DNA of 64,000 bases from Leuctra nigra. Lineage: Eukaryota > Arthropoda > Insecta > Plecoptera > Leuctridae. Shown one piece after another: positions 1-64,000 of the stretch (position 1 is its first letter; every line of letters starts with the position of its first letter). Position numbers and translations under genes: made by a program. The stretch spans positions 496,001 through 560,000 of the forward strand of contig OW203770.1 of the NCBI GenBank assembly GCA_934045905.1, written 5' to 3'. A model generated the notes under the pieces. It ran no database searches. It worked only from the letters and a program-made list of their open reading frames with translations, and was not told where the DNA came from.

Positions 1-83
1 GACAATATGACAGCTCGTAACAATTTAAAAAGTAGAATAACGGAAACAATATAGGTACCTAATTGTCGCCTTGGTCCATTTTA

Positions 84-245
84 CATGTCATTGTCTTCCG
101 TCGCACTGTTCTGCAGCGAAGCTAATGAGACAGGCGGATGAATGATTATGATGATGATTGGGAGATGATGGTGAAGACAGTGGGAAGGAGCCGGTCGTGG
201 CCTATTAGCAGGATACCTTCCCAGCATTTCCCTCTCGACTGGGTA
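84..245 (+). repeat. S-family SINE-like repeat, copy 1
   Basis: The block begins with a CGCACTGTTCTGCAGCGA motif, then GATGA-rich triplets, then a GGTCGTGGCCTATTAG core and a CTTCCCAGCATTT motif. The same order recurs at 43160-43330, and diverged or partial copies lie at 3118-3216 (reverse strand), 21250-21345 and 35225-35400. The core recalls retroposon-derived repeats common in insect genomes. No coding potential is seen. Family assignment is by internal comparison only. Confidence 0.6.
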
Positions 246-271
246 AAGTACACAAAGCCTTCAGTCAAAAA

Positions 272-705
272 TAGTGTTGGGACATAAAAATTGTAATTTT
301 AATAAAAATTTAGTTTCATGAAAAAGTTTAATTATTTTAAAAAAATATATAGGTAATATTTTTCTTTGAATGTTCTATTATTTCCAGCTAAACTTTTTGT
401 TTGAGATGTTACCTGTTATGATGTCCCATGGTATGATTATTATTATTATCTTAAAACAGATTTGCATACAGTGTACAATGTACACGGTGTCTGAGTAAGC
501 TATTTCTAAGAAGTTAAGAATTATTGTTTCCTTAAGGTCTTGTATGGTACTGTGTTTAAAATTTAAACTTGTAATTTCGTCCGATAAAATTTACAAAAAT
601 TATGCAAATTACGGTGCATTCTCCTTGGAATCAATCAAATTCCAAACATTTAAAATGTCACTAACATTTACATGAAAAGAAAATTTCAAGAAAATTCCCA
701 ACACT
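272..705. repeat. V-family MITE-like element (hAT-like termini), diverged
   Basis: The left end AGTGTTGGGA and right end TCCCAACACT are inverted repeats, and A/T-rich sequence with no ORF lies between them. The termini resemble the better-kept element at 38065-38701. I see no clear 8-bp target duplication, so the boundaries are approximate. A shorter, more decayed relative lies at 942-1198. Confidence 0.4.
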
Positions 706-941
706 TGGCAGGTAAATAATCTCAAGTAAACATACCCCCCCCCCCCGTGTGATACTACCGTCACATGTATGACGTCACGCAAGCGGTCAGGGCTCTGATA
801 TGAACCCATTCCAATGTAATTACTGTCATTACATTGCCATATCAATTACCTACACAACATTCATATTCCATTGCAATGCGCTTGCAAGATAACTGCATAT
901 TATGACGCTAGCGGCATTCACATGTCATTTATTAATTTACT

Positions 942-1198
942 AGTGTTGAGACTTGACAATTTTCAAAGTGAAAATTTTTATTTCATGAAAATACTCATTT
1001 ACAGAGGACCTTTTAGCATATTTTCAATAGTTTTATTTTGTAAAGTATTAATGGAGGTGTGTTACATTATTATTCGTGATAGAAATACGTTTACAAATGT
1101 CGGTGCACCTACCAGAAAAATAATAAAAAAAAAATCATCAGGATTCAAAACATTTAAAATTTTCCCACAAAAAATTTTCATGAAAAATCCCATCACTG
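942..1198. repeat. decayed V/A-type MITE
   Basis: The left end TAGTGTTGAGA and right end CCCATCACTG are imperfect inverted repeats. Both subterminal regions carry the TTTCATGAAAA motif shared by the V and A families. There is no convincing coding sequence; the open frame across it is AT-rich low-complexity translation. Confidence 0.3.
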
Positions 1199-1590
1199 TT
1201 CATTACACAGTGCATTGCAATCAGACAATTGATAAAAACATGTCCGAAACATTTCAAGTGTGTTTTTAAATGTCGTAAAGAATAAGGACATAATAAGGAC
1301 TAGCTTATATTTGTATTCCGATACTGAACTAAATGTAAATATCCTATCAATTATCGAATTAGAATTAGACTTAGAATTTTGCAAGCAATTTGACATCGAG
1401 TGTGTGTAGAAAAACACGTTGTTTTATGTATTTGTTTTGAACAATCACGTGAGGGTCTTATAGAAAAGACGCGAGCCCAAGAGAGAACGCAAATAGCTCT
1501 TCACTTTCATGCAGCGTAATGACAGTAAGCCAAGTAATGCTACTTGTATTTATACACACATTATCAGCTGCATGCTGGGAATACCAGAGC

Positions 1591-2120
1591 TTAAGGTAGG
1601 GCCTTCATTATACATATACAAAAAAATAAAAATCTTGAAATTACAAGTTCAGAAAACGTTTTCCTACATTTCAACTATATTTAAGTATAAATGAATCATA
1701 AAATGTCATTTAACTTGCAACCCCTGTCGTATAGCGAGGTTTCAATTTATTGCCTTCCGAGAATGAACAAAACTGTAACACAGGAGGTATAGGGAAATCA
1801 TTTAGTTTTTGGTTGATAACTTTTAAAATAGCACACGTTGGTATGGTTTTCAATTTTTTTCATAATAGAATGTCCAACTATCTATCTAGAAATCAGTTTT
1901 TTGAAAAAACGTTGAACCTCAGTAAAATTAAAAATTCAAAAATAGCATGGAAATCGTCGTGATTTTAATGACCTAGATTTAAGACTACATGTTAAAAATA
2001 GGAATTTATAACTACAATATCTCAAAATCTAGACACGAGAAGTTGTTCATATTTCACAGTATCGTGTAAATAGTGATTATTGATACCTCTGCCAAAAATA
2101 GGCTTATTTGGAAGATATGA
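1591..2120 (+). repeat. M-family MITE, diverged copy
   Basis: It starts at TTAAGGTAGGG and matches the order of motifs in the M element at 25806-26356: TTTCAACTATATTT, ACACAGGAGGTATAGG, and a TTTTTTGAAAAAA stretch. A closer relative lies on the reverse strand at 56180-56512. The right end is too diverged to fix. Nothing else is recognised between 1199 and 1590. Confidence 0.5.
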
Positions 2121-2404
2121 GATATCAGTTGTGCTGTGATCAGGAGGTCTATCCAGAACATTTTCCCAATTCCATTCCGATGGAATCCGGTCACGGCCAT
2201 AAGGATTAACATTGCATGGAATCGACATCCATCATAATTGGGAATTAAAAGTTCTAGAATAGGGCCCTTGGTTGATGACAGCTCAAGCTAGCTAGGAATG
2301 TGTTAATTTGCTCTCAGTAGGGAGGGAAATGATGAGAAGGTTCCCTACACTGTAAAATAAGTGGACAAAATCAGTTCCAGTGTATTTTGTATCGTATTTT
2401 GACA

Positions 2405-2875
2405 GAAGCAGTCCTTTTTAGATTAGATTAGATTAGTTTGGTTTAATGGCGCGTCAACGACGAGGTTATATTGCGCACATTATTTGTTATATTTAACTTT
2501 GTTGATCATAATTGGAGGGCAATGGGAGGGGGTCGACCTAACGGGCCCGATCCGGGGGAGTCCAGCACTGGTGGGAAGGCCAGGCCGGAATGGGGACGGA
2601 CCGAGGGGTGTGAGGATTCGGGCCGGCTGAACCCGATTTCAGGGGGATCACCATCTCGAGGGGGAAGGCCGGCCCGATGGGGACCGCAAATTCAACGGAG
2701 GGTATGGTTAGACCGACCCTGGCTGCTCTTGGTTTGGGCCTCACCACTGATCTGTCCGGCATGGGTAACCCTTACACATGAGCATATGCTCGCCGGCGTA
2801 GCTGCAATGGATCATTGGCCAACACAAACCCCACCACCGCGATAAGGTGACAGCCGTCGGGGGGAGAAGCAGTCC
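2405..2875 (+). repeat. GC-rich retroposon fragment
   Basis: A GATTA microsatellite (2418-2432) leads into a strikingly GC-rich block (about 2519-2870) inside AT-rich DNA. Its 3' part (GGCATGGGTAACCC, then CACCACCGCGATAAGGTG and a GGGGGGAGA end) is of the style found at 3' ends of insect and invertebrate non-LTR retroposons. That match is from memory and not verified. The 124-residue open frame on the plus strand and the 74-residue one on the minus strand are low-complexity, Pro/Gly/Arg-rich and have no recognisable domain, so I do not call genes. Confidence 0.4.
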
Positions 2876-3117
2876 TAAAGTGTGAACCAAAACGCATTCA
2901 TGAAAGAATTATAGTGGCTCAATATAGGCTGTTTCAGGGAAAAAAGCGACGCAAAATAACAAAATTGCTATCTTAGATTCATTCTGATTAGGCTATAGAC
3001 CAATCACACGCCTGCCGTGATATCTGGACTTGTGATTGGCTTTAGGGAAGAAAAAAAATGAAAACGCAAAACACAAAAACGGTCTAGTATGTCATATGTG
3101 GATCTAGCTATAGGCAC

Positions 3118-3216
3118 GATAGGCCACGACCGGCTCCTTCGCATCGGTCATCCTTATAACCGATCATCAAAATCATTCAAGCGTCGCCATTGTTGTAGAA
3201 CAGTGCGACGTTAACT
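3118..3216 (-). repeat. S-family SINE-like repeat, diverged reverse copy
   Basis: Read on the minus strand it gives the same order as copy 1: an ACAGTGCGAC-type end, the GATGATT region and the GGCCACGACCGG core. It is shorter and more diverged. Confidence 0.4.
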
Positions 3217-4254
3217 CATAATTACCCCACCCAATGTGGGTCGATCTCGTTTTGAATGTTTTTGTGGTCGAGGCTTTCGCTTTTGTGTCCGAAAACTTCG
3301 ATGTTCCCTGCGGCTGCGTACATCACTTTTTATCAAACTGTATCGCTTTTCTATCATAATAATAACTTTGTTCCATATTCTCTAACATGATCTCAATAGC
3401 AATGCACTCGAAATAGATTCATACACCTTTTCAATTTCAACCAGACAAATAATCGAACATCTTAAAAATATACAAAATTTAAGATTCTTTATTTGAACGA
3501 AGAAATAACGAATGTAACTTATAGAATATTTTGTTATAAATTGACGAAATTACTTTAGAAAAAGAGTCCAGCTTTGTTTGGGCAGAAATATTATATTCAT
3601 AAGTGATTATCTTCGTTAAATTAATAAACAGAAACCTGACAAAGTGTAAGTATAAATTATTTCGAGAATTTAGTAAGAAAGAGTTACCTACTTAAATTAT
3701 CTATTTTCTGTAGGAACAATTTTGTTTCGTCATTTTGGGAAAATACCACCGTTATATTTCTTCTAGTGAGCTTTTACATTATGACAATATTAGGCTATGT
3801 GTGATCAAAAATGTATTTATGATAAATGACAATGATTTAGAAGTTGGCCCACCAAGATCACACGACGGCTGCCTTGCAATTACATAATCGTCATCCGTAA
3901 ATAAACCATCAGAAAAACCCACTGAATAGGTTTTCTTCTGAGTGTGGTAATTATTTTATTCCTACGTGAAGAATGGTTTATATAATTTCAACATTTTGCA
4001 CAAATCACAGGTTTGGTTATGAATGTACTGGTAAAATGAATAGAAACATGTTTCATATGAGTAACTTACGCAATGTCTAGAAATTCTCATAATTTAAAAT
4101 GAATTTACTTAACTGTCTACCTATTTATAGTATAGTAACTACACATATTTAAATCATAAAATGCGTTTTAACCGTCTACCAAAAAATTTAAACATTTCCA
4201 ACTGTTACCAATGTGTGGACATTGTTAATTTATATTTTCCAAAAGGAGCTATCT
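3217..4254. other. intergenic, nothing recognised
   Basis: AT-rich sequence with stops in all frames. I see no exon-like block, tandem repeat or element terminus. Confidence 0.5.
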
Positions 4255-4560
4255 GTGAATCAGAATTGGGCGCGTAGGAGGGGGGGGAGGATGTGCTTAA
4301 ATGTGTTATAATTGCGTAGAAATGCACCAAATTCATGCCTGAAATTAAATATATTCCGGCCCGCTTTTCGCTGGGGGGGGGGGCTTCCCCCCAGACCCCA
4401 TTATCTTCGTAGACACAAGGATACCCATCAAGTGTTTTTACAATATTATCCCTCCCTCCTTGTTCATTTAGTTCCTCCTGTTCAGAATTGCACCCGATTG
4501 AAAGACTTTGAGCTAAATGTTCTGGTTCTGCCCCCCCCCCCCCCCCCTCTCCTAATGTCA
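4255..4560 (-). repeat. J-family element with C/G homopolymer runs
   Basis: It contains GCGTAGAAATGCACCAAATT, followed by a G run and GGCTTCCCCCCAGACCCC. The same two motifs in the same order occur at 48975-49115. A C run of about 17 lies at 4532-4548. Open frames crossing these runs (95 and 118 residues) are Pro- or Gly-rich by-products of the runs. Confidence 0.45.
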
Positions 4561-5144
4561 TCCTGCGTAATGTTCTGTTACAATGTGCGCTATCTGTGAT
4601 GACATCTCAATAACAAGCGGCTTACAGTACTTGGCAGTCGGCATTGTGACACGGGAATTCATGTGAGTCATTTCGCACGCAATTCTACCACTGATATATA
4701 ACACGTGGATTGCTTATCAATGCTATGCGAGTGAAGTCAACATTTTCTAAGTCGCCGCCGTGATAACTTTGTGGATTCCTAACAAATTATAACTAATGTA
4801 AACTAATGACTAATGTAATGATTTAGTTGATTCAAAGTGATTTTAGAAATGATTTAGATCGTGTAAAAGTCTGTTACAAATTGATGACCTTGAAAAGGAA
4901 CATTTTAGGAACATTTTTCTAATGTATTCTCGACTTCACTGGGACTAATGCTAAAGGGATTCAATGCGCAATCCACGCAACGAAGTGGAAGACATGGAGA
5001 TCAGTGCGTAATACCCACAGCTTGATACCAGCAGTCAGCGATTATGTCACATTCCACTGCCGTTGTCATTACACACTAGGTAACGAAATAATAAGAAGCT
5101 CAACAGGAATGAGTAGTGAAGCACAAGTTGCATTTAAGACTTTG
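4561..5144. other. intergenic, nothing recognised
   Basis: No gene, repeat or terminus is recognised. The last bases form the 5' target flank of the G1 MITE. Confidence 0.4.
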
Positions 5145-5681
5145 TTAAGGTGATACTAGCGCTCGGCCGTTTTAGAAAATTGAGAGAGAAAAATTGTTTC
5201 ATAAGTGAGTGTAACTTTTACAGGAAGTTCACATGATCAGTCTAATTGTATATTAGTAGCCCTTTTTAATTTTTGCTTATTGCATCGTTAATTTGGCGCC
5301 GGTTATTCAACAAAACCGCGCAAAACGATGCAACTTGCGATACGATTGGAGACCAAACCCGTAAACCAATTGATCTCAAATTTTAATCATGATTAGATGA
5401 AAGACAAACTTAGGGTTATCACTTGGCACATTTTTGAAATTTAATTTTATACGGCGCCCAGTGAGACGAGAAAATAGCTAATTTTTCACCAAAAATCCAC
5501 TAATTATTACTAATTAACGAAACAAAAAATTAAAAATGTACCAAGGGATAACCCTAAGTTTGTCTTTTATCTAATCACGATTAAAATTTCAAATCATTTG
5601 GTCTACCCATTTCGTCTCCAATCGTATCGCAAAAAGTATCTTCAAAAAGCAGTAAAATCGCTCGCGCTTGCAGCACCTTAA
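5145..5681 (+). mobile_element. G-family TTAA MITE, copy G1
   Basis: The element is bounded by TTAAGGTG on the left and CACCTTAA on the right, with TTAA at both ends as expected for piggyBac-like or other TTAA-targeting transposases. Left subterminal ATACTAGCGCTCGG and right CGCTCGCGCTTGCAG are conserved across copies. The interior is a near-palindrome: GGTTATC in one half mirrors GATAACC in the other, extending to the CGATACGATTGGAGA blocks on each side. It has no ORF. Six copies occur here (21384, 29214, 32613, 43368 partial, 61030 decayed). This copy is flanked by a longer 15-bp direct repeat, TTAAGACTTTGTTAA. Confidence 0.85.
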
Positions 5682-6317
5682 GACTTTGTTAAATAGTACA
5701 GTTATAGGAGATCAGTTATTATTTTGAAAAACCATCATTAATATCATAGTTCAAATGTTTAGTAATTTTTAAGTCACTTCACATGATTATGTTAATTTAG
5801 TTATCTTTCCTTAATTAGTGTATTCTTCTGTGTCATTTGTTGGCAACCAACAATTGTTGTTGGTTGGCAGAGTTTTAAATAAAAAATATGTTTAATTGCA
5901 CCAGAAATATATCTACAAACGTTTGACATTTTCTTGTTAGAAATATAATTTCTGATTAATTGAAGTTAAGAGTTGGAAAAACAGAACAAACCAGATTGTG
6001 AAGAATTGATTATTGGAGTTTTCATGGGAATTAGGTGAATTTATGTTGTTTATGAACTACACGCAAGCTATGTTACCATTGTAATATAGATTTCTGAATC
6101 TGTGATACCGAAATTAGTGGCCACGATCTTTTGATTTCTGTTTGCAGTGCATATAAACAGTTTCTCAACGTCTTAACTCAAATGTATTTAACTTTTTTCT
6201 GTAAATTACACACATAAAATGGTCATATGTTTTCTATAATATGTGAAAGTTTCAGCTATTTATCTTTTATAGTTTTGTCGCAGTGACCTGTTAAACAGCG
6301 GGACTAATTTTAACTGG
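5682..6317. other. intergenic, nothing recognised
   Basis: AT-rich. A short inverted repeat, TTGGCAACCAACA with GTTGGTTGGC, lies at about 5838-5868. There is no coding block. Confidence 0.4.
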
Positions 6318-7013
6318 CAATGTGTTGATAGAAACTTGCTACGTGATATCCGTCCAGCTTCTATCTGTCAGGTTGAACATTCAGTCGAGGTCAGGGGTCA
6401 GGTCAGTGACCACTAGAAGATGCGTCTGACCTGGTCAAGGTGGATAGGTGTTCACCCACATAGCAGCTACACACCTTGACCAAATCTAAAAAAAAATCCA
6501 AAATGGTTGAAAAAATCAGACTTTTTTTCAAAAATGGTCGAAAAATCTGAAAAATTTTCCAAAATAATTGAAAAAAATCATACAGTTTTTTCCAAAATGG
6601 TCGAAAAAAATCTAACAAGTTTTTTCCAAAATGGTCGAAATTTTTTAAAAAAAATGCAAAATGGTCGAAAAATTTAAAAATCTTAAAAGCTGTTAAAAAT
6701 CTTTTAACATTTTGGAAAAATCATCAGATTTTTTTAACCATTTTGGTAAAAATCGTCAGATTTTTTCAACCATTTTGGTAAAAAAAGTCAGATTTTTTTC
6801 TATTTTTTGTGAGAGATTTCTTGTGTTTTGCTTCCACTGCAATGTATTGATAGAAACCTGGTATCTACGTGATATCCGTCTATAGCTGTATCTGTCATCG
6901 GTTGAAAGTGAAGTCAGGGGTCAGGGGTCAGGTCAGTGTCCGCTAGAGGATGCGTCTGACCTGGTCAAGGTGGATAGATGTTCACCCACATAGCAGCTAC
7001 ACACCTTGACCAC
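6318..7013. repeat. W-type block with flanking 170-bp direct repeats
   Basis: Two direct repeats (6318-6483 and 6840-7013) share TGATAGAAAC, CTACGTGATATCCGTC, GGGGTCAGGTCAGTG and ATGCGTCTGACCTGG, and both end near ACACCTTGACCA. Between them is a run of imperfect AAAATGGTCGAAAAA and ATTTTTTCAACCATTTTGG units, the same low-complexity motif found at 29107-31943. The two orientations of the motif make the interior foldback-capable. Translations rich in F/W/K across it are artefacts. Confidence 0.7.
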
Positions 7014-7098
7014 GGCCACTTGGAATGTAGTGAGAGTGTAGTGGAACAGCCGTTAAATAGTCTTGGGACATGAACAATTAAAAAAAAAATCTGTAAAT

Positions 7099-7282
7099 AG
7101 ACCATTTTAAATATTGTCTCGGTGGCTCTGCTTTCTAATAAAAATCATATGCAGTTTGAATTCCAGACACCTTAGTCCCTGTTTCAACAATAGGTAAAAC
7201 AGGGACTAAGGTGTCTGGAAATAATACTGCATATGATTTTTCTTAGAAAGCAGAGCCACCGAGATAATATTTAAAATTGTCT
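7099..7282. mobile_element. P-family hairpin MITE, copy 1
   Basis: The whole element is a palindrome of two roughly 85-bp arms. The left arm reads through CTCGGTGGCTCTGC and CAGACACCTTAGTCCCTG, the right arm is the reverse complement, and the loop is about 15 bases. A second copy lies at 22623-22800. There is no coding capacity. Confidence 0.8.
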
Positions 7283-7301
7283 ATTATGTTATATTATTTT
7301 T

Positions 7302-7626
7302 GACCTGGAGGCCAAGTCTTGAAACTTACGCTTTCAGGACGCAAACGCTCTCGGACGTCATAAAGTCCCATTTACTGTAAGAATGACGACCTTGAAATCT
7401 ACTGTTAACTGTTTATCTTAATTTTGAATAAGGTTTTATGACTAAATAACATCTGTAATAATAATTATAATATTAATAAATTGTTTCCAATAGATTGCTG
7501 GATGAAAATCAAATAAGTGGCTTGACTTTATGTTTCAATGTCGATCACTCTTACAGTAAATGGGACTTTATGACGTCCTAGAGCGTTTGCGTCCTGAAGG
7601 CGTAAGTTTCAAGACTTGGCCTCCTG
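7302..7626. mobile_element. Q-family foldback MITE
   Basis: Arms of about 78 bp (7305-7382 and 7547-7624) are near-perfect inverted repeats, reading GGAGGCCAAGTCTTG through GGGACTTTATGACGTC in mirror order. The roughly 165-bp spacer is AT-rich. Only one copy is seen here. It directly follows the P1 hairpin. Confidence 0.75.
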
Positions 7627-8147
7627 TTGTGACCATTATTACTGTGTTAAAAATTTAAACTTTCAATTTTAAAATACCAAGTTTACTAAAAACCAGTAAT
7701 TTATGTAAATTTCCATTCCTAATAGTCGCAAAATGCAAGACTTTGCAATATAAATTACGGTGTATTCCTTGGGTGATAATCGAATTACAAACTTAGAAAT
7801 TTACACACACAAATATAAAATGTCCAACGCTACAAACATCGTGGTTATAAAACATTTCCCCACAGAAATTGACCAAATGTATGTTCCGTCAAGTTACAAA
7901 TTTCAAAACAGTATCTCGTGAAAATGGAACTTCATTTCTCCTTGTTTACGTCATCATTTACCTGAGTCGTGCGTAAATATTCCAACCGAATGGCTCCAGG
8001 CTCCAATTAACTTCAGATAATTTATTCAACAGTCGCCATTATGTTTCGCAGCCGCAGTTAAAAAATATCAACGACAATAACAATTCATATAGATTTCCTC
8101 CATTAGTGACCAGCAACCAATCCGTTTTGTACAAATACCGTTTTTTT
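7627..8147. other. intergenic, with a K-family terminal fragment at the end
   Basis: Mostly unrecognised AT-rich sequence. Bases 8103-8145 (CAACCAATCCGTTTTG then AAATACCGTTTT) match the right terminus of the K foldback family and abut the Helentron-like element at 8148. Confidence 0.4.
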
Positions 8148-8764
8148 AACGAGCGAAGCGAGCGTCTCCTTTTGGCTCTTTTGGCACGGACATCTGTTTT
8201 TTTTTTTTTTTTTTTGTTGTCTGTTAATAGACGATACACAGGTCGCACCGTTTCACCTATCGATCTGAAATTTTGCACACATGTAAAACCAACCTTCTCT
8301 GTTTGCAGGCCCCAAATTTTTTTTAAATCCATTCATTGGTTAAAATTTAAATAAATATCTCCCGATAGGCTGAAAAATGACAACGGTCTTCGATAATTCT
8401 GATCGAACTCATATTTTGCATGATCATTAAGACCAACATTGTCTCTTATTTTACAAAATGTCATCCCAATCAGTTAAGAACGTATGAACTTATTAACATT
8501 TTTCATATCTGTCAGTAATGAAGTATCAAAATGAATGTTTTCCAGTGCCACTTGAATTGCATCTGATTTGCTATATTTACCAGGATGCTTAGATGTTATT
8601 TTCAAGTTTCAATGAAAAGAACAATATGTTGTGTTGATTGAGTGATCATATTTCAATTCAATATGGATGTATATGTTTTCTGTGCTTGTGTACGCATTTC
8701 CGGTTCGAGAATTTGCACGTCCCTGTGCTCGCTCACCAACGCGTTACTCTGAGCGTTTTCCTAG
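8148..8764 (+). mobile_element. Helentron-like element (HINE), copy H1
   Basis: The 5' end carries GAGCGAAGCGAGCGTCTCC. The 3' end carries GCTCGCTC, then an AACGC...GCGTT hairpin, then TTTTCCTAG followed by a host T. The 5' GAGCGAGC motif is inverted near the 3' end, an arrangement known from non-autonomous Helentrons. Further copies lie at 20079, 23019, 23693, 43983, 44903, 46675, 52545 and 60700. It has no gene of its own; a 19-T run lies near 8200. Confidence 0.7.
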
Positions 8765-8825
8765 TTACTGGTTTGAGTGAACCTATACGTGTTTTATTTA
8801 GTTTCTGGAATTAATAGAGATGCAT

Positions 8826-9021
8826 GTACTCGACAATTCATAAAACGGTTTTGGAAAGAAATGGATTGTCTGAAAAAAGTGTGATGGCATCATCTGATGA
8901 AGTCTATACCTACTCGTCATCTACCTCTAGTAGGTGAGCTCTGATTTCATTGATAATAACAAGGATTGATTGTCAATGAACCTGACCAGCAGCCAATCTG
9001 TTTCGTTCAAATACCGTTTTG
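8826..9021. mobile_element. K-family foldback MITE, copy 1
   Basis: The ends TTCATAAAACGG and AAATACCGTTTT are inverted repeats, extended by GAAATGGATTG against CCAATCTG. The interior AGGTGAGCTCTGATTTCATT and AACAAGGATTGATTGTCA blocks recur at 39913-40075 and 47972-48180. Confidence 0.65.
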
Positions 9022-9155
9022 ATTTGTGTCGCCCTATAACTAGAACTCTATTGGCCGCGTGTTGATCGACTTGGTTCGAATATGGTAATACGCAAGGAAA
9101 GTAGTCTGAAGACCCGATGCATCGGAACAATCAGATGATCTCATGATTAGCTCCT

Positions 9156-9283
9156 AGTCTCATGTACAAGACAGAGGAAAGCTGCGGTCATTCAGTAACA
9201 ACACTTTCAATACTTTCAATCACAACAGTTCATCCGCAGAGGTAGAGACTCAAATACAAGAATGTGAACCAGAAATACGGTGG
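9156..9283 (+). repeat. 128-bp direct repeat, left copy
   Basis: The sequence from AGTCTCATGTACAAGACAG to AGAAATACGGTGG is repeated almost identically at 9744-9870. The two copies sit exactly on either side of an A-family MITE. They are not part of the other A copies, so they are host or flanking sequence rather than element termini. Confidence 0.85.
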
Positions 9284-9741
9284 GGAGTAGTGATGGCAAT
9301 TTTCTTTAAAAAAAAATTGTGAAAAATTTCATGAAAATTTTCATGAAAATTTTCAATGCGTTGAAAAAATTTTAAATTACTTTTTTATTGCTTTATTGCA
9401 CACAATTGTTAATAATATATCTGAAAAATGCGTAAAATCAAAATGAAAATAAAAGCCAAATATAAGCCCAAATCTCAGTTTTTCTTCATTGTAATTTTGG
9501 CCAGACTGTAATTTCTACATAGGCGGGAAATTTGAATGCTGTATTAATTATCATTTTGCACATTTACCACTCAGACAACAACACGCATCATAATAGAGTT
9601 CAGTATGCATCCCAAGTATGCCCATACATTTATTAAATCAAATAAAATTGATTTAAACTTTTTCAAAAAATTTCAATTTTTTCAATAGTCATTGAAAATT
9701 TTCTGAAAATTTTCAATTTTCAATGGTGCCATCACTACTCC
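9284..9741 (+). mobile_element. A-family hAT-like MITE, copy A1
   Basis: The terminal inverted repeats are GGAGTAGTGATGGCA and TGCCATCACTACTCC. The interior includes CATAGGCGGGAAATTTGAA and CAACACGCATCATAATAGAG, shared with copies at 34765-35220 and 54031-54465 (both reversed). There is no ORF. The TAGTGATGGC end and the 7/8-bp target duplication at copy A2 suggest hAT mobilisation. Confidence 0.8.
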
Positions 9742-9743
9742 TG

Positions 9744-9870
9744 AGTCTCATGTACAAGACAGAGGAAAGCTGCGGTGATTCAGAACAACACTTTCAATAC
9801 TTTCAATCACAACAGTTCATCCGCAGAGGTAGAGACTCAACTACAAGAATGTGAACCAGAAATACGCTGG
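9744..9870 (+). repeat. 127-bp direct repeat, right copy
   Basis: Near-identical partner of 9156-9283, differing at a handful of positions and by a one-base deletion. It begins two or three bases after the MITE end. Confidence 0.85.
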
Positions 9871-10010
9871 ATTCCTTCTAGAAAACGATGTCACGATATT
9901 TAGGGGCCATGATATTGGGTAGGTACCATTAGTTTAATCTTCAGTTTAGTTAAATACCTCTTCGGGAAATGTGGTTTATTACAATAATGTACTGCGGCAT
10001 ATCTTATAAA
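9871..10010. other. unique left flank of the satellite
   Basis: No repeat is recognised. The sequence joins the satellite at ATAAACTGCAGTCAATG without any degenerate transition monomers. Confidence 0.5.
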
Positions 10011-13000
10011 CTGCAGTCAATGTAGCCTGACTGATTCTTCATCGATCTACACTGCAGTCAATGTAGCCTGACTGATACTTCATCTATCTACACAGCAGTC
10101 AATGTAGCCTGACTGATTCTTCATCTATCTACACAGCAGTCAATGTAGCCTGACTGATTCTTCATCTATCTACACTGCAGTCATTGTAGCCTGACTGATT
10201 CTTCATCTATCTACACTGCAGTCAATGTAGCCTGACTGATTCTTCATCTATCTACACTGCAGTCAATGTAGCCTGACTGATTCTTCATCTATCTACACTG
10301 CAGTCAATGTAGCCTGACTGAACCTTCATCTATCTACACTGCAGTCAATGTAGCCTGACTGATTCTTCATCTATCTACACTGCAGTCAATGTAGCCTGAC
10401 TGATTCTTCATCTATCTACACAGCAGTCAATGTAGCCTGACTGATTCTTCATCGATCTACACTGCAGTCAATGTAGCCTGACTGATTCTTTATCTATCTA
10501 CACTGCAGTCAATGTAGCCTGACTGATTCTTCATCTATCTACACAGCAGTCCATGTAGCCTGACTGATTCTTCATCGATCTACACTGCAGTCAATGTAGC
10601 CTGACTGATTCTTCATCGATCTACACTGCAGTCAATGTAGCCTGACTGATTCTTCATCTATCTACACTGCGGTCAATGTAGCCTGACTGATTCTTCATCT
10701 ATCTACACTGCAGTCAATGTAGCCTGACTGATTCTTCATCTATCTACACTGCAGTCAATGTAGCCTGACTGATTCTTCATCTATCTACACTGCAGTCAAT
10801 GTAGCCTGACTGATTCTTCATCTATCTACACTGCAGTCAATGTAGCCTGACTGATTCTTCATCGATCTACACTGCAGTCAATGTAGCCTGACTGATTCTT
10901 CATCTATCTACACTGCAGTCAATGTAGCCTGACTGATTCTTCATCTATCTACACAGCAGTCAATGTAGCCTGACTGATTCTTCATCTATCTACACTGTAG
11001 TCAATGTAGCCTGACTGATTCTTCATCGATCTACACTGCAGTCAATGTAGCCTGACTGATTCTTCATCTATCTACACTGCAGTCAATGTAGCCTGACTGA
11101 TTCTTCATCGATCTACACTGCAGTCAATGTAGCCTGACGGATTCTTCATCTATCTACACTGCAGTCAATGTAGCCTGACTGATTCTTCATCTATCTACAC
11201 TGCAGTCAATGTAGCCTGACTGATTCTTCATCTATCTACACTGCAGTCAATGTAGCCTGACTGATTCTTCATCTATCTACACTGCGGTCAATGTAGCCTG
11301 ACTGATTCTTCATCTATCTACACTGCAGTCAATGTAGCCTGACTGATTCTTCATCTATCTACACTGCAGTCAATGTAGCCTGACTGATAATTCATCTATC
11401 TACACTGCAGTCAATGTAGCCTGACTGATTCTTCATCTATCTCCACTGCAGTCAATGTAGCCTGACTGATTCTTCATCTATCTACACTGCAGTCAATGTA
11501 GCCTGACTGATTCTTCATCTATCTACACTGCAGTCAATGTAGCCTGACTGATTCTTCATCTATCTACACTGCAGTCAATGTAGCCTGACTGATTCTTCAT
11601 CTATCTACACTGCAGTCATTGTAGCCTGACTGATTCTTCATCTATCTACACTGCAGTCAATGTAGCCTGACTGATTCTTCATCTATCTACACTGCAGTCA
11701 ATGTAGCCTGACTGATTCTTCATCGATCTACACTGCAGTCAATGTAGCCTGACTGATTCTTCATCTATCTACACTGCAGTCAATGTAGCCTGACTGATTC
11801 TTCATCTATCTACACTGCAGTCAATGTAGCCTGACTGATTCTTCATCGATCTACACTGCAGTCAATGTAGCCTGACTGATTCTTCATCTATCTACACTGC
11901 AGTCAATGTAGCCTGACTGATTCTTCATCTATCTACACTGCAGTCAATGTAGCCTGACTGATTCTTCATCTATCTACACTGCAGTCAATGTAGCCTGACT
12001 GATTCTTCATCTATCTACACTGCAGTCAATGTAGCCTGACTGATTCTTCATCTATCTACACTGCAGTCAATGTAGCCTGACTGATTCTTCATCTATCTAC
12101 ACTGCAGTCAACGTTGCCTGACTGATTCTTCATCGATCTACACTGCAGTCAATGTAGCTTGACTGATTCTTCATCGATCTACACTGCAGTCAATGTAGCC
12201 TGACTGATTCTTCATCTATCTACACTGCAGTCAATGTAGCCTGACTGATTCTTCATCTATCTACACAGCAGTCAATGTAGCCTGACTGATTCTTCATCTA
12301 TCTACACTGCAGTCAATGTAGCCTGACTGATTCTTCATCTATCTACACTGCAGTCAATGTAGCCTGACTGATTCTTCATCTATCTACACTGTAGTCAATG
12401 TAGCCTGACTGATTCTTCATCGATCTACACTGCAGTCAATGTAGCCTGACTGATTCTTCATCTATCTACACTGCAGTCAATGTAGCCTGACTGATTCTTC
12501 ATCTATCTACACTGCAGTCATTGTAGCCTGACTGATTCTTCATCTATCTACACTGCAGTCAATGTAGCCTGACTAATTCTTCATCTATCTACACTGCAGT
12601 CAATGTAGCCTGACTGATTCTTCATCGATCTACACTGCAGTCAATGTAGCCTGACTGATTCTTCATCTATCTACACTGCAGTCAATGTAGCCCGACTGAT
12701 TCTTCATCTATCTACACTGCAGTCAATGTAGCCTGACTGATTCTTCATCTATCTACACTGCAGTCAATGTAGCCTGACTGATTCTTCATCTATCTACACT
12801 GCAGTCAATGTAGCCTGACTGATTCTTCATCTATCTACACTGCAGTCAATGTAGCCTGACGGATTCTTCATCGATCTACACAGCAGTCAATGTAGCCTGA
12901 CTGATTCTTCATCTATCTACACTGCAGTCAATGTAGCCTGACTGATTCTTCATCTATCTACACTGCGGTCAATGTAGCCTGACTGATTCTTCATCTATCT

Positions 13001-16000
13001 ACACTGCAGTCAATGTAGCCTGACGGATTCTTCATCTATCTACACAGCAGTCAATGTAGCCTGACTGATTCTTCATCTATCTACACTGCAGTCAATGTAG
13101 CCTGACTGATTCTTCATCTATCTACACTGCAGTCAATGTAGCCTGACTGATTCTTCATCTATCTACACTGCAGTCAATGTAGCCTGACTGATTCTTCATC
13201 TATCTACACTGCAGTCAATGTAGCCTGACGGATTCTTCATCTATCTACACTGCAGTCAATGTAGCCTGGCGGATTCTTCATCTATCTACACTGCAGTCAA
13301 TGTAGCCTGACGGATTCTTCATCTATCTACACTGCAGTCAATGTAGCCTGACTGATTCTTCATCTATCTACACTGCAGTCAATGTAGCCTGACTGATTCT
13401 TCATCGATCTACACTGCAGTCAATGTAGCCTGACTGATTCTTCATCGATCTACACTGCAGTCAATGTAGCCTGACTGATTCTTCATCTATCTACACAGCA
13501 GTCAATGTAGCCTGACTGATTCTTCATCTATCTACACTGCAGTCAATGTAGCCTGACTGATTCTTCATCTATCTACACTGCAGTCAATGTAGCCTGACTG
13601 ATTCTTCATCTATCTACACTGCGGTCAATGTAGCCTGACTGATTCTTCATCTATCTACACTGCAGTCAATGTAGCCTGACTGATTCTTCATCTATCTACA
13701 CTGCAGTCAATGTAGCCTGACTGATTCTTCATCTATCTACACAGCAGTCAATGTAGCCTGACTGATTCTTCATCTATCTACACTGCAGTCAATGTAGCCT
13801 GACTGATTCTTCATCGATCTACACTGCAGTCAATGTAGCCTGACTGATTCTTCATCGATCTACACTGCAGTCAATGTAGCCTGACTGATTCTTCATCTAT
13901 CTACACTGCAGTCAATGTAGCCTGACTGATTCTTCATCTATCTACACAGCAGTCAATGTAGCCTGACTGATTCTTCATCTATCTACACTGCAGTCAATGT
14001 AGCCTGACTGATTCTTCATCGATCTACACTGCAGTCAATATAGCCTGACTGATTCTTCATCGATCTACACTGCAGTCAATGTAGCCTGACTGATTCTTCA
14101 TCTATCTACACTGCAGTCAATGTAGCCTGACTGATTCTTCATCTATCTACACTGCAGTCAATGTAGCCTGACTGATTCTTCATCTATCTACACAGCAGTC
14201 AATGTAGCCTGACTGATTCTTCATCTATCTACACTGCAGTCAATGTAGCCAGACTGATTCTTCATCGATCTACACTGCAGTCAATGTAGCCTGACTGATT
14301 CTTCATCGATCTACACTGCAGTCAATGTAGCCTGACTGATTCTTCATCTATCTACACTGCAGTCAATGTAGCCTGACTGATTCTTCATCGATCTACACTG
14401 CAGTCAATGTAGCCTGATTGATTCTTCATCTATCTACACTGCAGTCAATGTAGCCTGACTGATTCTTCATCTATCTACACTGCAGTCAATGTAGCCTGAC
14501 TGATTCTTCATCTATCTACACTGCAGTCAATGTAGCCTGACTAATTCTTCATCTATCTACACTGCAGTCAATGTAGCCTGACTGATTCTTCATCTATCTA
14601 CACTGCAGTCAACGTAGCCTGACTGATTCTTCATCTATCTACACTGCAGTCAATGTAGCCTGACTGATTCTTCATCTATCTACACTGCAGTCAATGTAGC
14701 CTGACTGATTCTTCATCGATCTACACTGCAGTCAATGTAGCCTGACTGATTCTTCATCGATCTACACTGCAGTCAATGTAGCCTGACTGATTCTTCATCT
14801 ATCTACACTGCGGTCAATGTAGCCTGACTGATTCTTCATCGATCTACACTGCAGTCAATGTAGCCTGACTGATTCTTCATCGATCTACACTGCAGTCAAT
14901 GTAGCCTGACTGATTCTTCATCTATCTACACTGCGGTCAATGTAGCCTGACTGATTCTTCATCGATCTACACTGCAGTCAATGTAGCCTGACTGATTCTT
15001 CATCTATCTACACTGCAGTCAATGTAGCCTGACGGATTCTTCATCTATCTACACTGCGGTCAATGTAGCCTGACTGATTCTTCATCTATCTACACAGCAG
15101 TCAATGTAGCCTGACTGATTCTTCATCTATCTACACTGCAGTCAATGTAGCCTGACTGATTCTTCATCTATCTACACTGCAGTCATCGTAGCCTGACTGA
15201 TTCTTCATCTATCTACACTGCAGTCAATGAAGCCTGACTGATTCTTCATCTATCTACACTGCAGTCAACGTAGCCTGACTGATTCTTCATCTATCTACAC
15301 TGCAGTCAATGTAGCCTGACTGATTCTTCATCTATCTACACTGCAGTCAACGTAGCCTGACTGATTCTTCATCTATCTACACTGCAGTCAATGTAGCCTG
15401 ACTGATTCTTCATCTATCTACACTGCAGTCAACGTAGCCTGACTGATTCTTCATCTATCTACACTGCAGTCAATGTAGCCTGACTGATTCTTCATCTATC
15501 TACACTGCGGTCAATGTAGCCTGACTGATTCTTCATCTATCTACACAGCAGTCAATGTAGCCTGACTGATTCTTCATCTATCTACACTGCAGTCAATGTA
15601 GCCTGACTGATTCTTCATCTATCTACACTGCAGTCAACGTAGCCTGACTGATTCTTCATCTATCTACACTGCAGTCAATGTAGCCTGACTAATTCTTCAT
15701 CTATCTACACTGCAGTCAATGTAGCCTGACTGATTATTCATCTATCTACACTGCAGTCAATGTAGCCTGACTGATTCTTCATCTATCTACACAGCAGTCA
15801 ATGTAGCCTGACTGATTCTTCATCTATCTACACAGCAGTCAATGTAGCCTGACTGATTCTTTATCTATCTACACTGCAGTCAATGTAGCCTGACTGATTC
15901 TTCATCTATCTACACTGCAGTCAATGTAGCCTGACTGATTCTTCATCTATCTACACTGCAGTCAACGTAGCCTGACTGATTCTTCATCTATCTACACTGC

Positions 16001-19000
16001 AGTCAATGTAGCCTGACTGATTCTTCATCTATCTACACTGCAGTCAATGTAGCCTGACTGATTCTTCATCTATCTACACTGCAGTCAATGTAGCCTGACT
16101 GATTCTTCATCGATCTACACTGCGGTCAATGTAGCCTGACTGATTCTTCATCTATCTACACTGCAGTCAATGTAGCCTGACTGATACTTCATCTATCTAC
16201 ACTGCAGTCAATGTAGCCTGACTGATTCTTCATCGATCTACACTGCAGTCAATGTAGCCTGACTGATTCTTCATCGATCTACACTGCAGTCAATGTAGCC
16301 TGACTGATTCTTCATCTATCTACACTGCAGTCAATGTAGCCTGACTGATTCTTCATCTATCTACACAGCAGTCAATGTAGCCTGACTGATTCTTCATCTA
16401 TCTACACAGCAGTCAATGTAGCCTGACTGATTCTTCATCTATCTACACTGCAGTCAATGTAGCCTGACTGATTCTTCATCTATCTACACTGCAGTCAATG
16501 TAGCCTGACTGATTCTTCATCTATCTACACTGCAGTCAACGTAGCCTGACTGATTCTTCATCTATCTACACTGCAGTCAATGTAGCCTGACTGATTCTTC
16601 ATCTATCTACACTGCAGTCAATGTAGCCTGACTGATTCTTCATCTATCTACACTGCAGTCAATGTAGCCTGACTGATTCTTCATCGATCTACACTGCGGT
16701 CTATGTAGCCTGACTGATTCTTCATCTATCTACACAGCAGTCAATGTAGCCTGACTGATTCTTCATCTATCTACACTGCAGTCAATGTAGCCTGACTGAT
16801 TCTTCATCGATCTACACTGCAGTCAATGTAGCCTGACTGATTCTTCATCGATCTACACTGCAGTCAATGTAGCCTGACTGATTCTTCATCGATCTACACT
16901 GCAGTCAATGTAGCCTGACTGATTCTTCATCTATCTACACTGCAGTCAATGTAGCCTGACTGATTCTTCATCTATGTACACTGCAGTCAATGTAGCCTGA
17001 CTGATTCTTCATCGATCTACACTGCAGTCAATGTAGCCTGACCGATTCTTCATCTATCTACACTGCAATCAATGTAGCCTGACTGATTCTTCATCTATCT
17101 ACACTGCAGTCAACGTAGCCTGACTGATTCTTCATCTATCTACACTGCAGTCAATGTAGCCTGACTGATTCTTTATCTATCTACACTGCAGTCAATGTAG
17201 CCTGACTGATTCTTCATCTATCTACACTGCAGTCAATGTAGCCTGACTGATTCTTCATCTATCTACACAGCAGTCATTGTAGCCTGACTGATTCTTCATC
17301 TATCTACACTGCAGTCAATGTAGCCTGACTGATTCTTCATCTATCTACACTGCAGTCAATGTAGCCTGACTGATTCATCATCTATCTACACTGCAGTCAA
17401 CGTAGCCTGACTGATTCTTCATCTATCTACACTGCAGTCAATGTAGCCTGACTGATTCTTCATCTATCTACACTGCAGTCAATGTAGCCTGACTGATTCT
17501 TCATCTATCTACACAGCAGTCAATGTAGCCTGACTGATTCTTCATCTATCTACACTGCAGTCAATGTAGCCTGACTGATTCTTCATCTATCTACACAGCA
17601 GTCAATGTAGCCTGACTGATTCTTCATCTATCTACACTGCAGTCAATGTAGCCTGACTGATTCTTCATCTAACTACACTGCAGTCAATGTAGCCTGACTG
17701 ATTCTTCATCTATCTACACAGCAGTCAATGTAGCCTGACTGATTCTTCATCGATCTACACTGCAGTCAATGTAGCCTGACTGATTCTTCATCTATCTACA
17801 CTGCAGTCAATGTAGCCTGACTGATTCTTCATCTATCTACACTGCAGTCAATGTAGCCTGACTGATTCTTCATCTATCTACACTGCAGTCAATGTAGCCT
17901 GACTGATTCTTCATCGATCTACACTGCGGTCAATGTAGCCTGACTGATTCTTCATCTATCTACACTGCAGTCAATGTAGCCTGACTGATTCTTCATCGAT
18001 CTACACTGCAGTCAATGTAGCCTGATTGATTCTTCATCTATCTACACTGCAGTCAATGTAGCCTGACTGATTCTTCATCTATCTACACTGCAGTCAATGT
18101 AGCCTGACTGATTCTTCATCTATCTACACTGCAGTCAATGTAGCCTGACTGATTCTTCATCTATCTACACAGCAGTCAATGTAGCCTGACTGATTCTTCA
18201 TCTATCTACACTGCAGTCAATGTAGCCTGACTGATTCTTCATCTATCTACACTGCAGTCAATGTAGCCTGACTGATTCTTCATCTATCTACACTGCAGTC
18301 AATGTAGCCTGACTGATTCTTCATCTATCTACACTGCAGTCAATGTAGCCTGACTGATTCTTCATCTATCTACACTGCAGTCAATGTAGCCTGACTGATT
18401 CTTCATCTATCTACACTGCGGTCAATGTAGCCTGACTGATTCTTCATCTATCTACACTGCAGTCAATGTAGCCTGACTGATTCTTCATCTATCTACACTG
18501 CAGTCAATGTAGCCTGACTGATTCTTCATCTATCTACACTGCAGTCAATGTAGCCTGACTGATTCTTCATCGATCTACACTGCAGTCAATGTAGCCTGAC
18601 TGATTCTTCATCTATCTACACTGCAGTCAATGTAGCCTGACTGATTCTTCATCTATCTACACTGCAGTCAATGTAGCCTGACTGATTCTTCATCTATCTA
18701 CACTGCAGTCAATGTAGCCTGACTGATTCTTCATCTATCTACACTGCAGTCAATGTAGCCTGACTGATTCTTCATCTATCTACACTGCAGTCAATGTAGC
18801 CTGACTGATTCTTCATCTATCTACACTGCAGTCAATGTAGCCTGACTGATTCTTCATCGATCTACACTGCAGTCAATGTAGCCTGACTGAACCTTCATCT
18901 ATCTACACTGCAGTCAATGTAGCCTGACTGATTCTTCATCTATCTACACTGCAGTCAATGTAGCCTGACTGATTCTTCATCTATCTACACTGCAGTCAAT

Positions 19001-19937
19001 GTAGCCTGACTGATTCTTCATCGATCTACACTGCAGTCAATGTAGCCTGACTGATTCTTCATCTATCTACACTGCAGTCAATGTAGCCTGACTTATTCTT
19101 CATCTATCTACACAGCAGTCAATGTAGCCTGACTGATTCTTCATCTATCTACACTGCAGTCAATGTAGCCTGACGGATTCTTCATCTATCTACACAGCAG
19201 TCAATGTAGCCTGACTGATTCTTCATCTATCTACACTGCAGTCGATGTAGCCTGACTGATTCTTCATCGATCTACACTGCGGTCTATGTAGCCTGACTGA
19301 TTCTTCATCTATCTACACTGCAGTCAATGTAGCCTGACGGATTCTTCATCTATCTACACTGCAGTTAATGTAGCCTGACGGATTCTTTATCGATCTACAC
19401 TGCGGTCTATGTAGCCTGACTGATTCTTCATCTATCTACACAGCAGTCAATGTAGCCTGACTGATTCTTCATCGATCTACACTGCAGTCAATGTAGCCTG
19501 ACTGATTCTTCATCTATCTACACTGCAGTCAATGTAGCCTGACTGATTCTTCATCGATCTACACTGCAGTCAATGTAGCCTGACTGATTCTTCATCTATC
19601 TACACTGCAGTCAATGTAGCCTGACTGATTCTTCATCTATCTACACAGCAGTCAATGTAGCCTGACTGATTCTTCATCGATCTACACTGCGGTCAATGTA
19701 GCCTGACTGATTCTTCATCTATCTACACTGCAGTCAATGTAGCCTGACTGATTCTTCATCTATCTACACTGCAGTCAACGTAGCCTGACTGATTCTTCAT
19801 CTATCTACACTGCAGTCAATGTAGCCTGACTGATTCTTCATCGATCTACACTGCAGTCAATGTAGCCTGACTGATTCTTCATCGATCTACACTGCGGTCT
19901 ATGTAGCCTGACTGATTCTTCATCTATCTACACTGCA
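10011..19937. repeat. 41-bp satellite array, about 242 copies
   Basis: The array is uninterrupted and head to tail, with a constant 41-bp period (for example CTGCAG at 10216 and 10257). Most monomers hold a PstI site (CTGCAG) and the hairpin CAGTCA-ATGTAGCC-TGACTG. A competing stem, CTACA with TGTAG, spans the same bases. Variation is confined to a few positions: CATCTATC or CATCGATC, CTGCAG or CTGCGG, CACTGC or CACAGC, GACTG or GACGG, and AATG or AACG before TAGCC. No reading frame is open across it. The right end breaks off inside a monomer at ACTGCAATTTTGACG. I see no inserted element anywhere in the 9.9 kb. Confidence 0.97.
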
Positions 19938-20078
19938 ATTTTGACGATGATCTTTCATTTAGAAATTAGAAGTGCCCCAAATAATTATTTTTCACTAGCA
20001 TTTTTTCACAAAGAAGCATGATGAAAATTAGTGTAAAATGTCAAATGTTATGCATTTCTATAATAAATTGTCTTCTAA

Positions 20079-21074
20079 CTAGGAAAACGCTCAGTGTAAC
20101 GCGTTGATGAGCGAGCACAGAACATGCAACATCCCCATAGTAACGATGCACGACACGGAACAAGACGATTTTCTCTGCAATTTTTCAATCTCCATAATAC
20201 TCTGGATGAATAACAGATCCATTGTGTCGTGAAGTCTTACCTACATACCTTCTCCAGAAATCTCTTGTGACATCCTATACTAAACTCGTAAAATTACAAT
20301 AATACTTGACTGATTGGGCTTACAATATGTAAAATTTAATATTAAGTTGGTCTTGATCACCATACAAAATTTGAACTTAATGTGAACATTTTTATTATCG
20401 ACCAATCAGAAAACATTATTTAAACTTAAACCAAGTAGAGGATTTGGCCTTCGTACTGCATCCGATTTTATGCGCTAGCTCAAAAATGCTTTCATTTTAC
20501 TGTACATTGTGGATAGCTTGGCTGCTCTACAGGCCTTGCCTTGGAACAGAAGCTTAAAGAAGGCAGGGATGACAATTTAGTATACATTTTTCAAGATTAT
20601 GGAATAAAATGACCTTAAAATGACAAAACTTTTGAAAATAACTACAGATTAGACTGAAAATTGGCAAAAATACCTAAAATGTTGGTACCAATGACCAAGC
20701 GAAGTTTTAAGTTGATCGGTCAATCTGTTCTAGTTTAAATGTCAAAAATCACATGAAAAATGGTTTTAAATTTGAACCAATAAGAGGATTTGGCTGCAAC
20801 TTTTTATGATTGGGTACAATGTTGGTTGCAATGTTTTTGCTAAATTTCAAATTGATTGATGCAACCAATCGAAAGATAATTTTTTTAAAATTTGAACCAA
20901 TCACAGGATTCCGTTCAAAAACGATCCCAGAGACCGCATAGATTACGTTAGTATGTGTGCAAAATTTCAGATCGATTGGTTGTGCGGTTTGATCTCGGCA
21001 GTGCCGACAAAAAAAAACACACAGAGAGAAAGTGCCATAAGAGTACCGTGGTGACGCTCGCTCCGCTCGCTCAA
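20079..21074 (-). mobile_element. Helentron-like element, copy H2
   Basis: On the minus strand it starts at TTGAGCGAGCGGAGCGAGCG (21074) and ends at the hairpin AACGC...GCGTT and TTCCTAG (20079), followed by T. The interior consists of repeated GATCGGTCAA and AATTTGAACCAATCA-type units. Its 3' end is of the ATGTTGCATGTTCTGTGC type, shared with 60700-61026. It has no ORF. Confidence 0.7.
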
Positions 21075-21249
21075 TAAATTACCTACAAAGATAACAAAAA
21101 CAAAAGACCTTAACACTTTCGGCCACTTTTCAAATTAATCACGCCAAAATGCAGAAGAATTTATATTTTATTTTCCGTATCAAAGTAGAAATAAAACCCT
21201 ACGCAATTCTTGTCCACTTCCTTCCAAAATAAATAAAATAAAATCGACA

Positions 21250-21345
21250 TCCATGCATTTTCACGTGTGGTGGTAAGGAAGGATGCGGTCGTGGCTTTCC
21301 ATTAGGCAACCTACCCGTCATTTGCCTGTCAGATAAACCTGCCCG
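21250..21345 (+). repeat. S-family fragment
   Basis: AAGGATGCGGTCGTGGC, then CCATTAGGCAACCTACCCG and ATTTGCCTGTC match the 3' half of the S repeat. The 5' half is missing. Confidence 0.4.
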
Positions 21346-21383
21346 CCAGGACCCGGGACCTACAGTAACCTCTTGTCCACGGT

Positions 21384-21921
21384 TTAAGGTGATTCTAGCG
21401 CTCGGCCGTTTTAGAAAATTGAGAGAGAGAAATTGTTTCATATGTGAGTGTAACTTTTACAGGATGTTCACATGATCAGTCTGATTGTATATTAGTAGCC
21501 CTTTTTCATTTTTTGCTTATTGCATCGTTAATATGGCGCCGGTTATTCAACAAAACCGCGCAAAATTCAGAAATTTGCGATACGATTGGAGACCAAACCC
21601 GTTAACCAATTGATCTAAAATTTTAATCATGATTAGATCAAAGACAAACTTAGGGTTATCACTTGGCACATTTTTGAAATTTAATTTTATACGGCACCCA
21701 TGGAGACACGAAAATAGCTAATTTTTCACCAAAAATCCACTAATTATAACTAATTAACGAAACAAAAAATGAAAAATGTACCAAGGGATAACCCTAAGTT
21801 TGTCTTTTATCTAATCATGATTAAAATTTCAAATAATTTGGTCTACCCATTTCGTCTCCAATCGTATCGCAAAAAGAGTCTACAAATAGCAGCAAAATCG
21901 CTCGCGCTTGCAGCACCTTAA
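21384..21921 (+). mobile_element. G-family TTAA MITE, copy G2
   Basis: Same ends and palindromic interior as G1. The flanks share only TTAA, supporting a 4-bp TTAA target duplication for the family. Confidence 0.85.
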
Positions 21922-22054
21922 TATTGAAATCCTGGAGAACAAATAACCTCTAGGTACTGTTATTATGCCATATAACTTTCCCGAGTGTGATCATATACAT
22001 TAGCTGTTTCTAGGTTAAGCCGCGTAGACAGAATTCATGAGTGTTTACATTCCA

Positions 22055-22555
22055 TGTGTTCGTAAATCCATCCGGATGGAAGGATGGAATCCATCCAAGT
22101 CAAAAAGTTGTACTTAAATACATTGGATTAGTGGGCGTGGCCTAATACGTCATCAATCCGTTTCCGTGCCGTGCCGAGCTTCTAGCAGCACCTCATCCAG
22201 CTGCTTTCTTGGATGGATTCAAAATTAAAATGGCGCCATTGGTAATGATGGGGACTAAATTCACTAATATTATTATTTTACACAAAGTATACAGCACTTT
22301 GGCAGAAAAAATTAAAGGTAAACAACTATGTCTAACCTATTAGTGGTGTTTTTCATTTGGCAAGGCAGTAGATATTAATATTACATACAATTTTCAGACA
22401 ACGGAATCAAAGTCATATTTAAAATGGCCGCCTTTTTCTTCAGTCCAGCGGAAACTTGGATGTTTGTTGTACCTAAATCGACGTCATCTTTATAGTTTTG
22501 GATGGATTCCATCCGGATTTTTTCAGATTATAGTTTGGATGGATTTACGAACACA
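22055..22555. mobile_element. R-family MITE
   Basis: The terminal inverted repeats TGTGTTCGTAAATCCATCC and GGATGGATTTACGAACACA enclose about 500 bp with no ORF. Subterminal GGATGGAATCCATCC-type palindromes are repeated at both ends. A target duplication is not obvious. Confidence 0.75.
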
Positions 22556-22622
22556 CGGATTGCATCTCAGAGGCAACGCATCCAGCAGAGAGAAACAAAA
22601 CAATCCGAAATGTTGATTAATA

Positions 22623-22800
22623 TACCATTTTAAATATTATCTCGGTGGCTCTGCTTTTTAAGAAAAAATCGTATGCAGTTTTATTTCCAGACACCTTAGT
22701 CCCTGTTTTACCTAAATTGTTGAAACAGGTGTCTTGAAATCTAACTGCATATGATTTTTCTTAGAAAGCAGAGCCACCGAGATAATATTTAAAATGGTCT
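22623..22800. mobile_element. P-family hairpin MITE, copy 2
   Basis: Palindromic, with the same CTCGGTGGCTCTGC and CAGACACCTTAGTCC arm as the copy at 7099. The second arm has lost part of the middle (GGGACTAAGG is missing), so the hairpin is asymmetric. Confidence 0.8.
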
Positions 22801-23018
22801 TATAGATAAGTACAATCCAAGGTGTCTATAGAAGTTCTGCTTCAAACATTTACAAGACTTATTCAAAACAGAAATGGAATATTATGGTGTAAATGATTGA
22901 CAAGTTTGTGCACTGATATTATCAACATAAATTTAATATGCATGGGTACCTATGGGTTTTGGATTTTATTTATATCACCAACAGAATGCATACAAAGATT
23001 CCACCCTGACTAAATAAA
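22801..23018. other. intergenic, nothing recognised
   Basis: Short AT-rich spacer between P2 and H3. Confidence 0.4.
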
Positions 23019-23647
23019 CTAGGAAAACGCTCAGTGTAACGCGTTGGTGAGCGAGCACGGGGAGATGCAAATTCTCGAACCGGAAATGCGTACACAAGCA
23101 CAGAAAACATATACATCCATATTGAATTGAAATATGATAACTCAATCAACACAACATATTATTATGCTTTTCATTGAAACTTGAAAATAACATCTAAGCA
23201 TCTAAGAACCCTGGTTAAAATAAAACAAATCAGATTCAATCCAATTGGCACTGGAAAACATTCATTTTGATAGGTACTTCATTACTGACAGATATTAAAA
23301 ATGTTAATAAGTTCATACGTTCTTAACTGATTGGGATGAAATTTTGTAAAATAAGAGACAATGTTGGTCTTAATGATCATGCAAAATATGAGTTTGATCT
23401 GAATTATCGAAGACCGTTTTCATTTTTCAGCCTATCAGGAGATATTTATTTAAATTTTAACCAATTAATGGATTTCAAAAAAATTATGGTCTGCAAACAG
23501 AGAAGGTTGGTTTTACATGTGTGCAAAATTTCAGATCGATCGAAGAAAAACTCTGACCTGTACAGCCTCACCCAACAGAGAAAAAAAAAAAAAAAAAGAG
23601 GTCCGTGCCAAATGAGCCGAAAGGAGACGCTCGCTACGCTCGCTCAA
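23019..23647 (-). mobile_element. Helentron-like element, copy H3
   Basis: Minus-strand element with the 5' end TTGAGCGAGCG at 23647 and the 3' hairpin and TTCCTAG at 23019, followed by T. It is close to H1: both share the GAAATGCGTACACAAGC region near the 3' end and the GTCTGCAAACAGAGAAGG region near the 5' end. A run of about 17 A lies near 23580. Confidence 0.7.
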
Positions 23648-24227
23648 TTACAAACACACAAAATTTAACGTGTTTAACATTTGTATTAAATACTAGGAAA
23701 ACGCTCTGAGTAACGCGTTGATGAGCGAGCACGGATACACGCAACACCTCGAACCGAAATTATGTCTATCGAAAATGTCATTAAAAGCCAATAATTCTTG
23801 AATTTCGTCACAGACTTGTATAAATATCTCCAAAATTTCCAAAAATATTGGTCCCAATAACCTTGCTAAGTTTTAAGTTGATCGATTAAACCTTTGATTG
23901 AACGGTTCCTTGTTAAGTTTCAAAAATCACATGATATCCTTCAAACAATATACCTGGGACCACTCATATGATATGATATTACTGTGGACACAATATCAGA
24001 TCAATCTGTTAAACGGTCATTATTAGTTTCATTTCGTTTGAAACTTTCTGCTCTAACTACCTTGCCTTGAACTGAAGATTCGAAGTCGCCGTGAATTTGA
24101 CAGCCAACACACAAAATGTCCCTAAAATTACAAAAACTTTTGAAAATAACTACAAATTAGACTGAAAATTGGCAAAAATACCTTAAATGTTGCTACCAAT
24201 TACCATGCGAAGTTTTTAGTTGGTCGG

Positions 24228-24458
24228 TCAATCGGCAATACCCGCTGCACGAGAGCGGGTATTGCGTTGATTGTTTGAGTATCTCCTTGCAGCAGTCTGG
24301 TCGGGGGTCTCTTTGCTCCTTGATGCTTTATTATTAACGACATTTTGTTTCAACCTTTTAGATTTAGCTTCGTCAGTTTCTTGATCTTCAATTTCACGCA
24401 GACGCTTTTTCGCCTTTATGGCTTTCATTCTAGCAGAAGTCTTTCCATTTTTCGGCAT
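24228..24458 (-). CDS. STPR-like repeat protein fragment, probably Helentron-derived
   Basis: The 76 residues start at a good ATG. They are extremely basic and hydrophilic: a Lys/Arg-rich N-terminus, an acidic patch REIEDQETDEA (about residues 21-31), then one 23-residue-type unit beginning SKETPDQTAARR and ending TRSRA. Units of this ETPEQ...RR...R form are typical of STPR (score-and-three peptide repeat) DNA-binding regions and of the N-terminal parts of Helitron/Helentron-linked proteins in insects (recalled, not searched). The frame ends at GIAD where ordinary HINE sequence resumes, so the protein is a truncated leftover. A 12-bp-arm hairpin (24235-24265) sits exactly at that junction. 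It is unlikely to be a functional gene. Confidence 0.45.
   Translation of the reverse strand: MPKNGKTSARMKAIKAKKRLREIEDQETDEAKSKRLKQNVVNNKASRSKETPDQTAARRYSNNQRNTRSRAAGIAD
24235..24265. repeat. hairpin at the ORF/HINE junction
   Basis: GCAATACCCGCT and AGCGGGTATTGC are perfect inverted repeats separated by 7 bases, overlapping the end of the STPR-like frame. Confidence 0.8.
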
Positions 24459-24599
24459 GTTTAAATAGGGATAAGATAGGTAATGAAAAAGTAAGAAGAA
24501 GAGTACCTACCTAATTAAAGTACAATAATATTTGTGTGATCAATGTTTGAAATGCACGAAATGTGTGCTCAAAGACGTAATGTATTCAATGTCGTAATG

Positions 24600-24900
24600 T
24601 TACGAAATGAATCTTGAACAAAACTTCGCAAATATGAAAATAAAGTAAACACCTTTCAACTAATAAGCGAAAGGAATCAAAGTTCCACACAAAAAAACGG
24701 ATCAGGTAAAATAGTAACTACCTAGTTTAGAAACGGAATGAATCCAACGTTCCACAATTAAAATAAGACAACGTAATGTTTTGAACTGAATGAATCAAAA
24801 CTTTCAAAAAAAAATAGCAACCTTCAAGGAAATGTCAGGCTAGACAGAAGCTCAGAAACGGAATAAATCCAACGTTTCCAAGAAGAAAATAATTTGAAAT
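24600..24900. repeat. degenerate GAATGAATCCAACGTTCC repeats
   Basis: Five loosely spaced units of the form (A)CGGAAT(G)AATC(C)AA(C)GTT(C)C occur at about 24608, 24668, 24730, 24784 and 24858. Spacing is 54-74 bases and identity is moderate. They lie in the middle segment of H4, upstream of its ORF. Confidence 0.45.
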
Positions 24901-25805
24901 AATCAATCCCCTGGACAAAAACTGTAGATACCTAATATCTATGCTTTAAAAGCGATTCAATTTTACTAATACCTTCACAAAGTACACCAAATTGCCAAAA
25001 TTATCCACGAAAAGAAGCAAAATGCAGGAGAGATTTGGAATGACGTGTGAACGCTAGAAGAGAACAAACGCCACTCAATGATATTATTGAAATGTGAGCT
25101 TATGTTTCTAATCCCTCCTGGATGCAAAATCAGCCAAGTAGAAACACGGGAGGCACGGCCATCAGAACTACGAATTGACGAAAAGACAATCAAGGTCCTT
25201 AAAAACTCGAAATGATTTGTTGGAAACTATGATCCAAATTGAATTATTCAAATTTGATCAACTCAATAAACATAAAAATATCTGCTTTTCACTAAAAAAA
25301 AGTGTACATACCATCAAAACACTCTTGTACCTAAAGCAAATCAGATTCAGTTGCATTGGAAAGACATTCATTTTCAATGTTTCATTTCTGACAGCTATTA
25401 AAAATGTCAATAAGTGCATACTTTCTTGACAGATTCGGCTGAAAATTTGTAAAATAAGTGACATTGTTGGTCTTACTGACCATGCTAAATATGAGTTTGA
25501 TCACATTTCTCGAAGACCATTTTCAATTTTTAGGCTATCAGGAGATACTTATTTTAACAATGAACCAATGGATGGATTTCAAAAAAAAATGGGTCTGCAA
25601 ACAGAGAAGGTTGTCTTTACATGTGTGCAAAATTTCAGGTCGATCGGTGAAACGGTGCGACTTCTATTGCTTCCTTTAGCATACAAAAACAAAAAAAAAC
25701 AAAAACAAAAACAAAAAAAAAAAAAAAAAAAACAGAGGTCCGTGCTAAAAGAGCCAAATGGAGTCGCTCGCTTCGCTCGCTCAATGAAAACAAGAAACTA
25801 ATACC

Positions 25806-26356
25806 TTAAGGAGGGATGCCCAAGTAGATTTTCCAAAAATATTTTTTGTTGAAATGTACGACTTTTATTATTTTTTCAACATTTCAACTATATTTTTATG
25901 TAAAAGTTTCATCAAATGTCTTGTAACTTACAACTCTCGAATTATATTGAGTTTTCAATATGATGTCTTCGGAAGATTAAGAAATTTTAACACAGGAGGT
26001 ATAGGAAAATTATTTAGAATTTGGCGCCTAACTTTTAAAAACGTACGGCTAGGTGTATATATAAAAATCTTAATAAATACCTCTATGTCTAATACACATA
26101 ATATTAGTTTTTTGAAAAAATCTATCGGTGGAAAATAGTTTAAATCTAATATTTACTAGGAAAATTACCGTGTTTTTTCGACTTACCATGTTAAAGATAG
26201 GGCTAACTCAAATTTATAAAGTGATATATCTTGGAAATTAGTTCGGCTACCCCACTTTTTCTTGCGTTTATATGGTGCACAAGGAAATTATCTATTAAAT
26301 AAGCATATTAATTCAAATATCTATCGGAGACCTCTACTTGGGCATCCCCCCCTTAA
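25806..26356. mobile_element. M-family TTAA MITE, copy M1
   Basis: TTAAGGAGGGATGCCCAAGT at the left and its complement ending CCCTTAA at the right form terminal inverted repeats of about 23 bp with TTAA at each end. The interior has no gene. Diverged copies lie at 1591 and 56180. Confidence 0.75.
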
Positions 26357-26417
26357 GTACTGACAAACTATTGTAGGCCTGAATATGATACTGTTTTCTT
26401 GGTCTCTGCACTGGTTG

Positions 26418-28068
26418 CCCTGCTGAAAAATCTTAGCAAGTTCTTGCAAGATCTTGCAAGATCTTGCAAGATCTTGGCAAGATCTTAGCAAGATCTTAGC
26501 AAGATCTTAGCAAGATCTTGTACATTTTGACGCCAAAAAAACGTTGAAATTTCATTAAAAAAAAAAAAATCTATATTTGTGAGTATTCATTTGCATTTGG
26601 TAGGCCTCTTCTGAAGTATTGGACAAGGTTTGATTACACATTTCAATTATAAAATCCCGTGGAACCGCCGTAATTTGAACTTGCGATCTCGTGGTCCGTA
26701 GTCGAGCGTCTTACCGAGTAGGCCACCGGTGCAGACAAGACTTAGCTGCGCTAATAGTGATCATATTGAGTTTTCATATTTAAGTGAACATATTTATATT
26801 ATTTAGTGGATCATTAAATTGTTATTAACATAATAAAATAGGAGAAACGATAAATTATTAAGATTTATTTATTTATAAATAAAATAAAATAAAATATAAA
26901 ATATAAAATAAAATTAAATTAAGATTTATTTATTTATAAATAAATCTTAATATTTATAAAGTAAATTGATCTGTGATATTTCCCCCATAAAATATATCAG
27001 CTCACGCTCTGTAGTATAATTACCTACTATAGTTTATTTTACTAGGTGATGTGGTGCAAATTTTCTAAGTAAATGAAGTAAACATTCTGTAGTTTATATA
27101 CCTTACTTTACTACAAATACTGTAGTAAAAAGTCAATGAAGTACTACATATACTTCAGAATATACTACTGTAAACTACAATATAAATCGGCTATAGTAAA
27201 CATACTGTAGATTACACTTTTCTTTACTACAGATACTATAGATTTTCAATGAAGTATAGAACTTACTATAGCAAACTTATTTTGTCTGTAGTCAAAGTAC
27301 TCTAGCTACATACTTCGAATTACCTACTACAGTGAAGTACGTTCCCTATAACTTTACTATAGAAAACTGCAGTATATCGTCTGTAGTAAAAACACTATAG
27401 TACATACTTAGAATTACTACAGTAGGTAAAGTATATTTACTCCAGAGTAAAAAACAGTCTATTTCAGCGGAAGTAAAAATACTGTAGTTTATACTTTAGA
27501 TTACCACCGATACTGTAGAATTTACTTCAGTAATCTATGGTATTATGCAGTAAGTTTTTGCATGTACTTCAAGTACTATAGCACATACTATAGTTTACTA
27601 CACGTTATTACATAATACTTTGGAATACCTACTTCAAAATATACTATAGGAAATTTTTCTAAGGGCCTTAGCAAGATCTTGAAAAAATCTTTGTAAGATC
27701 TTGGCAAGATCTTGATTAGGTCTTGTCAAGATCTTGATAAGATCTTAATAAGATATTACCAAGATCTTACTAAGATCTTGATAAGATCTTGGCTAGATCT
27801 TGGTAAGATCTTGGCAAGATCTTGATTAGGTCTTGTCAAGATCTTGATAAGATCTTATCAAGATATTACCAAGATCTTGGTAAGATCTTAGCAAGATCTT
27901 GTTTAATACAAGATCTTGCAAAGACCTTACCAAGATCTTGTCAAGATCTTGGTAAATCCAAGATCTTGATAAGATCTTAGCAAGATCTTGGCAAGATCTT
28001 GGTTAATACAAGATCTTAGCAAGATCTTGCAAGATCTTGCAAGATCTTGGCAAGAATTTTCAGCAGGG
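26418..28068 (+). mobile_element. F element copy 1: decamer-array element with tRNA-derived core
   Basis: The termini CCCTGCTGAAAA and TTTTCAGCAGGG are inverted repeats. Just inside each end are arrays of 10-12 bp AAGATCTTGC/AGCAAGATCT units (27664-28055 on the right, 26432-26520 on the left). Every unit has an AGATCT palindrome. The middle holds a tRNA-Arg-like sequence (26661-26732), an A/T hairpin (26862-26948) and about 650 bp of CTATAGTA/CTACAGTA palindromic motifs (27005-27650). A reversed copy lies at 36129-37650. The flanks share only two bases (TG here, TA at the other copy), so a TA-type target is possible but weak. It has no ORF apart from translations of the decamer. Confidence 0.75.
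26661..26732 (-). other. tRNA-Arg(ACG)-derived sequence in F element
   Basis: On the minus strand it keeps the A box (GTGGCCTACTCGG), an anticodon-arm region GACTACGGACC with ACG in the expected place, and a B-box-like GCAAGTTCAAATTAC. Acceptor and anticodon stems are poorly paired, so it is a tRNA relic rather than a gene. The copy in the other F element (37341-37412) is slightly closer to a tRNA. Confidence 0.6.
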
Positions 28069-28284
28069 TGGATCTCGCTGCATTTGCATTATAGTTGCAG
28101 TTACTCGCGAAGTAAAACGCATCATCAGCTGCACCTGCATGACGTCATCCTCTCACCCGCACTGTCACCTGACACGAGGTGTTTGTCAATGAGGAAGATG
28201 CCAGGAGAAAACACCTCCCCGTGGCGCAGAGCAAACCAGTGGAGTTGCGGGGGCGATTTTGGAAAATATGAAGAGGGTCTAGTG

Positions 28285-28680
28285 GTAATTCCCCAGCCAC
28301 GGGCGTTCGCAGATTTTTTGCCAGGGGGTGAGGAAAATGCAAGGAAAACAATTGTCCCACGGGCTAAGGGGGGTGTGGGGGGCCAGCCCCCCACCCTGCC
28401 CCGCAGGGCGTTTTTTGGTTTTTGGACACTTTGAATCAAATTTTGAGACGTTATGAGGTGTATTTTGTTGAACAATTCATTATTTTTTAAGCTTGGACCC
28501 CTTACCCCGCAGGGTATTTTTTGGTTTGTTGACACTTCGAAATTAATTTTCTGAGTTTTTTGTTTAGAAAATGAAACTATACGTAAATAACACCACCAAA
28601 TTTGTATGCTATCCTGACATCCTTGCCTCCCCCCCCCCCCCCCCCCCAGTCACCCTGTGAAAGCCCATGCTTTCATCCGC
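28285..28680 (+). repeat. O-family element with a long C run
   Basis: It shares its full motif order with 61190-61556: a GCAAGATTT/GCAGATTT start, GGGGTGTGG, TTTTTGGTTTTTGGACACTT, GGTTATGAGGTG-like sequence, CACCACCAAA, CCTGACATCC, a C run, then GCCCATGC. The C run here is about 20 bases (28629-28648). Long open frames on both strands (148 and 136 residues) cross this repeat and its upstream GC-rich flank. They have no recognisable domain. Confidence 0.6.
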
Positions 28681-28849
28681 CAAAGGCCTATCGCCGAAGG
28701 CAAGTTTTTTCGAAATATTGAAAAAGCATTTAGTTTTAAGGCACTTTTAGAGCAATGATTAAACCTTGCCAAAAATCAAGCCATGATACGATATTTTTGT
28801 AAATTTGACGAAATGAAAAATCAACCTGCTGATCTTAATAGAAGGTGGA

Positions 28850-28915
28850 GGGGGAATCATGGGGGGGGCGATCGCCCCTTCCGCCCCTTCTTGGATCCGC
28901 CCCTGGTCACCGTGG
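28850..28915. repeat. isolated hAT-type terminus
   Basis: Read on the minus strand the block starts CAGGGGCGGATCCAAG, a common end of hAT-like MITEs, followed by GGGGCGATCGCCCC. No matching opposite end was found. Confidence 0.35.
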
Positions 28916-29106
28916 CAGAGCCCGGGTTTCCTCTCCGGGTTTCCTCTCCTCCCTTCTCTATATTACATTCTCACTAGTGGAGCCTGGCTCTGTTGAGAAT
29001 ATAGACTTAATAATAATAATAATAATAAAACCAGTGGAGTTGAGGGGCCTTTCGAAATGTTCAAGTCACTGTCAACCTTGGCGAGCGACAAAGTTTCCTG
29101 GCAACG

Positions 29107-31410
29107 ATTTGTCAAAAATGGTTGAAAAAATAAGACAATTTTTTTCCAAAATGGTCGAAAAATCTAAAAATCTTAAAAACTTTTAAAAATCTTTTTACAT
29201 TTTGGAAATATCGTTAAGGTGCTGCAAGCGCGAGCGATTTTGCTGCTTTTTGTAGACACTTTTTGCGATACGATTGGAGACGAAATGGTTAGACCAAATT
29301 ATTTGAAATTTTAATAGTGATTAGATAAAAGACAAACTTAGAGTTATTTCTTGGTACATTTTTAATTTTTTGTTTCGTTAATTAGTAATAATTCGTGGAT
29401 TTTTGGTGAAAAATTAGCTATTTTCTCGTCTCACTGGGCGCCGTATAAAATTAAATTTCAAAAATGTGCCAAGGGATTTTGTCATAGTCATTTTGTGATT
29501 TTGTCGTTTTGTCTAAGTTTGTCATTCATCTAATCATGATTAAAATTTGAGATCAATTGGTTAACGGGTTTGGTCTCCAATCGTATCGCAAATTTCAGAG
29601 TTTTGCGCGGTTTTGTTGAATAACCGGCGCCTAATTAACGATGCAATTAACAAAAATTAAAAAGTGCTACTAATATACAATCAGACTGATCATGTGAACA
29701 TCCTGTATAAGTTACACTCACTTATGAAACAATTTTTCTCTCTCAATTTTCTAAAACGGCCGAGCGCTAGTATCACCTTAAATGTTTCAACCATTTTGGT
29801 AAAAATCGTCAGATATTTTGACCATTTTGGAAAAAATATTGACAGATTTTTTTCAACCATTTTGGAAAAAAATACAGATTTTTCGACCATTTTGGAAAAA
29901 ATCGTCAGATTTTTTCGATCATGTTGGATTTTTTATTTATCACTGTATTACGAGATTTACGAGCAACATGTTTTGCATAGCCACCCGCTGTAACAGCCTG
30001 GCTCCTAGCAGCATGCGAGTTCTCCCCATGAGGTGTGTGTAAAGTAACTCTACAGTTTCTCTGCAAGTGGCAGAGTCGTGACTCAGCCAGGACTAAGTGC
30101 TGATGCAGCGCGCAGGTTTACGACCAACACGTGTTGCATTGCTACTTTCATTCCACCAGCTAACTACACTCGTGACAACATGACGGTTTTTTAAAAATGG
30201 TCGAAAAATCTTGATTTTTTCAAAATGGCTGAAAAAATCGGAATATTTTTTTCAAAATGGTCGAAAAAATCTGACGATTTTTTACAAAATGGTCAAAAAA
30301 TCTAAATATCTCACAAGATTTTAAAAATCTTTTCACATTTTGGAAAAATCGTTAGATGTTTCAACCATTTTGGTAATAATCGTCAGATATTTTGTCCATT
30401 TTGGAAAAAATATTGACAGATTTTTTTCAACCATTTTGGAAAAAATTACAGATTTTTCGACCATTTTGTAAAAAATCGTCAGATTTTTTCGATCATGTTG
30501 GATTTTTTATTTATCACTGTATTACGAGATTTACGGGCAACACGTTTTGCATAGCCACCCGCTGTAACAGCCTGCCTCCTAGCAGCATGCGAGTTCTCCC
30601 CATGAGGTGTGTGTAAAGTAACTCTACAGTTTCTCTGCAAGTGGCAGAGTCGTGACTCAGCCAGGACTAAGTGCTGATGCAGCGCGCAGGTTTACGACCA
30701 ACACGTGTTGCATTGCTACTTTCATTCCACCAGCTAACTACACTCGTGATAACATGACGGTTTTTAAAAAATGGTCGAAAAATCTTGATTTTTTCAAAAT
30801 GGCTGAAAAAATTGGAATATTTTTTCCAAAATGGTCGAAATAATCGGACGATTTTTTACAAAATGGTCAAAAAATCTAAAAATCATACAAGATTTTAAAA
30901 ATCTTTTCACATTTTGGAAAAATTGTTAGATGTTTCAACAATTTTGGTAAAAATCGTCAGATATTTTGACCATTTTGGAAAAAATATTGACAGATTTTTT
31001 TCAACTATTTTGGAAAAAAATACAGATTTTTCGACCATTTTGGAAAAAATCGTCAGATTTTTTCAATCATGTTGGATTTTTAAATCACTGTATTACGAGA
31101 TTTACGAGCAACACGTTTTGCATAGCCACCCGCTGTAACAGCCTGCCTCCTAGCAGCATGCGAGTTCTCCCCATGAGGTGTGTGTAAAGTAACTCTACAG
31201 TTTCTCTGCAAGTGGCAGAGTCGTGACTCAGCCAGGACTAAGTGCTGCTGCAGCGGCAAGGTTTATGACCAACACGTGTTGCATTGCTACTTTCATTCCA
31301 CCAGCTAACTACACTCGTGATAACATGACGGTTTTTTAAAAATGGTCGAAAAATCTTGATTTTTTCAAAATGGCTGAAAAAATAGGATTTTTTTTACAAA
31401 ATGGTCGAAA
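29107..31410 (+). repeat. W repeat: 574-bp tandem units
   Basis: Three units begin at 29783, 30357 and 30931 (both intervals are 574 bp). Another partial unit (29107-29213) precedes the G3 insertion. Each unit has a half of AAAATGGTCGAAAAA/TTTTCGACCATTTTGG motifs and a unique-looking half with GCCACCCGCTGTAACAGCCT, AGCAGCATGCGAGTTCTCC and CCAACACGTGTTGCATTGC. Unit 3 decays near 31395. The 60-110 residue open frames here (DFFQPFWKK-type) are translations of the low-complexity half. Confidence 0.9.
29214..29781 (-). mobile_element. G-family TTAA MITE, copy G3 (inside W)
   Basis: Reverse orientation: TTAAGGTGCTGCAAGCGCG at the left, ATACTAGCGCTCGG (complement) and CACCTTAA at the right. It is inserted at a TTAA in the W unit; the uninterrupted sites read GTTAGATG at 30351 and 30925. 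It carries an extra segment with repeated TTTTGTC/TTTTGTG near 29480. Confidence 0.85.
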
Positions 31411-31426
31411 AATCTAACAATTTTTC

Positions 31427-31943
31427 CAATTTTTCCAAAATGGTTGAAAAAATCTGATAATTTTTTCTAATAGTTGAAAAAAATGATGATTTTTTTAAAA
31501 ATGGTTAGAAAAATTGTTATGAAGATTGTAAAAAGATTGTAAAAATATTTTTAAAATATTTTTAGATTTTTACACTACCTATTTTGGAAAAAAAAATCAA
31601 TTTTTTGCAACCTTTTTGGAAAAATCGTTAGATTTTTTGACCATTTTGGAAAAACTTTTTCTGATTTTTTCAGAAATTTTTTTTTTTTTTTTTTTTGTGA
31701 AAAAATCAGAAAAAGTTTTTCCAAAATGGTCAAAAAATCTAACGATTTTTCCAAAAAGGTTGCAAAAAATTGATTTTTTTTTCCAAAATAGGTAGTGTAA
31801 AAATCTAAAAATATTTTAAAAATATTTTTACAATCTTTTTACAATCTTCATAACAATTTTTCTAACCATTTTTAAAAAAATCATCATTTTTTTCAACTAT
31901 TAGAAAAAATTATCAGATTTTTTCAACCATTTTGGAAAAATTG
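31427..31943. repeat. long palindrome, 246-bp arms, 25-bp loop
   Basis: The left arm 31427-31672 and right arm 31698-31943 are reverse complements with no mismatch that I can find. The loop is a T run with a few flanking bases. The arms consist of W-type AAAATGGTTGAAAAA sequence. Beyond 31943 comes another piece of a W unit (ACCAACACGTGTTGCAT). Identical arms imply a recent inverted duplication, or an assembly artefact. Confidence 0.9.
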
Positions 31944-32448
31944 TTATCACTATACTAGCTACAGGTTTATGACCAACACGTGTTGCATCGCTACTTTCAT
32001 TCCAGCAGCTAACACTACTTGTCTTTACATTTCAAACTTATCTTGCACTCTGATGAAAAATTGCAACATCTTGTAAAATCTCGATGAAAATATTGTAGAT
32101 CATAAAAATCTACATCTGAATCTGATAAAGAAAATTGAGGTTAGTTACACAATACCTACTATTTGACTATATACATTTATCATTGACTCTTTTATCGGCC
32201 ATCATCAGGCTATGCAAGTCACGAATTAAACAAGATTTTGCCAAGATTAGCAACATTTTGCAAAAAATAAGAATCTTGACAAGATTTTGCAAACTTTCCT
32301 AAAAATAAGAGTCGTCAAATCCTTCTGAAAAATACAGATATTGCTAAGTTTTTATCAAGGCCAAGATCTTAGCAACATCTAGATGTAAGATTTTCCTTTT
32401 TTGGGAAGTTTTTTGGCATAAAAAATATGCAGAAAAATAAACTACCCT

Positions 32449-33172
32449 CGGCACAACAAAAATTGATCGGTGACCAAATTTGAATGACTGCAGGTCATGT
32501 TCCATACCAATCAAAGCTTGTTATTATCATTGAAATGTGAGGTCAACTACTAGAGTGAGACAATGAGATCGCTTAGACTGACTTCTGATCAACATTCAGT
32601 CAATCAGATTTATTAAGGTGCTGCAAGCGCGAGCGATTTTGCTGGTTTTTGTAGACACTTTTTGCGATACTATTGGAGACGAAATGGGTAGACCAAATTA
32701 TTTAAAATTTTAATTGTGATTAGATAAAAGACAAACTTAGGGTTATCCCTTGGTACATTTTTAATTTTTTGTTTCGTTAATTAGTAATTTAATTAGTGGA
32801 TTTTTGGTGAAAAATTAGCTATTTTCTCGTCTCACTGGGCGCCGTATAAAATTAAATTTCAAAAATGTGCCAAGTGATAACCCTAAGTTTGTCTTTTATC
32901 TAATCTAGATTAAAATTTGAGATCAATTGGTTTACGGGTTTGGTCTCCAATCGTATCGCAAATTGCATCGTTTTGCGCGGTTTTGTTGAATAACCGGCGC
33001 CTAATTAACGATGCAATAAGCAAAAATGAAAAAGGGCTACTAATATACAATCAGACTGATCATGTGAACATCCTGTAAAAGTTACACTCACTTATGAAAC
33101 AATTTTTCTCTCTCAATTTTCTAAAATGGCCGAGCGCTAGTATCACCTTAAACGATCAATTTTAGTTGTGCC
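32449..33172. mobile_element. L-family MITE, interrupted by G4
   Basis: The ends CGGCACAACAAAAATTGATC and GATCAATTTTAGTTGTGCC are inverted repeats. Removing G4 (32613-33151) leaves a foldback element of about 190 bp. The interior GTTATTATCATTGAAATGTGA and GAGACAATGAGATCGCT blocks recur in reverse at 41622-41790. Confidence 0.65.
32613..33151 (-). mobile_element. G-family TTAA MITE, copy G4 (inside L1)
   Basis: Complete G element in reverse orientation with TTAA at both ends, inserted near the right end of the L1 MITE. It is therefore younger than L1. Confidence 0.85.
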
Positions 33173-33474
33173 AAGTGTACCTCTATGTCCTCTATTTGTG
33201 TATAAAAACTACGTTCCATGTCCGGTCTATGTCCGGTCTGTCATACAGTTGACGAATGCGTGTGAAGTGACGCGCTGAAGTGAGAGGGAATGACTCAAGA
33301 AGTTATTTCTGTGTTAGAACTCTCTCCTTCTCTCTCACATCACCCAGGAAAGTCAAGGCGCAGGATCTCAAAACATCACTCAGCACTTAGCACGGAATCT
33401 AAAGCATTTCGAAGTGGACCATTTCACACTTTACAAGAGCAGTTGACGAAACCGAAAAGGAATGTGAACCCAGT

Positions 33475-34401
33475 CAGAGATGGGCACTATCTACAAGTAT
33501 CTTTGATAGTATCTTTGATACTTGATACTATCAGTATCTTTATCTTGATACTTTTCATATCGCTTCTTATTCTAAGGTAGATTGAATTTCAATACTTTTT
33601 GGATGCAAACCAATGTTATAGTTAACTACAACCCTAATTAGCAACATAATAAAGCAATATTATATTTATAACTAAGCAACATTATATTTATAAGGTTTTT
33701 AAAGTTTTGTATAAGGATATTGAACTGATTGTCCGGATAAATATTGTGCGGATAAATATTGAATGCTATCCTCATATATGAATTCTTGTACCGCTCATGT
33801 TCCATGTTTTATTAATTGACAGTGTTGTTTTATGTACTGTACCATGTAAAGTAGCAAAAAAATGCTAATAAATACACTACTACTACTACTTCTTGGAGTC
33901 AGTATGAGTATCAATTATCAATTCATATTCAAAAAAGTATCAAGTATCTTTTACTGAAGATACTTTTGATACCTACTTTATTAAAATGCACATTTCTCTC
34001 AAAACCTGTATTAGATGTGCAAAAACTTGATTTTAGCACAAAAATGTTTCAGTTTAGAACCTCAGGTGTTTTTTTTTCTGGGAATCACTTCCGCCCATAC
34101 CCTTTGTTCACCCAACCCCTAACTCTTTGTTGACTGATGATGACCAAAGTCCAAGAACACTTTTGGCTGTGAACTGATCTCCCCCTCCCTCCCCTGACCA
34201 AATTCTTTCTTGCTATTGGTCGTTTAAAACATCTTTTGAAAGTATCTTTTGATACTCAAAGAATCTTTTGATACTAGTATCAATTGATACTCAAATTTAA
34301 TGAAGTATCAAGTATCAATTATCAAGTATCTATTTGAAAATTTTAAGAGTATCAGTATCTATTATCTTCATACTTTTTCCAAGTATCTTTGCCCATCTCT
34401 G
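33475..34401. mobile_element. hAT-type MITE with 8-bp target duplication
   Basis: The terminal inverted repeats CAGAGATGGGCA and TTTGCCCATCTCTG are flanked by AACCCAGT (33467-33474) and AATCCAGT (34402-34409), an 8-bp duplication with one change, the hallmark of hAT insertion. Both subterminal regions are rich in AAGTATCTTTGATA-type repeats. Inside, at about 33800-33892, is a retroposon tail ending in a (TAC)n run, probably a nested insertion. It has no transposase ORF. Confidence 0.85.
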
Positions 34402-34764
34402 AATCCAGTCAGAAGAATTTATTTCTAAACGGCTAAGTTAGGAGCTCGATTGCCATCATTGTTGAATTACGAAGTAATTATTAGTATGAACGGTTCCATC
34501 AAATTCAGACAAATACTTTTTTTTCAAACGACTTTTGGGAACTTACAAGCTTTGATTAATTTGACTCGGTGATAATTTATTTGAAAAACTGTAAATTTGA
34601 CAGAAAATAATTTCAGTTTTGAAAGGAAATAAAGTAAAAGTTCAATGAAATTCGTGAAATGCATTATTTTTGGACCATTAGGGAACCGTGGAACCCAAAT
34701 AATGTTAAATATTAATAAGGGTTTCGGTTGCGGTTTCAGTCCTGGTTTTAGGTATCTATTTGCA

Positions 34765-35220
34765 TTAGTAATGGCCCATTGAAAATTTTCATTTGAAATT
34801 TTCAGACAAATAAAAATTTTCAGAAAATTTTCAATGACTTGAAAAAATTGAAATTTTTTGAAAAAGTTTAAATCAATTACATTTGATTTAATAAATGTAT
34901 GGGCATACTTGGGATGCATACTGAACTCTATTATGATGCGTGTTGTTGTCTGAGCGGTAAATGTGCAAAATGATCATTAATACAGCATTCAAATTTCCCG
35001 CCTATGTAGAAATTACAGTCTGGCTATAATTACAATGAAGACAAACTGAGATTTGGGTTTATATTTGGCTTTGATTTTGATTTTACGCTTTTTTCAGATA
35101 TATTATTAACAATTGTGTAAAATAAAGCAATAAAAAAAGAAATTTAACAAATTTTCAACGCATTGAAAATTTTTATGAAAATTTTCAAAAAAAAATTTTC
35201 AGAAAATTGCCATCACTAAT
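34765..35220 (-). mobile_element. A-family hAT-like MITE, copy A2
   Basis: Same internal order as A1 but reversed. The ends are TTAGTAATGGC and GCCATCACTAAT. The flanking TATTTGCA (left) and AATTTGCA (right) look like an 8-bp target duplication with one mismatch. Confidence 0.75.
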
Positions 35221-35224
35221 AATT

Positions 35225-35400
35225 TGCATAGATAATTCAATGATCACGATGATTGGGAGACGATAACGAAGAATAAGCGATCGTGGACTTAGGGAACCTT
35301 CCCAGCATTTGCATCGAGTTCGACAGTGAGAAACCACGTAAACCTCATCAGAATCCCGATGATCCACGTTCCGACACGGTCTCGAGCCCGGGTCCATGCA
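35225..35400 (+). repeat. S-family repeat, diverged
   Basis: GATGATTGGGAGACGATAACG, GGGAACCTTCCCAGCATTTG and AGAAACCACGTAAA follow the order of S copies 84 and 43160, with many differences. Confidence 0.45.
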
Positions 35401-35767
35401 TGACGCAACAATGCATGCGTGTGTATTGTTGCGTTGTATCGCGTAATAGATCCCAGCATTAGCATTGCAATGGCATTGTATCAAAAGCAAAACACCCCCC
35501 TCTTCATCACATTTACAATTTACCTACTACCTACCTATTGTAAGTTGGTCAGTTTTATCAAGAAAAGAGACAAGAAGAGCCAAGTTATCGTAATAATGCT
35601 TCATTTCATACATTTGTCGTGGAATTTTAGGGTTCCAGAAGGTAGGGAAGATGGGGACTATAATTGTACCAAGAATTACCTACAAAAATTTGTTATTTTT
35701 TAACAAATTATCATACAATAATGAAGAAATGAGAAGGCTAGCCAACCAAATATCAAGTCGACCAAAA

Positions 35768-36127
35768 TTATAATGCCCAAAGGCTCAAGAAATGGTCTAA
35801 ATTCACGTCTGGGATTCTCGAGTTTGCTGAAAATGTTCGCCATGTGGAAATGAGCCACTGCACAATGGATTCAACTAATTTATCATTGATGAAACAAAAG
35901 ATTTCACTTGATTTCGCATAGTCGAACATTTTCGCATGCCAACTCGAGAAGAGGCACGCAAGAGATTCAACGCAATCGTCAATAACTGCATGGAGCTTAT
36001 TTCTTTGTATTTTATTAAGATTTCGAGCATGTGGGGTTGTAGTGTTCGTTCGTTTTGAGAATAAACCAACCACATCCAACTGTACACAATAATTCACTAC
36101 TCCTAGGGAATGAGCGGGTAAGTCACT
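35768..36127 (-). other. unrecognised open frame, doubtful
   Basis: The minus-strand frame is open from inside the F2 terminus down to a stop at 35768, giving about 118 residues of non-repeat sequence of mixed, protein-like composition (Cys, Trp and His all present). No domain is recognised. Its apparent start codon lies in the F2 element, so if it is a real exon its 5' end has been separated by that insertion. It could be chance or a piece of a dead transposable-element ORF. Confidence 0.2.
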
Positions 36128-36128
36128 A

Positions 36129-37650
36129 CCCTGCTGAAAATTCTTGCCAAGATCTTGCAAGATCTTGCAAGATCTTGCTAAGATCTTGTATTAACCAAGA
36201 TCTTGCCAAGATCTTGCTAAGATCTTATCAAGATCTTGGATTTACCAAGATCTTGACAAGATCTTGGTAAGGTCTTTGCAAGATCTTGTATTAAACAAGA
36301 TCTTGCTAAGATCTTACCAAGATCTTGGTAATATCTTGATAAGATCTTATCAAGATCTTGACAAGACCTAATCAAGATCTTGCCAAGATCTTGCCAAGAT
36401 CTTGCCAAGATCTTGCCAAAATCTTGCCAAGAACTTACCAAGATTTTTTCAAGATCTTGCTAAGGCCCTTAGGAAAATTTCCTATAGTATATTTTGAAGT
36501 AGGTATTCCAAAGTATTATGTAATAACGTGTAGTAAACTATAGTATGTGCTATAGTACTTGAAGTACATGCAAAAACTTACTCCATAATACCATAGATTA
36601 CTGAAGTAAATTCTACAGTATCGGTGGTAAACTAAAGTATAAACTACAGTATTTTTACTACCGCTGAAATAGACTGTTTTTTACTCTGGAGTAAATATAC
36701 TTGACCTACTGTAGTAATTGTTGATAAATAAATAATAATAATAATTCAAAGTATGTACTATAGTGTTTTTACTACTTGCGATATATACTGCAGTTTTCTA
36801 TAGTAAAGTTATAGGGAACGTACTTCACTGTAGTAATTCGAAGTATGTAGCTAGAGTACTTTGACTACAGACAGAATAAGTTTGCTATAGTAAGTTCTAT
36901 AGGTAGTAGGTATATATACTTCATTGAAAATCTATAGTATCTCATCTGTAGTAAAGAAAAGTGTAATCTACAGTATGTTTACTATAGCCGATTTATATTG
37001 TAGTTTAGTAAATTCTGAAGTATCTTACATTGACTTTTTACTACAGTATTTGTAGTAGTAAGGTATATAAACTACAGAATTTTTACTTCATTGACTTAGA
37101 AAATTTGCACCACATCACCTAGTAAAATAAACTATAGTAATTATACTACAGAGCGTGAGCTGATATATTTTATGGGGAAATATCACAGATCAATTTACTT
37201 TATAAATAAATCTTAATATTTATCGTTTCTCCTATTTTATCATGTTAATAACAATATAATGATCCACTAAATAATATAAATATGTTCACTTAAATATGAA
37301 AACTCAATATGATCACTATTAGCGCAGCTAAGTCTTGTCTGCACCGGTGGCCTACTCGGTAAGACGCTCGACTACGGACCACGAGATCGCAGGTTCAAAA
37401 CACGGCGGTTCCACGGGATTTTATAATTGAAATGTGTAATCAAACCTTGTCCAATACTTCAGAAGAGGTTTCCCGAATGCATATGAGTATTCATAAATAT
37501 AGAAAATTTTATTTTTTTATGAAATTTTAACGTTTTTTTGGCAGCAAAATGTACAAGATCTTGCTAAGATCTTGCAAGATCTTGTTTACAATATCTTGCT
37601 AAGATCTTGGCAAGATCTTAGCAAGATCTTGCTCAGATTTTTCAGCAGGG
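36129..37650 (-). mobile_element. F element copy 2
   Basis: Reverse-oriented partner of the element at 26418. It has the same CCCTGCTGAAAA termini, AGATCT decamer arrays at 36143-36460 and 37555-37632, the CTATAGTA palindrome region and the tRNA-Arg relic. It is about 130 bp shorter, mainly in the A/T hairpin segment. TA flanks both ends. Confidence 0.75.
37341..37412 (+). other. tRNA-Arg(ACG)-derived sequence in F element copy 2
   Basis: GGTGGCCTACTCGG (A box), GACTACGGACC around the ACG anticodon position and GCAGGTTCAAAACAC (B box) closely follow a eukaryotic tRNA-Arg. Stem pairing is incomplete. The pol III boxes may still function. Confidence 0.65.
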
Positions 37651-38116
37651 TATAAGTGAATTGTTCAGGAGAGCGGATACAAAATAACTGAGAAAAAGCA
37701 GGTATGTCTAGTGTTGGCAACGTGAAAAATTTTAATTGAACATTTTCAGTGAAATGAAAATTGAAATGTGTAATCAAACCTTGTCCAATACTTCAGAAGA
37801 GGTTTCCCGAATGCAAATGAGTATTCATAAATATAGAAAATTTTATTTTTTTATGAAATTTTAACGTTTTTTTGGCAGCAAAATGTACAAGATCTTGCTA
37901 AGATCTTGCTAAGATCTTGCCAAGATCTTGCAAGATCTTGTTTACAATATCTTGCTAAGATCTTGGCAAGATCTTAGCAAGATCTTGCTCAGATTTTTCA
38001 GCAGGGTATTAGTGAATTGTTCAGAAGAGCGGATACAAAATAACTGAGAAAAAGCAGGTATGTCTAGTGTTGGCAACGTGAAAAATTTTAATTGAACATT
38101 TTCAGTGAAATGAAAA
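37425..38116 (+). repeat. tandem duplication of about 334 bp across the F2/V junction
   Basis: Unit 1 (37425-37758) and unit 2 (37759-38116) both run from TTGAAATGTGTAATCAAACC in the F element, through its CAGCAGGG end and 55 bp of host sequence, into the first bases of the V MITE (TAGTGTTGGCAACGTG...). Unit 2 has about two extra decamers. The duplication must postdate both insertions. Confidence 0.9.
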
Positions 38117-38701
38117 TTTTCATACCATTTTTTTATTTTTTTTATGTTTTCCAAATAATTTTTTCAATTTTTAATAAGTAACACGTTTTAAGTCATTTTA
38201 TATTTATGTACTTATTGCCATCCTAGGCTGTTTCAAATCAACATTTAGAGCTTCTCATCTGAAATGAAAATTATTACATTTTTATAATCTTTTTTCAACA
38301 ACCTGTTATTTTCAATTTTCAATAAATAACACATGTCATAAAACATATTTTAATTTAATAAAATATAATATGTTCGTCAAATTTTGATTTTGAGAATATC
38401 CTTACTGTAGCACTCATTTATACACCATACATAGAGAACTACCTACTTCCTATTTTCGATTATTATATTTAAATTATTATTTGTATAAATGTGTAGGTAC
38501 CTCAAATCCTTAATTTCATGACTATATGGATGTATTCCTTGTATTCCAAGTCAAATCTACTTAGAATCGTCTGCACATATCACATACATTTTTTTGCCAC
38601 GAAAACAGCGCACAAAAAGCGTTTTTTCAAGTATTTTCAAGTTTTTCAAAATTTTCAAGAAAATTTTCAAGATTTTTTTTTCATGAAAATTGCCAACACT
38701 A
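38065..38701. mobile_element. V-family hAT-like MITE
   Basis: TAGTGTTGGCAA and TTGCCAACACTA are perfect terminal inverted repeats. The flanks both contain GGTATGTC (directly left; four bases further out on the right), which may be a disturbed 8-bp duplication. It has no ORF; subterminal AAAATTTTCA-type repeats are as in the A family. Confidence 0.7.
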
Positions 38702-39056
38702 GGTAGGTATGTCATTGTCATGGCACTATTTCAAAGCTTTATATAATTGCACTATGAAATGTGTGCATTGGAGAACCTAATTAGGTGTTTATAACGTTGC
38801 ATTTAGCACACTTTTAGAACACAATTATTATAAAATACAATTTATTCACGGAGTTATTTATTCAAAACTGGGCTGACTTGTCTGCTTGTTCCCCGTAGAC
38901 ATCTGAGTATTTTCAACTGTCTGGTTACGCGCAAAACCAATTTTCAATAGGAATAAATTGTCTGATGAACCTGGTTTTACTCTAAATGAAAAATATGAGT
39001 TCACTTTTAATAGGAAGAGTGACTTAAGAGGGCTTGGTAGTGAGCGTGGCCTTGAC
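38702..39056. other. intergenic, nothing recognised
   Basis: No gene is supported. A minus-strand open frame of 83 residues crosses into the adjacent palindrome and is not credible. Confidence 0.35.
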
Positions 39057-39389
39057 GAGTTTTTTAATCGATTTTTATCAATATCTTTTTCCAGTGTAAT
39101 TGTTAACAAAATAGGGCTATGGACGTGAATTCAGAACAGGTGAATGAAAATAATTTCATAGTTTGGAATAAGCTATTAGTTTTATTGTGTCCAACAGGTG
39201 TTTAGAACCCGAAAATTACTAAATTTTCGGGTTCTAAACACCTGTAGGACAAAGTAAATCAAATAAACCATTACAAACTATGGAATTATTTTCATTAAAC
39301 TGTTCTGAATTCATGTCCATAGCCCTATTTTGTTAACAATTACACTGGAAAAAGATATTGATAAAAATCGATTAAAAAACTCTTCAAGG
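39057..39389. mobile_element. palindromic foldback MITE
   Basis: The arms of about 160 bp mirror each other with few differences: TTTTTTAATCGATTTTTATC at the left against its complement at the right, and TTCGGGTTCTAAACACCTGT flanking the centre near 39220. The loop is almost absent, so it could extrude as a near-complete cruciform. Confidence 0.8.
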
Positions 39390-39912
39390 TCAAACTCACT
39401 ACGAAGCCGTTTTGACCAAAACGGCCAAAACGGCTCATTTTGACCAAAAATTTACTTACAAAAATTCCGCTTATTCCCCGGGAGTAGTGAATTTATTCAC
39501 TCCATTTAAAAAATATTGAGAGTACCTAATTTGAGCTCCAACTTAGCAGTTAACCGTCAGTTATTCCTACCGTGGATGTACTTGAACCGAGCCGTGAATC
39601 ATCTGCTATCACGCCATGGCAATGCTCTGCTATGTTGGAACTGTGGGAACTCGAAGCGGAAGAAACTCGGCATTCTTGAGTCCAACTCCCGTTCTAATTA
39701 GCACCTCACACAACGCAGCATTCACCACGATATCACATACATTTCAACACAACGCGTTCATTGGCAGTCAATCCTTGTTATTGTCAATGAAATCAGAGCT
39801 CACCGTCGGATGATGCCGACAAATCTTCGATACCGTCTTTTACTCTGGCAAAGTGAGGTATAAAACAAAATGTACACCGGTATAAGTAACAAGAGTATCA
39901 AAATAAATAGGT
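39390..39912. other. intergenic with short AAACGGC repeats and a K fragment
   Basis: At 39405-39445 there are small repeats of GTTTTGACCAAAACGGC. At 39764-39812, TCAATCCTTGTTATTGTCAATG matches the interior of the K family. No gene is recognised. Confidence 0.4.
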
Positions 39913-40075
39913 ACACTCAACAAATGATAAAACGGTATTTGAAAGAAAATGGATGGCTGAATAATAAAATGTTAAGTTATCATCCGATGAATCTATGCTA
40001 ACTTTACATCTACATCTAGTAATTGAGCTCTGATTTCATTGATAATAACAAGGATTGATTGTCAAGGAACCTGAG
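39913..40075. mobile_element. K-family foldback MITE, copy 2 (right end damaged)
   Basis: It starts CACTCAACAAATGATAAAAC, then CGGTATTTGAAAGAAA and, later, AACAAGGATTGATTGTCA. The right terminal repeat seen in copies 1 and 3 is missing. Confidence 0.6.
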
Positions 40076-41621
40076 GCAGAGAAATAGCTCGTAAAACGTG
40101 AGATTATATTACCAATTTTGTCAGTTTTATCGGTAATTTTACATCTCTAGACAAAAGTACCCACGTCTCTTTCGAAAAAATAATTGAACTAAAACTAAAA
40201 CGCATATTTTCGACAAGAATCGGAGAACATGTCGGTGGACTTTATTCAAACAAAAATACCATTTCGACTTCAAAAGTTCGTGAACCTGAATTGTTCTACT
40301 TATTACCGGACTAATGTTAGTGTAGAAACAACTGGCTAACTAACTACCAATAAAATAGAAATACCAACACATAAATAGGAACATTGCCAAAAATATGTGT
40401 TTTTACAACTAACTTTCATTGACTAGCCCTTTTTTTTAGTAAAAGTATACTTTGCACTTCGACATTGAAACTAATTGTAAAATGACACACATTTGACAAC
40501 AAATGGAGCCTATTATGTGTATTCAATCAACAATTCGCTTCCTATCACATTCCACAGCAGAATCAGGAAGATGTTTGCAAATGTCAACGAATGGCCTTGA
40601 CCTATCAGAGATGAGTGACAAACATGACCTTGCGCTGTGTGTTTTGACGATTTGTCATCAAACCCAAGATAAAACCACAGATAACACAAGATACTAACTC
40701 ACCTTGTATTAGTACTCCAATGATCTAGTAGAGAGATATTCCAGTTATTGACGTAAACACTGCAGTTGTATGAAGCGAAACGTCACAAAACAATCAACAA
40801 GTGGTTCTGTTGATAAATTCCCGCCAGATATCAAAAACACTGAGATAAGATCTTTGTGATGATTAATATCGATGTAGGAACCGATTATACTCGTGATATG
40901 TTAAGAATATTTCAGACACGCGATAAAATGTGGAATGGAATGTTTTGGTCCTTGGCACGTCACGTCACCCAAATCCTAGACACGGCCCAACTGATCTGAG
41001 AAGACTGATCAGCCGGAACCGCTGACCTCAAGAGCGCACTTCGGCTGTCTTCGGGATTCTTCGGCGACGCTCGGGTGGAGTTGCCGGCTGAGACGGCGTG
41101 ACGGCGTGTGTGGTTGACGTAGATGGCGACACTTGATGATGTAAATATGTTTCTGAATCAAAAGTTGATTATTATTATTTTTATTTATTGAAATATCTTG
41201 CAATAAAAATTGTACATTTTATGAGGCAAGGAAATCTATCGCACTTACCATAAATTACTTCAAAAACACAATAACATTACAATAATAATTTGTATAATAA
41301 TAATTTAATAATAATGTTTGAAAAATATTCCTTCAGCATGCCTCTATGAAAACAGATCGCTCGTTTTTACAAATTTTCAGACAGCCTACATGTATTTTCT
41401 TATTCTTTTAGCTCTTTATCATTTTGTGATGCCTCTTTTAAACACAATGCGCCAAAAAAACTTTTCAATTTTTCTTAACTTTCTTTTAAATTTAATATAT
41501 TTTTAAATGTTTAAATTGTTTAGATTCACTATTACTGTTATTGTTTGAAGGATTGTATGCCAAATTGCACAAGTAAAAGTTTTCAATTTTATTTATTTTT
41601 TGGCAAAACTAAAAACGATCG
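40076..41621. other. intergenic, no supported gene
   Basis: Open frames of about 60 residues at 40503-40697 and 41009-41203 lack recognisable motifs and splice context. A GC-richer patch (41025-41135) is the only compositional break. Confidence 0.4.
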
Positions 41622-41790
41622 CTCAATAAATCTGATTGACTGATTGTTGATCAGAAGTGAGTCCAAGCGATCTCCTTGTCTCACTCTAGTAGGTGACCTC
41701 ACATTTCAATGATAATAACATAGCATAGAAACATGACCAGCAGGCATTCACATTTTTACACTGATCATTTTAACTTGTGCTAAGTGTACG
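41622..41790. mobile_element. L-family MITE, copy 2
   Basis: AATCTGATTGACTGATTGTTG, GAGACAAGGAGATCGCTT (complement) and TGACCTCACATTTCAATGAT follow L1 in reverse order. The right end TGATCATTTTAACTTGTGC resembles the L1 terminus. Confidence 0.55.
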
Positions 41791-43159
41791 TAAACTTTTA
41801 AAATTAAAATAGTATATTTTGGATATCATATGATATCAACTTTTAAAATTAAAATAGTATATTTTGGATATCATGTGATATCAAAAAGAAACTATTTTCA
41901 TTTTAAAAGTTTAAATTCAGGGACGGCGCCAGGAATTGTTGCTAGGGGGGGTAGTGAGCGTTCAGATTTTCTGATTTCTTTTGATTTTTGTTGATATTTG
42001 TTGACAATTTATATTTTCTTTCTCTCCCCACCTGGAATGAAATGTCTGCTAGTGTTGCATCTTCGACAGCGTCAACATTCCGAGTCGTCAAGGCAACGAG
42101 TGAGATGATTCTAAATATAACCCACTTGATAGCAGGGGTCCTACGTCACGATAACCCTAGTCAAAAGAACAATTTAGCACATATTTGAAAATCAATATAA
42201 TAATTGGGAAATATATATTTTACTATGTAGATAACTATACATGTAATATAATCAAGATTCATAACTGTTTGAGATAGTACAGTATTTATTTGACATAATT
42301 TATACAATTTCGATAATGAAAGGAAGAAAGTATTTCAATTGATAATTGAGAACTTAGTTCTCAATACAAAGACTTTCTTCTTTGCGTTATTCTATCATTG
42401 TATTATATTATGTAAACTATACATTGAATATTATATACAGTTATAAGATGAAATAGAATACCTTCATTTGGTATACAAAGCGTATAATATTTGTTTTACG
42501 ATATTGAAATGAGTTCTAAATTGTTTTCTTGACTACGATAGTGGATTGGATTAGTCGCGAACAGGAAGCAAGCAAGGCGTGTGCAGTCGGCTTTTTAGTG
42601 TTCAAAGATTTAGTGAGTTTTCGTCTCTCAATAATTAATAGTTCAGTCAATCATTTTAATTGTATATTACGCTATTAGATCCGACCATTTTTAAAACGGA
42701 CAGCCATCAAAAGAGATTTAATCTATAGTTTCTAGATTGTAAGTTGTATTGGGCATCTGTGGTTTGAAGAAACCGCTCTCATTGTATATCGAAATGTAAG
42801 TATATGATATTTAAAGATGTTAATTAAGTTTAATAAGTTTATTTAAAATTTACTGGCATTCAACAATTACCACATGGACACAGTATTACATAAAATAGAA
42901 TAATAAAATATGTGATGTACTTACATAAGAAACTATACCAAACATTTTCATAATAATTACATTAAATAAAAATTACAACCCGCTAACAAATGAAGAATTA
43001 TAAAACTGTATTGACTTTATCGATGGTTACCGAACTCTTAAAACACTTTATATTGTAAAATAATTTTACTACCATAACTGTTTTTAAAAATGGTTGGTCC
43101 AAAAAATAAACTGATAACGATAACTTTATGAACGGGTTGAGTAATACATTTTTTTGTCT
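41790..43159. other. intergenic; short direct repeat and a hAT-type end
   Basis: A block with TTTTGGATATCAT and TGATATC is repeated directly at about 41799-41842 and 41846-41882. CAGGGACGGCGCCAGG at 41923-41938 looks like a lone hAT-type terminus. Otherwise AT-rich with no supported exon. Confidence 0.4.
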
Positions 43160-43330
43160 GGGGCTTAACGTCGCACTGTTCTGCAGCGAGGCTAATGGCG
43201 ACGGATGAATGATTATGATGATGATTGGGAGATGATGGTGAAGAGTAGGTAAGGATGGAAGGTGGGAAGGAGGCGGTCGTGGCCTATTAGTAGGGTACCT
43301 TCCCAACATTTGCCTGTCGACTGAAGGAAT
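43160..43330 (+). repeat. S-family SINE-like repeat, best-kept second copy
   Basis: It contains GTCGCACTGTTCTGCAGCGA, GATGATGATTGGGAGATGAT, GGTCGTGGCCTATTAG and CCTTCCCAACATTTGCCTG in the same order as 84-245. Other copies diverge from both. Confidence 0.6.
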
Positions 43331-43367
43331 ACCACGAAAAAACCCAAGTCAGGAGGGACGGTTTGTG

Positions 43368-43725
43368 GTGAAAAATTGTGGTGAAAAATTAGCTATTTTT
43401 TTGTCTCGCTGGGCGCCGTATAAAATTAAATTTCAAAAATGTGCAAAGTGATAATCCTAAGTTTGTCTTTCATCTAATCATGATTAAAATTTGAGATCAA
43501 TTGGTTTACGGGTTTGGTCTCCAATCGTATCGTAAATTTCATAGTTTTGCGCGGTTTTGTTGAATAACCGGCGCCTAATTAACAAGTCACGAAGCAAACA
43601 TTAAAAAGGGCTACTAATATACAATCAGACTGATCATGTGAACATCCTATCAAAGTTACACTCACTTACGAAACAATTTTTCTCTCTCAATTTTCTAAAT
43701 CGGCCGAGCGCTAGTATCACCTTAA
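43368..43725 (-). mobile_element. G-family TTAA MITE, copy G5 (left-truncated)
   Basis: Only the part from GTGAAAAATTAGCTATTTTT to the CACCTTAA end is present, joined to S-family sequence by a GTGGTGAAAAATT duplication. The TTAA end is intact. Confidence 0.75.
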
Positions 43726-43982
43726 ATATTCTTCATGATACTAATGTATTGTCCGAACATTCTAAAATACTCTAAAACATTTAAATAAAATATCAGTCAA
43801 TTTCTTAAAAATAATTGTTAGTTACAACATCTTTGAAAGTCGAGCAACAACATTGCAATAAGACGCCTCTGTTTTGACGGTTTCAACGAGATAACCAAGT
43901 GCGTGTATTAGAATTAGATGACGTCATTGACCATGTTATCAAAACCGCCACTGATAACAGTTTACAATAATAATTAAATTAA
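43726..43982. other. intergenic spacer, nothing recognised
   Basis: AT-rich spacer between G5 and H5. Confidence 0.4.
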
Positions 43983-44870
43983 TTGAGCGAGCGAAGTGAG
44001 TGTCTCCTTTTGGCTCTTTTGGCACGGACCTCTGTTTTTTTTTTGTTTTTTTTTTTGTGTGTGTGTGTTTTTTCTGTTACTGACGATATACAAGTCACAG
44101 TTTTTCTTCGATCAAGCTGAAAATTTGCACACATGTACTGACCATTTCCGGGCGTTGCAAACCCTAATTTTTTTGAAATCCACTTATTGGTTCAAATTTT
44201 ACAAAAATTGTCTTTCGATTGGTTGGTTTGATCAATTTGAAATTTAGTTAAGTCATTGCAACCAACATTGTACCCAATCATAATAAATTTCAGCCAAATC
44301 CTCCCATTGGTTCAAATTTGAAACCATTTTTCCTGTGATTTTTGAAATTTAAACTAGAACCGATTGACCGACCAACTAAAAACTTTGCATGGTCATTGGT
44401 ACCAACACTTAAGGTATTTTTGCCAATTTTCAGTCAAATCTGTCGTTATTTTCAAAAGTTTTTTGTAATTTTAGGGACATTTTGCGTGTTGGCTGTCAAA
44501 TTCACGGCGACTTCGAATCTTTAGTTCAAGGCAAGGTAGTTAGAGCAGAAAGTTTTAAACAAAATGAAACTAATAATGACCGTTCAACAGATTGATCTGA
44601 TTTTGTGTACACACTAATATCATATGATTTGAGTGGTCCCAGGTATATTTTTTTAAAGAGATCCTGTGATTTTTGAATACTAACAAGGAACAGTTCAATC
44701 ATAAAGGTTGATACTAACATTTAAGGAATATTTAGAGATTTTTATTCAAGTCTGACGAAATTCAAGAATTATTGGCTTTTAATGATATTTTCGATAGACA
44801 GAATTTCGGTTCGAGGTGTTCTGCGTATCCGTGCTCGCTCATCAACGCGTTACCCAGAGCGTTTTCCTAG
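43983..44870 (+). mobile_element. Helentron-like element, copy H5
   Basis: 5' TTGAGCGAGCGAAGTGAG, and 3' GCTCGCTCATCAACGCGTT hairpin with TTTTCCTAG then T. The interior has repeated GAACCGATTGACCGACCAA-type and AATTTTGAAATTT units. It is complete in structure but non-coding. Confidence 0.75.
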
Positions 44871-44902
44871 TACTTGGATGTTTAGGACATACCCTGTTTT
44901 AA

Positions 44903-45345
44903 TTGAGCGAGCGAAGCGAGCGTCTCCTTTTGGCTTTTTTGTCACGGACCTCTGTTTTTTGTGTGTGTTTTTTTTCTGTTACTGACGATATACAAGTCAC
45001 GGTTTTTCTTTGATCTAGCTGAAATTTTGCACATATGTACTGACCATTTCTGGGCGTTGCAGAACCTAATGTTTTTGAAATCCCCTGATTGGTTCAAATT
45101 TAAAAAAAATTATCTTTCGATTGGTTAGTTTGATCAAATTGAAATAATGACAAGTCATTACCACTAACATTTTACCCAATCATACAAAGTTTTAGCCAAA
45201 TCCTCCCATTGGTTAATATTTAAAACTATCTTTACTGTGATTTTTGAAATTTAAACTAGAACCGTTTGACCGATCAACTTAAAACTTTGCATGGTCTTTG
45301 GGACCAACGTTATCTGTGTTTTTCACAATTTTCAGACACATTTGT
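44903..45345 (+). mobile_element. Helentron-like element, copy H6 (3' truncated)
   Basis: It begins only 32 bases after H5 ends, in the same orientation, with a full 5' end TTGAGCGAGCGAAGCGAGCG. Similarity to H5 stops near 45345 and no 3' hairpin follows. Confidence 0.65.
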
Positions 45346-46674
45346 GTTTAAGGGCATTCCAGTGGGGTAGGAGATGTTAATTTTAGGGCATATTTTGTAA
45401 GGAGATGTTAGTAGAGACTGATATTTAGCGAAATCAACCAAATTTTGGAAAGTCAAAAAATATCCGGGACGATTATAGCTGGAAAAAATACGATTCATAT
45501 AAACAGATCCAACTGAATAACCGTTCAACATAGAAAGCTGAAACTTGGCATGAATATTCTTAATACATATACGAAAAGAACGACTACGAGTTATTTATAT
45601 ATTTCGATTGTAATATTTCTAAAATAAAATCGGAAAGTCCCGGAAATTTTGTATCGAGAAAACCTCCATTTTGTATTGCCTGTGGTCAGGGTACTAATGT
45701 AGTTATCGACAAAAACTCCTAGTCGATTTTTGCGCGTATTCATAACGAAGACAATGAGCCCATTTGCAAGTCTCTAGAGTGATCATTGCGGTCGCTGGAG
45801 ATGTTTGAATGCAAAAGCACACGGATCATACTCGGATCCCTCGTTTCATGACCTTGTTACTGCTGCTAGTTACTGCTGCTAGTTACCCTTGTTACCCGCC
45901 TGTCAGTTGACACTGCATGTAGAGCGCTGTTGCCAAGTAGGATACAAATAACACGTTGTACGAAATAGGAACCCAATATAGAATGAATGAAGTGATACAG
46001 ACAAAATTATAACATTTATGTTTTCATGTAATACATCATTACCTACTTTACTCTAAGAATCGTGTGTTTTAATATTGCATGCGAATTAATATGCGTGTTA
46101 AAATTGTTCCGAAATCGTCAGAGAAGCAAATATAAAATATCTGAAATTTCTTCTTTGATAGGTACATTTTGGAAAATATTTCAATACAAGCATACAATGT
46201 CAATAACGCTTGAAGATTATTACAGATTTGTCTGAAAAACTGTTTTTTCATTACTGAAAATAACATAACCACTTTTTTATTGTTGGTCTCAATGTCCATG
46301 CTAAAGTTTGATGATGATCGGTCAATAACGATTCCAGATTAAATTTTCAGAAAGAGTTTAATTCATTGCCATTGAGTTTACTTCACGTAGCTCAAATTGA
46401 GCTACGTGAAGTAAAAACTACCATTTGAGTTTCCGATTAAACCAATAGACCGATTTTGCTATAGAAATCAGTTGGTAACCAAACTGGATAGTAAATGACT
46501 CTTTTGTGAAAAAATTTTATTTCAATGTAATTTTGTTAAATATGAAACCTTGATTATATCCAAACAGTGATTGGAACATGCAGATGTTTACACAGGGTCC
46601 TCTTTGTAATTGTGAAGCTTGTAACCTTATCTCTTTACCTAACCTGCAAGTATGGATAGGTACCAATTATAAAA
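45346..46674. other. intergenic; decayed Helentron interior in the right part
   Basis: The left part (45346-46050) is unrecognised except for a small direct repeat, GTTACTGCTGCTA, near 45860-45890. From about 46190, phrases such as TTGGTCTCAATGTCCATGC and GATCGGTCAATAACG resemble H-family interiors. There are no exons. Confidence 0.4.
46377..46415. repeat. 39-bp perfect palindrome
   Basis: Two 19-bp arms (TTTACTTCACGTAGCTCAA and its complement) surround a single A. It is not part of any repeat family recognised here. Confidence 0.9.
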
Positions 46675-47638
46675 CTAGGAAAACGCTCTGGGTAACGCGT
46701 TGATGAGCGAGCACGGATACGCGCAACACCTCGAACCGAAATTCTGTCTATCAAAAATGTCATTAAAACAGCCAATAATTCTTGAATTTCGTCACAAACT
46801 TGTATAAAAATCTACAAATATTCATTTAGTCCCAAGAACCATGCAAAGTTTTAAGTTGATCGATCGATTGCACCTTTATGATTGAACTGGTCCTTGTATT
46901 AAAAAATCACAGGATCTCTTTCAAAAAATATACCTGGGACCACTCATATAACATTAGTGTGTGTACACAATATCAGATCGATCTGTTGAAAAATGAAAGG
47001 TCATTATTATTAGTTTCGCATGCATTTGAAAGTTTCTACTCCAACTACCTTGGAACTATGAAGATTCGAAGTTGCCGTGATCAACATTTTCGAAAAATTT
47101 GACAGCCAACACGCAAAATGTTCGTAAAATGTCGATATCTTTTGGATTTAAACACAGATTAGTCTGAAAATATTCAAAAATACAGATAATGTTGGTCCCC
47201 CCAATGACCATGAAAAGTTTTAAGTTGATCGGTCAAACGGTTCTAGTTTAAATTTCAAAAACACAGGAAATATGGTTTTAAATTTTAACCAATGTGATGA
47301 TTCGGCTGAAACTTTGTAAGATTGGGGACAATGTTAGTCGTAATGACTTGGCAAAATTTCAAATTGATCGGACCAACCAATCGAAAGATATTTTTTTTTA
47401 AATTTGAACCAATCAGAGGATCATTTTCAAAAACGACCCCAGAGACCGTATAGATCACGTTAGTATGTGTGCAAAATTTCAGATCTATTGATTGTGCGGT
47501 TTGACCTGGGCAGTGCAGGCAAAAAAACACAAAAACAAACAAACAAACAAAAACACACAGAAGAAGTGCCATAATAGTACCGCGTGCGGTTTGATAATGA
47601 TGGAAATTTAGTGAATCTCTCACTTAGGGATGGTGTTT

Positions 47639-47842
47639 CAGAGGTAACCAGCGAAATAAAAACGGAATAAAATAATAATAAAAATAAAAAACTCTGACTC
47701 GCAAGAGTTGTATGGCAACCCAACCTGCTGATTAAGAATGCGTCCCGATAGCTTAATGGTTAAAGCATAGGGCCGGAAACCCGAAGGATCTGAGTTCGAT
47801 TCCCAGTCGGGGTGCGCGTTTTTATTTCGCAGGTAACCTCTG
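47639..47842. mobile_element. foldback unit enclosing a tRNA-like sequence
   Basis: CAGAGGTAACC-GCGAAATAAAAACG at 47639-47663 and its complement at 47817-47842 are near-perfect inverted repeats (one or two mismatches) around a 150-bp interior. Part of the interior is an AATAAAATAATAATAA run, and most of the rest is the tRNA-like sequence. It lies inside H7. Confidence 0.7.
47742..47813 (+). tRNA. tRNA-like cloverleaf, probably pseudogene or SINE head
   Basis: The 72 bases fold as a full cloverleaf: acceptor GTCCCGA with TCGGGGT (7 pairs, two of them G-U), D stem GCTT/AAGC, anticodon stem TAGGG/CCCGA (one mismatch), 5-base variable loop, and T arm CTGAG-TTCGATT-CCCAG (one mismatch). The anticodon loop CCGGAAA would read GGA, but position 33 is C instead of the invariant U, and a serine tRNA should have a long variable arm. 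I therefore read it as a tRNA-derived sequence with intact A and B boxes rather than a working tRNA. Confidence 0.6.
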
Positions 47843-47971
47843 AAAACCGTGCGGTGACGCTCGCTCAACAAGAATGATTCATGCCATGTATTCCTAGCAA
47901 CTCGTGTCCTAACATTATTCAAAATTGCACGAAACCGAAAAGCCTTTATAAATATGAATTATTTTCATGTA

Positions 47972-48180
47972 CACCCAACAAATCATAAAACGGTATTTGA
48001 ACGAAACCGATTGGCTGCTGGTCATGTTCCTTGACAACCAATCCTTGTTATTATCAATGACATCAGAGCTCACCTACTAGAGGTAGATGATGAGTTAGCA
48101 TAGACTTCATCGGACGATGCTGTAACATTTTTTTCAGCCAATCCATTTCTTTCAAATACCGTTTTATCATTTGTTGAGTG
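47972..48180. mobile_element. K-family foldback MITE, copy 3 (best preserved)
   Basis: CAACAAATCATAAAACGG and its near-complement ending CATTTGTTGAGTG form terminal inverted repeats of about 45 bp with few mismatches. The interior holds CCTACTAGAGGTAGATGATG. Confidence 0.8.
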
Positions 48181-48974
48181 ATTTGTACCTCGCCCCTGGG
48201 ATATGTAGAGTGCATAATAGATAGCAACAAATATTTTGTGGCACTAATGGAATTGGAATATTGAGAATTCAGGTTCCTGCGCTGAGAAAGTTCATAATTA
48301 AACCGACCATAATCAATTTATGTATTTTCTTCCAAGTATCAATGATTAATTCAGGTGTATTTAGTGTCGAATTGGGGGGGGGGGGGGGGGCAATGGCATT
48401 CTCCATGGGGGTTATTAATAGTTTCAACCTCCTATGGCTAATTTGTCCACTTCACCATACACCCATGAGAGATTTAAAAACAGTAGGTATAGTGGAGTTT
48501 TTCTCTCTATACCTATTTGAAAGTTTCCATTGATTTCCACTCAGAATTTGCACAATAGAGCTTGACTAGGAACAAGTGTTTGTTTTGGCATGTTGTAAAT
48601 TTAGAGATGAGCCAGGTATCAAGTCAGGGGCAGGGAGGGCGATTTTTCCTTAGCTGTACATTGATGCCGAATACCACACATTTGAGAGGTATAGAAAGAT
48701 GTCCTTCCCCTTTCCATATTTTAAGAAACATTTGACCATATTTGACAACAGGGGAGGATTGGGATTTGGAGATCATAAAACATGGCCTGTAGCCGAACCT
48801 GTAGCTTGTTAGAAAGTGTCATGTTTTTGAGCTATTGACAATGGATGAATGGCCTTTGACTGGATACCGCGTTTGCCGATATAGGTATAGAGAGAAAAAC
48901 TCCACTATACAATGTACCTAAAATAATATCATGTCCAGAGATTTTGTTTATTGGCCATTTGTCGAGAAAAAATA
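48181..48974. other. intergenic; G run and inverted TATACC motif
   Basis: A G run lies at about 48376-48390. GGTATAGTGGAGTTTTTCTC at about 48486 and its complement near 48890 suggest a decayed foldback element of about 400 bp. There is no gene. Confidence 0.4.
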
Positions 48975-49115
48975 GACATAAATAGCGTAAAAATCGCGTA
49001 GAAATGCACCAAATTCATTTCTGACCTAGGGCTGTTCGCCCCGGACCCCCCGCATGGTGTTGGGGGCCCTCCCCCCAGACCCCCACCCCATCCATTGACA
49101 TGGGGCAAGTGTTTT
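48975..49115. repeat. J-family element, copy 2
   Basis: GCGTAGAAATGCACCAAATT followed by GTTCGCCCC, GGGGGCCCTCCCCCCAGACC repeats the arrangement at 4312-4400. Confidence 0.5.
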
Positions 49116-49692
49116 ATTTTGTAACAAAACCAATAAGACCATTGGGTGTATATAATAAAGCCATACACCAAAGGTAATTTCCATATCTTATAAATTGAAA
49201 TGTCTTTACAGTTACAGTATTTTCATCGAAGGAAGATTTTTTATTGTTTCCATATCAAAACAAAATTAAGTACATTATTGATATTGTGGTAGCTTACTTC
49301 TGGATGTGTGATGTTGCGTCAGTTGAAAATAACTAAAACACGAGAACACTGCACGGCATTACCTTCATACTCAAGGCCTATACTAATGATTTTGAATTTA
49401 TTCATACCTGATAATTCATGTTCTCACTTATCATTGCATTCTTTTAGTTTTTTGATATTGTCATTTTATTATTCCTCAGTCGAATGGTTTACTTTGCTTG
49501 TTTTTAAGGATCACTATACCGCAATGTTTTATATGCTCGTGGACAAAATAAAGATACATACTTGAACTAGAACGTAATGAATGCTATTTGATACTAATGT
49601 TGTATCAACATTAGTGATTGTTCCCTTGATTGCTACAGTGCTGTCCTTTTGTCATTCCTTGTGCTGTACACGGATATACTTCCTGATGTTTT
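49116..49692. other. intergenic upstream of LINE
   Basis: AT-rich. ACTAATGTTG-TAT-CAACATTAGT (49593-49615) is a perfect short hairpin. No coding exon is supported. Confidence 0.4.
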
Positions 49693-51150
49693 ATGTTTAT
49701 ACATTCTAGCGGTTTAGATGGCATACCAGTACCATTTATTAAAAAATGTATTGTAAACATTAGTAATCCATTAAATGAGATATTTAACTCTAGCCTTGAA
49801 CACGGAATATTTCCAGATAAACTAAAAATCTCAAAAATAATACCAATACACAAAAAAGGAGAAAAGAATAAAGTGGGAAATTATCGCCCTATATCCCTAC
49901 TTCCAGCAGTATCAAAAATTTTAGAAAAAATAATACACAACAGACTCACATCATTCTTGGAACAAGAAAATCAACTAACTAACAAACAGAACGGATTTAG
50001 AAAAGGGAAATCAACAAATAATACAATAAGTAACTTCTTAGATAAAGTAATCAAAGGGATAAATAATAAAGACCATGTGATGGGAATTTTCTGTGACCTC
50101 ACAAAGGCGTTCGACTGCATTCACCACAACACACTACTGAGAAAGCTAGAGAGATACGGCATAAGAGGCATAGCTCATAAACTTCTTGAATCTTATCTAT
50201 CAAACAGAATCCAATATGTCGAAATAACTGCAAATGACGCACACAATAAAGAATCAAAATTTTTATCTGAGCCACTCCTGGTAACTACAGGAGTACCTCA
50301 AGGATCAATCCTGGGCCCACTTCTTTTCATAATTTTCATTAATGATCTACCAAACACACTAGAAAATGCCGAACTATTTGCAGATGACACTAGTATAATA
50401 GTCAAGGCAAATAGCAAAGAGAATCTCAAGTTAAATGCAGAAAAGGTTGTGGAAGATGCGACAAAATGGTTCCAGGATAACAAACTTGTGCTAAATTCAA
50501 CCAAAACTAACTTCATCCTTTTTAACAACAAAAACTACGACACTGACAGCTTCGAAACAATTAGTAACAACATTGACAACTCAGAAATAAAGAAAGTAGA
50601 TAATACAAAATTTCTCGGCATCACTATTGATAGAAAACTAAACTGGAATCGCCATTGTGAAACTCTAAAAAATAAATTAAGTTCTGCGTGCTTTGCCCTT
50701 AAAGTAGTAAGACAAACAACAAATTTGAAAACATCAAAAATTGCCTACTACGCAAATTTTGAGTCACACCTGCGATACGCAATAGAACACTGTGGAAATT
50801 CAAGTCAGGCTAGCAAAATATTTAAACTTCAAAAACGAGCAATCAGAACAATCTTAGGGCTTAAGAATAAAAAGGGTACTTTCATAAAGCCACACTGCAA
50901 GAGTCACTTTATAAAACACAAAATCCTAACAACACACAGCCTGTACATATACGAATGCACACTCAATACTAAGAAGAACATACAACAACATACACTCAAC
51001 GAACATATACACTCACACGACACAAGAATAAAATCACACGTTCACACAACAAACTATAGAACAAAACAAACACAAAAAAACTCAAAATATATCAAATGTA
51101 AGCTGTACAACAAACTACCTGAAAACATAAAAAAATATTACAGATATTAA
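49693..51150 (+). CDS. LINE reverse transcriptase (N-terminally truncated)
   Basis: The 485-residue frame opens inside the RT domain: SSGLDGIPVPFIKK (residues 5-18) is the usual entry to the fingers. Then come NYRPISLLP (63-71), NGFRKGKST (100-108), motif A FCDLTKAFD (133-141, catalytic D135), motif B TTGVPQGSILGPLLF (198-212), motif C FADD (229-232, both catalytic Asp present), the NKLVLNSTKT motif D region and KFLGITID motif E, followed by a thumb-like helical part. It copies its own RNA by target-primed reverse transcription in intact relatives. No stop or frameshift interrupts it, so this copy is fairly young. The apparent ATG is simply the first one inside the truncated frame. Assignment to the Jockey/CR1 side of the LINE tree is by motif wording only. 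Confidence 0.9.
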   Translation: MFIHSSGLDGIPVPFIKKCIVNISNPLNEIFNSSLEHGIFPDKLKISKIIPIHKKGEKNKVGNYRPISLLPAVSKILEKIIHNRLTSFLEQENQLTNKQNGFRKGKSTNNTISNFLDKVIKGINNKDHVMGIFCDLTKAFDCIHHNTLLRKLERYGIRGIAHKLLESYLSNRIQYVEITANDAHNKESKFLSEPLLVTTGVPQGSILGPLLFIIFINDLPNTLENAELFADDTSIIVKANSKENLKLNAEKVVEDATKWFQDNKLVLNSTKTNFILFNNKNYDTDSFETISNNIDNSEIKKVDNTKFLGITIDRKLNWNRHCETLKNKLSSACFALKVVRQTTNLKTSKIAYYANFESHLRYAIEHCGNSSQASKIFKLQKRAIRTILGLKNKKGTFIKPHCKSHFIKHKILTTHSLYIYECTLNTKKNIQQHTLNEHIHSHDTRIKSHVHTTNYRTKQTQKNSKYIKCKLYNKLPENIKKYYRY

Positions 51151-51443
51151 TAGATTTAAGTATTTACTCCAGACATTTCTAGTGCAAAAGGCTTATTATT
51201 CGCTAGAAGAATATATGAATGAATGAAATAATGAATAAATGGAACCATGTATATTGAACGATCGACTATTTAACATAGAAACGGTACCTACTCTTAGCAT
51301 AAAAATATATTATTTTTTTAACTATTAGCAATATTTTAGCAATATGATATTCCATACACCCTGAACGAAGCATATCTATGCTTAAGGGTCTCATGCATTG
51401 TACTTGTACCTTGTCTATTGGAAATAAACTTACTTACTTACTT
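49693..51443 (+). mobile_element. 5'-truncated non-LTR retrotransposon (Jockey/CR1-like)
   Basis: The element comprises the reverse-transcriptase frame (49693-51150), a 3' untranslated region of about 290 bp, and a short (TTAC)n tail at 51425-51443, as is usual for LINE 3' ends. The endonuclease domain and the first ORF are absent, so the copy was truncated during integration and cannot move on its own. Confidence 0.85.
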
Positions 51444-52544
51444 GTTTATAATATTATGTTGTTGACTTTAGAGAGGGAACTGCATTTGTAAAAAAATATA
51501 TTTTCAATCGTGAACATCTAGGTAGGGTACACCTACATTTATCGCTGGCTTTATAACTTGTGATTCTTTACAGTAATTTATAATGATCTATATTACATGA
51601 GCGAAACTATGGTCCCAATCACAAATGCAAGGAGAGGTGACCGCAAGGGAACGAGCTCATTTAAATATTCTATAGATGAAGATATAATCGTGTGTCCTGT
51701 TAAGTATAGTCTAGTAGAGTTTTGGGGTATCTACCCCAACAATTACAATTCGTTGTTTCTACATTCTGCAGGTATGTTCATGGACTTCTGTCAGCTATTT
51801 TGAAATAAAACCCGTAAATAAGTTGAGGACAGTAACATTTTGGTTTGGTTTTACGAGAGAAGTTTTACGTAATTGTATACCTAAAGAAAGTCAAAACTTG
51901 GATAGGTAATGAGAGGAGGAAGTGTTTCAAAAGAGGCTAAGGCGTAGTTTATTTGTGTCCCATTTCCAATTATGTAATCAGAATAACTAATATTTTTCTT
52001 TCATCTTAATTTATAAAATATAATCACAAAAATCTATCCTTTTACCCTAAACCCCCACTCAACAGTGCCCAGAACAATTGTTAATTTACTCAATATATGA
52101 CCCTCTTTAAAAAATATTTATAAGATCACCATCATGCGTGGAGTGGTAATAAAGATTGCCTCGGGCACATTACTTCGCTGCTGAGTGACAAAATTGCAAC
52201 ATTGCATTCTCGACTCGACTGCCGGCTCCAGCCGAGGCGAGGCTCAGCTTTCGAAGAAAAGGTCATAAATAAGCATGAATTCAAAACATTGACGATAAAG
52301 TGTTCTGGTTTCAAAACTGTCACAGAGGTGCTCTTTCAGTGGCTGACTGCGAGCGACTGAGATTAAAAACAGACGTTTCTTGCTTATAAAGAAGGAATGG
52401 AGGGGGGGAATTGGTCTCGTGAGTCATATAATCACATATGGAATGAGAAAATAACCCCTTCGCCCCCTATTTAGGAAAATATAAACAATGATATAAATCG
52501 CTGATCGCTGATTGGCTGTGGGAACCCCGTGACCTCACTATAAT
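51444..52544. other. intergenic, nothing recognised
   Basis: AT-rich, no supported exon. A moderately GC-rich stretch (52190-52260, GACTGCCGGCTCCAGCC region) has no recognisable content. Confidence 0.4.
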
Positions 52545-52949
52545 GGCCTTAAATCCAAAAGTAATTGACATTTTACGGACATTTTGCTTGTTGCTATGGA
52601 TCACGGCAACATTGACGCCTCAGTTCCAATGTTCCAAGGTAGCTAGAACATAAACTTTCAAACGCATAATTATGACACTTATAATCAACAGATCGATCTG
52701 ATATTGTGTAAACACACTTATATCATATGAGTGGTCCCAGGTATAGTTTTGGAAGAAGATCCTGTAATTTTTAAAAATTAACAAGGAACCATTCAATCAT
52801 AAAGGTTCAATCGATCGACTTAAAACTTTGTATGGTTATTGGGACCAATATTATTGGAATTTTTGGAGATTTTCATACAAGATTTCGGTTCGAGGTTTTG
52901 CGCGTATCCGTGCTCGCTCATCAACGCGTTACACAGAGCGTTTTCCTAG
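52545..52949 (+). mobile_element. Helentron-like element, copy H8 (5' truncated)
   Basis: The 3' portion only: ATGAGTGGTCCCAGGTATA, TTCGGTTCGAGGTT, GTGCTCGCTCATCAACGC and TTTTCCTAG followed by T. It matches the 3' halves of H4, H5 and H7. Confidence 0.7.
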
Positions 52950-53130
52950 TAAATACATTCATACCATTGTGGAATGATACTCCACCCCCTAAGCGAGCTA
53001 AGAGCTACAAGGTTGTAAACGACCTCGAACAAGGGATGTGCAATAAATGGTCGAAGATGCAATAAGAGCAAATGATTTTACGATATCTTATAAAACGAGA
53101 ACAATGAGTGTGTCTGCCTTAGGAACAAAC

Positions 53131-53940
53131 TGTATTCGACACTAAAAGTACCTAGAGAGTGCGCTGATATCAGTAAGATGGACGCTCCCGCGAGTACAAT
53201 CCCAGCGCGTGCGTACATTTACATACAAGTCACTTAGATGTCAATCGTAACGAGTTCAGTAAAAAGTTATAAATACATCGCGAAATAACAGAAATTGATG
53301 CTTACCTCAGTGTCAACAATCAAATACAATAGCGTTAGTTACGATTAGCTCTCATGTGACGCAACAATATTTAATAGGTCGGACAAGCGATGCTAAAAAA
53401 TTAAAAATAGCCAATCAATAAAGAAATGTGTGTCCGACTTTCCACTGCACACTTGAGTTGTCAATCTATTTATAGATTCGTAACTAACGCTATTGGCATA
53501 TTTCATTACAGCACACATTCATTCAAATTGTTGTGAAAACGAGTTGTCTTTTCACCAAAAACCACTGTTTGACAGATTGCAATTGTTTGAACGAGGCGTC
53601 CAAGAAAAATGTGTTTTCAGAAGGCCGTGAGAAAAACAATTTGCATCTGTCAAATGGTGATTTTTGGTGAATAGACAACTCGTTTTCACAAGAATTTGAA
53701 TGAATGTGTGCTGTAATGAAATATGCCGATTGTATTTGATTGTTGACACTAAGGTATTCATCAATTTCTGTTATTTCGCGATGTAATTATAACTTTTACT
53801 GAACTCGTTACGATTGACATCTAAGTGACTTGCCTGAATGCGCCCTGTGCGCATGAGCACAAGTACTCGTGGTATAGATGTTAACTTTTTCCTCTAGGTG
53901 GCGTTTTGCAACTTTTAGTGTCGAATACACTGAGTGTTTT
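53131..53940. mobile_element. nested inverted-repeat element upstream of host gene
   Basis: Outer arms 53228-53345 and 53718-53836 mirror each other (GTCACTTAGATGTCAATCGT, CATCGCGAAATAACAGAAA, TTGACACT...). Inside them a second inverted pair (53497-53575 with 53641-53716, GAAAACGAGTTGTC, CATTCATTCAAATT) and a third (GCGTTAGTTACGA at 53333 with its complement at 53478) are nested. TATTCGACACTAAAAGT near 53131 and its complement ending 53931 may be the outermost ends. It finishes just upstream of the first coding exon, so it may lie in the promoter or 5' untranslated region. Confidence 0.65.
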
Positions 53941-53982
53941 CCAGGTAATAATAATGTGTTTTGTGTTTCAGAAACTGTCAGG

Positions 53983-54018
53983 ATGCAGTCGAGTGAAGCA
54001 AGCAGCAGTCAGCAAGAA
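53983..54018 (+). CDS. first coding exon of the nuclease-like host gene
   Basis: A TTTTGTGTTTCAG acceptor (ending 53971) precedes an exon with 11 untranslated bases, then ATG at 53983 and 12 codons (MQSSEASSSQQE) up to the consensus donor GTAAGT at 54019. The donor is phase 0, matching the acceptor at 62275. The Ser/Gln-rich leader is probably unstructured. The presence of an acceptor upstream means at least one non-coding exon lies further left; I could not locate it. Alternatives such as a different first exon cannot be excluded without transcripts. Confidence 0.6.
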
Positions 54019-54030
54019 GTAAGTCACATG

Positions 54031-54465
54031 TAGTGATGGCACTATTGAAAATTTTCAATGACTATTGAAAAAATTGAAATTTTTTGAAAAAGTTTAAATC
54101 AATTTTATTTTATTTAATAAATGTATGGGCATACTTGGGATGCATACTGAACTCTATTATGATGCGTGTTGTTGTCTGAGTGGTAAATGTGCAAAATGAT
54201 CATTAATACAGCATTCAAATTTCCCGCCTATGTAGAAATTACAGTCTGGCCAAAATTACAATGAAGAAAAACTGAGATTTGGGCTTATATTTGACTTTTA
54301 TTTTTATTTTTATTTTACGCTTTTTTCAGATATATTATCAACAATTGTGTGCAATAAAGCAATAAAAATAGTACTTTAAAAAATTTTCAACGCATTGAAA
54401 ATTTTCATGAAAATTTTCAAAATTTCAAAATTTCAAAATTTTCAGAAAATTTCGATTCCGATGAA
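54031..54465 (-). mobile_element. A-family hAT-like MITE, copy A3 (one end lost)
   Basis: It begins TAGTGATGGCACTATTGAAA only 12 bases after the exon's donor site, and continues with the same interior as A2. The far terminus (GCCATCACTA) is missing; the sequence runs instead into GATTCCGATGAAAAA. Confidence 0.75.
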
Positions 54466-54617
54466 AAAAAACCTACAAATGCATGAAAATGCATTAGCTC
54501 TGGGTTGTTCGTGACATTTGTGACATTTAATCGTGTGTTGCATGTTGCATATACTGCTGTGAAGTAAGCTATTCTAATTCAAATATTTAAAACCACAAAA
54601 AAAACATAAAAAGGCGG

Positions 54618-55635
54618 TGTAACGGTTTGAATTCGGCGCTGGCGCCAACGTCAAGTCGTTACCATTAGCCGGCATTTGTACCCATATTTGGAGGGTCGCC
54701 TAGAGCAGAAAAGATGTCATGCGCAATGGTCAATGATAGTCGAGTTCGCGGATCGGCGACCTGAGCTCATTCTCTTTCTCTGACTGACCGTCGTCGACTT
54801 CACATCGCCGCGTGAGTAGTGTTTAAATGTAGATTGTAACCACGCTAAGTTGTAGCGGATATAACGTAGTGCGACTGGTCGTCCAGCCCCTACTTGCAGG
54901 TTCAATCTTGAGCTTTGTTAACAGAATCATTATTGTGCCCCTGTGGCCTACTTGAAATAGAGTAGTTAATGTATTTTGTCGTTGCGTAGTTTTTGTATTG
55001 CAATCAAGTGTGGCCACACTTGGATTGTCTCCGCGGAGAGTCAGGCAGTCAGGGAAAGGGCACCCTTTTCGGATCATCAAACCTATCTAAATTCAACATT
55101 GTATTAAGTAAGTCCAGTAATCTTAGAACGTCGTCTGTACGAGTTCTATTTAAGTAAATGTCCGAAGTAATTCGGCGAGCATCTTATCACGGAGGAGTGT
55201 AAGTAAAGAGTTAACTATATTTATCATTGTATTGTATCAGTCTTATTTGCTATTCATTCAATTGCATGTGTTGTGTTGCCTCCAGGCACACAGCTGATGA
55301 GGTTACGACCTGTGTTGTACACAGAGTCCATTTACGCGAGGAGGTCAAACCCCCGGTAATCTGTTATCTCATTCTGATAATTTGTATGTTGTGTTTATTT
55401 GACTGTTCATTTATTCCTCACTTGAGGTTATGTAATAAAACCATAATTAATGTCAACTGGACATCACAGCCTTATGTCTTGATAGTCTAGCACCTAGTTC
55501 TGATCCTATTGCTCACGCTCATGTCGTGTCTCTCTCTTTGTCAACTACCACGAGATCACCCGCCCACACCCATCTCCAGCTGTTGCTAGCCCGGCACTGG
55601 TTATTTCTGCCCGAGGCGACGACGCCGGCGTGGCA
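54618..55635 (+). mobile_element. possible solo LTR
   Basis: The block starts TGTAACGG and ends GGCGTGGCA, and both sides are flanked by GCGG (54614-54617 and 55636-55639), fitting TG...CA ends with a 4-bp target duplication. AATAAA at 55435 could be the polyadenylation signal. GC content is higher than the surroundings. No second copy is in the window to prove it. A pair of splice-like sites (acceptor at about 55285, donor at about 55357) leaves a small host exon as an alternative. Confidence 0.4.
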
Positions 55636-56179
55636 GCGGCCCCTACTTTTTTCTTAACGGCTTTACCGATTGTTTTCAAAATTTAACAGCATAGAGATAA
55701 AGAGTAAATCTGTGTCTCTAGTGATCGATAAAAATAATGAAAAATGTTTTTTCTCGTTTTGAGGAAGTGCTAACATGGGCAATATATGAGTCTTTTTGGC
55801 ACCTCTGCCCTGAAATAACTAAACAAAAAATAAAACTTTAGGCCCACTTGCGACACAGATCTACTATTTATCAATAACCTGTGAAAATGTGAAGACAATC
55901 GGTGAAGCCGTTTAGAAATTAGTAGGGGCCACCTTTTTGTGCTTCACAAAACATGGATTTCATCAAGTATCGTAGACTCTTAATTGTTTCAAAATTATTT
56001 TAAAATATTCCGAATGGTTGGTCCGATCAATTTGAAATTTTGCTAATTCATTGCGACCTATTGTCTCAAATCTTAAAAGATTAGTTTAAATTATCTTCTG
56101 ATTAGTCGAAAATCAAAATGTTCCGAAGATGGCGCGATCGCTCGAGGCATAGTCTCAGATCTTCATAAATTTGTGTGTA
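55636..56179. other. intron sequence, unclassified repeat
   Basis: It contains GAAGACAATCGGTGAAGCCG and similar phrases resembling those in 59400-60430 (TCGGTTCAGCCGTTTAGG). GCGGCCCCTACTTTTT at 55636 is echoed in complement by AGTAGGGGCCACCTTTTT at 55921. There is no coding exon. Confidence 0.35.
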
Positions 56180-56512
56180 CTTATTGACAATCAAGCCATA
56201 CATAAACCTTGAAAAAATTAAACGCTTCTCATGTCTAGTTTCTGTGATAATTTGAGTTTTTAACAAAAAAACTTTTTTTCTGGTAGACCTACGGACATTC
56301 TATTTGGGAAAAAATTGAAAACGTACCAACGTGTGCTATTTTAAAAGTTATTCACCAAATTTAAAATGATTTTCCTATACCTCCCATGTTAAAGTTTTGC
56401 TCATTCTCAAAATACATAAAATTGAAAACTCATTATTGGGCGGGAGTTGCAAACTACAGGACATTAAATGAGTATTTTATACTTAAATATAGTTGAACTG
56501 TTGTAAAAGGTA
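56180..56512 (-). repeat. M-family MITE, copy 3 (partial)
   Basis: On the minus strand it gives TTCAACTATATTTAAGTATA, GGGAGGTATAGGAAAATCATT and ATAACTTTTAAAATAGCACA in the order of the copy at 1591. It stops exactly where the N foldback element starts. Confidence 0.6.
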
Positions 56513-56724
56513 CCCCATAAAAAAACACTCCGTGTAAAAATACCAGCCAAGTCTCTTCAACTTAAAAAAAAATAATGAAATCTAAAAATTCTGCACTGAG
56601 AAGTAGTGATATCAAAAAATTTGCCAAGTCAAAACTTTATTTGAAAATCAAAAAATACTTGGCGCATCGTGTATATAAATAGCTTGCAAGTATATGCCAA
56701 TTATAAAATATACATCAAATATAC

Positions 56725-56894
56725 TATTAGGCCTTGTCTAATATATAGGCTCTGGGAAGGACATCAAGGAGGCAGAGAGAAAAGAGGAAGATAGGATGAT
56801 TGAGATGGAAAAGAATGTAAGTTTGTTCTTGTGAGAAGAGAATAAAAAGTCTTTTAAACTAATCTTGTTGCATTTCTATCTCCTGGACACAACA
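56725..56894 (+). repeat. 5' LTR
   Basis: Near-identical to 58943-59105. It includes GGCTCTGGGAAGGACATC, a purine-rich stretch and AATAAAAAGTC as the likely polyadenylation signal. Confidence 0.85.
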
Positions 56895-56896
56895 AG

Positions 56897-56910
56897 TGGG
56901 GGCTCGTCCG
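56897..56910 (+). promoter_or_regulatory. primer-binding site, tRNA-Pro type
   Basis: TGGGGGCTCGTCCG begins two bases after the LTR and equals the first 14 bases of the well-known tRNA-Pro primer-binding site of gammaretroviruses. The match ends at AATTT. Established knowledge for the motif, inference for its use here. Confidence 0.75.
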
Positions 56911-56972
56911 AATTTCACTTTTAAGCCAGGTATTTCATACCATTTCCAAACCAGGCACGTTTGTCTGTTGGA

Positions 56973-58847
56973 ATGGAGAAAAACATAGAATCTTGCTGCC
57001 GGTTGGACCAACTTCCAGGGTGGAGCAGGTTGCCCCTCGACCTGCAACGCGACATGTTACGTTTCAAGGCCTGTGACTCTCAAGGTTTCTTGGCTGCAAT
57101 GCGTCAAATAGTAGCAGAACGAGCAGCGTCCACGACGTCTACTGTACTATCAGTTCAGGACACAACCGCCACGCCTTCTCCACTTCGACGTCAAGGGGAC
57201 TCCGTCGAAGGTTCCGAGTTGCAGTGCATGGACGCCGTCGAGGCTTCCAAGGTGCAGTGCATGGACTCCGTCGAGGCTTCCAAGGTGCAGTGCATGGACG
57301 CCGTCGAGGCTTCCAAGGTGCAGTGTATGGACTCCGTCGAGGCTTCCAAGGTGCAGTGCATGGACGCCGTCGAGGCTTCCATGGTGCAGTGCATGGACTC
57401 CGTCGAGGCTTCCAAGGTGCAATGCATGGACTTCGTCGAGGCTTCCAAGGTGCAGGGCACTGACGCCGTCGAGGCTTCCAAGGTGCAGTGCACGGACGCC
57501 GTCGAGGCTTCCAAGGTGCAGTGCACGGACGCCGTCGAGGCTTCCAAGGTGCAGTGTATGGACGCCGTCGAGGCTTCCAAGGTGCAGGGCACGGACGCCG
57601 TCGAGGCTTCCAAGGTGCAGTGACCGGACGCCGTCGAGGCTTCCAAGGTGCAGGGCACGGACGCCGTCGAGGCTTCCAAGGTGCAGTGCACGGACGCCGT
57701 CGAGGCTTCCAAGGTGCAGTGTATGGACTCCGTCGAGGCTTCCAAGGTGCAGTGCATGGACGCCGTCGAGGCTTCCATGGTGCAGTGCATGGACTCCGTC
57801 GAGGCTTCCAAGGTGCAATGCATGGACTTCGTCGAGGCTTCCAAGGTGCAGGGCACTGACGCCGTCGAGGCTTCCAAGGTGCAGTGCACGGACGCCGTCG
57901 AGGCTTCCAAGGTGCAATGCATGGACTCCGTCGAGGCTGCCAAGGTGCAGGGCACGGACGCCGTCGAGGCTTCCAAGGTGCGGGGCACGGACGCCGTCGA
58001 GGCTTCCAAGGTGCAGTGCATGGACTCCGTCGAGACTTCCAAGGTGCAGTGCATGGACGCCGTCGAGGCTTTCAAGGTGCAATGCATGGACTCCGTCGAG
58101 GCTTCCAAGGTGCAGGGCACGGACGCCGTCGAGGCTTCCAAGGTGCAGTGCATGGACGCCGTCGAGGCTGCCATGGTGCAGGGCACGGACGCCGTCGAGG
58201 CTTCCAAGGTGCAGTGCATGGACGCCGTCGAGGCTTCCAAGGTGCAGTGCATGGACTCCGTCGAGGCTTCCAAGGTGCAGTGCATGGACTCCGTCAAGGC
58301 TTCCAAGGTGCAGTGCATGGACGCCGTCGAGGCTTCCAAGTTGCAATGCATGGACTCCGTCGAGGCTTCCAAGGTGCAGTGCATGGACGCCGTCGAGGCT
58401 TCCATGGTGCAGGGCACGGACGCCGTCGAGGCTTCCAAGGTGCAGTGCATGGACGCCGTCGAGGCTTCCAAGGTGCAGTGCATGGACTCCGTCGAGGCTT
58501 CCAAGGTGCAGTGCATGGACGCCGTCGAGGCTTCCAAGGTGCAGTGCATGGAATCCGTCAAAGATTCGAAGCGACGCGAAGCGACAGCAAAATGTCCATA
58601 CACCGCGACACAGGTTCGCCAGTACGCAGCTTCACTACGCTGCAGGTACTCAGCGTCGCCAGGCACCACCGCACCGCAAAGGCATTGCAAGCGGTCTGGC
58701 ATCAAAGAGGAATGGTCCGTTCCGTATTGTCCGGGCCATAGGACGCAACGTCTACGAGCTCGGCGATCCGAAGTCTGGCAAGTCAGCGGGCCGGGCAAAT
58801 GTAGCCCAATTGTTGCCGGTCATTCCAGTTCTCGCATGGGTGCGTAG
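56973..58847 (+). CDS. repeat-bearing ORF of the LTR element (one in-frame stop)
   Basis: From ATG 56973 the frame gives a unique N-terminal part of about 80 residues with RLDQLPGWSRLPLDLQRDML and a helical FLAAMRQIVAERAAS segment, which may be all that remains of a Gag-like domain. It then has about 41 copies of an 11-residue unit (VQCMDAVEASK and variants), and a basic tail of about 95 residues with scattered Cys and His but no clear zinc knuckle. A TGA at 57621-57623 breaks the frame in the array, in a unit where TGCATGGAC became TGACCGGAC. The same frame continues afterwards to the stop at 58845. It is either dead or read through. I recognise no enzyme. Confidence 0.5.
57213..58560. repeat. 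33-bp minisatellite, about 41 copies
   Basis: The unit contains GCAGTGCATGGACGCCGTCG then AGGCTTCCAAGGT. Variants alternate GACGCC with GACTCC, TGCATG with GGCACG or TGCACG, and CCAAG with CCATG. The block 57335-57500 is repeated almost exactly at 57715-57900, so multi-unit segments have duplicated. Since 33 is a multiple of 3 and the unit lacks stops in several frames, long open frames exist on both strands. Confidence 0.95.
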
Positions 58848-58942
58848 CGCCTAAGCACCCATGCCTCAAGGCAATTATTATGGCAACAATTATCCCCATT
58901 ATCCCCATTATCCCCATTATCCCCCTATTATATAGGGGGAAT

Positions 58943-59105
58943 TATTAGGCCTTGCCTAATATATAGGCTCTGGGAAGGACATCAAGGAGGCAGAGAGAAA
59001 AGAGGAAGATAGGATGAGGAAAAGAATGTAAGTTTGTTCTTGTGAGAAGAGAATAAAAAGTCTTTTAAACTAATCTTGTTGCATTTATATCTCCTGGACA
59101 CAACA
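58943..59105 (+). repeat. 3' LTR
   Basis: It lacks 7 bases (TTGAGAT) present in the 5' LTR and differs at a few other positions (for example TTGCC for TTGTC). Near-identity implies a fairly recent insertion. Confidence 0.85.
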
Positions 59106-59399
59106 ATACATATACACAGTATTCCTATAATGCCCTAAAAAAACGATGCGCCAAGTATTTTTTGATTTTCAAATAAAGTTTTGACTTGGCAAATTTTTTG
59201 ATATCACTACTTTTCAGTGCAGAATTTTTAGATTTCATTATTTTTTTTAAGTTGAAGAGACTTGGCTGGTATTTTTACACGGAGTGTTTTTTTATGGGGA
59301 TATCACTACTTTTTTTAGTTTATTCTTACAACTTATGTGTGACACATATCAAATGAACAATTACTAAATCCTTTAAAAAAAAATCACCCTTTACAATTT

Positions 59400-60400
59400 G
59401 GTTATTCTCATGAAGAATATAGCAAAGGTTTCATTCTAATCGGTCAACCCAGTTCCGAGATCAACACTTCGGTTTTCAAAATGGCTGCTAAACTTTCTGC
59501 AGTGCCACATAGAATGTATAACTATAAATGATGTGTATCATTTTAAGCTTTCTGAATATGTATTTATTGTATAGGAGGGGATTATAATAATTTATACATT
59601 TGAATGACGTCATATCCGGTATCATAAATAGAAAAATTCTAGTTTGAATGTTCCTATTCCATAAAGATGGCCTTCCGAATCGTATGGCGCTAGATTCATA
59701 CCGATATGTCAACCAGTTTTCGAGATATGACGTTTCTTCCGGTTTCAAAATGGCTGCTAAAATCACTGACCCCTTGAATTACAATTTAAACATGATTACA
59801 TTTTATCATAAGCTGTCTCAAATAGTATATTTATTGCATCAAAATGTAAATTTGTGGGTTTTTAAAATGTGTGACGTCATTTCCGGTATCGGTATGGGAA
59901 ACTGCAAATATTATTGATGATAATACATAAAGTTGAACGTCTAAATTGTTTAGCGCTGGTTTCGTTCAAATCTATTTAGCCGTTATTGAGATATGGTGTC
60001 ACTTCCGATTTCAAAATGGCGGCTTCCGGTTGGTTTTATAACAAGTCAAATGAGTTATCAAAAGTACATACGTTACATAAATATCAAAATAATCGGATCA
60101 AATTTGTTGCCGAAATGCCAATCGATGTATTTCAAACTTCATGACGTCATTTCCGGGTTCGTTAACATAAATTTTAGTCTGATGCTATTGATAACCCATA
60201 AAGTTGACCGTCCGAATCGTTTGGCGCTATTTTTGTTCCAATTGGTTTAGCCGTTGTTGAGATATGATTTCACTTCCGGTTTCAAAATGGCGGCACAAAA
60301 AAAGTCATGGGGACGAGGGCAAATCAGACGCCAAAAGTGCACACGTGGTAAAAATGTGAGATCAATCGGTTCAGCCGTTTAGGCTGTGGCCTGTTTACCG
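59400..60400 (+). repeat. diverged 270-bp tandem repeats with CRE-like palindromes
   Basis: CTTCCGGTTTCAAAATGG (or close variants) recurs at about 59467, 59727, 60004 and 60272. TGACGTCATTTCCGGT-type motifs recur at 59605, 59871 and 60141. Spacing is 260-277 bp, so about four diverged units are present. Phrases such as GAGATATG and AATCG(G/T)TTGGCGCT are also shared. They lie in the host gene's intron. Short open frames here are not coding. Confidence 0.7.
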
Positions 60401-60699
60401 GATTTGAATTCCATGGGAGACTCTGATTATTACTGATTAAAACCGCCCTAAAACATGGTTTTCAAGGCCCTCTAGCTCGCAAAGGGCGTAACCTATTGTT
60501 CCCAAATTTGGTACATGTTGTAGGGTTGGCCATAGCTCGAAATTAAGATATTTCGCAAAAATGTGAGATTTCCCAATTTTAAGATCCAGTAGGCCGAAAA
60601 TGCCACTTCGATGCTTACAGTAAAAGTGGGTTTGCTCCAGCCTTTATATGAGAGTGTGCGCGCCGTGAAATGGTAATTTCAAAAATAAATAAAAATGTG

Positions 60700-61026
60700 C
60701 TATATCGAGTGATCGTGCCACATTTTAATGCATGTTGATCAAGACCTGACCGACATTATCTGTACGTTTGCACCCTTTTAAGCCCAAACAGTCAAGAACC
60801 TATTTATTATCATTTTAAGAGTTTATGGGTTGTCCAAGAGATTTCTGGAAGAAGTACGTAGGTACGTCACGACGCAATATTGGATCTGTTATTTTATCCA
60901 GAGTGTTTATATGGGAGATTGGAAAGTTGCAGAGAAAATCGTCTTGTGCCGTGTCGTGTATCGTGACTGGGGATGTTGCATGTTCTGTGCTCGCTCATCA
61001 ACGCGTTACACCGAGCGTTTTCCTAG
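60700..61026 (+). mobile_element. Helentron-like element, copy H9 (3' part)
   Basis: It ends GGGATGTTGCATGTTCTGTG, CTCGCTCATCAACGCG hairpin, TTTTCCTAG then T. Its 3' end belongs with H2. The upstream limit is unclear. Confidence 0.6.
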
Positions 61027-61029
61027 TAT

Positions 61030-61626
61030 TTAAATTGTGTACGGCCCCCAAACAAGACAAGAAATTAGCTATTTTTCAACAAAAAATAAACTAGATGCAA
61101 AAAAATAAAAATGTGCTAAGAGATAACCCTAAGTTCGTTTTTTTTTCTCATCATAATATAAATTTCAATTATTTCTTCAACCAATGTTTATGGGCGGCCG
61201 CAAGATTTCTGCCAGGTGGGGGCAAGGCAAGTAAAACAATTTTTCTCGGGATAAGGGAGGTGTGGAGGAGGGCCCAACCCGGAGGATGTTTTTCGGTTTT
61301 TGGACACTTTGAAATCAATTTTGAGAGGTTATGAGGTGCATTTTGTTAAAATATTCAATATCTTTAAAATACGACACTTTAGGGTGGTGAAGGCTGCAAG
61401 GTTTTTTTTGGTTTTCTGATTCTTCGAAATTATTTTTTTTGCATACGAAATGCAACTACGTAAAACACCACCAAAATTTTAATTTTCCTGACATCCAGGG
61501 GGTGGGGAAAGCGCCCCCTCTCCCCCCCCCCCCCCACTGTGTACGCCCATGCCCATTTTGACTTCAATCGTATCCAAAAATGTGTCTGCAACAAGCGACA
61601 ATATTGCTCGCACTAAAGCACCTTAA
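61030..61626 (-). mobile_element. G-family TTAA MITE, copy G6 (old, interrupted)
   Basis: The ends are TTAAATTGTG (left, worn) and AGCACCTTAA (right). GAAATTAGCTATTTTTC, GAGATAACCCTAAGTTCG and TCAATCGTATCCAAAAATG are recognisable G motifs. An O-family element interrupts it at 61190-61556. Confidence 0.6.
61190..61556 (+). mobile_element. O-family element, copy 2 (inside G6)
   Basis: Same motif order as 28285-28680. Short terminal repeats ATGGGCG (left) and CGCCCAT (right) lie at the junctions with G6. A C run of about 16 lies near 61525. Confidence 0.6.
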
Positions 61627-62275
61627 GGCCATTGCATATCACGTGACTTTATTTCTCTACATCCGATCAAAAGAAATAGTTACCTATGAGTACATACCTT
61701 ACATCGTTCATGCTGAGTAATCCAAGGTGATTTATGAAGGAAATTCCTGCATACTGGAGCTTATCAATATTTTCAGTCAATAATATTTATTTTTGCAGTG
61801 GTTCAATAAATAAAAACAACACAAATATCGTGTATACGTACGCCTGTGAAGACTGTCAAAACCAAGTGCTGTTATTTTAAATATTTCATTCATAATAGTG
61901 GATATAATTAATATTTCAACATTTCGTTGGAAAGATGAAGAAAGAGCGCATGTTTTGTTGGCAAAATTGTGTCAGGTTTGTGATGCATATCTGCCCTTTT
62001 ATTAGATTAAAGTTTGCTGTTCTTGGCAACTCGTAGGATTTCCTTAAACTTCAGGTCTTGATTTGAGAATATTTAGGTGCAAGGAAGTAAAATCATCTAA
62101 TATGTTATTTTCGCAGTTCTTTTCTGAGTAGATAAGTTCCAACAGATGTGTCCTAACTTATCTGATGAGTGAGAAGTATTTGCTAAACTGAACCCTTCCA
62201 AATGAAAATGTGTAGGTAGCTTTTTGGTTGAAAAGTCACGTGATATGCAGCCACCCTAACATCTCCTGCTTTCAG
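61627..62275 (+). other. end of host gene intron
   Basis: AT-rich with no repeat recognised. It ends in a good branch/pyrimidine region and acceptor, CATCTCCTGCTTTCAG (62260-62275). Confidence 0.55.
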
Positions 62276-64000
62276 TTGCCAGGCAACGAAGGTCCGCGGA
62301 CGCACACCAGGAGGGCTGGAGTCGCCAACACTAAAGGTCAGGACTACGAGGTCAAGATGGCCGCCGTGACCTTCTTGCGAGCCATCAACACTGGCCGTGA
62401 CTTCCAACTGGCCGGTAACGTCGACGACGCAGGCGCATTCGACGACATCGTGTTTCAGTACTTAGCAGACCATGGCGTAGTACACACCTGTTACATGCAA
62501 CTTAAACATAAGGACCCTAACAAGGTGATCAAGGAAAAAGTTAACAAGGACAAAGTAAATAAGGACTCGTTGGTGAGTGTAAAGGGGGATTTCAGTCTGA
62601 GCAAATATTTTAAATCCTTCATGGATATTAAGCAACATTGTGAGGAGAAAACAGGTTTAATTAACAGTGACTTTGGCTCGTGTGAGTTTGTGATATTTAC
62701 GAATGCTGAGTTGGTGTCTTGGAAGGGGAATCTGGAGACACGTGACCTGCCAAGCCCGGTCGACGAGTACATCAAGCTGAATGAGGTTCAAACCAACTTC
62801 ACAGAAGATGTTGTCAATAGCTTGTACATAGACTTGAAGAAGGAAGAAGAGAAGCAGAACAAGGTATTAGAGAAGCAGAAGAAGCCGCCGTCACATTTGA
62901 TAAGTTCGAGTGAAGCAGACGTAAAAGACTTCCTGGAAAGAGTCAAGTTGTTCACCGGACAGCCGAGTGAAGACCAACTGGATGACGTCATCAAGGAAGA
63001 ACTGCAAGAGTATTGCAAGAAAGTAGGCGAAGAGTACATTGACCTAATGTATTCAAATTTCACTGACAAATTGAAGACGTGGTGTCACAGCAATGTTGGA
63101 ATTATTCTAGAGAAGAAAAGTTCTATCCTAAGTGACGCTTTGAAGCAGGCTAAAGCCGAGCAACGGTTGTTGGGAAATAAAACACTTGTTGAGGCTTTGG
63201 TTCTGGAGCAAGTGCAGAAGTTCAAGTTGAAGAACTTGAAGTTCCTGGAGAGTTCAACAGTAAGTCTGAAGAGCGCATGCGCTGATCAACATTCCCTTGT
63301 CAATGTCGTCGCCGAAAAATCCGTAAGAATAACCACGAACAAAGTCCTGCAGTTTCTCGAGGCTCGGAATAAACCCTTCATTGTCATGGAAACAGAATGT
63401 CTGCTGAAACATCGTCACTCTGTGATGACGTCATGGAGACAAGGCAAGAAACATCTGCTAGTTGTTGTCAGCGAAGTAACAGCCAATCAGGAGCTGGATG
63501 GAATCTGTAGAGAGATAACACAAGTACTTCATGAGAATAAAGATAAGCGGATCGTGCTGGTGTCGCCACCTGGGGACTCGTTTGCAAGACAGCTTGAAGA
63601 GAAGATGGGAGCCAACTTCACACTCATTCAAGATTCATTCAACTTGGGACAACTACATCAAGAATCTATCGACTTCATTCTAGAGAAGAAAGTCACCTTC
63701 CAAGGTCATTCAACAACATTTGACATGATACTTGGAAGTGACTTACATTTAATTTCAACTGAGCTGAAAGATGTGCTTGAAACCATCATAGCAAGCGAAT
63801 CCCTCGTCATTGGAGCCAATCTGCAGGAAGACATTGAGTATTACGTGCCGCGTACAATGCAATGCAAGAACATTGTGAGTACTGAAATATTTAAAGACAG
63901 GAATTTTGCAGGAAGAATAATAATCCACGGCGCTACATGGGCAGATGTTCATCATTTAGTTCCCAATCATGAAGAAATAATAATGAAGAAGTTTCAGCAG
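62276..64000 (+). CDS. nuclease-fold-like protein, large exon, runs off the window
   Basis: The frame set by the acceptor at 62275 is open for 575 codons to the last base, which chance cannot explain. Codon use is visibly GC-richer than the flanks. With the 12 residues of exon 1, numbering gives: K32-G-x-D-Y-E37 starting a helix (VKMAAVTFLRAI), FDD (67-69), a strand and QLKHK (87-91), then DFSLSKYF (117-124) and FVIFTN (150-155). E37, D68/D69 and Q87-x-K89 in this order and spacing fit a PD-(D/E)XK (restriction-endonuclease-fold) core. Cap4/DUF4297-type effectors have a comparable E...D...QxK pattern (from memory). Residues 176-370 are charged and mostly helical. Segments such as KHLLVVVSEV and KRIVLVSPPG look like core beta strands of an alpha/beta domain. 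No Walker A is seen up to residue 587. Related insect proteins, as I recall, continue into a NACHT-like NTPase and repeats. Function is inferred, not shown. Confidence 0.75.
   Translation, partial: MPGNEGPRTHTRRAGVANTKGQDYEVKMAAVTFLRAINTGRDFQLAGNVDDAGAFDDIVFQYLADHGVVHTCYMQLKHKDPNKVIKEKVNKDKVNKDSLVSVKGDFSLSKYFKSFMDIKQHCEEKTGLINSDFGSCEFVIFTNAELVSWKGNLETRDLPSPVDEYIKLNEVQTNFTEDVVNSLYIDLKKEEEKQNKVLEKQKKPPSHLISSSEADVKDFLERVKLFTGQPSEDQLDDVIKEELQEYCKKVGEEYIDLMYSNFTDKLKTWCHSNVGIILEKKSSILSDALKQAKAEQRLLGNKTLVEALVLEQVQKFKLKNLKFLESSTVSLKSACADQHSLVNVVAEKSVRITTNKVLQFLEARNKPFIVMETECLLKHRHSVMTSWRQGKKHLLVVVSEVTANQELDGICREITQVLHENKDKRIVLVSPPGDSFARQLEEKMGANFTLIQDSFNLGQLHQESIDFILEKKVTFQGHSTTFDMILGSDLHLISTELKDVLETIIASESLVIGANLQEDIEYYVPRTMQCKNIVSTEIFKDRNFAGRIIIHGATWADVHHLVPNHEEIIMKKFQQ

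Follow-up and report, generated by a model that had tools for sequence, protein, structure and literature searches.

At one end of a stretch of Leuctra nigra DNA lies a long reading frame with neither a start nor a stop codon, which raises the question of what kind of protein it encodes. The stretch, here called the window, is 64,000 nucleotides long (G000:C9:496001-560000) and belongs to an assembly of 536 Mb in 144 contigs. The first-pass annotation had taken the frame for an open exon encoding the nuclease end of an insect immune protein. The frame (62276-64000, forward strand) has 575 codons without a stop up to the window end, and its stop-to-stop limits start at 62216. There is a splice acceptor at 62270-62275 on the same strand (tgctttcag/TTG, with the AG at 62274-62275) that ends directly before this main exon, and an acceptor-like CAG or TAG was seen by eye at about the same distance 5' of the conserved domain in the 20 paralogues read. 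The exon extends past the window to about C9:561936. The full frame in the genome, P0003, is 1258 codons long and near its end, also at about C9:561936, has a consensus donor (AG/GTGAGT) that is common to the paralogues L010 and L014. The frame, the acceptor and the paralogues all agree with the earlier call of an exon, and the window frame is confirmed as a real coding exon, open far beyond chance (84 genome matches, with long open frames). The start exon of the gene was not found; the start codon must sit in an exon upstream.

Contamination or a bacterial insert was ruled out as the source of this frame by the 30.8 Mb contig on which it lies, the splice sites common to it and its paralogues, and its insect relatives. 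Direct scans, which detect close relatives only, found no relative of the window frame among plasmids or IMG/VR viral contigs, and in prokaryote genomes they gave 15 pattern matches, none of which was confirmed.

The window gene is one member of a large family. The same genome contains at least 84 matches at E <= 0.001 in about 75 separate places, and this is a lower bound because 76 of 190 candidates were scored. Among full-length paralogues, the closest shares 76% identity with it. A search of the protein database gave 46 proteins that match residues 33-1030 of P0003. Their named sources are Periplaneta, Blattella, Anabrus, Timema, Wyeomyia, Culex, Armigeres, Anopheles, Leptinotarsa, Gonioctena, and Mythimna. 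Most of the proteins carry the label "uncharacterized" or "hypothetical", and a single beetle entry is named "dynein axonemal assembly factor 10". Cockroaches supply the nearest named relatives of full length, at 27-30% identity. The N-terminal domain, for which a search of other arthropods had been suggested, was found in cockroaches, stick insects, beetles, moths, and mosquitoes, that is, in every named source genus but Anabrus. A further search with a Mythimna relative returned 87 proteins, mostly from moths and many of them labelled "NACHT domain-containing".

Could the copy in the window, and with it most of the family, be decaying pseudogenes or functionless mobile-element cargo? An internal stop in 6 of the 84 rows and the missing start exon would fit such decay, but the other 78 rows are stop-free, with open frames of up to 2571 codons, and relatives occur across several insect orders. 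We also estimated dN/dS for ten paralogue pairs by simple counting, an approach that becomes saturated when dS is high. The ratios were 0.18-0.52 for the nuclease part, 0.29-0.57 for the middle region, 0.14-0.41 for NACHT and 0.26-0.75 for the first ankyrin part. The ratio is thus below 1 in each domain, and on this measure the paralogues are under purifying selection. We regard wholesale decay as very improbable.

Two unusual arrangements were seen among the relatives. The paralogue at L075:455-5038 (G000:C10) is a single frame of 1528 codons with two nuclease-middle units and a NACHT domain between them, and in P0111 and P0114 (Manduca) and P0122 (Culex) ankyrin repeats precede the nuclease domain (residues ~28-109).

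The N-terminal part of the frame had been proposed to be a PD-(D/E)XK nuclease, with structure prediction as the check. In the AF2 model, the first ~130 residues form a helix, three strands, a helix, and a strand, and the alpha-beta-beta-beta-alpha-beta core of the PD-(D/E)XK superfamily is present in this prediction. The best structural matches from VIA-align were led by anti-phage nucleases with modest Z scores (LmuAB 7.0, Hachiman 5.5, Cap4 5.3), and Avs3 scored 3.8. When a profile of the domain was searched against 177,635 PDB sequences, the best match was Cap4 (7yib, E 0.04). Comparison with ten Cap4 N-terminal domains in hhalign gave 94.7%. Among the controls, the best of 30 shuffles reached 4.6%, the reversed control 0.23%, and the other half of Cap4 0.70%. 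One further control did not come out clean: the family's own middle region was matched by the N-domain set at 49.8% over 33 columns, we think because rows of that set extend into the middle region. None of 27 family members matched a Pfam nuclease model, and the single Pfam hits of the N-domain set (best E 0.0038) look like chance. Searches of the N-domain against PADLOC and NCBIfam, and of its single sequence against PDB, gave nothing useful, and Foldseek alone found no match to the domain model at E <= 0.001 in PDB and none in viral models. The hhalign result with its controls and the lack of a Pfam match point to a distant relative of the Cap4/DUF4297 group rather than a filed member. A Cap4-like PD-(D/E)XK nuclease fold is supported for this domain (core residues 21-143; 62336-62704, forward strand) by the AF2 model, VIA-align, the PDB profile search and hhalign.

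The residues that had been singled out as the catalytic site are present, although their earlier numbers were 12 too high for a frame that starts at 62276; the correct ones are E25, F55-D56-D57, Q75-L76-K77-H78-K79, and FVIFTN at 138-143. E25, D57, Q75, and K77 fall at canonical PD-(D/E)XK positions in the AF2 model. The codon of E25, a predicted catalytic-site residue in helix 1, lies at 62348-62350, that of D57, predicted to bind metal at the start of strand 2, at 62444-62446, and those of Q75-L76-K77, which make up the (D/E/Q)xK motif where strand 3 ends, at 62498-62506 (all forward strand). Among 40 sampled paralogues these four residues are conserved in all 40, and the invariant columns are G21, E25, K27, F43, N48, D57, Q75, K77, and H78 (P0001 numbers).

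We examined conservation in two further sets. The first alignment set had 42 rows, 15 from the same genome and 27 of the 46 database proteins; ten rows in which the stretch was wrong or truncated at the N-terminus were left out and P0047 was restored by hand. It gave D57 in 42/42, Q75 in 41/42, K77 and H78 in 40/42 each, D56 in 39/42 and, at position 25, E in 30/36 and Q in 5/36, counts that are biased because the motif pattern used for picking demands D57 and because of the ten rows dropped. The second set consisted of 85 new proteins from the search with the Mythimna relative, of which 79 have the N-terminal domain by profile with no motif selection; one relative from this group (P0045) was already inside the profile. 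Here D57 and Q75 are each found in 79/79, H78 in 77/79, K77 in 75/79, and E25 in 72/79 with Q in another 4. Among 150 columns, D57 and Q75 rank 2nd and 3rd in conservation and N143 only 69th. Few exceptions were therefore found to the expectation that relatives would keep the four residues.

Folds of the PD-(D/E)XK type are sometimes re-used without catalysis, and degenerate copies do occur in the family: P0047 has lost the motif, and in the first of the two nuclease units of L075 the sequence Q-L-I replaces QxK, so that K77 is lost. The domain might then be a nuclease fold put to use in nucleic-acid binding or dimerisation, with the receptor signalling via partners rather than by cutting. The near-invariance of D57, Q75, K77, and E25 in proteins not picked by motif would hardly be needed for mere binding, and we consider such re-use unlikely.

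The region behind the nuclease-like domain (62888-64000, forward strand) is predicted by an AF2 model of 36 paralogues to have a helical and then an alpha/beta part, and it continues beyond the window as far as the NACHT domain. The alpha/beta part (63176-63823, forward strand) has a P-loop-NTPase-like predicted fold, but a Walker A motif was found in none of the 36 rows. Searching PDB with a profile of this middle domain gave nothing relevant. The idea that it is a duplicate of the NACHT domain was rejected, as the comparison of the two profiles gave 0.38%, inside the shuffle range. With that match within the shuffles, the evidence for a P-loop-like domain is the predicted fold, and we describe the middle domain as a predicted P-loop-NTPase-like domain without Walker A.

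An NTPase and sensor repeats had been expected downstream, and both were found beyond the window. Pfam NACHT matched residues 660-817 of P0003 with 30.4 bits (gathering cut-off 26.7), and ankyrin repeats matched at 1035-1106. In the paralogue L011, NACHT matches with 27.7 bits and there are 9 Ank_2 stretches, and in L027 the figures are 27.9 bits and 13; L028 has a NACHT match of 22.5 bits, below the Pfam cut-off, and 4 Ank_2 stretches. In these four proteins, Pfam found no leucine-rich repeats (LRRs), with ankyrin repeats there instead, and no SAVED domain. Invariant NACHT columns include EPGM.K, LD..DE, GIP, and a winged-helix-like RVFAE motif, which we take to be the Walker A, the Walker B (LDGxDE), the GxP, and the FLHRVFAEYFAA-type winged-helix motif. 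The Walker A pattern PG.GK is present in 19 of 20 ORFs from the same genome and in 36/46 and 64/85 database relatives, where some of the rest are fragments. In PDB, the NACHT profile matched Rho factors best (E 0.023) and NOD2-like chains, among them 5irm, which is presumably NOD2, at only 0.8. The paralogue L026 has PGMRK in place of PGMGK at the NACHT P-loop in an otherwise long open frame.

These matches and models show the order of domains: a Cap4-like nuclease, a helical linker, a P-loop-like domain lacking Walker A, NACHT with a winged-helix motif, and ankyrin repeats. To judge from its sequence, the family is built like a nuclease-armed STAND receptor. The earlier idea of an Avs-type effector end holds for the nuclease-NACHT-repeat architecture; the middle domain without Walker A had not been foreseen. 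None of the three outcomes set beforehand as refuting that idea was observed, namely a fold unlike a nuclease, relatives without E25, D57, Q75 and K77, or a downstream part devoid of NTPase and sensor domains.

We compared this architecture with known systems. The insect N-terminal domain matches that of Cap4 (PDB 7yib, 6vm5; DUF4297/Cap4 group) at the profile level, but Cap4 of CBASS has, by annotation, a SAVED cyclic-nucleotide sensor, whereas the insect proteins combine NACHT with ankyrin repeats and gave no SAVED match in the four scanned. The Avs row (Avs3, 8dgc; Avs4, 8dgf) was tied with many AAA+ proteins, and the insect region it matched has no Walker A; unlike Avs, the insect proteins carry a separate NACHT domain behind the matched region and ankyrin repeats as the C-terminus. 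The Avs3 nuclease has a Z of only 3.8 against the insect domain. "Avs-type" refers to a resemblance of architecture, because homology of the NTPase to that of Avs is not established. The nucleases LmuA of Lamassu and HamA of Hachiman, the top structural matches, have other proteins as partners and no fused NACHT of the kind seen in insects. Animal NLRs, like the insect family, have a NACHT domain with Walker A, Walker B, GxP, and a winged-helix motif, but they usually have a death-fold N-terminus and LRRs in place of a nuclease-like N-terminus, ankyrin repeats, and an extra middle domain. We therefore do not class the family as a strict-sense NLR (no LRRs in the four proteins scanned), as a CBASS Cap4 (no SAVED domain there), as a member of DUF4297/Cap4 (no match to a curated model), or as Avs.

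Alignment of the window gene (L009) with 19 paralogues showed that its parts differ in their closest relative. Over most of its length the nuclease part is closest to L011 (C9, 1.33 Mb), and the middle region is closest over most of its length to L010 (C9, 0.15 Mb), with as many as 97% of bases identical. For NACHT together with the first ankyrin part the closest is L014 (C9, 0.31 Mb), mostly at 96-99%. Because these are three different paralogues on the same contig, segments must have moved between family members on a single chromosome arm, and the mosaic suggests gene conversion or unequal exchange. Four close members, the window gene among them, sit 0.15-1.33 Mb from one end of contig C9.

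A nuclease-bearing NTPase need not be a pathogen receptor and might have another duty, such as control of transposons, of the germ line or of chromosomal DNA. Insect genomes are rich in transposons, and the window itself has a reverse-transcriptase frame. Expansion within a lineage, numerous paralogues, exchange of segments, and rapidly changing sensor parts, here the ankyrin parts with their dN/dS of 0.26-0.75, are typical of immune receptors; they count against such a duty without excluding it, and we rate it as somewhat less likely still than re-use of the fold for binding.

We think it rather probable that this exon encodes the N-terminal half of a host protein, an NLR-like or STAND receptor whose oligomerisation activates the nuclease. 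What follows on ligand binding, on cleavage and its substrate, and on a role in immunity is our inference. The ankyrin repeats, possibly helped by the middle domain, would hold the receptor inactive and bind the ligand. ATP binding at NACHT would lead to oligomerisation, which would allow the N-terminal nuclease domains to meet as active dimers. These dimers would cut DNA, either invading or the cell's own, and the infected cell would die. Activation by assembly is documented for nucleases of the Cap4/DUF4297 type (PMC11291478): Avs3 forms tetramers once a viral protein is bound, so that its nuclease domains meet, and DUF4297-HerA breaks down the DNA of phage and host alike.

A bolder form of this reading, which we put forward only tentatively, is that the family is a widespread and expanded insect class of Avs-like intracellular receptors. 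In these, NACHT oligomerisation after ligand binding by the ankyrin repeats would switch on a Cap4-type DNase in a response that destroys DNA and resembles abortive infection, the middle domain would be a STAND-like regulator dead for ATP binding, and exchange of the nuclease, middle, and NACHT-ankyrin segments among paralogues would remake receptors.

According to a 2024 survey (PMC11508797), arthropod NLRs have no N-terminal effector domain. Our literature search, with bioRxiv preprints and most subscription papers outside its scope, found no description of an insect nuclease-NACHT-ankyrin family, and the family is absent from the examined text of PMC8195603, PMC12370184, PMC3712931, PMC11249213, and PMC11508797, and likewise from that of PMC7308585, PMC9815663, PMC7159879, and PMC11291478. 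The analysis suggests, short of proof, that insects own a nuclease-armed intracellular defence. A large and selectively maintained family with an N-terminus that matches a bacterial anti-phage nuclease would provide insects with a plausible one-protein, sense-and-cut receptor, and it would extend the list of bacterial defence modules re-used by animals. Relatives are present in insects that can be reared, including cockroaches, moths, mosquitoes, and beetles.

Other features were observed in the window. There is a satellite array at 10010-19937 with 242 copies of a 41-base unit (97% matches). A 33-base tandem repeat at 57197-58559 has 41 copies and long open frames on both strands, one of which is Mucin-like by Pfam (62.7 bits) and is either a gene or a chance frame. 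The reverse-transcriptase frame lies at 49687-51150 and its RVT_1 match (129 bits) identifies a retroelement. At 47742-47814 there is a tRNA gene by Rfam (52.5 bits).
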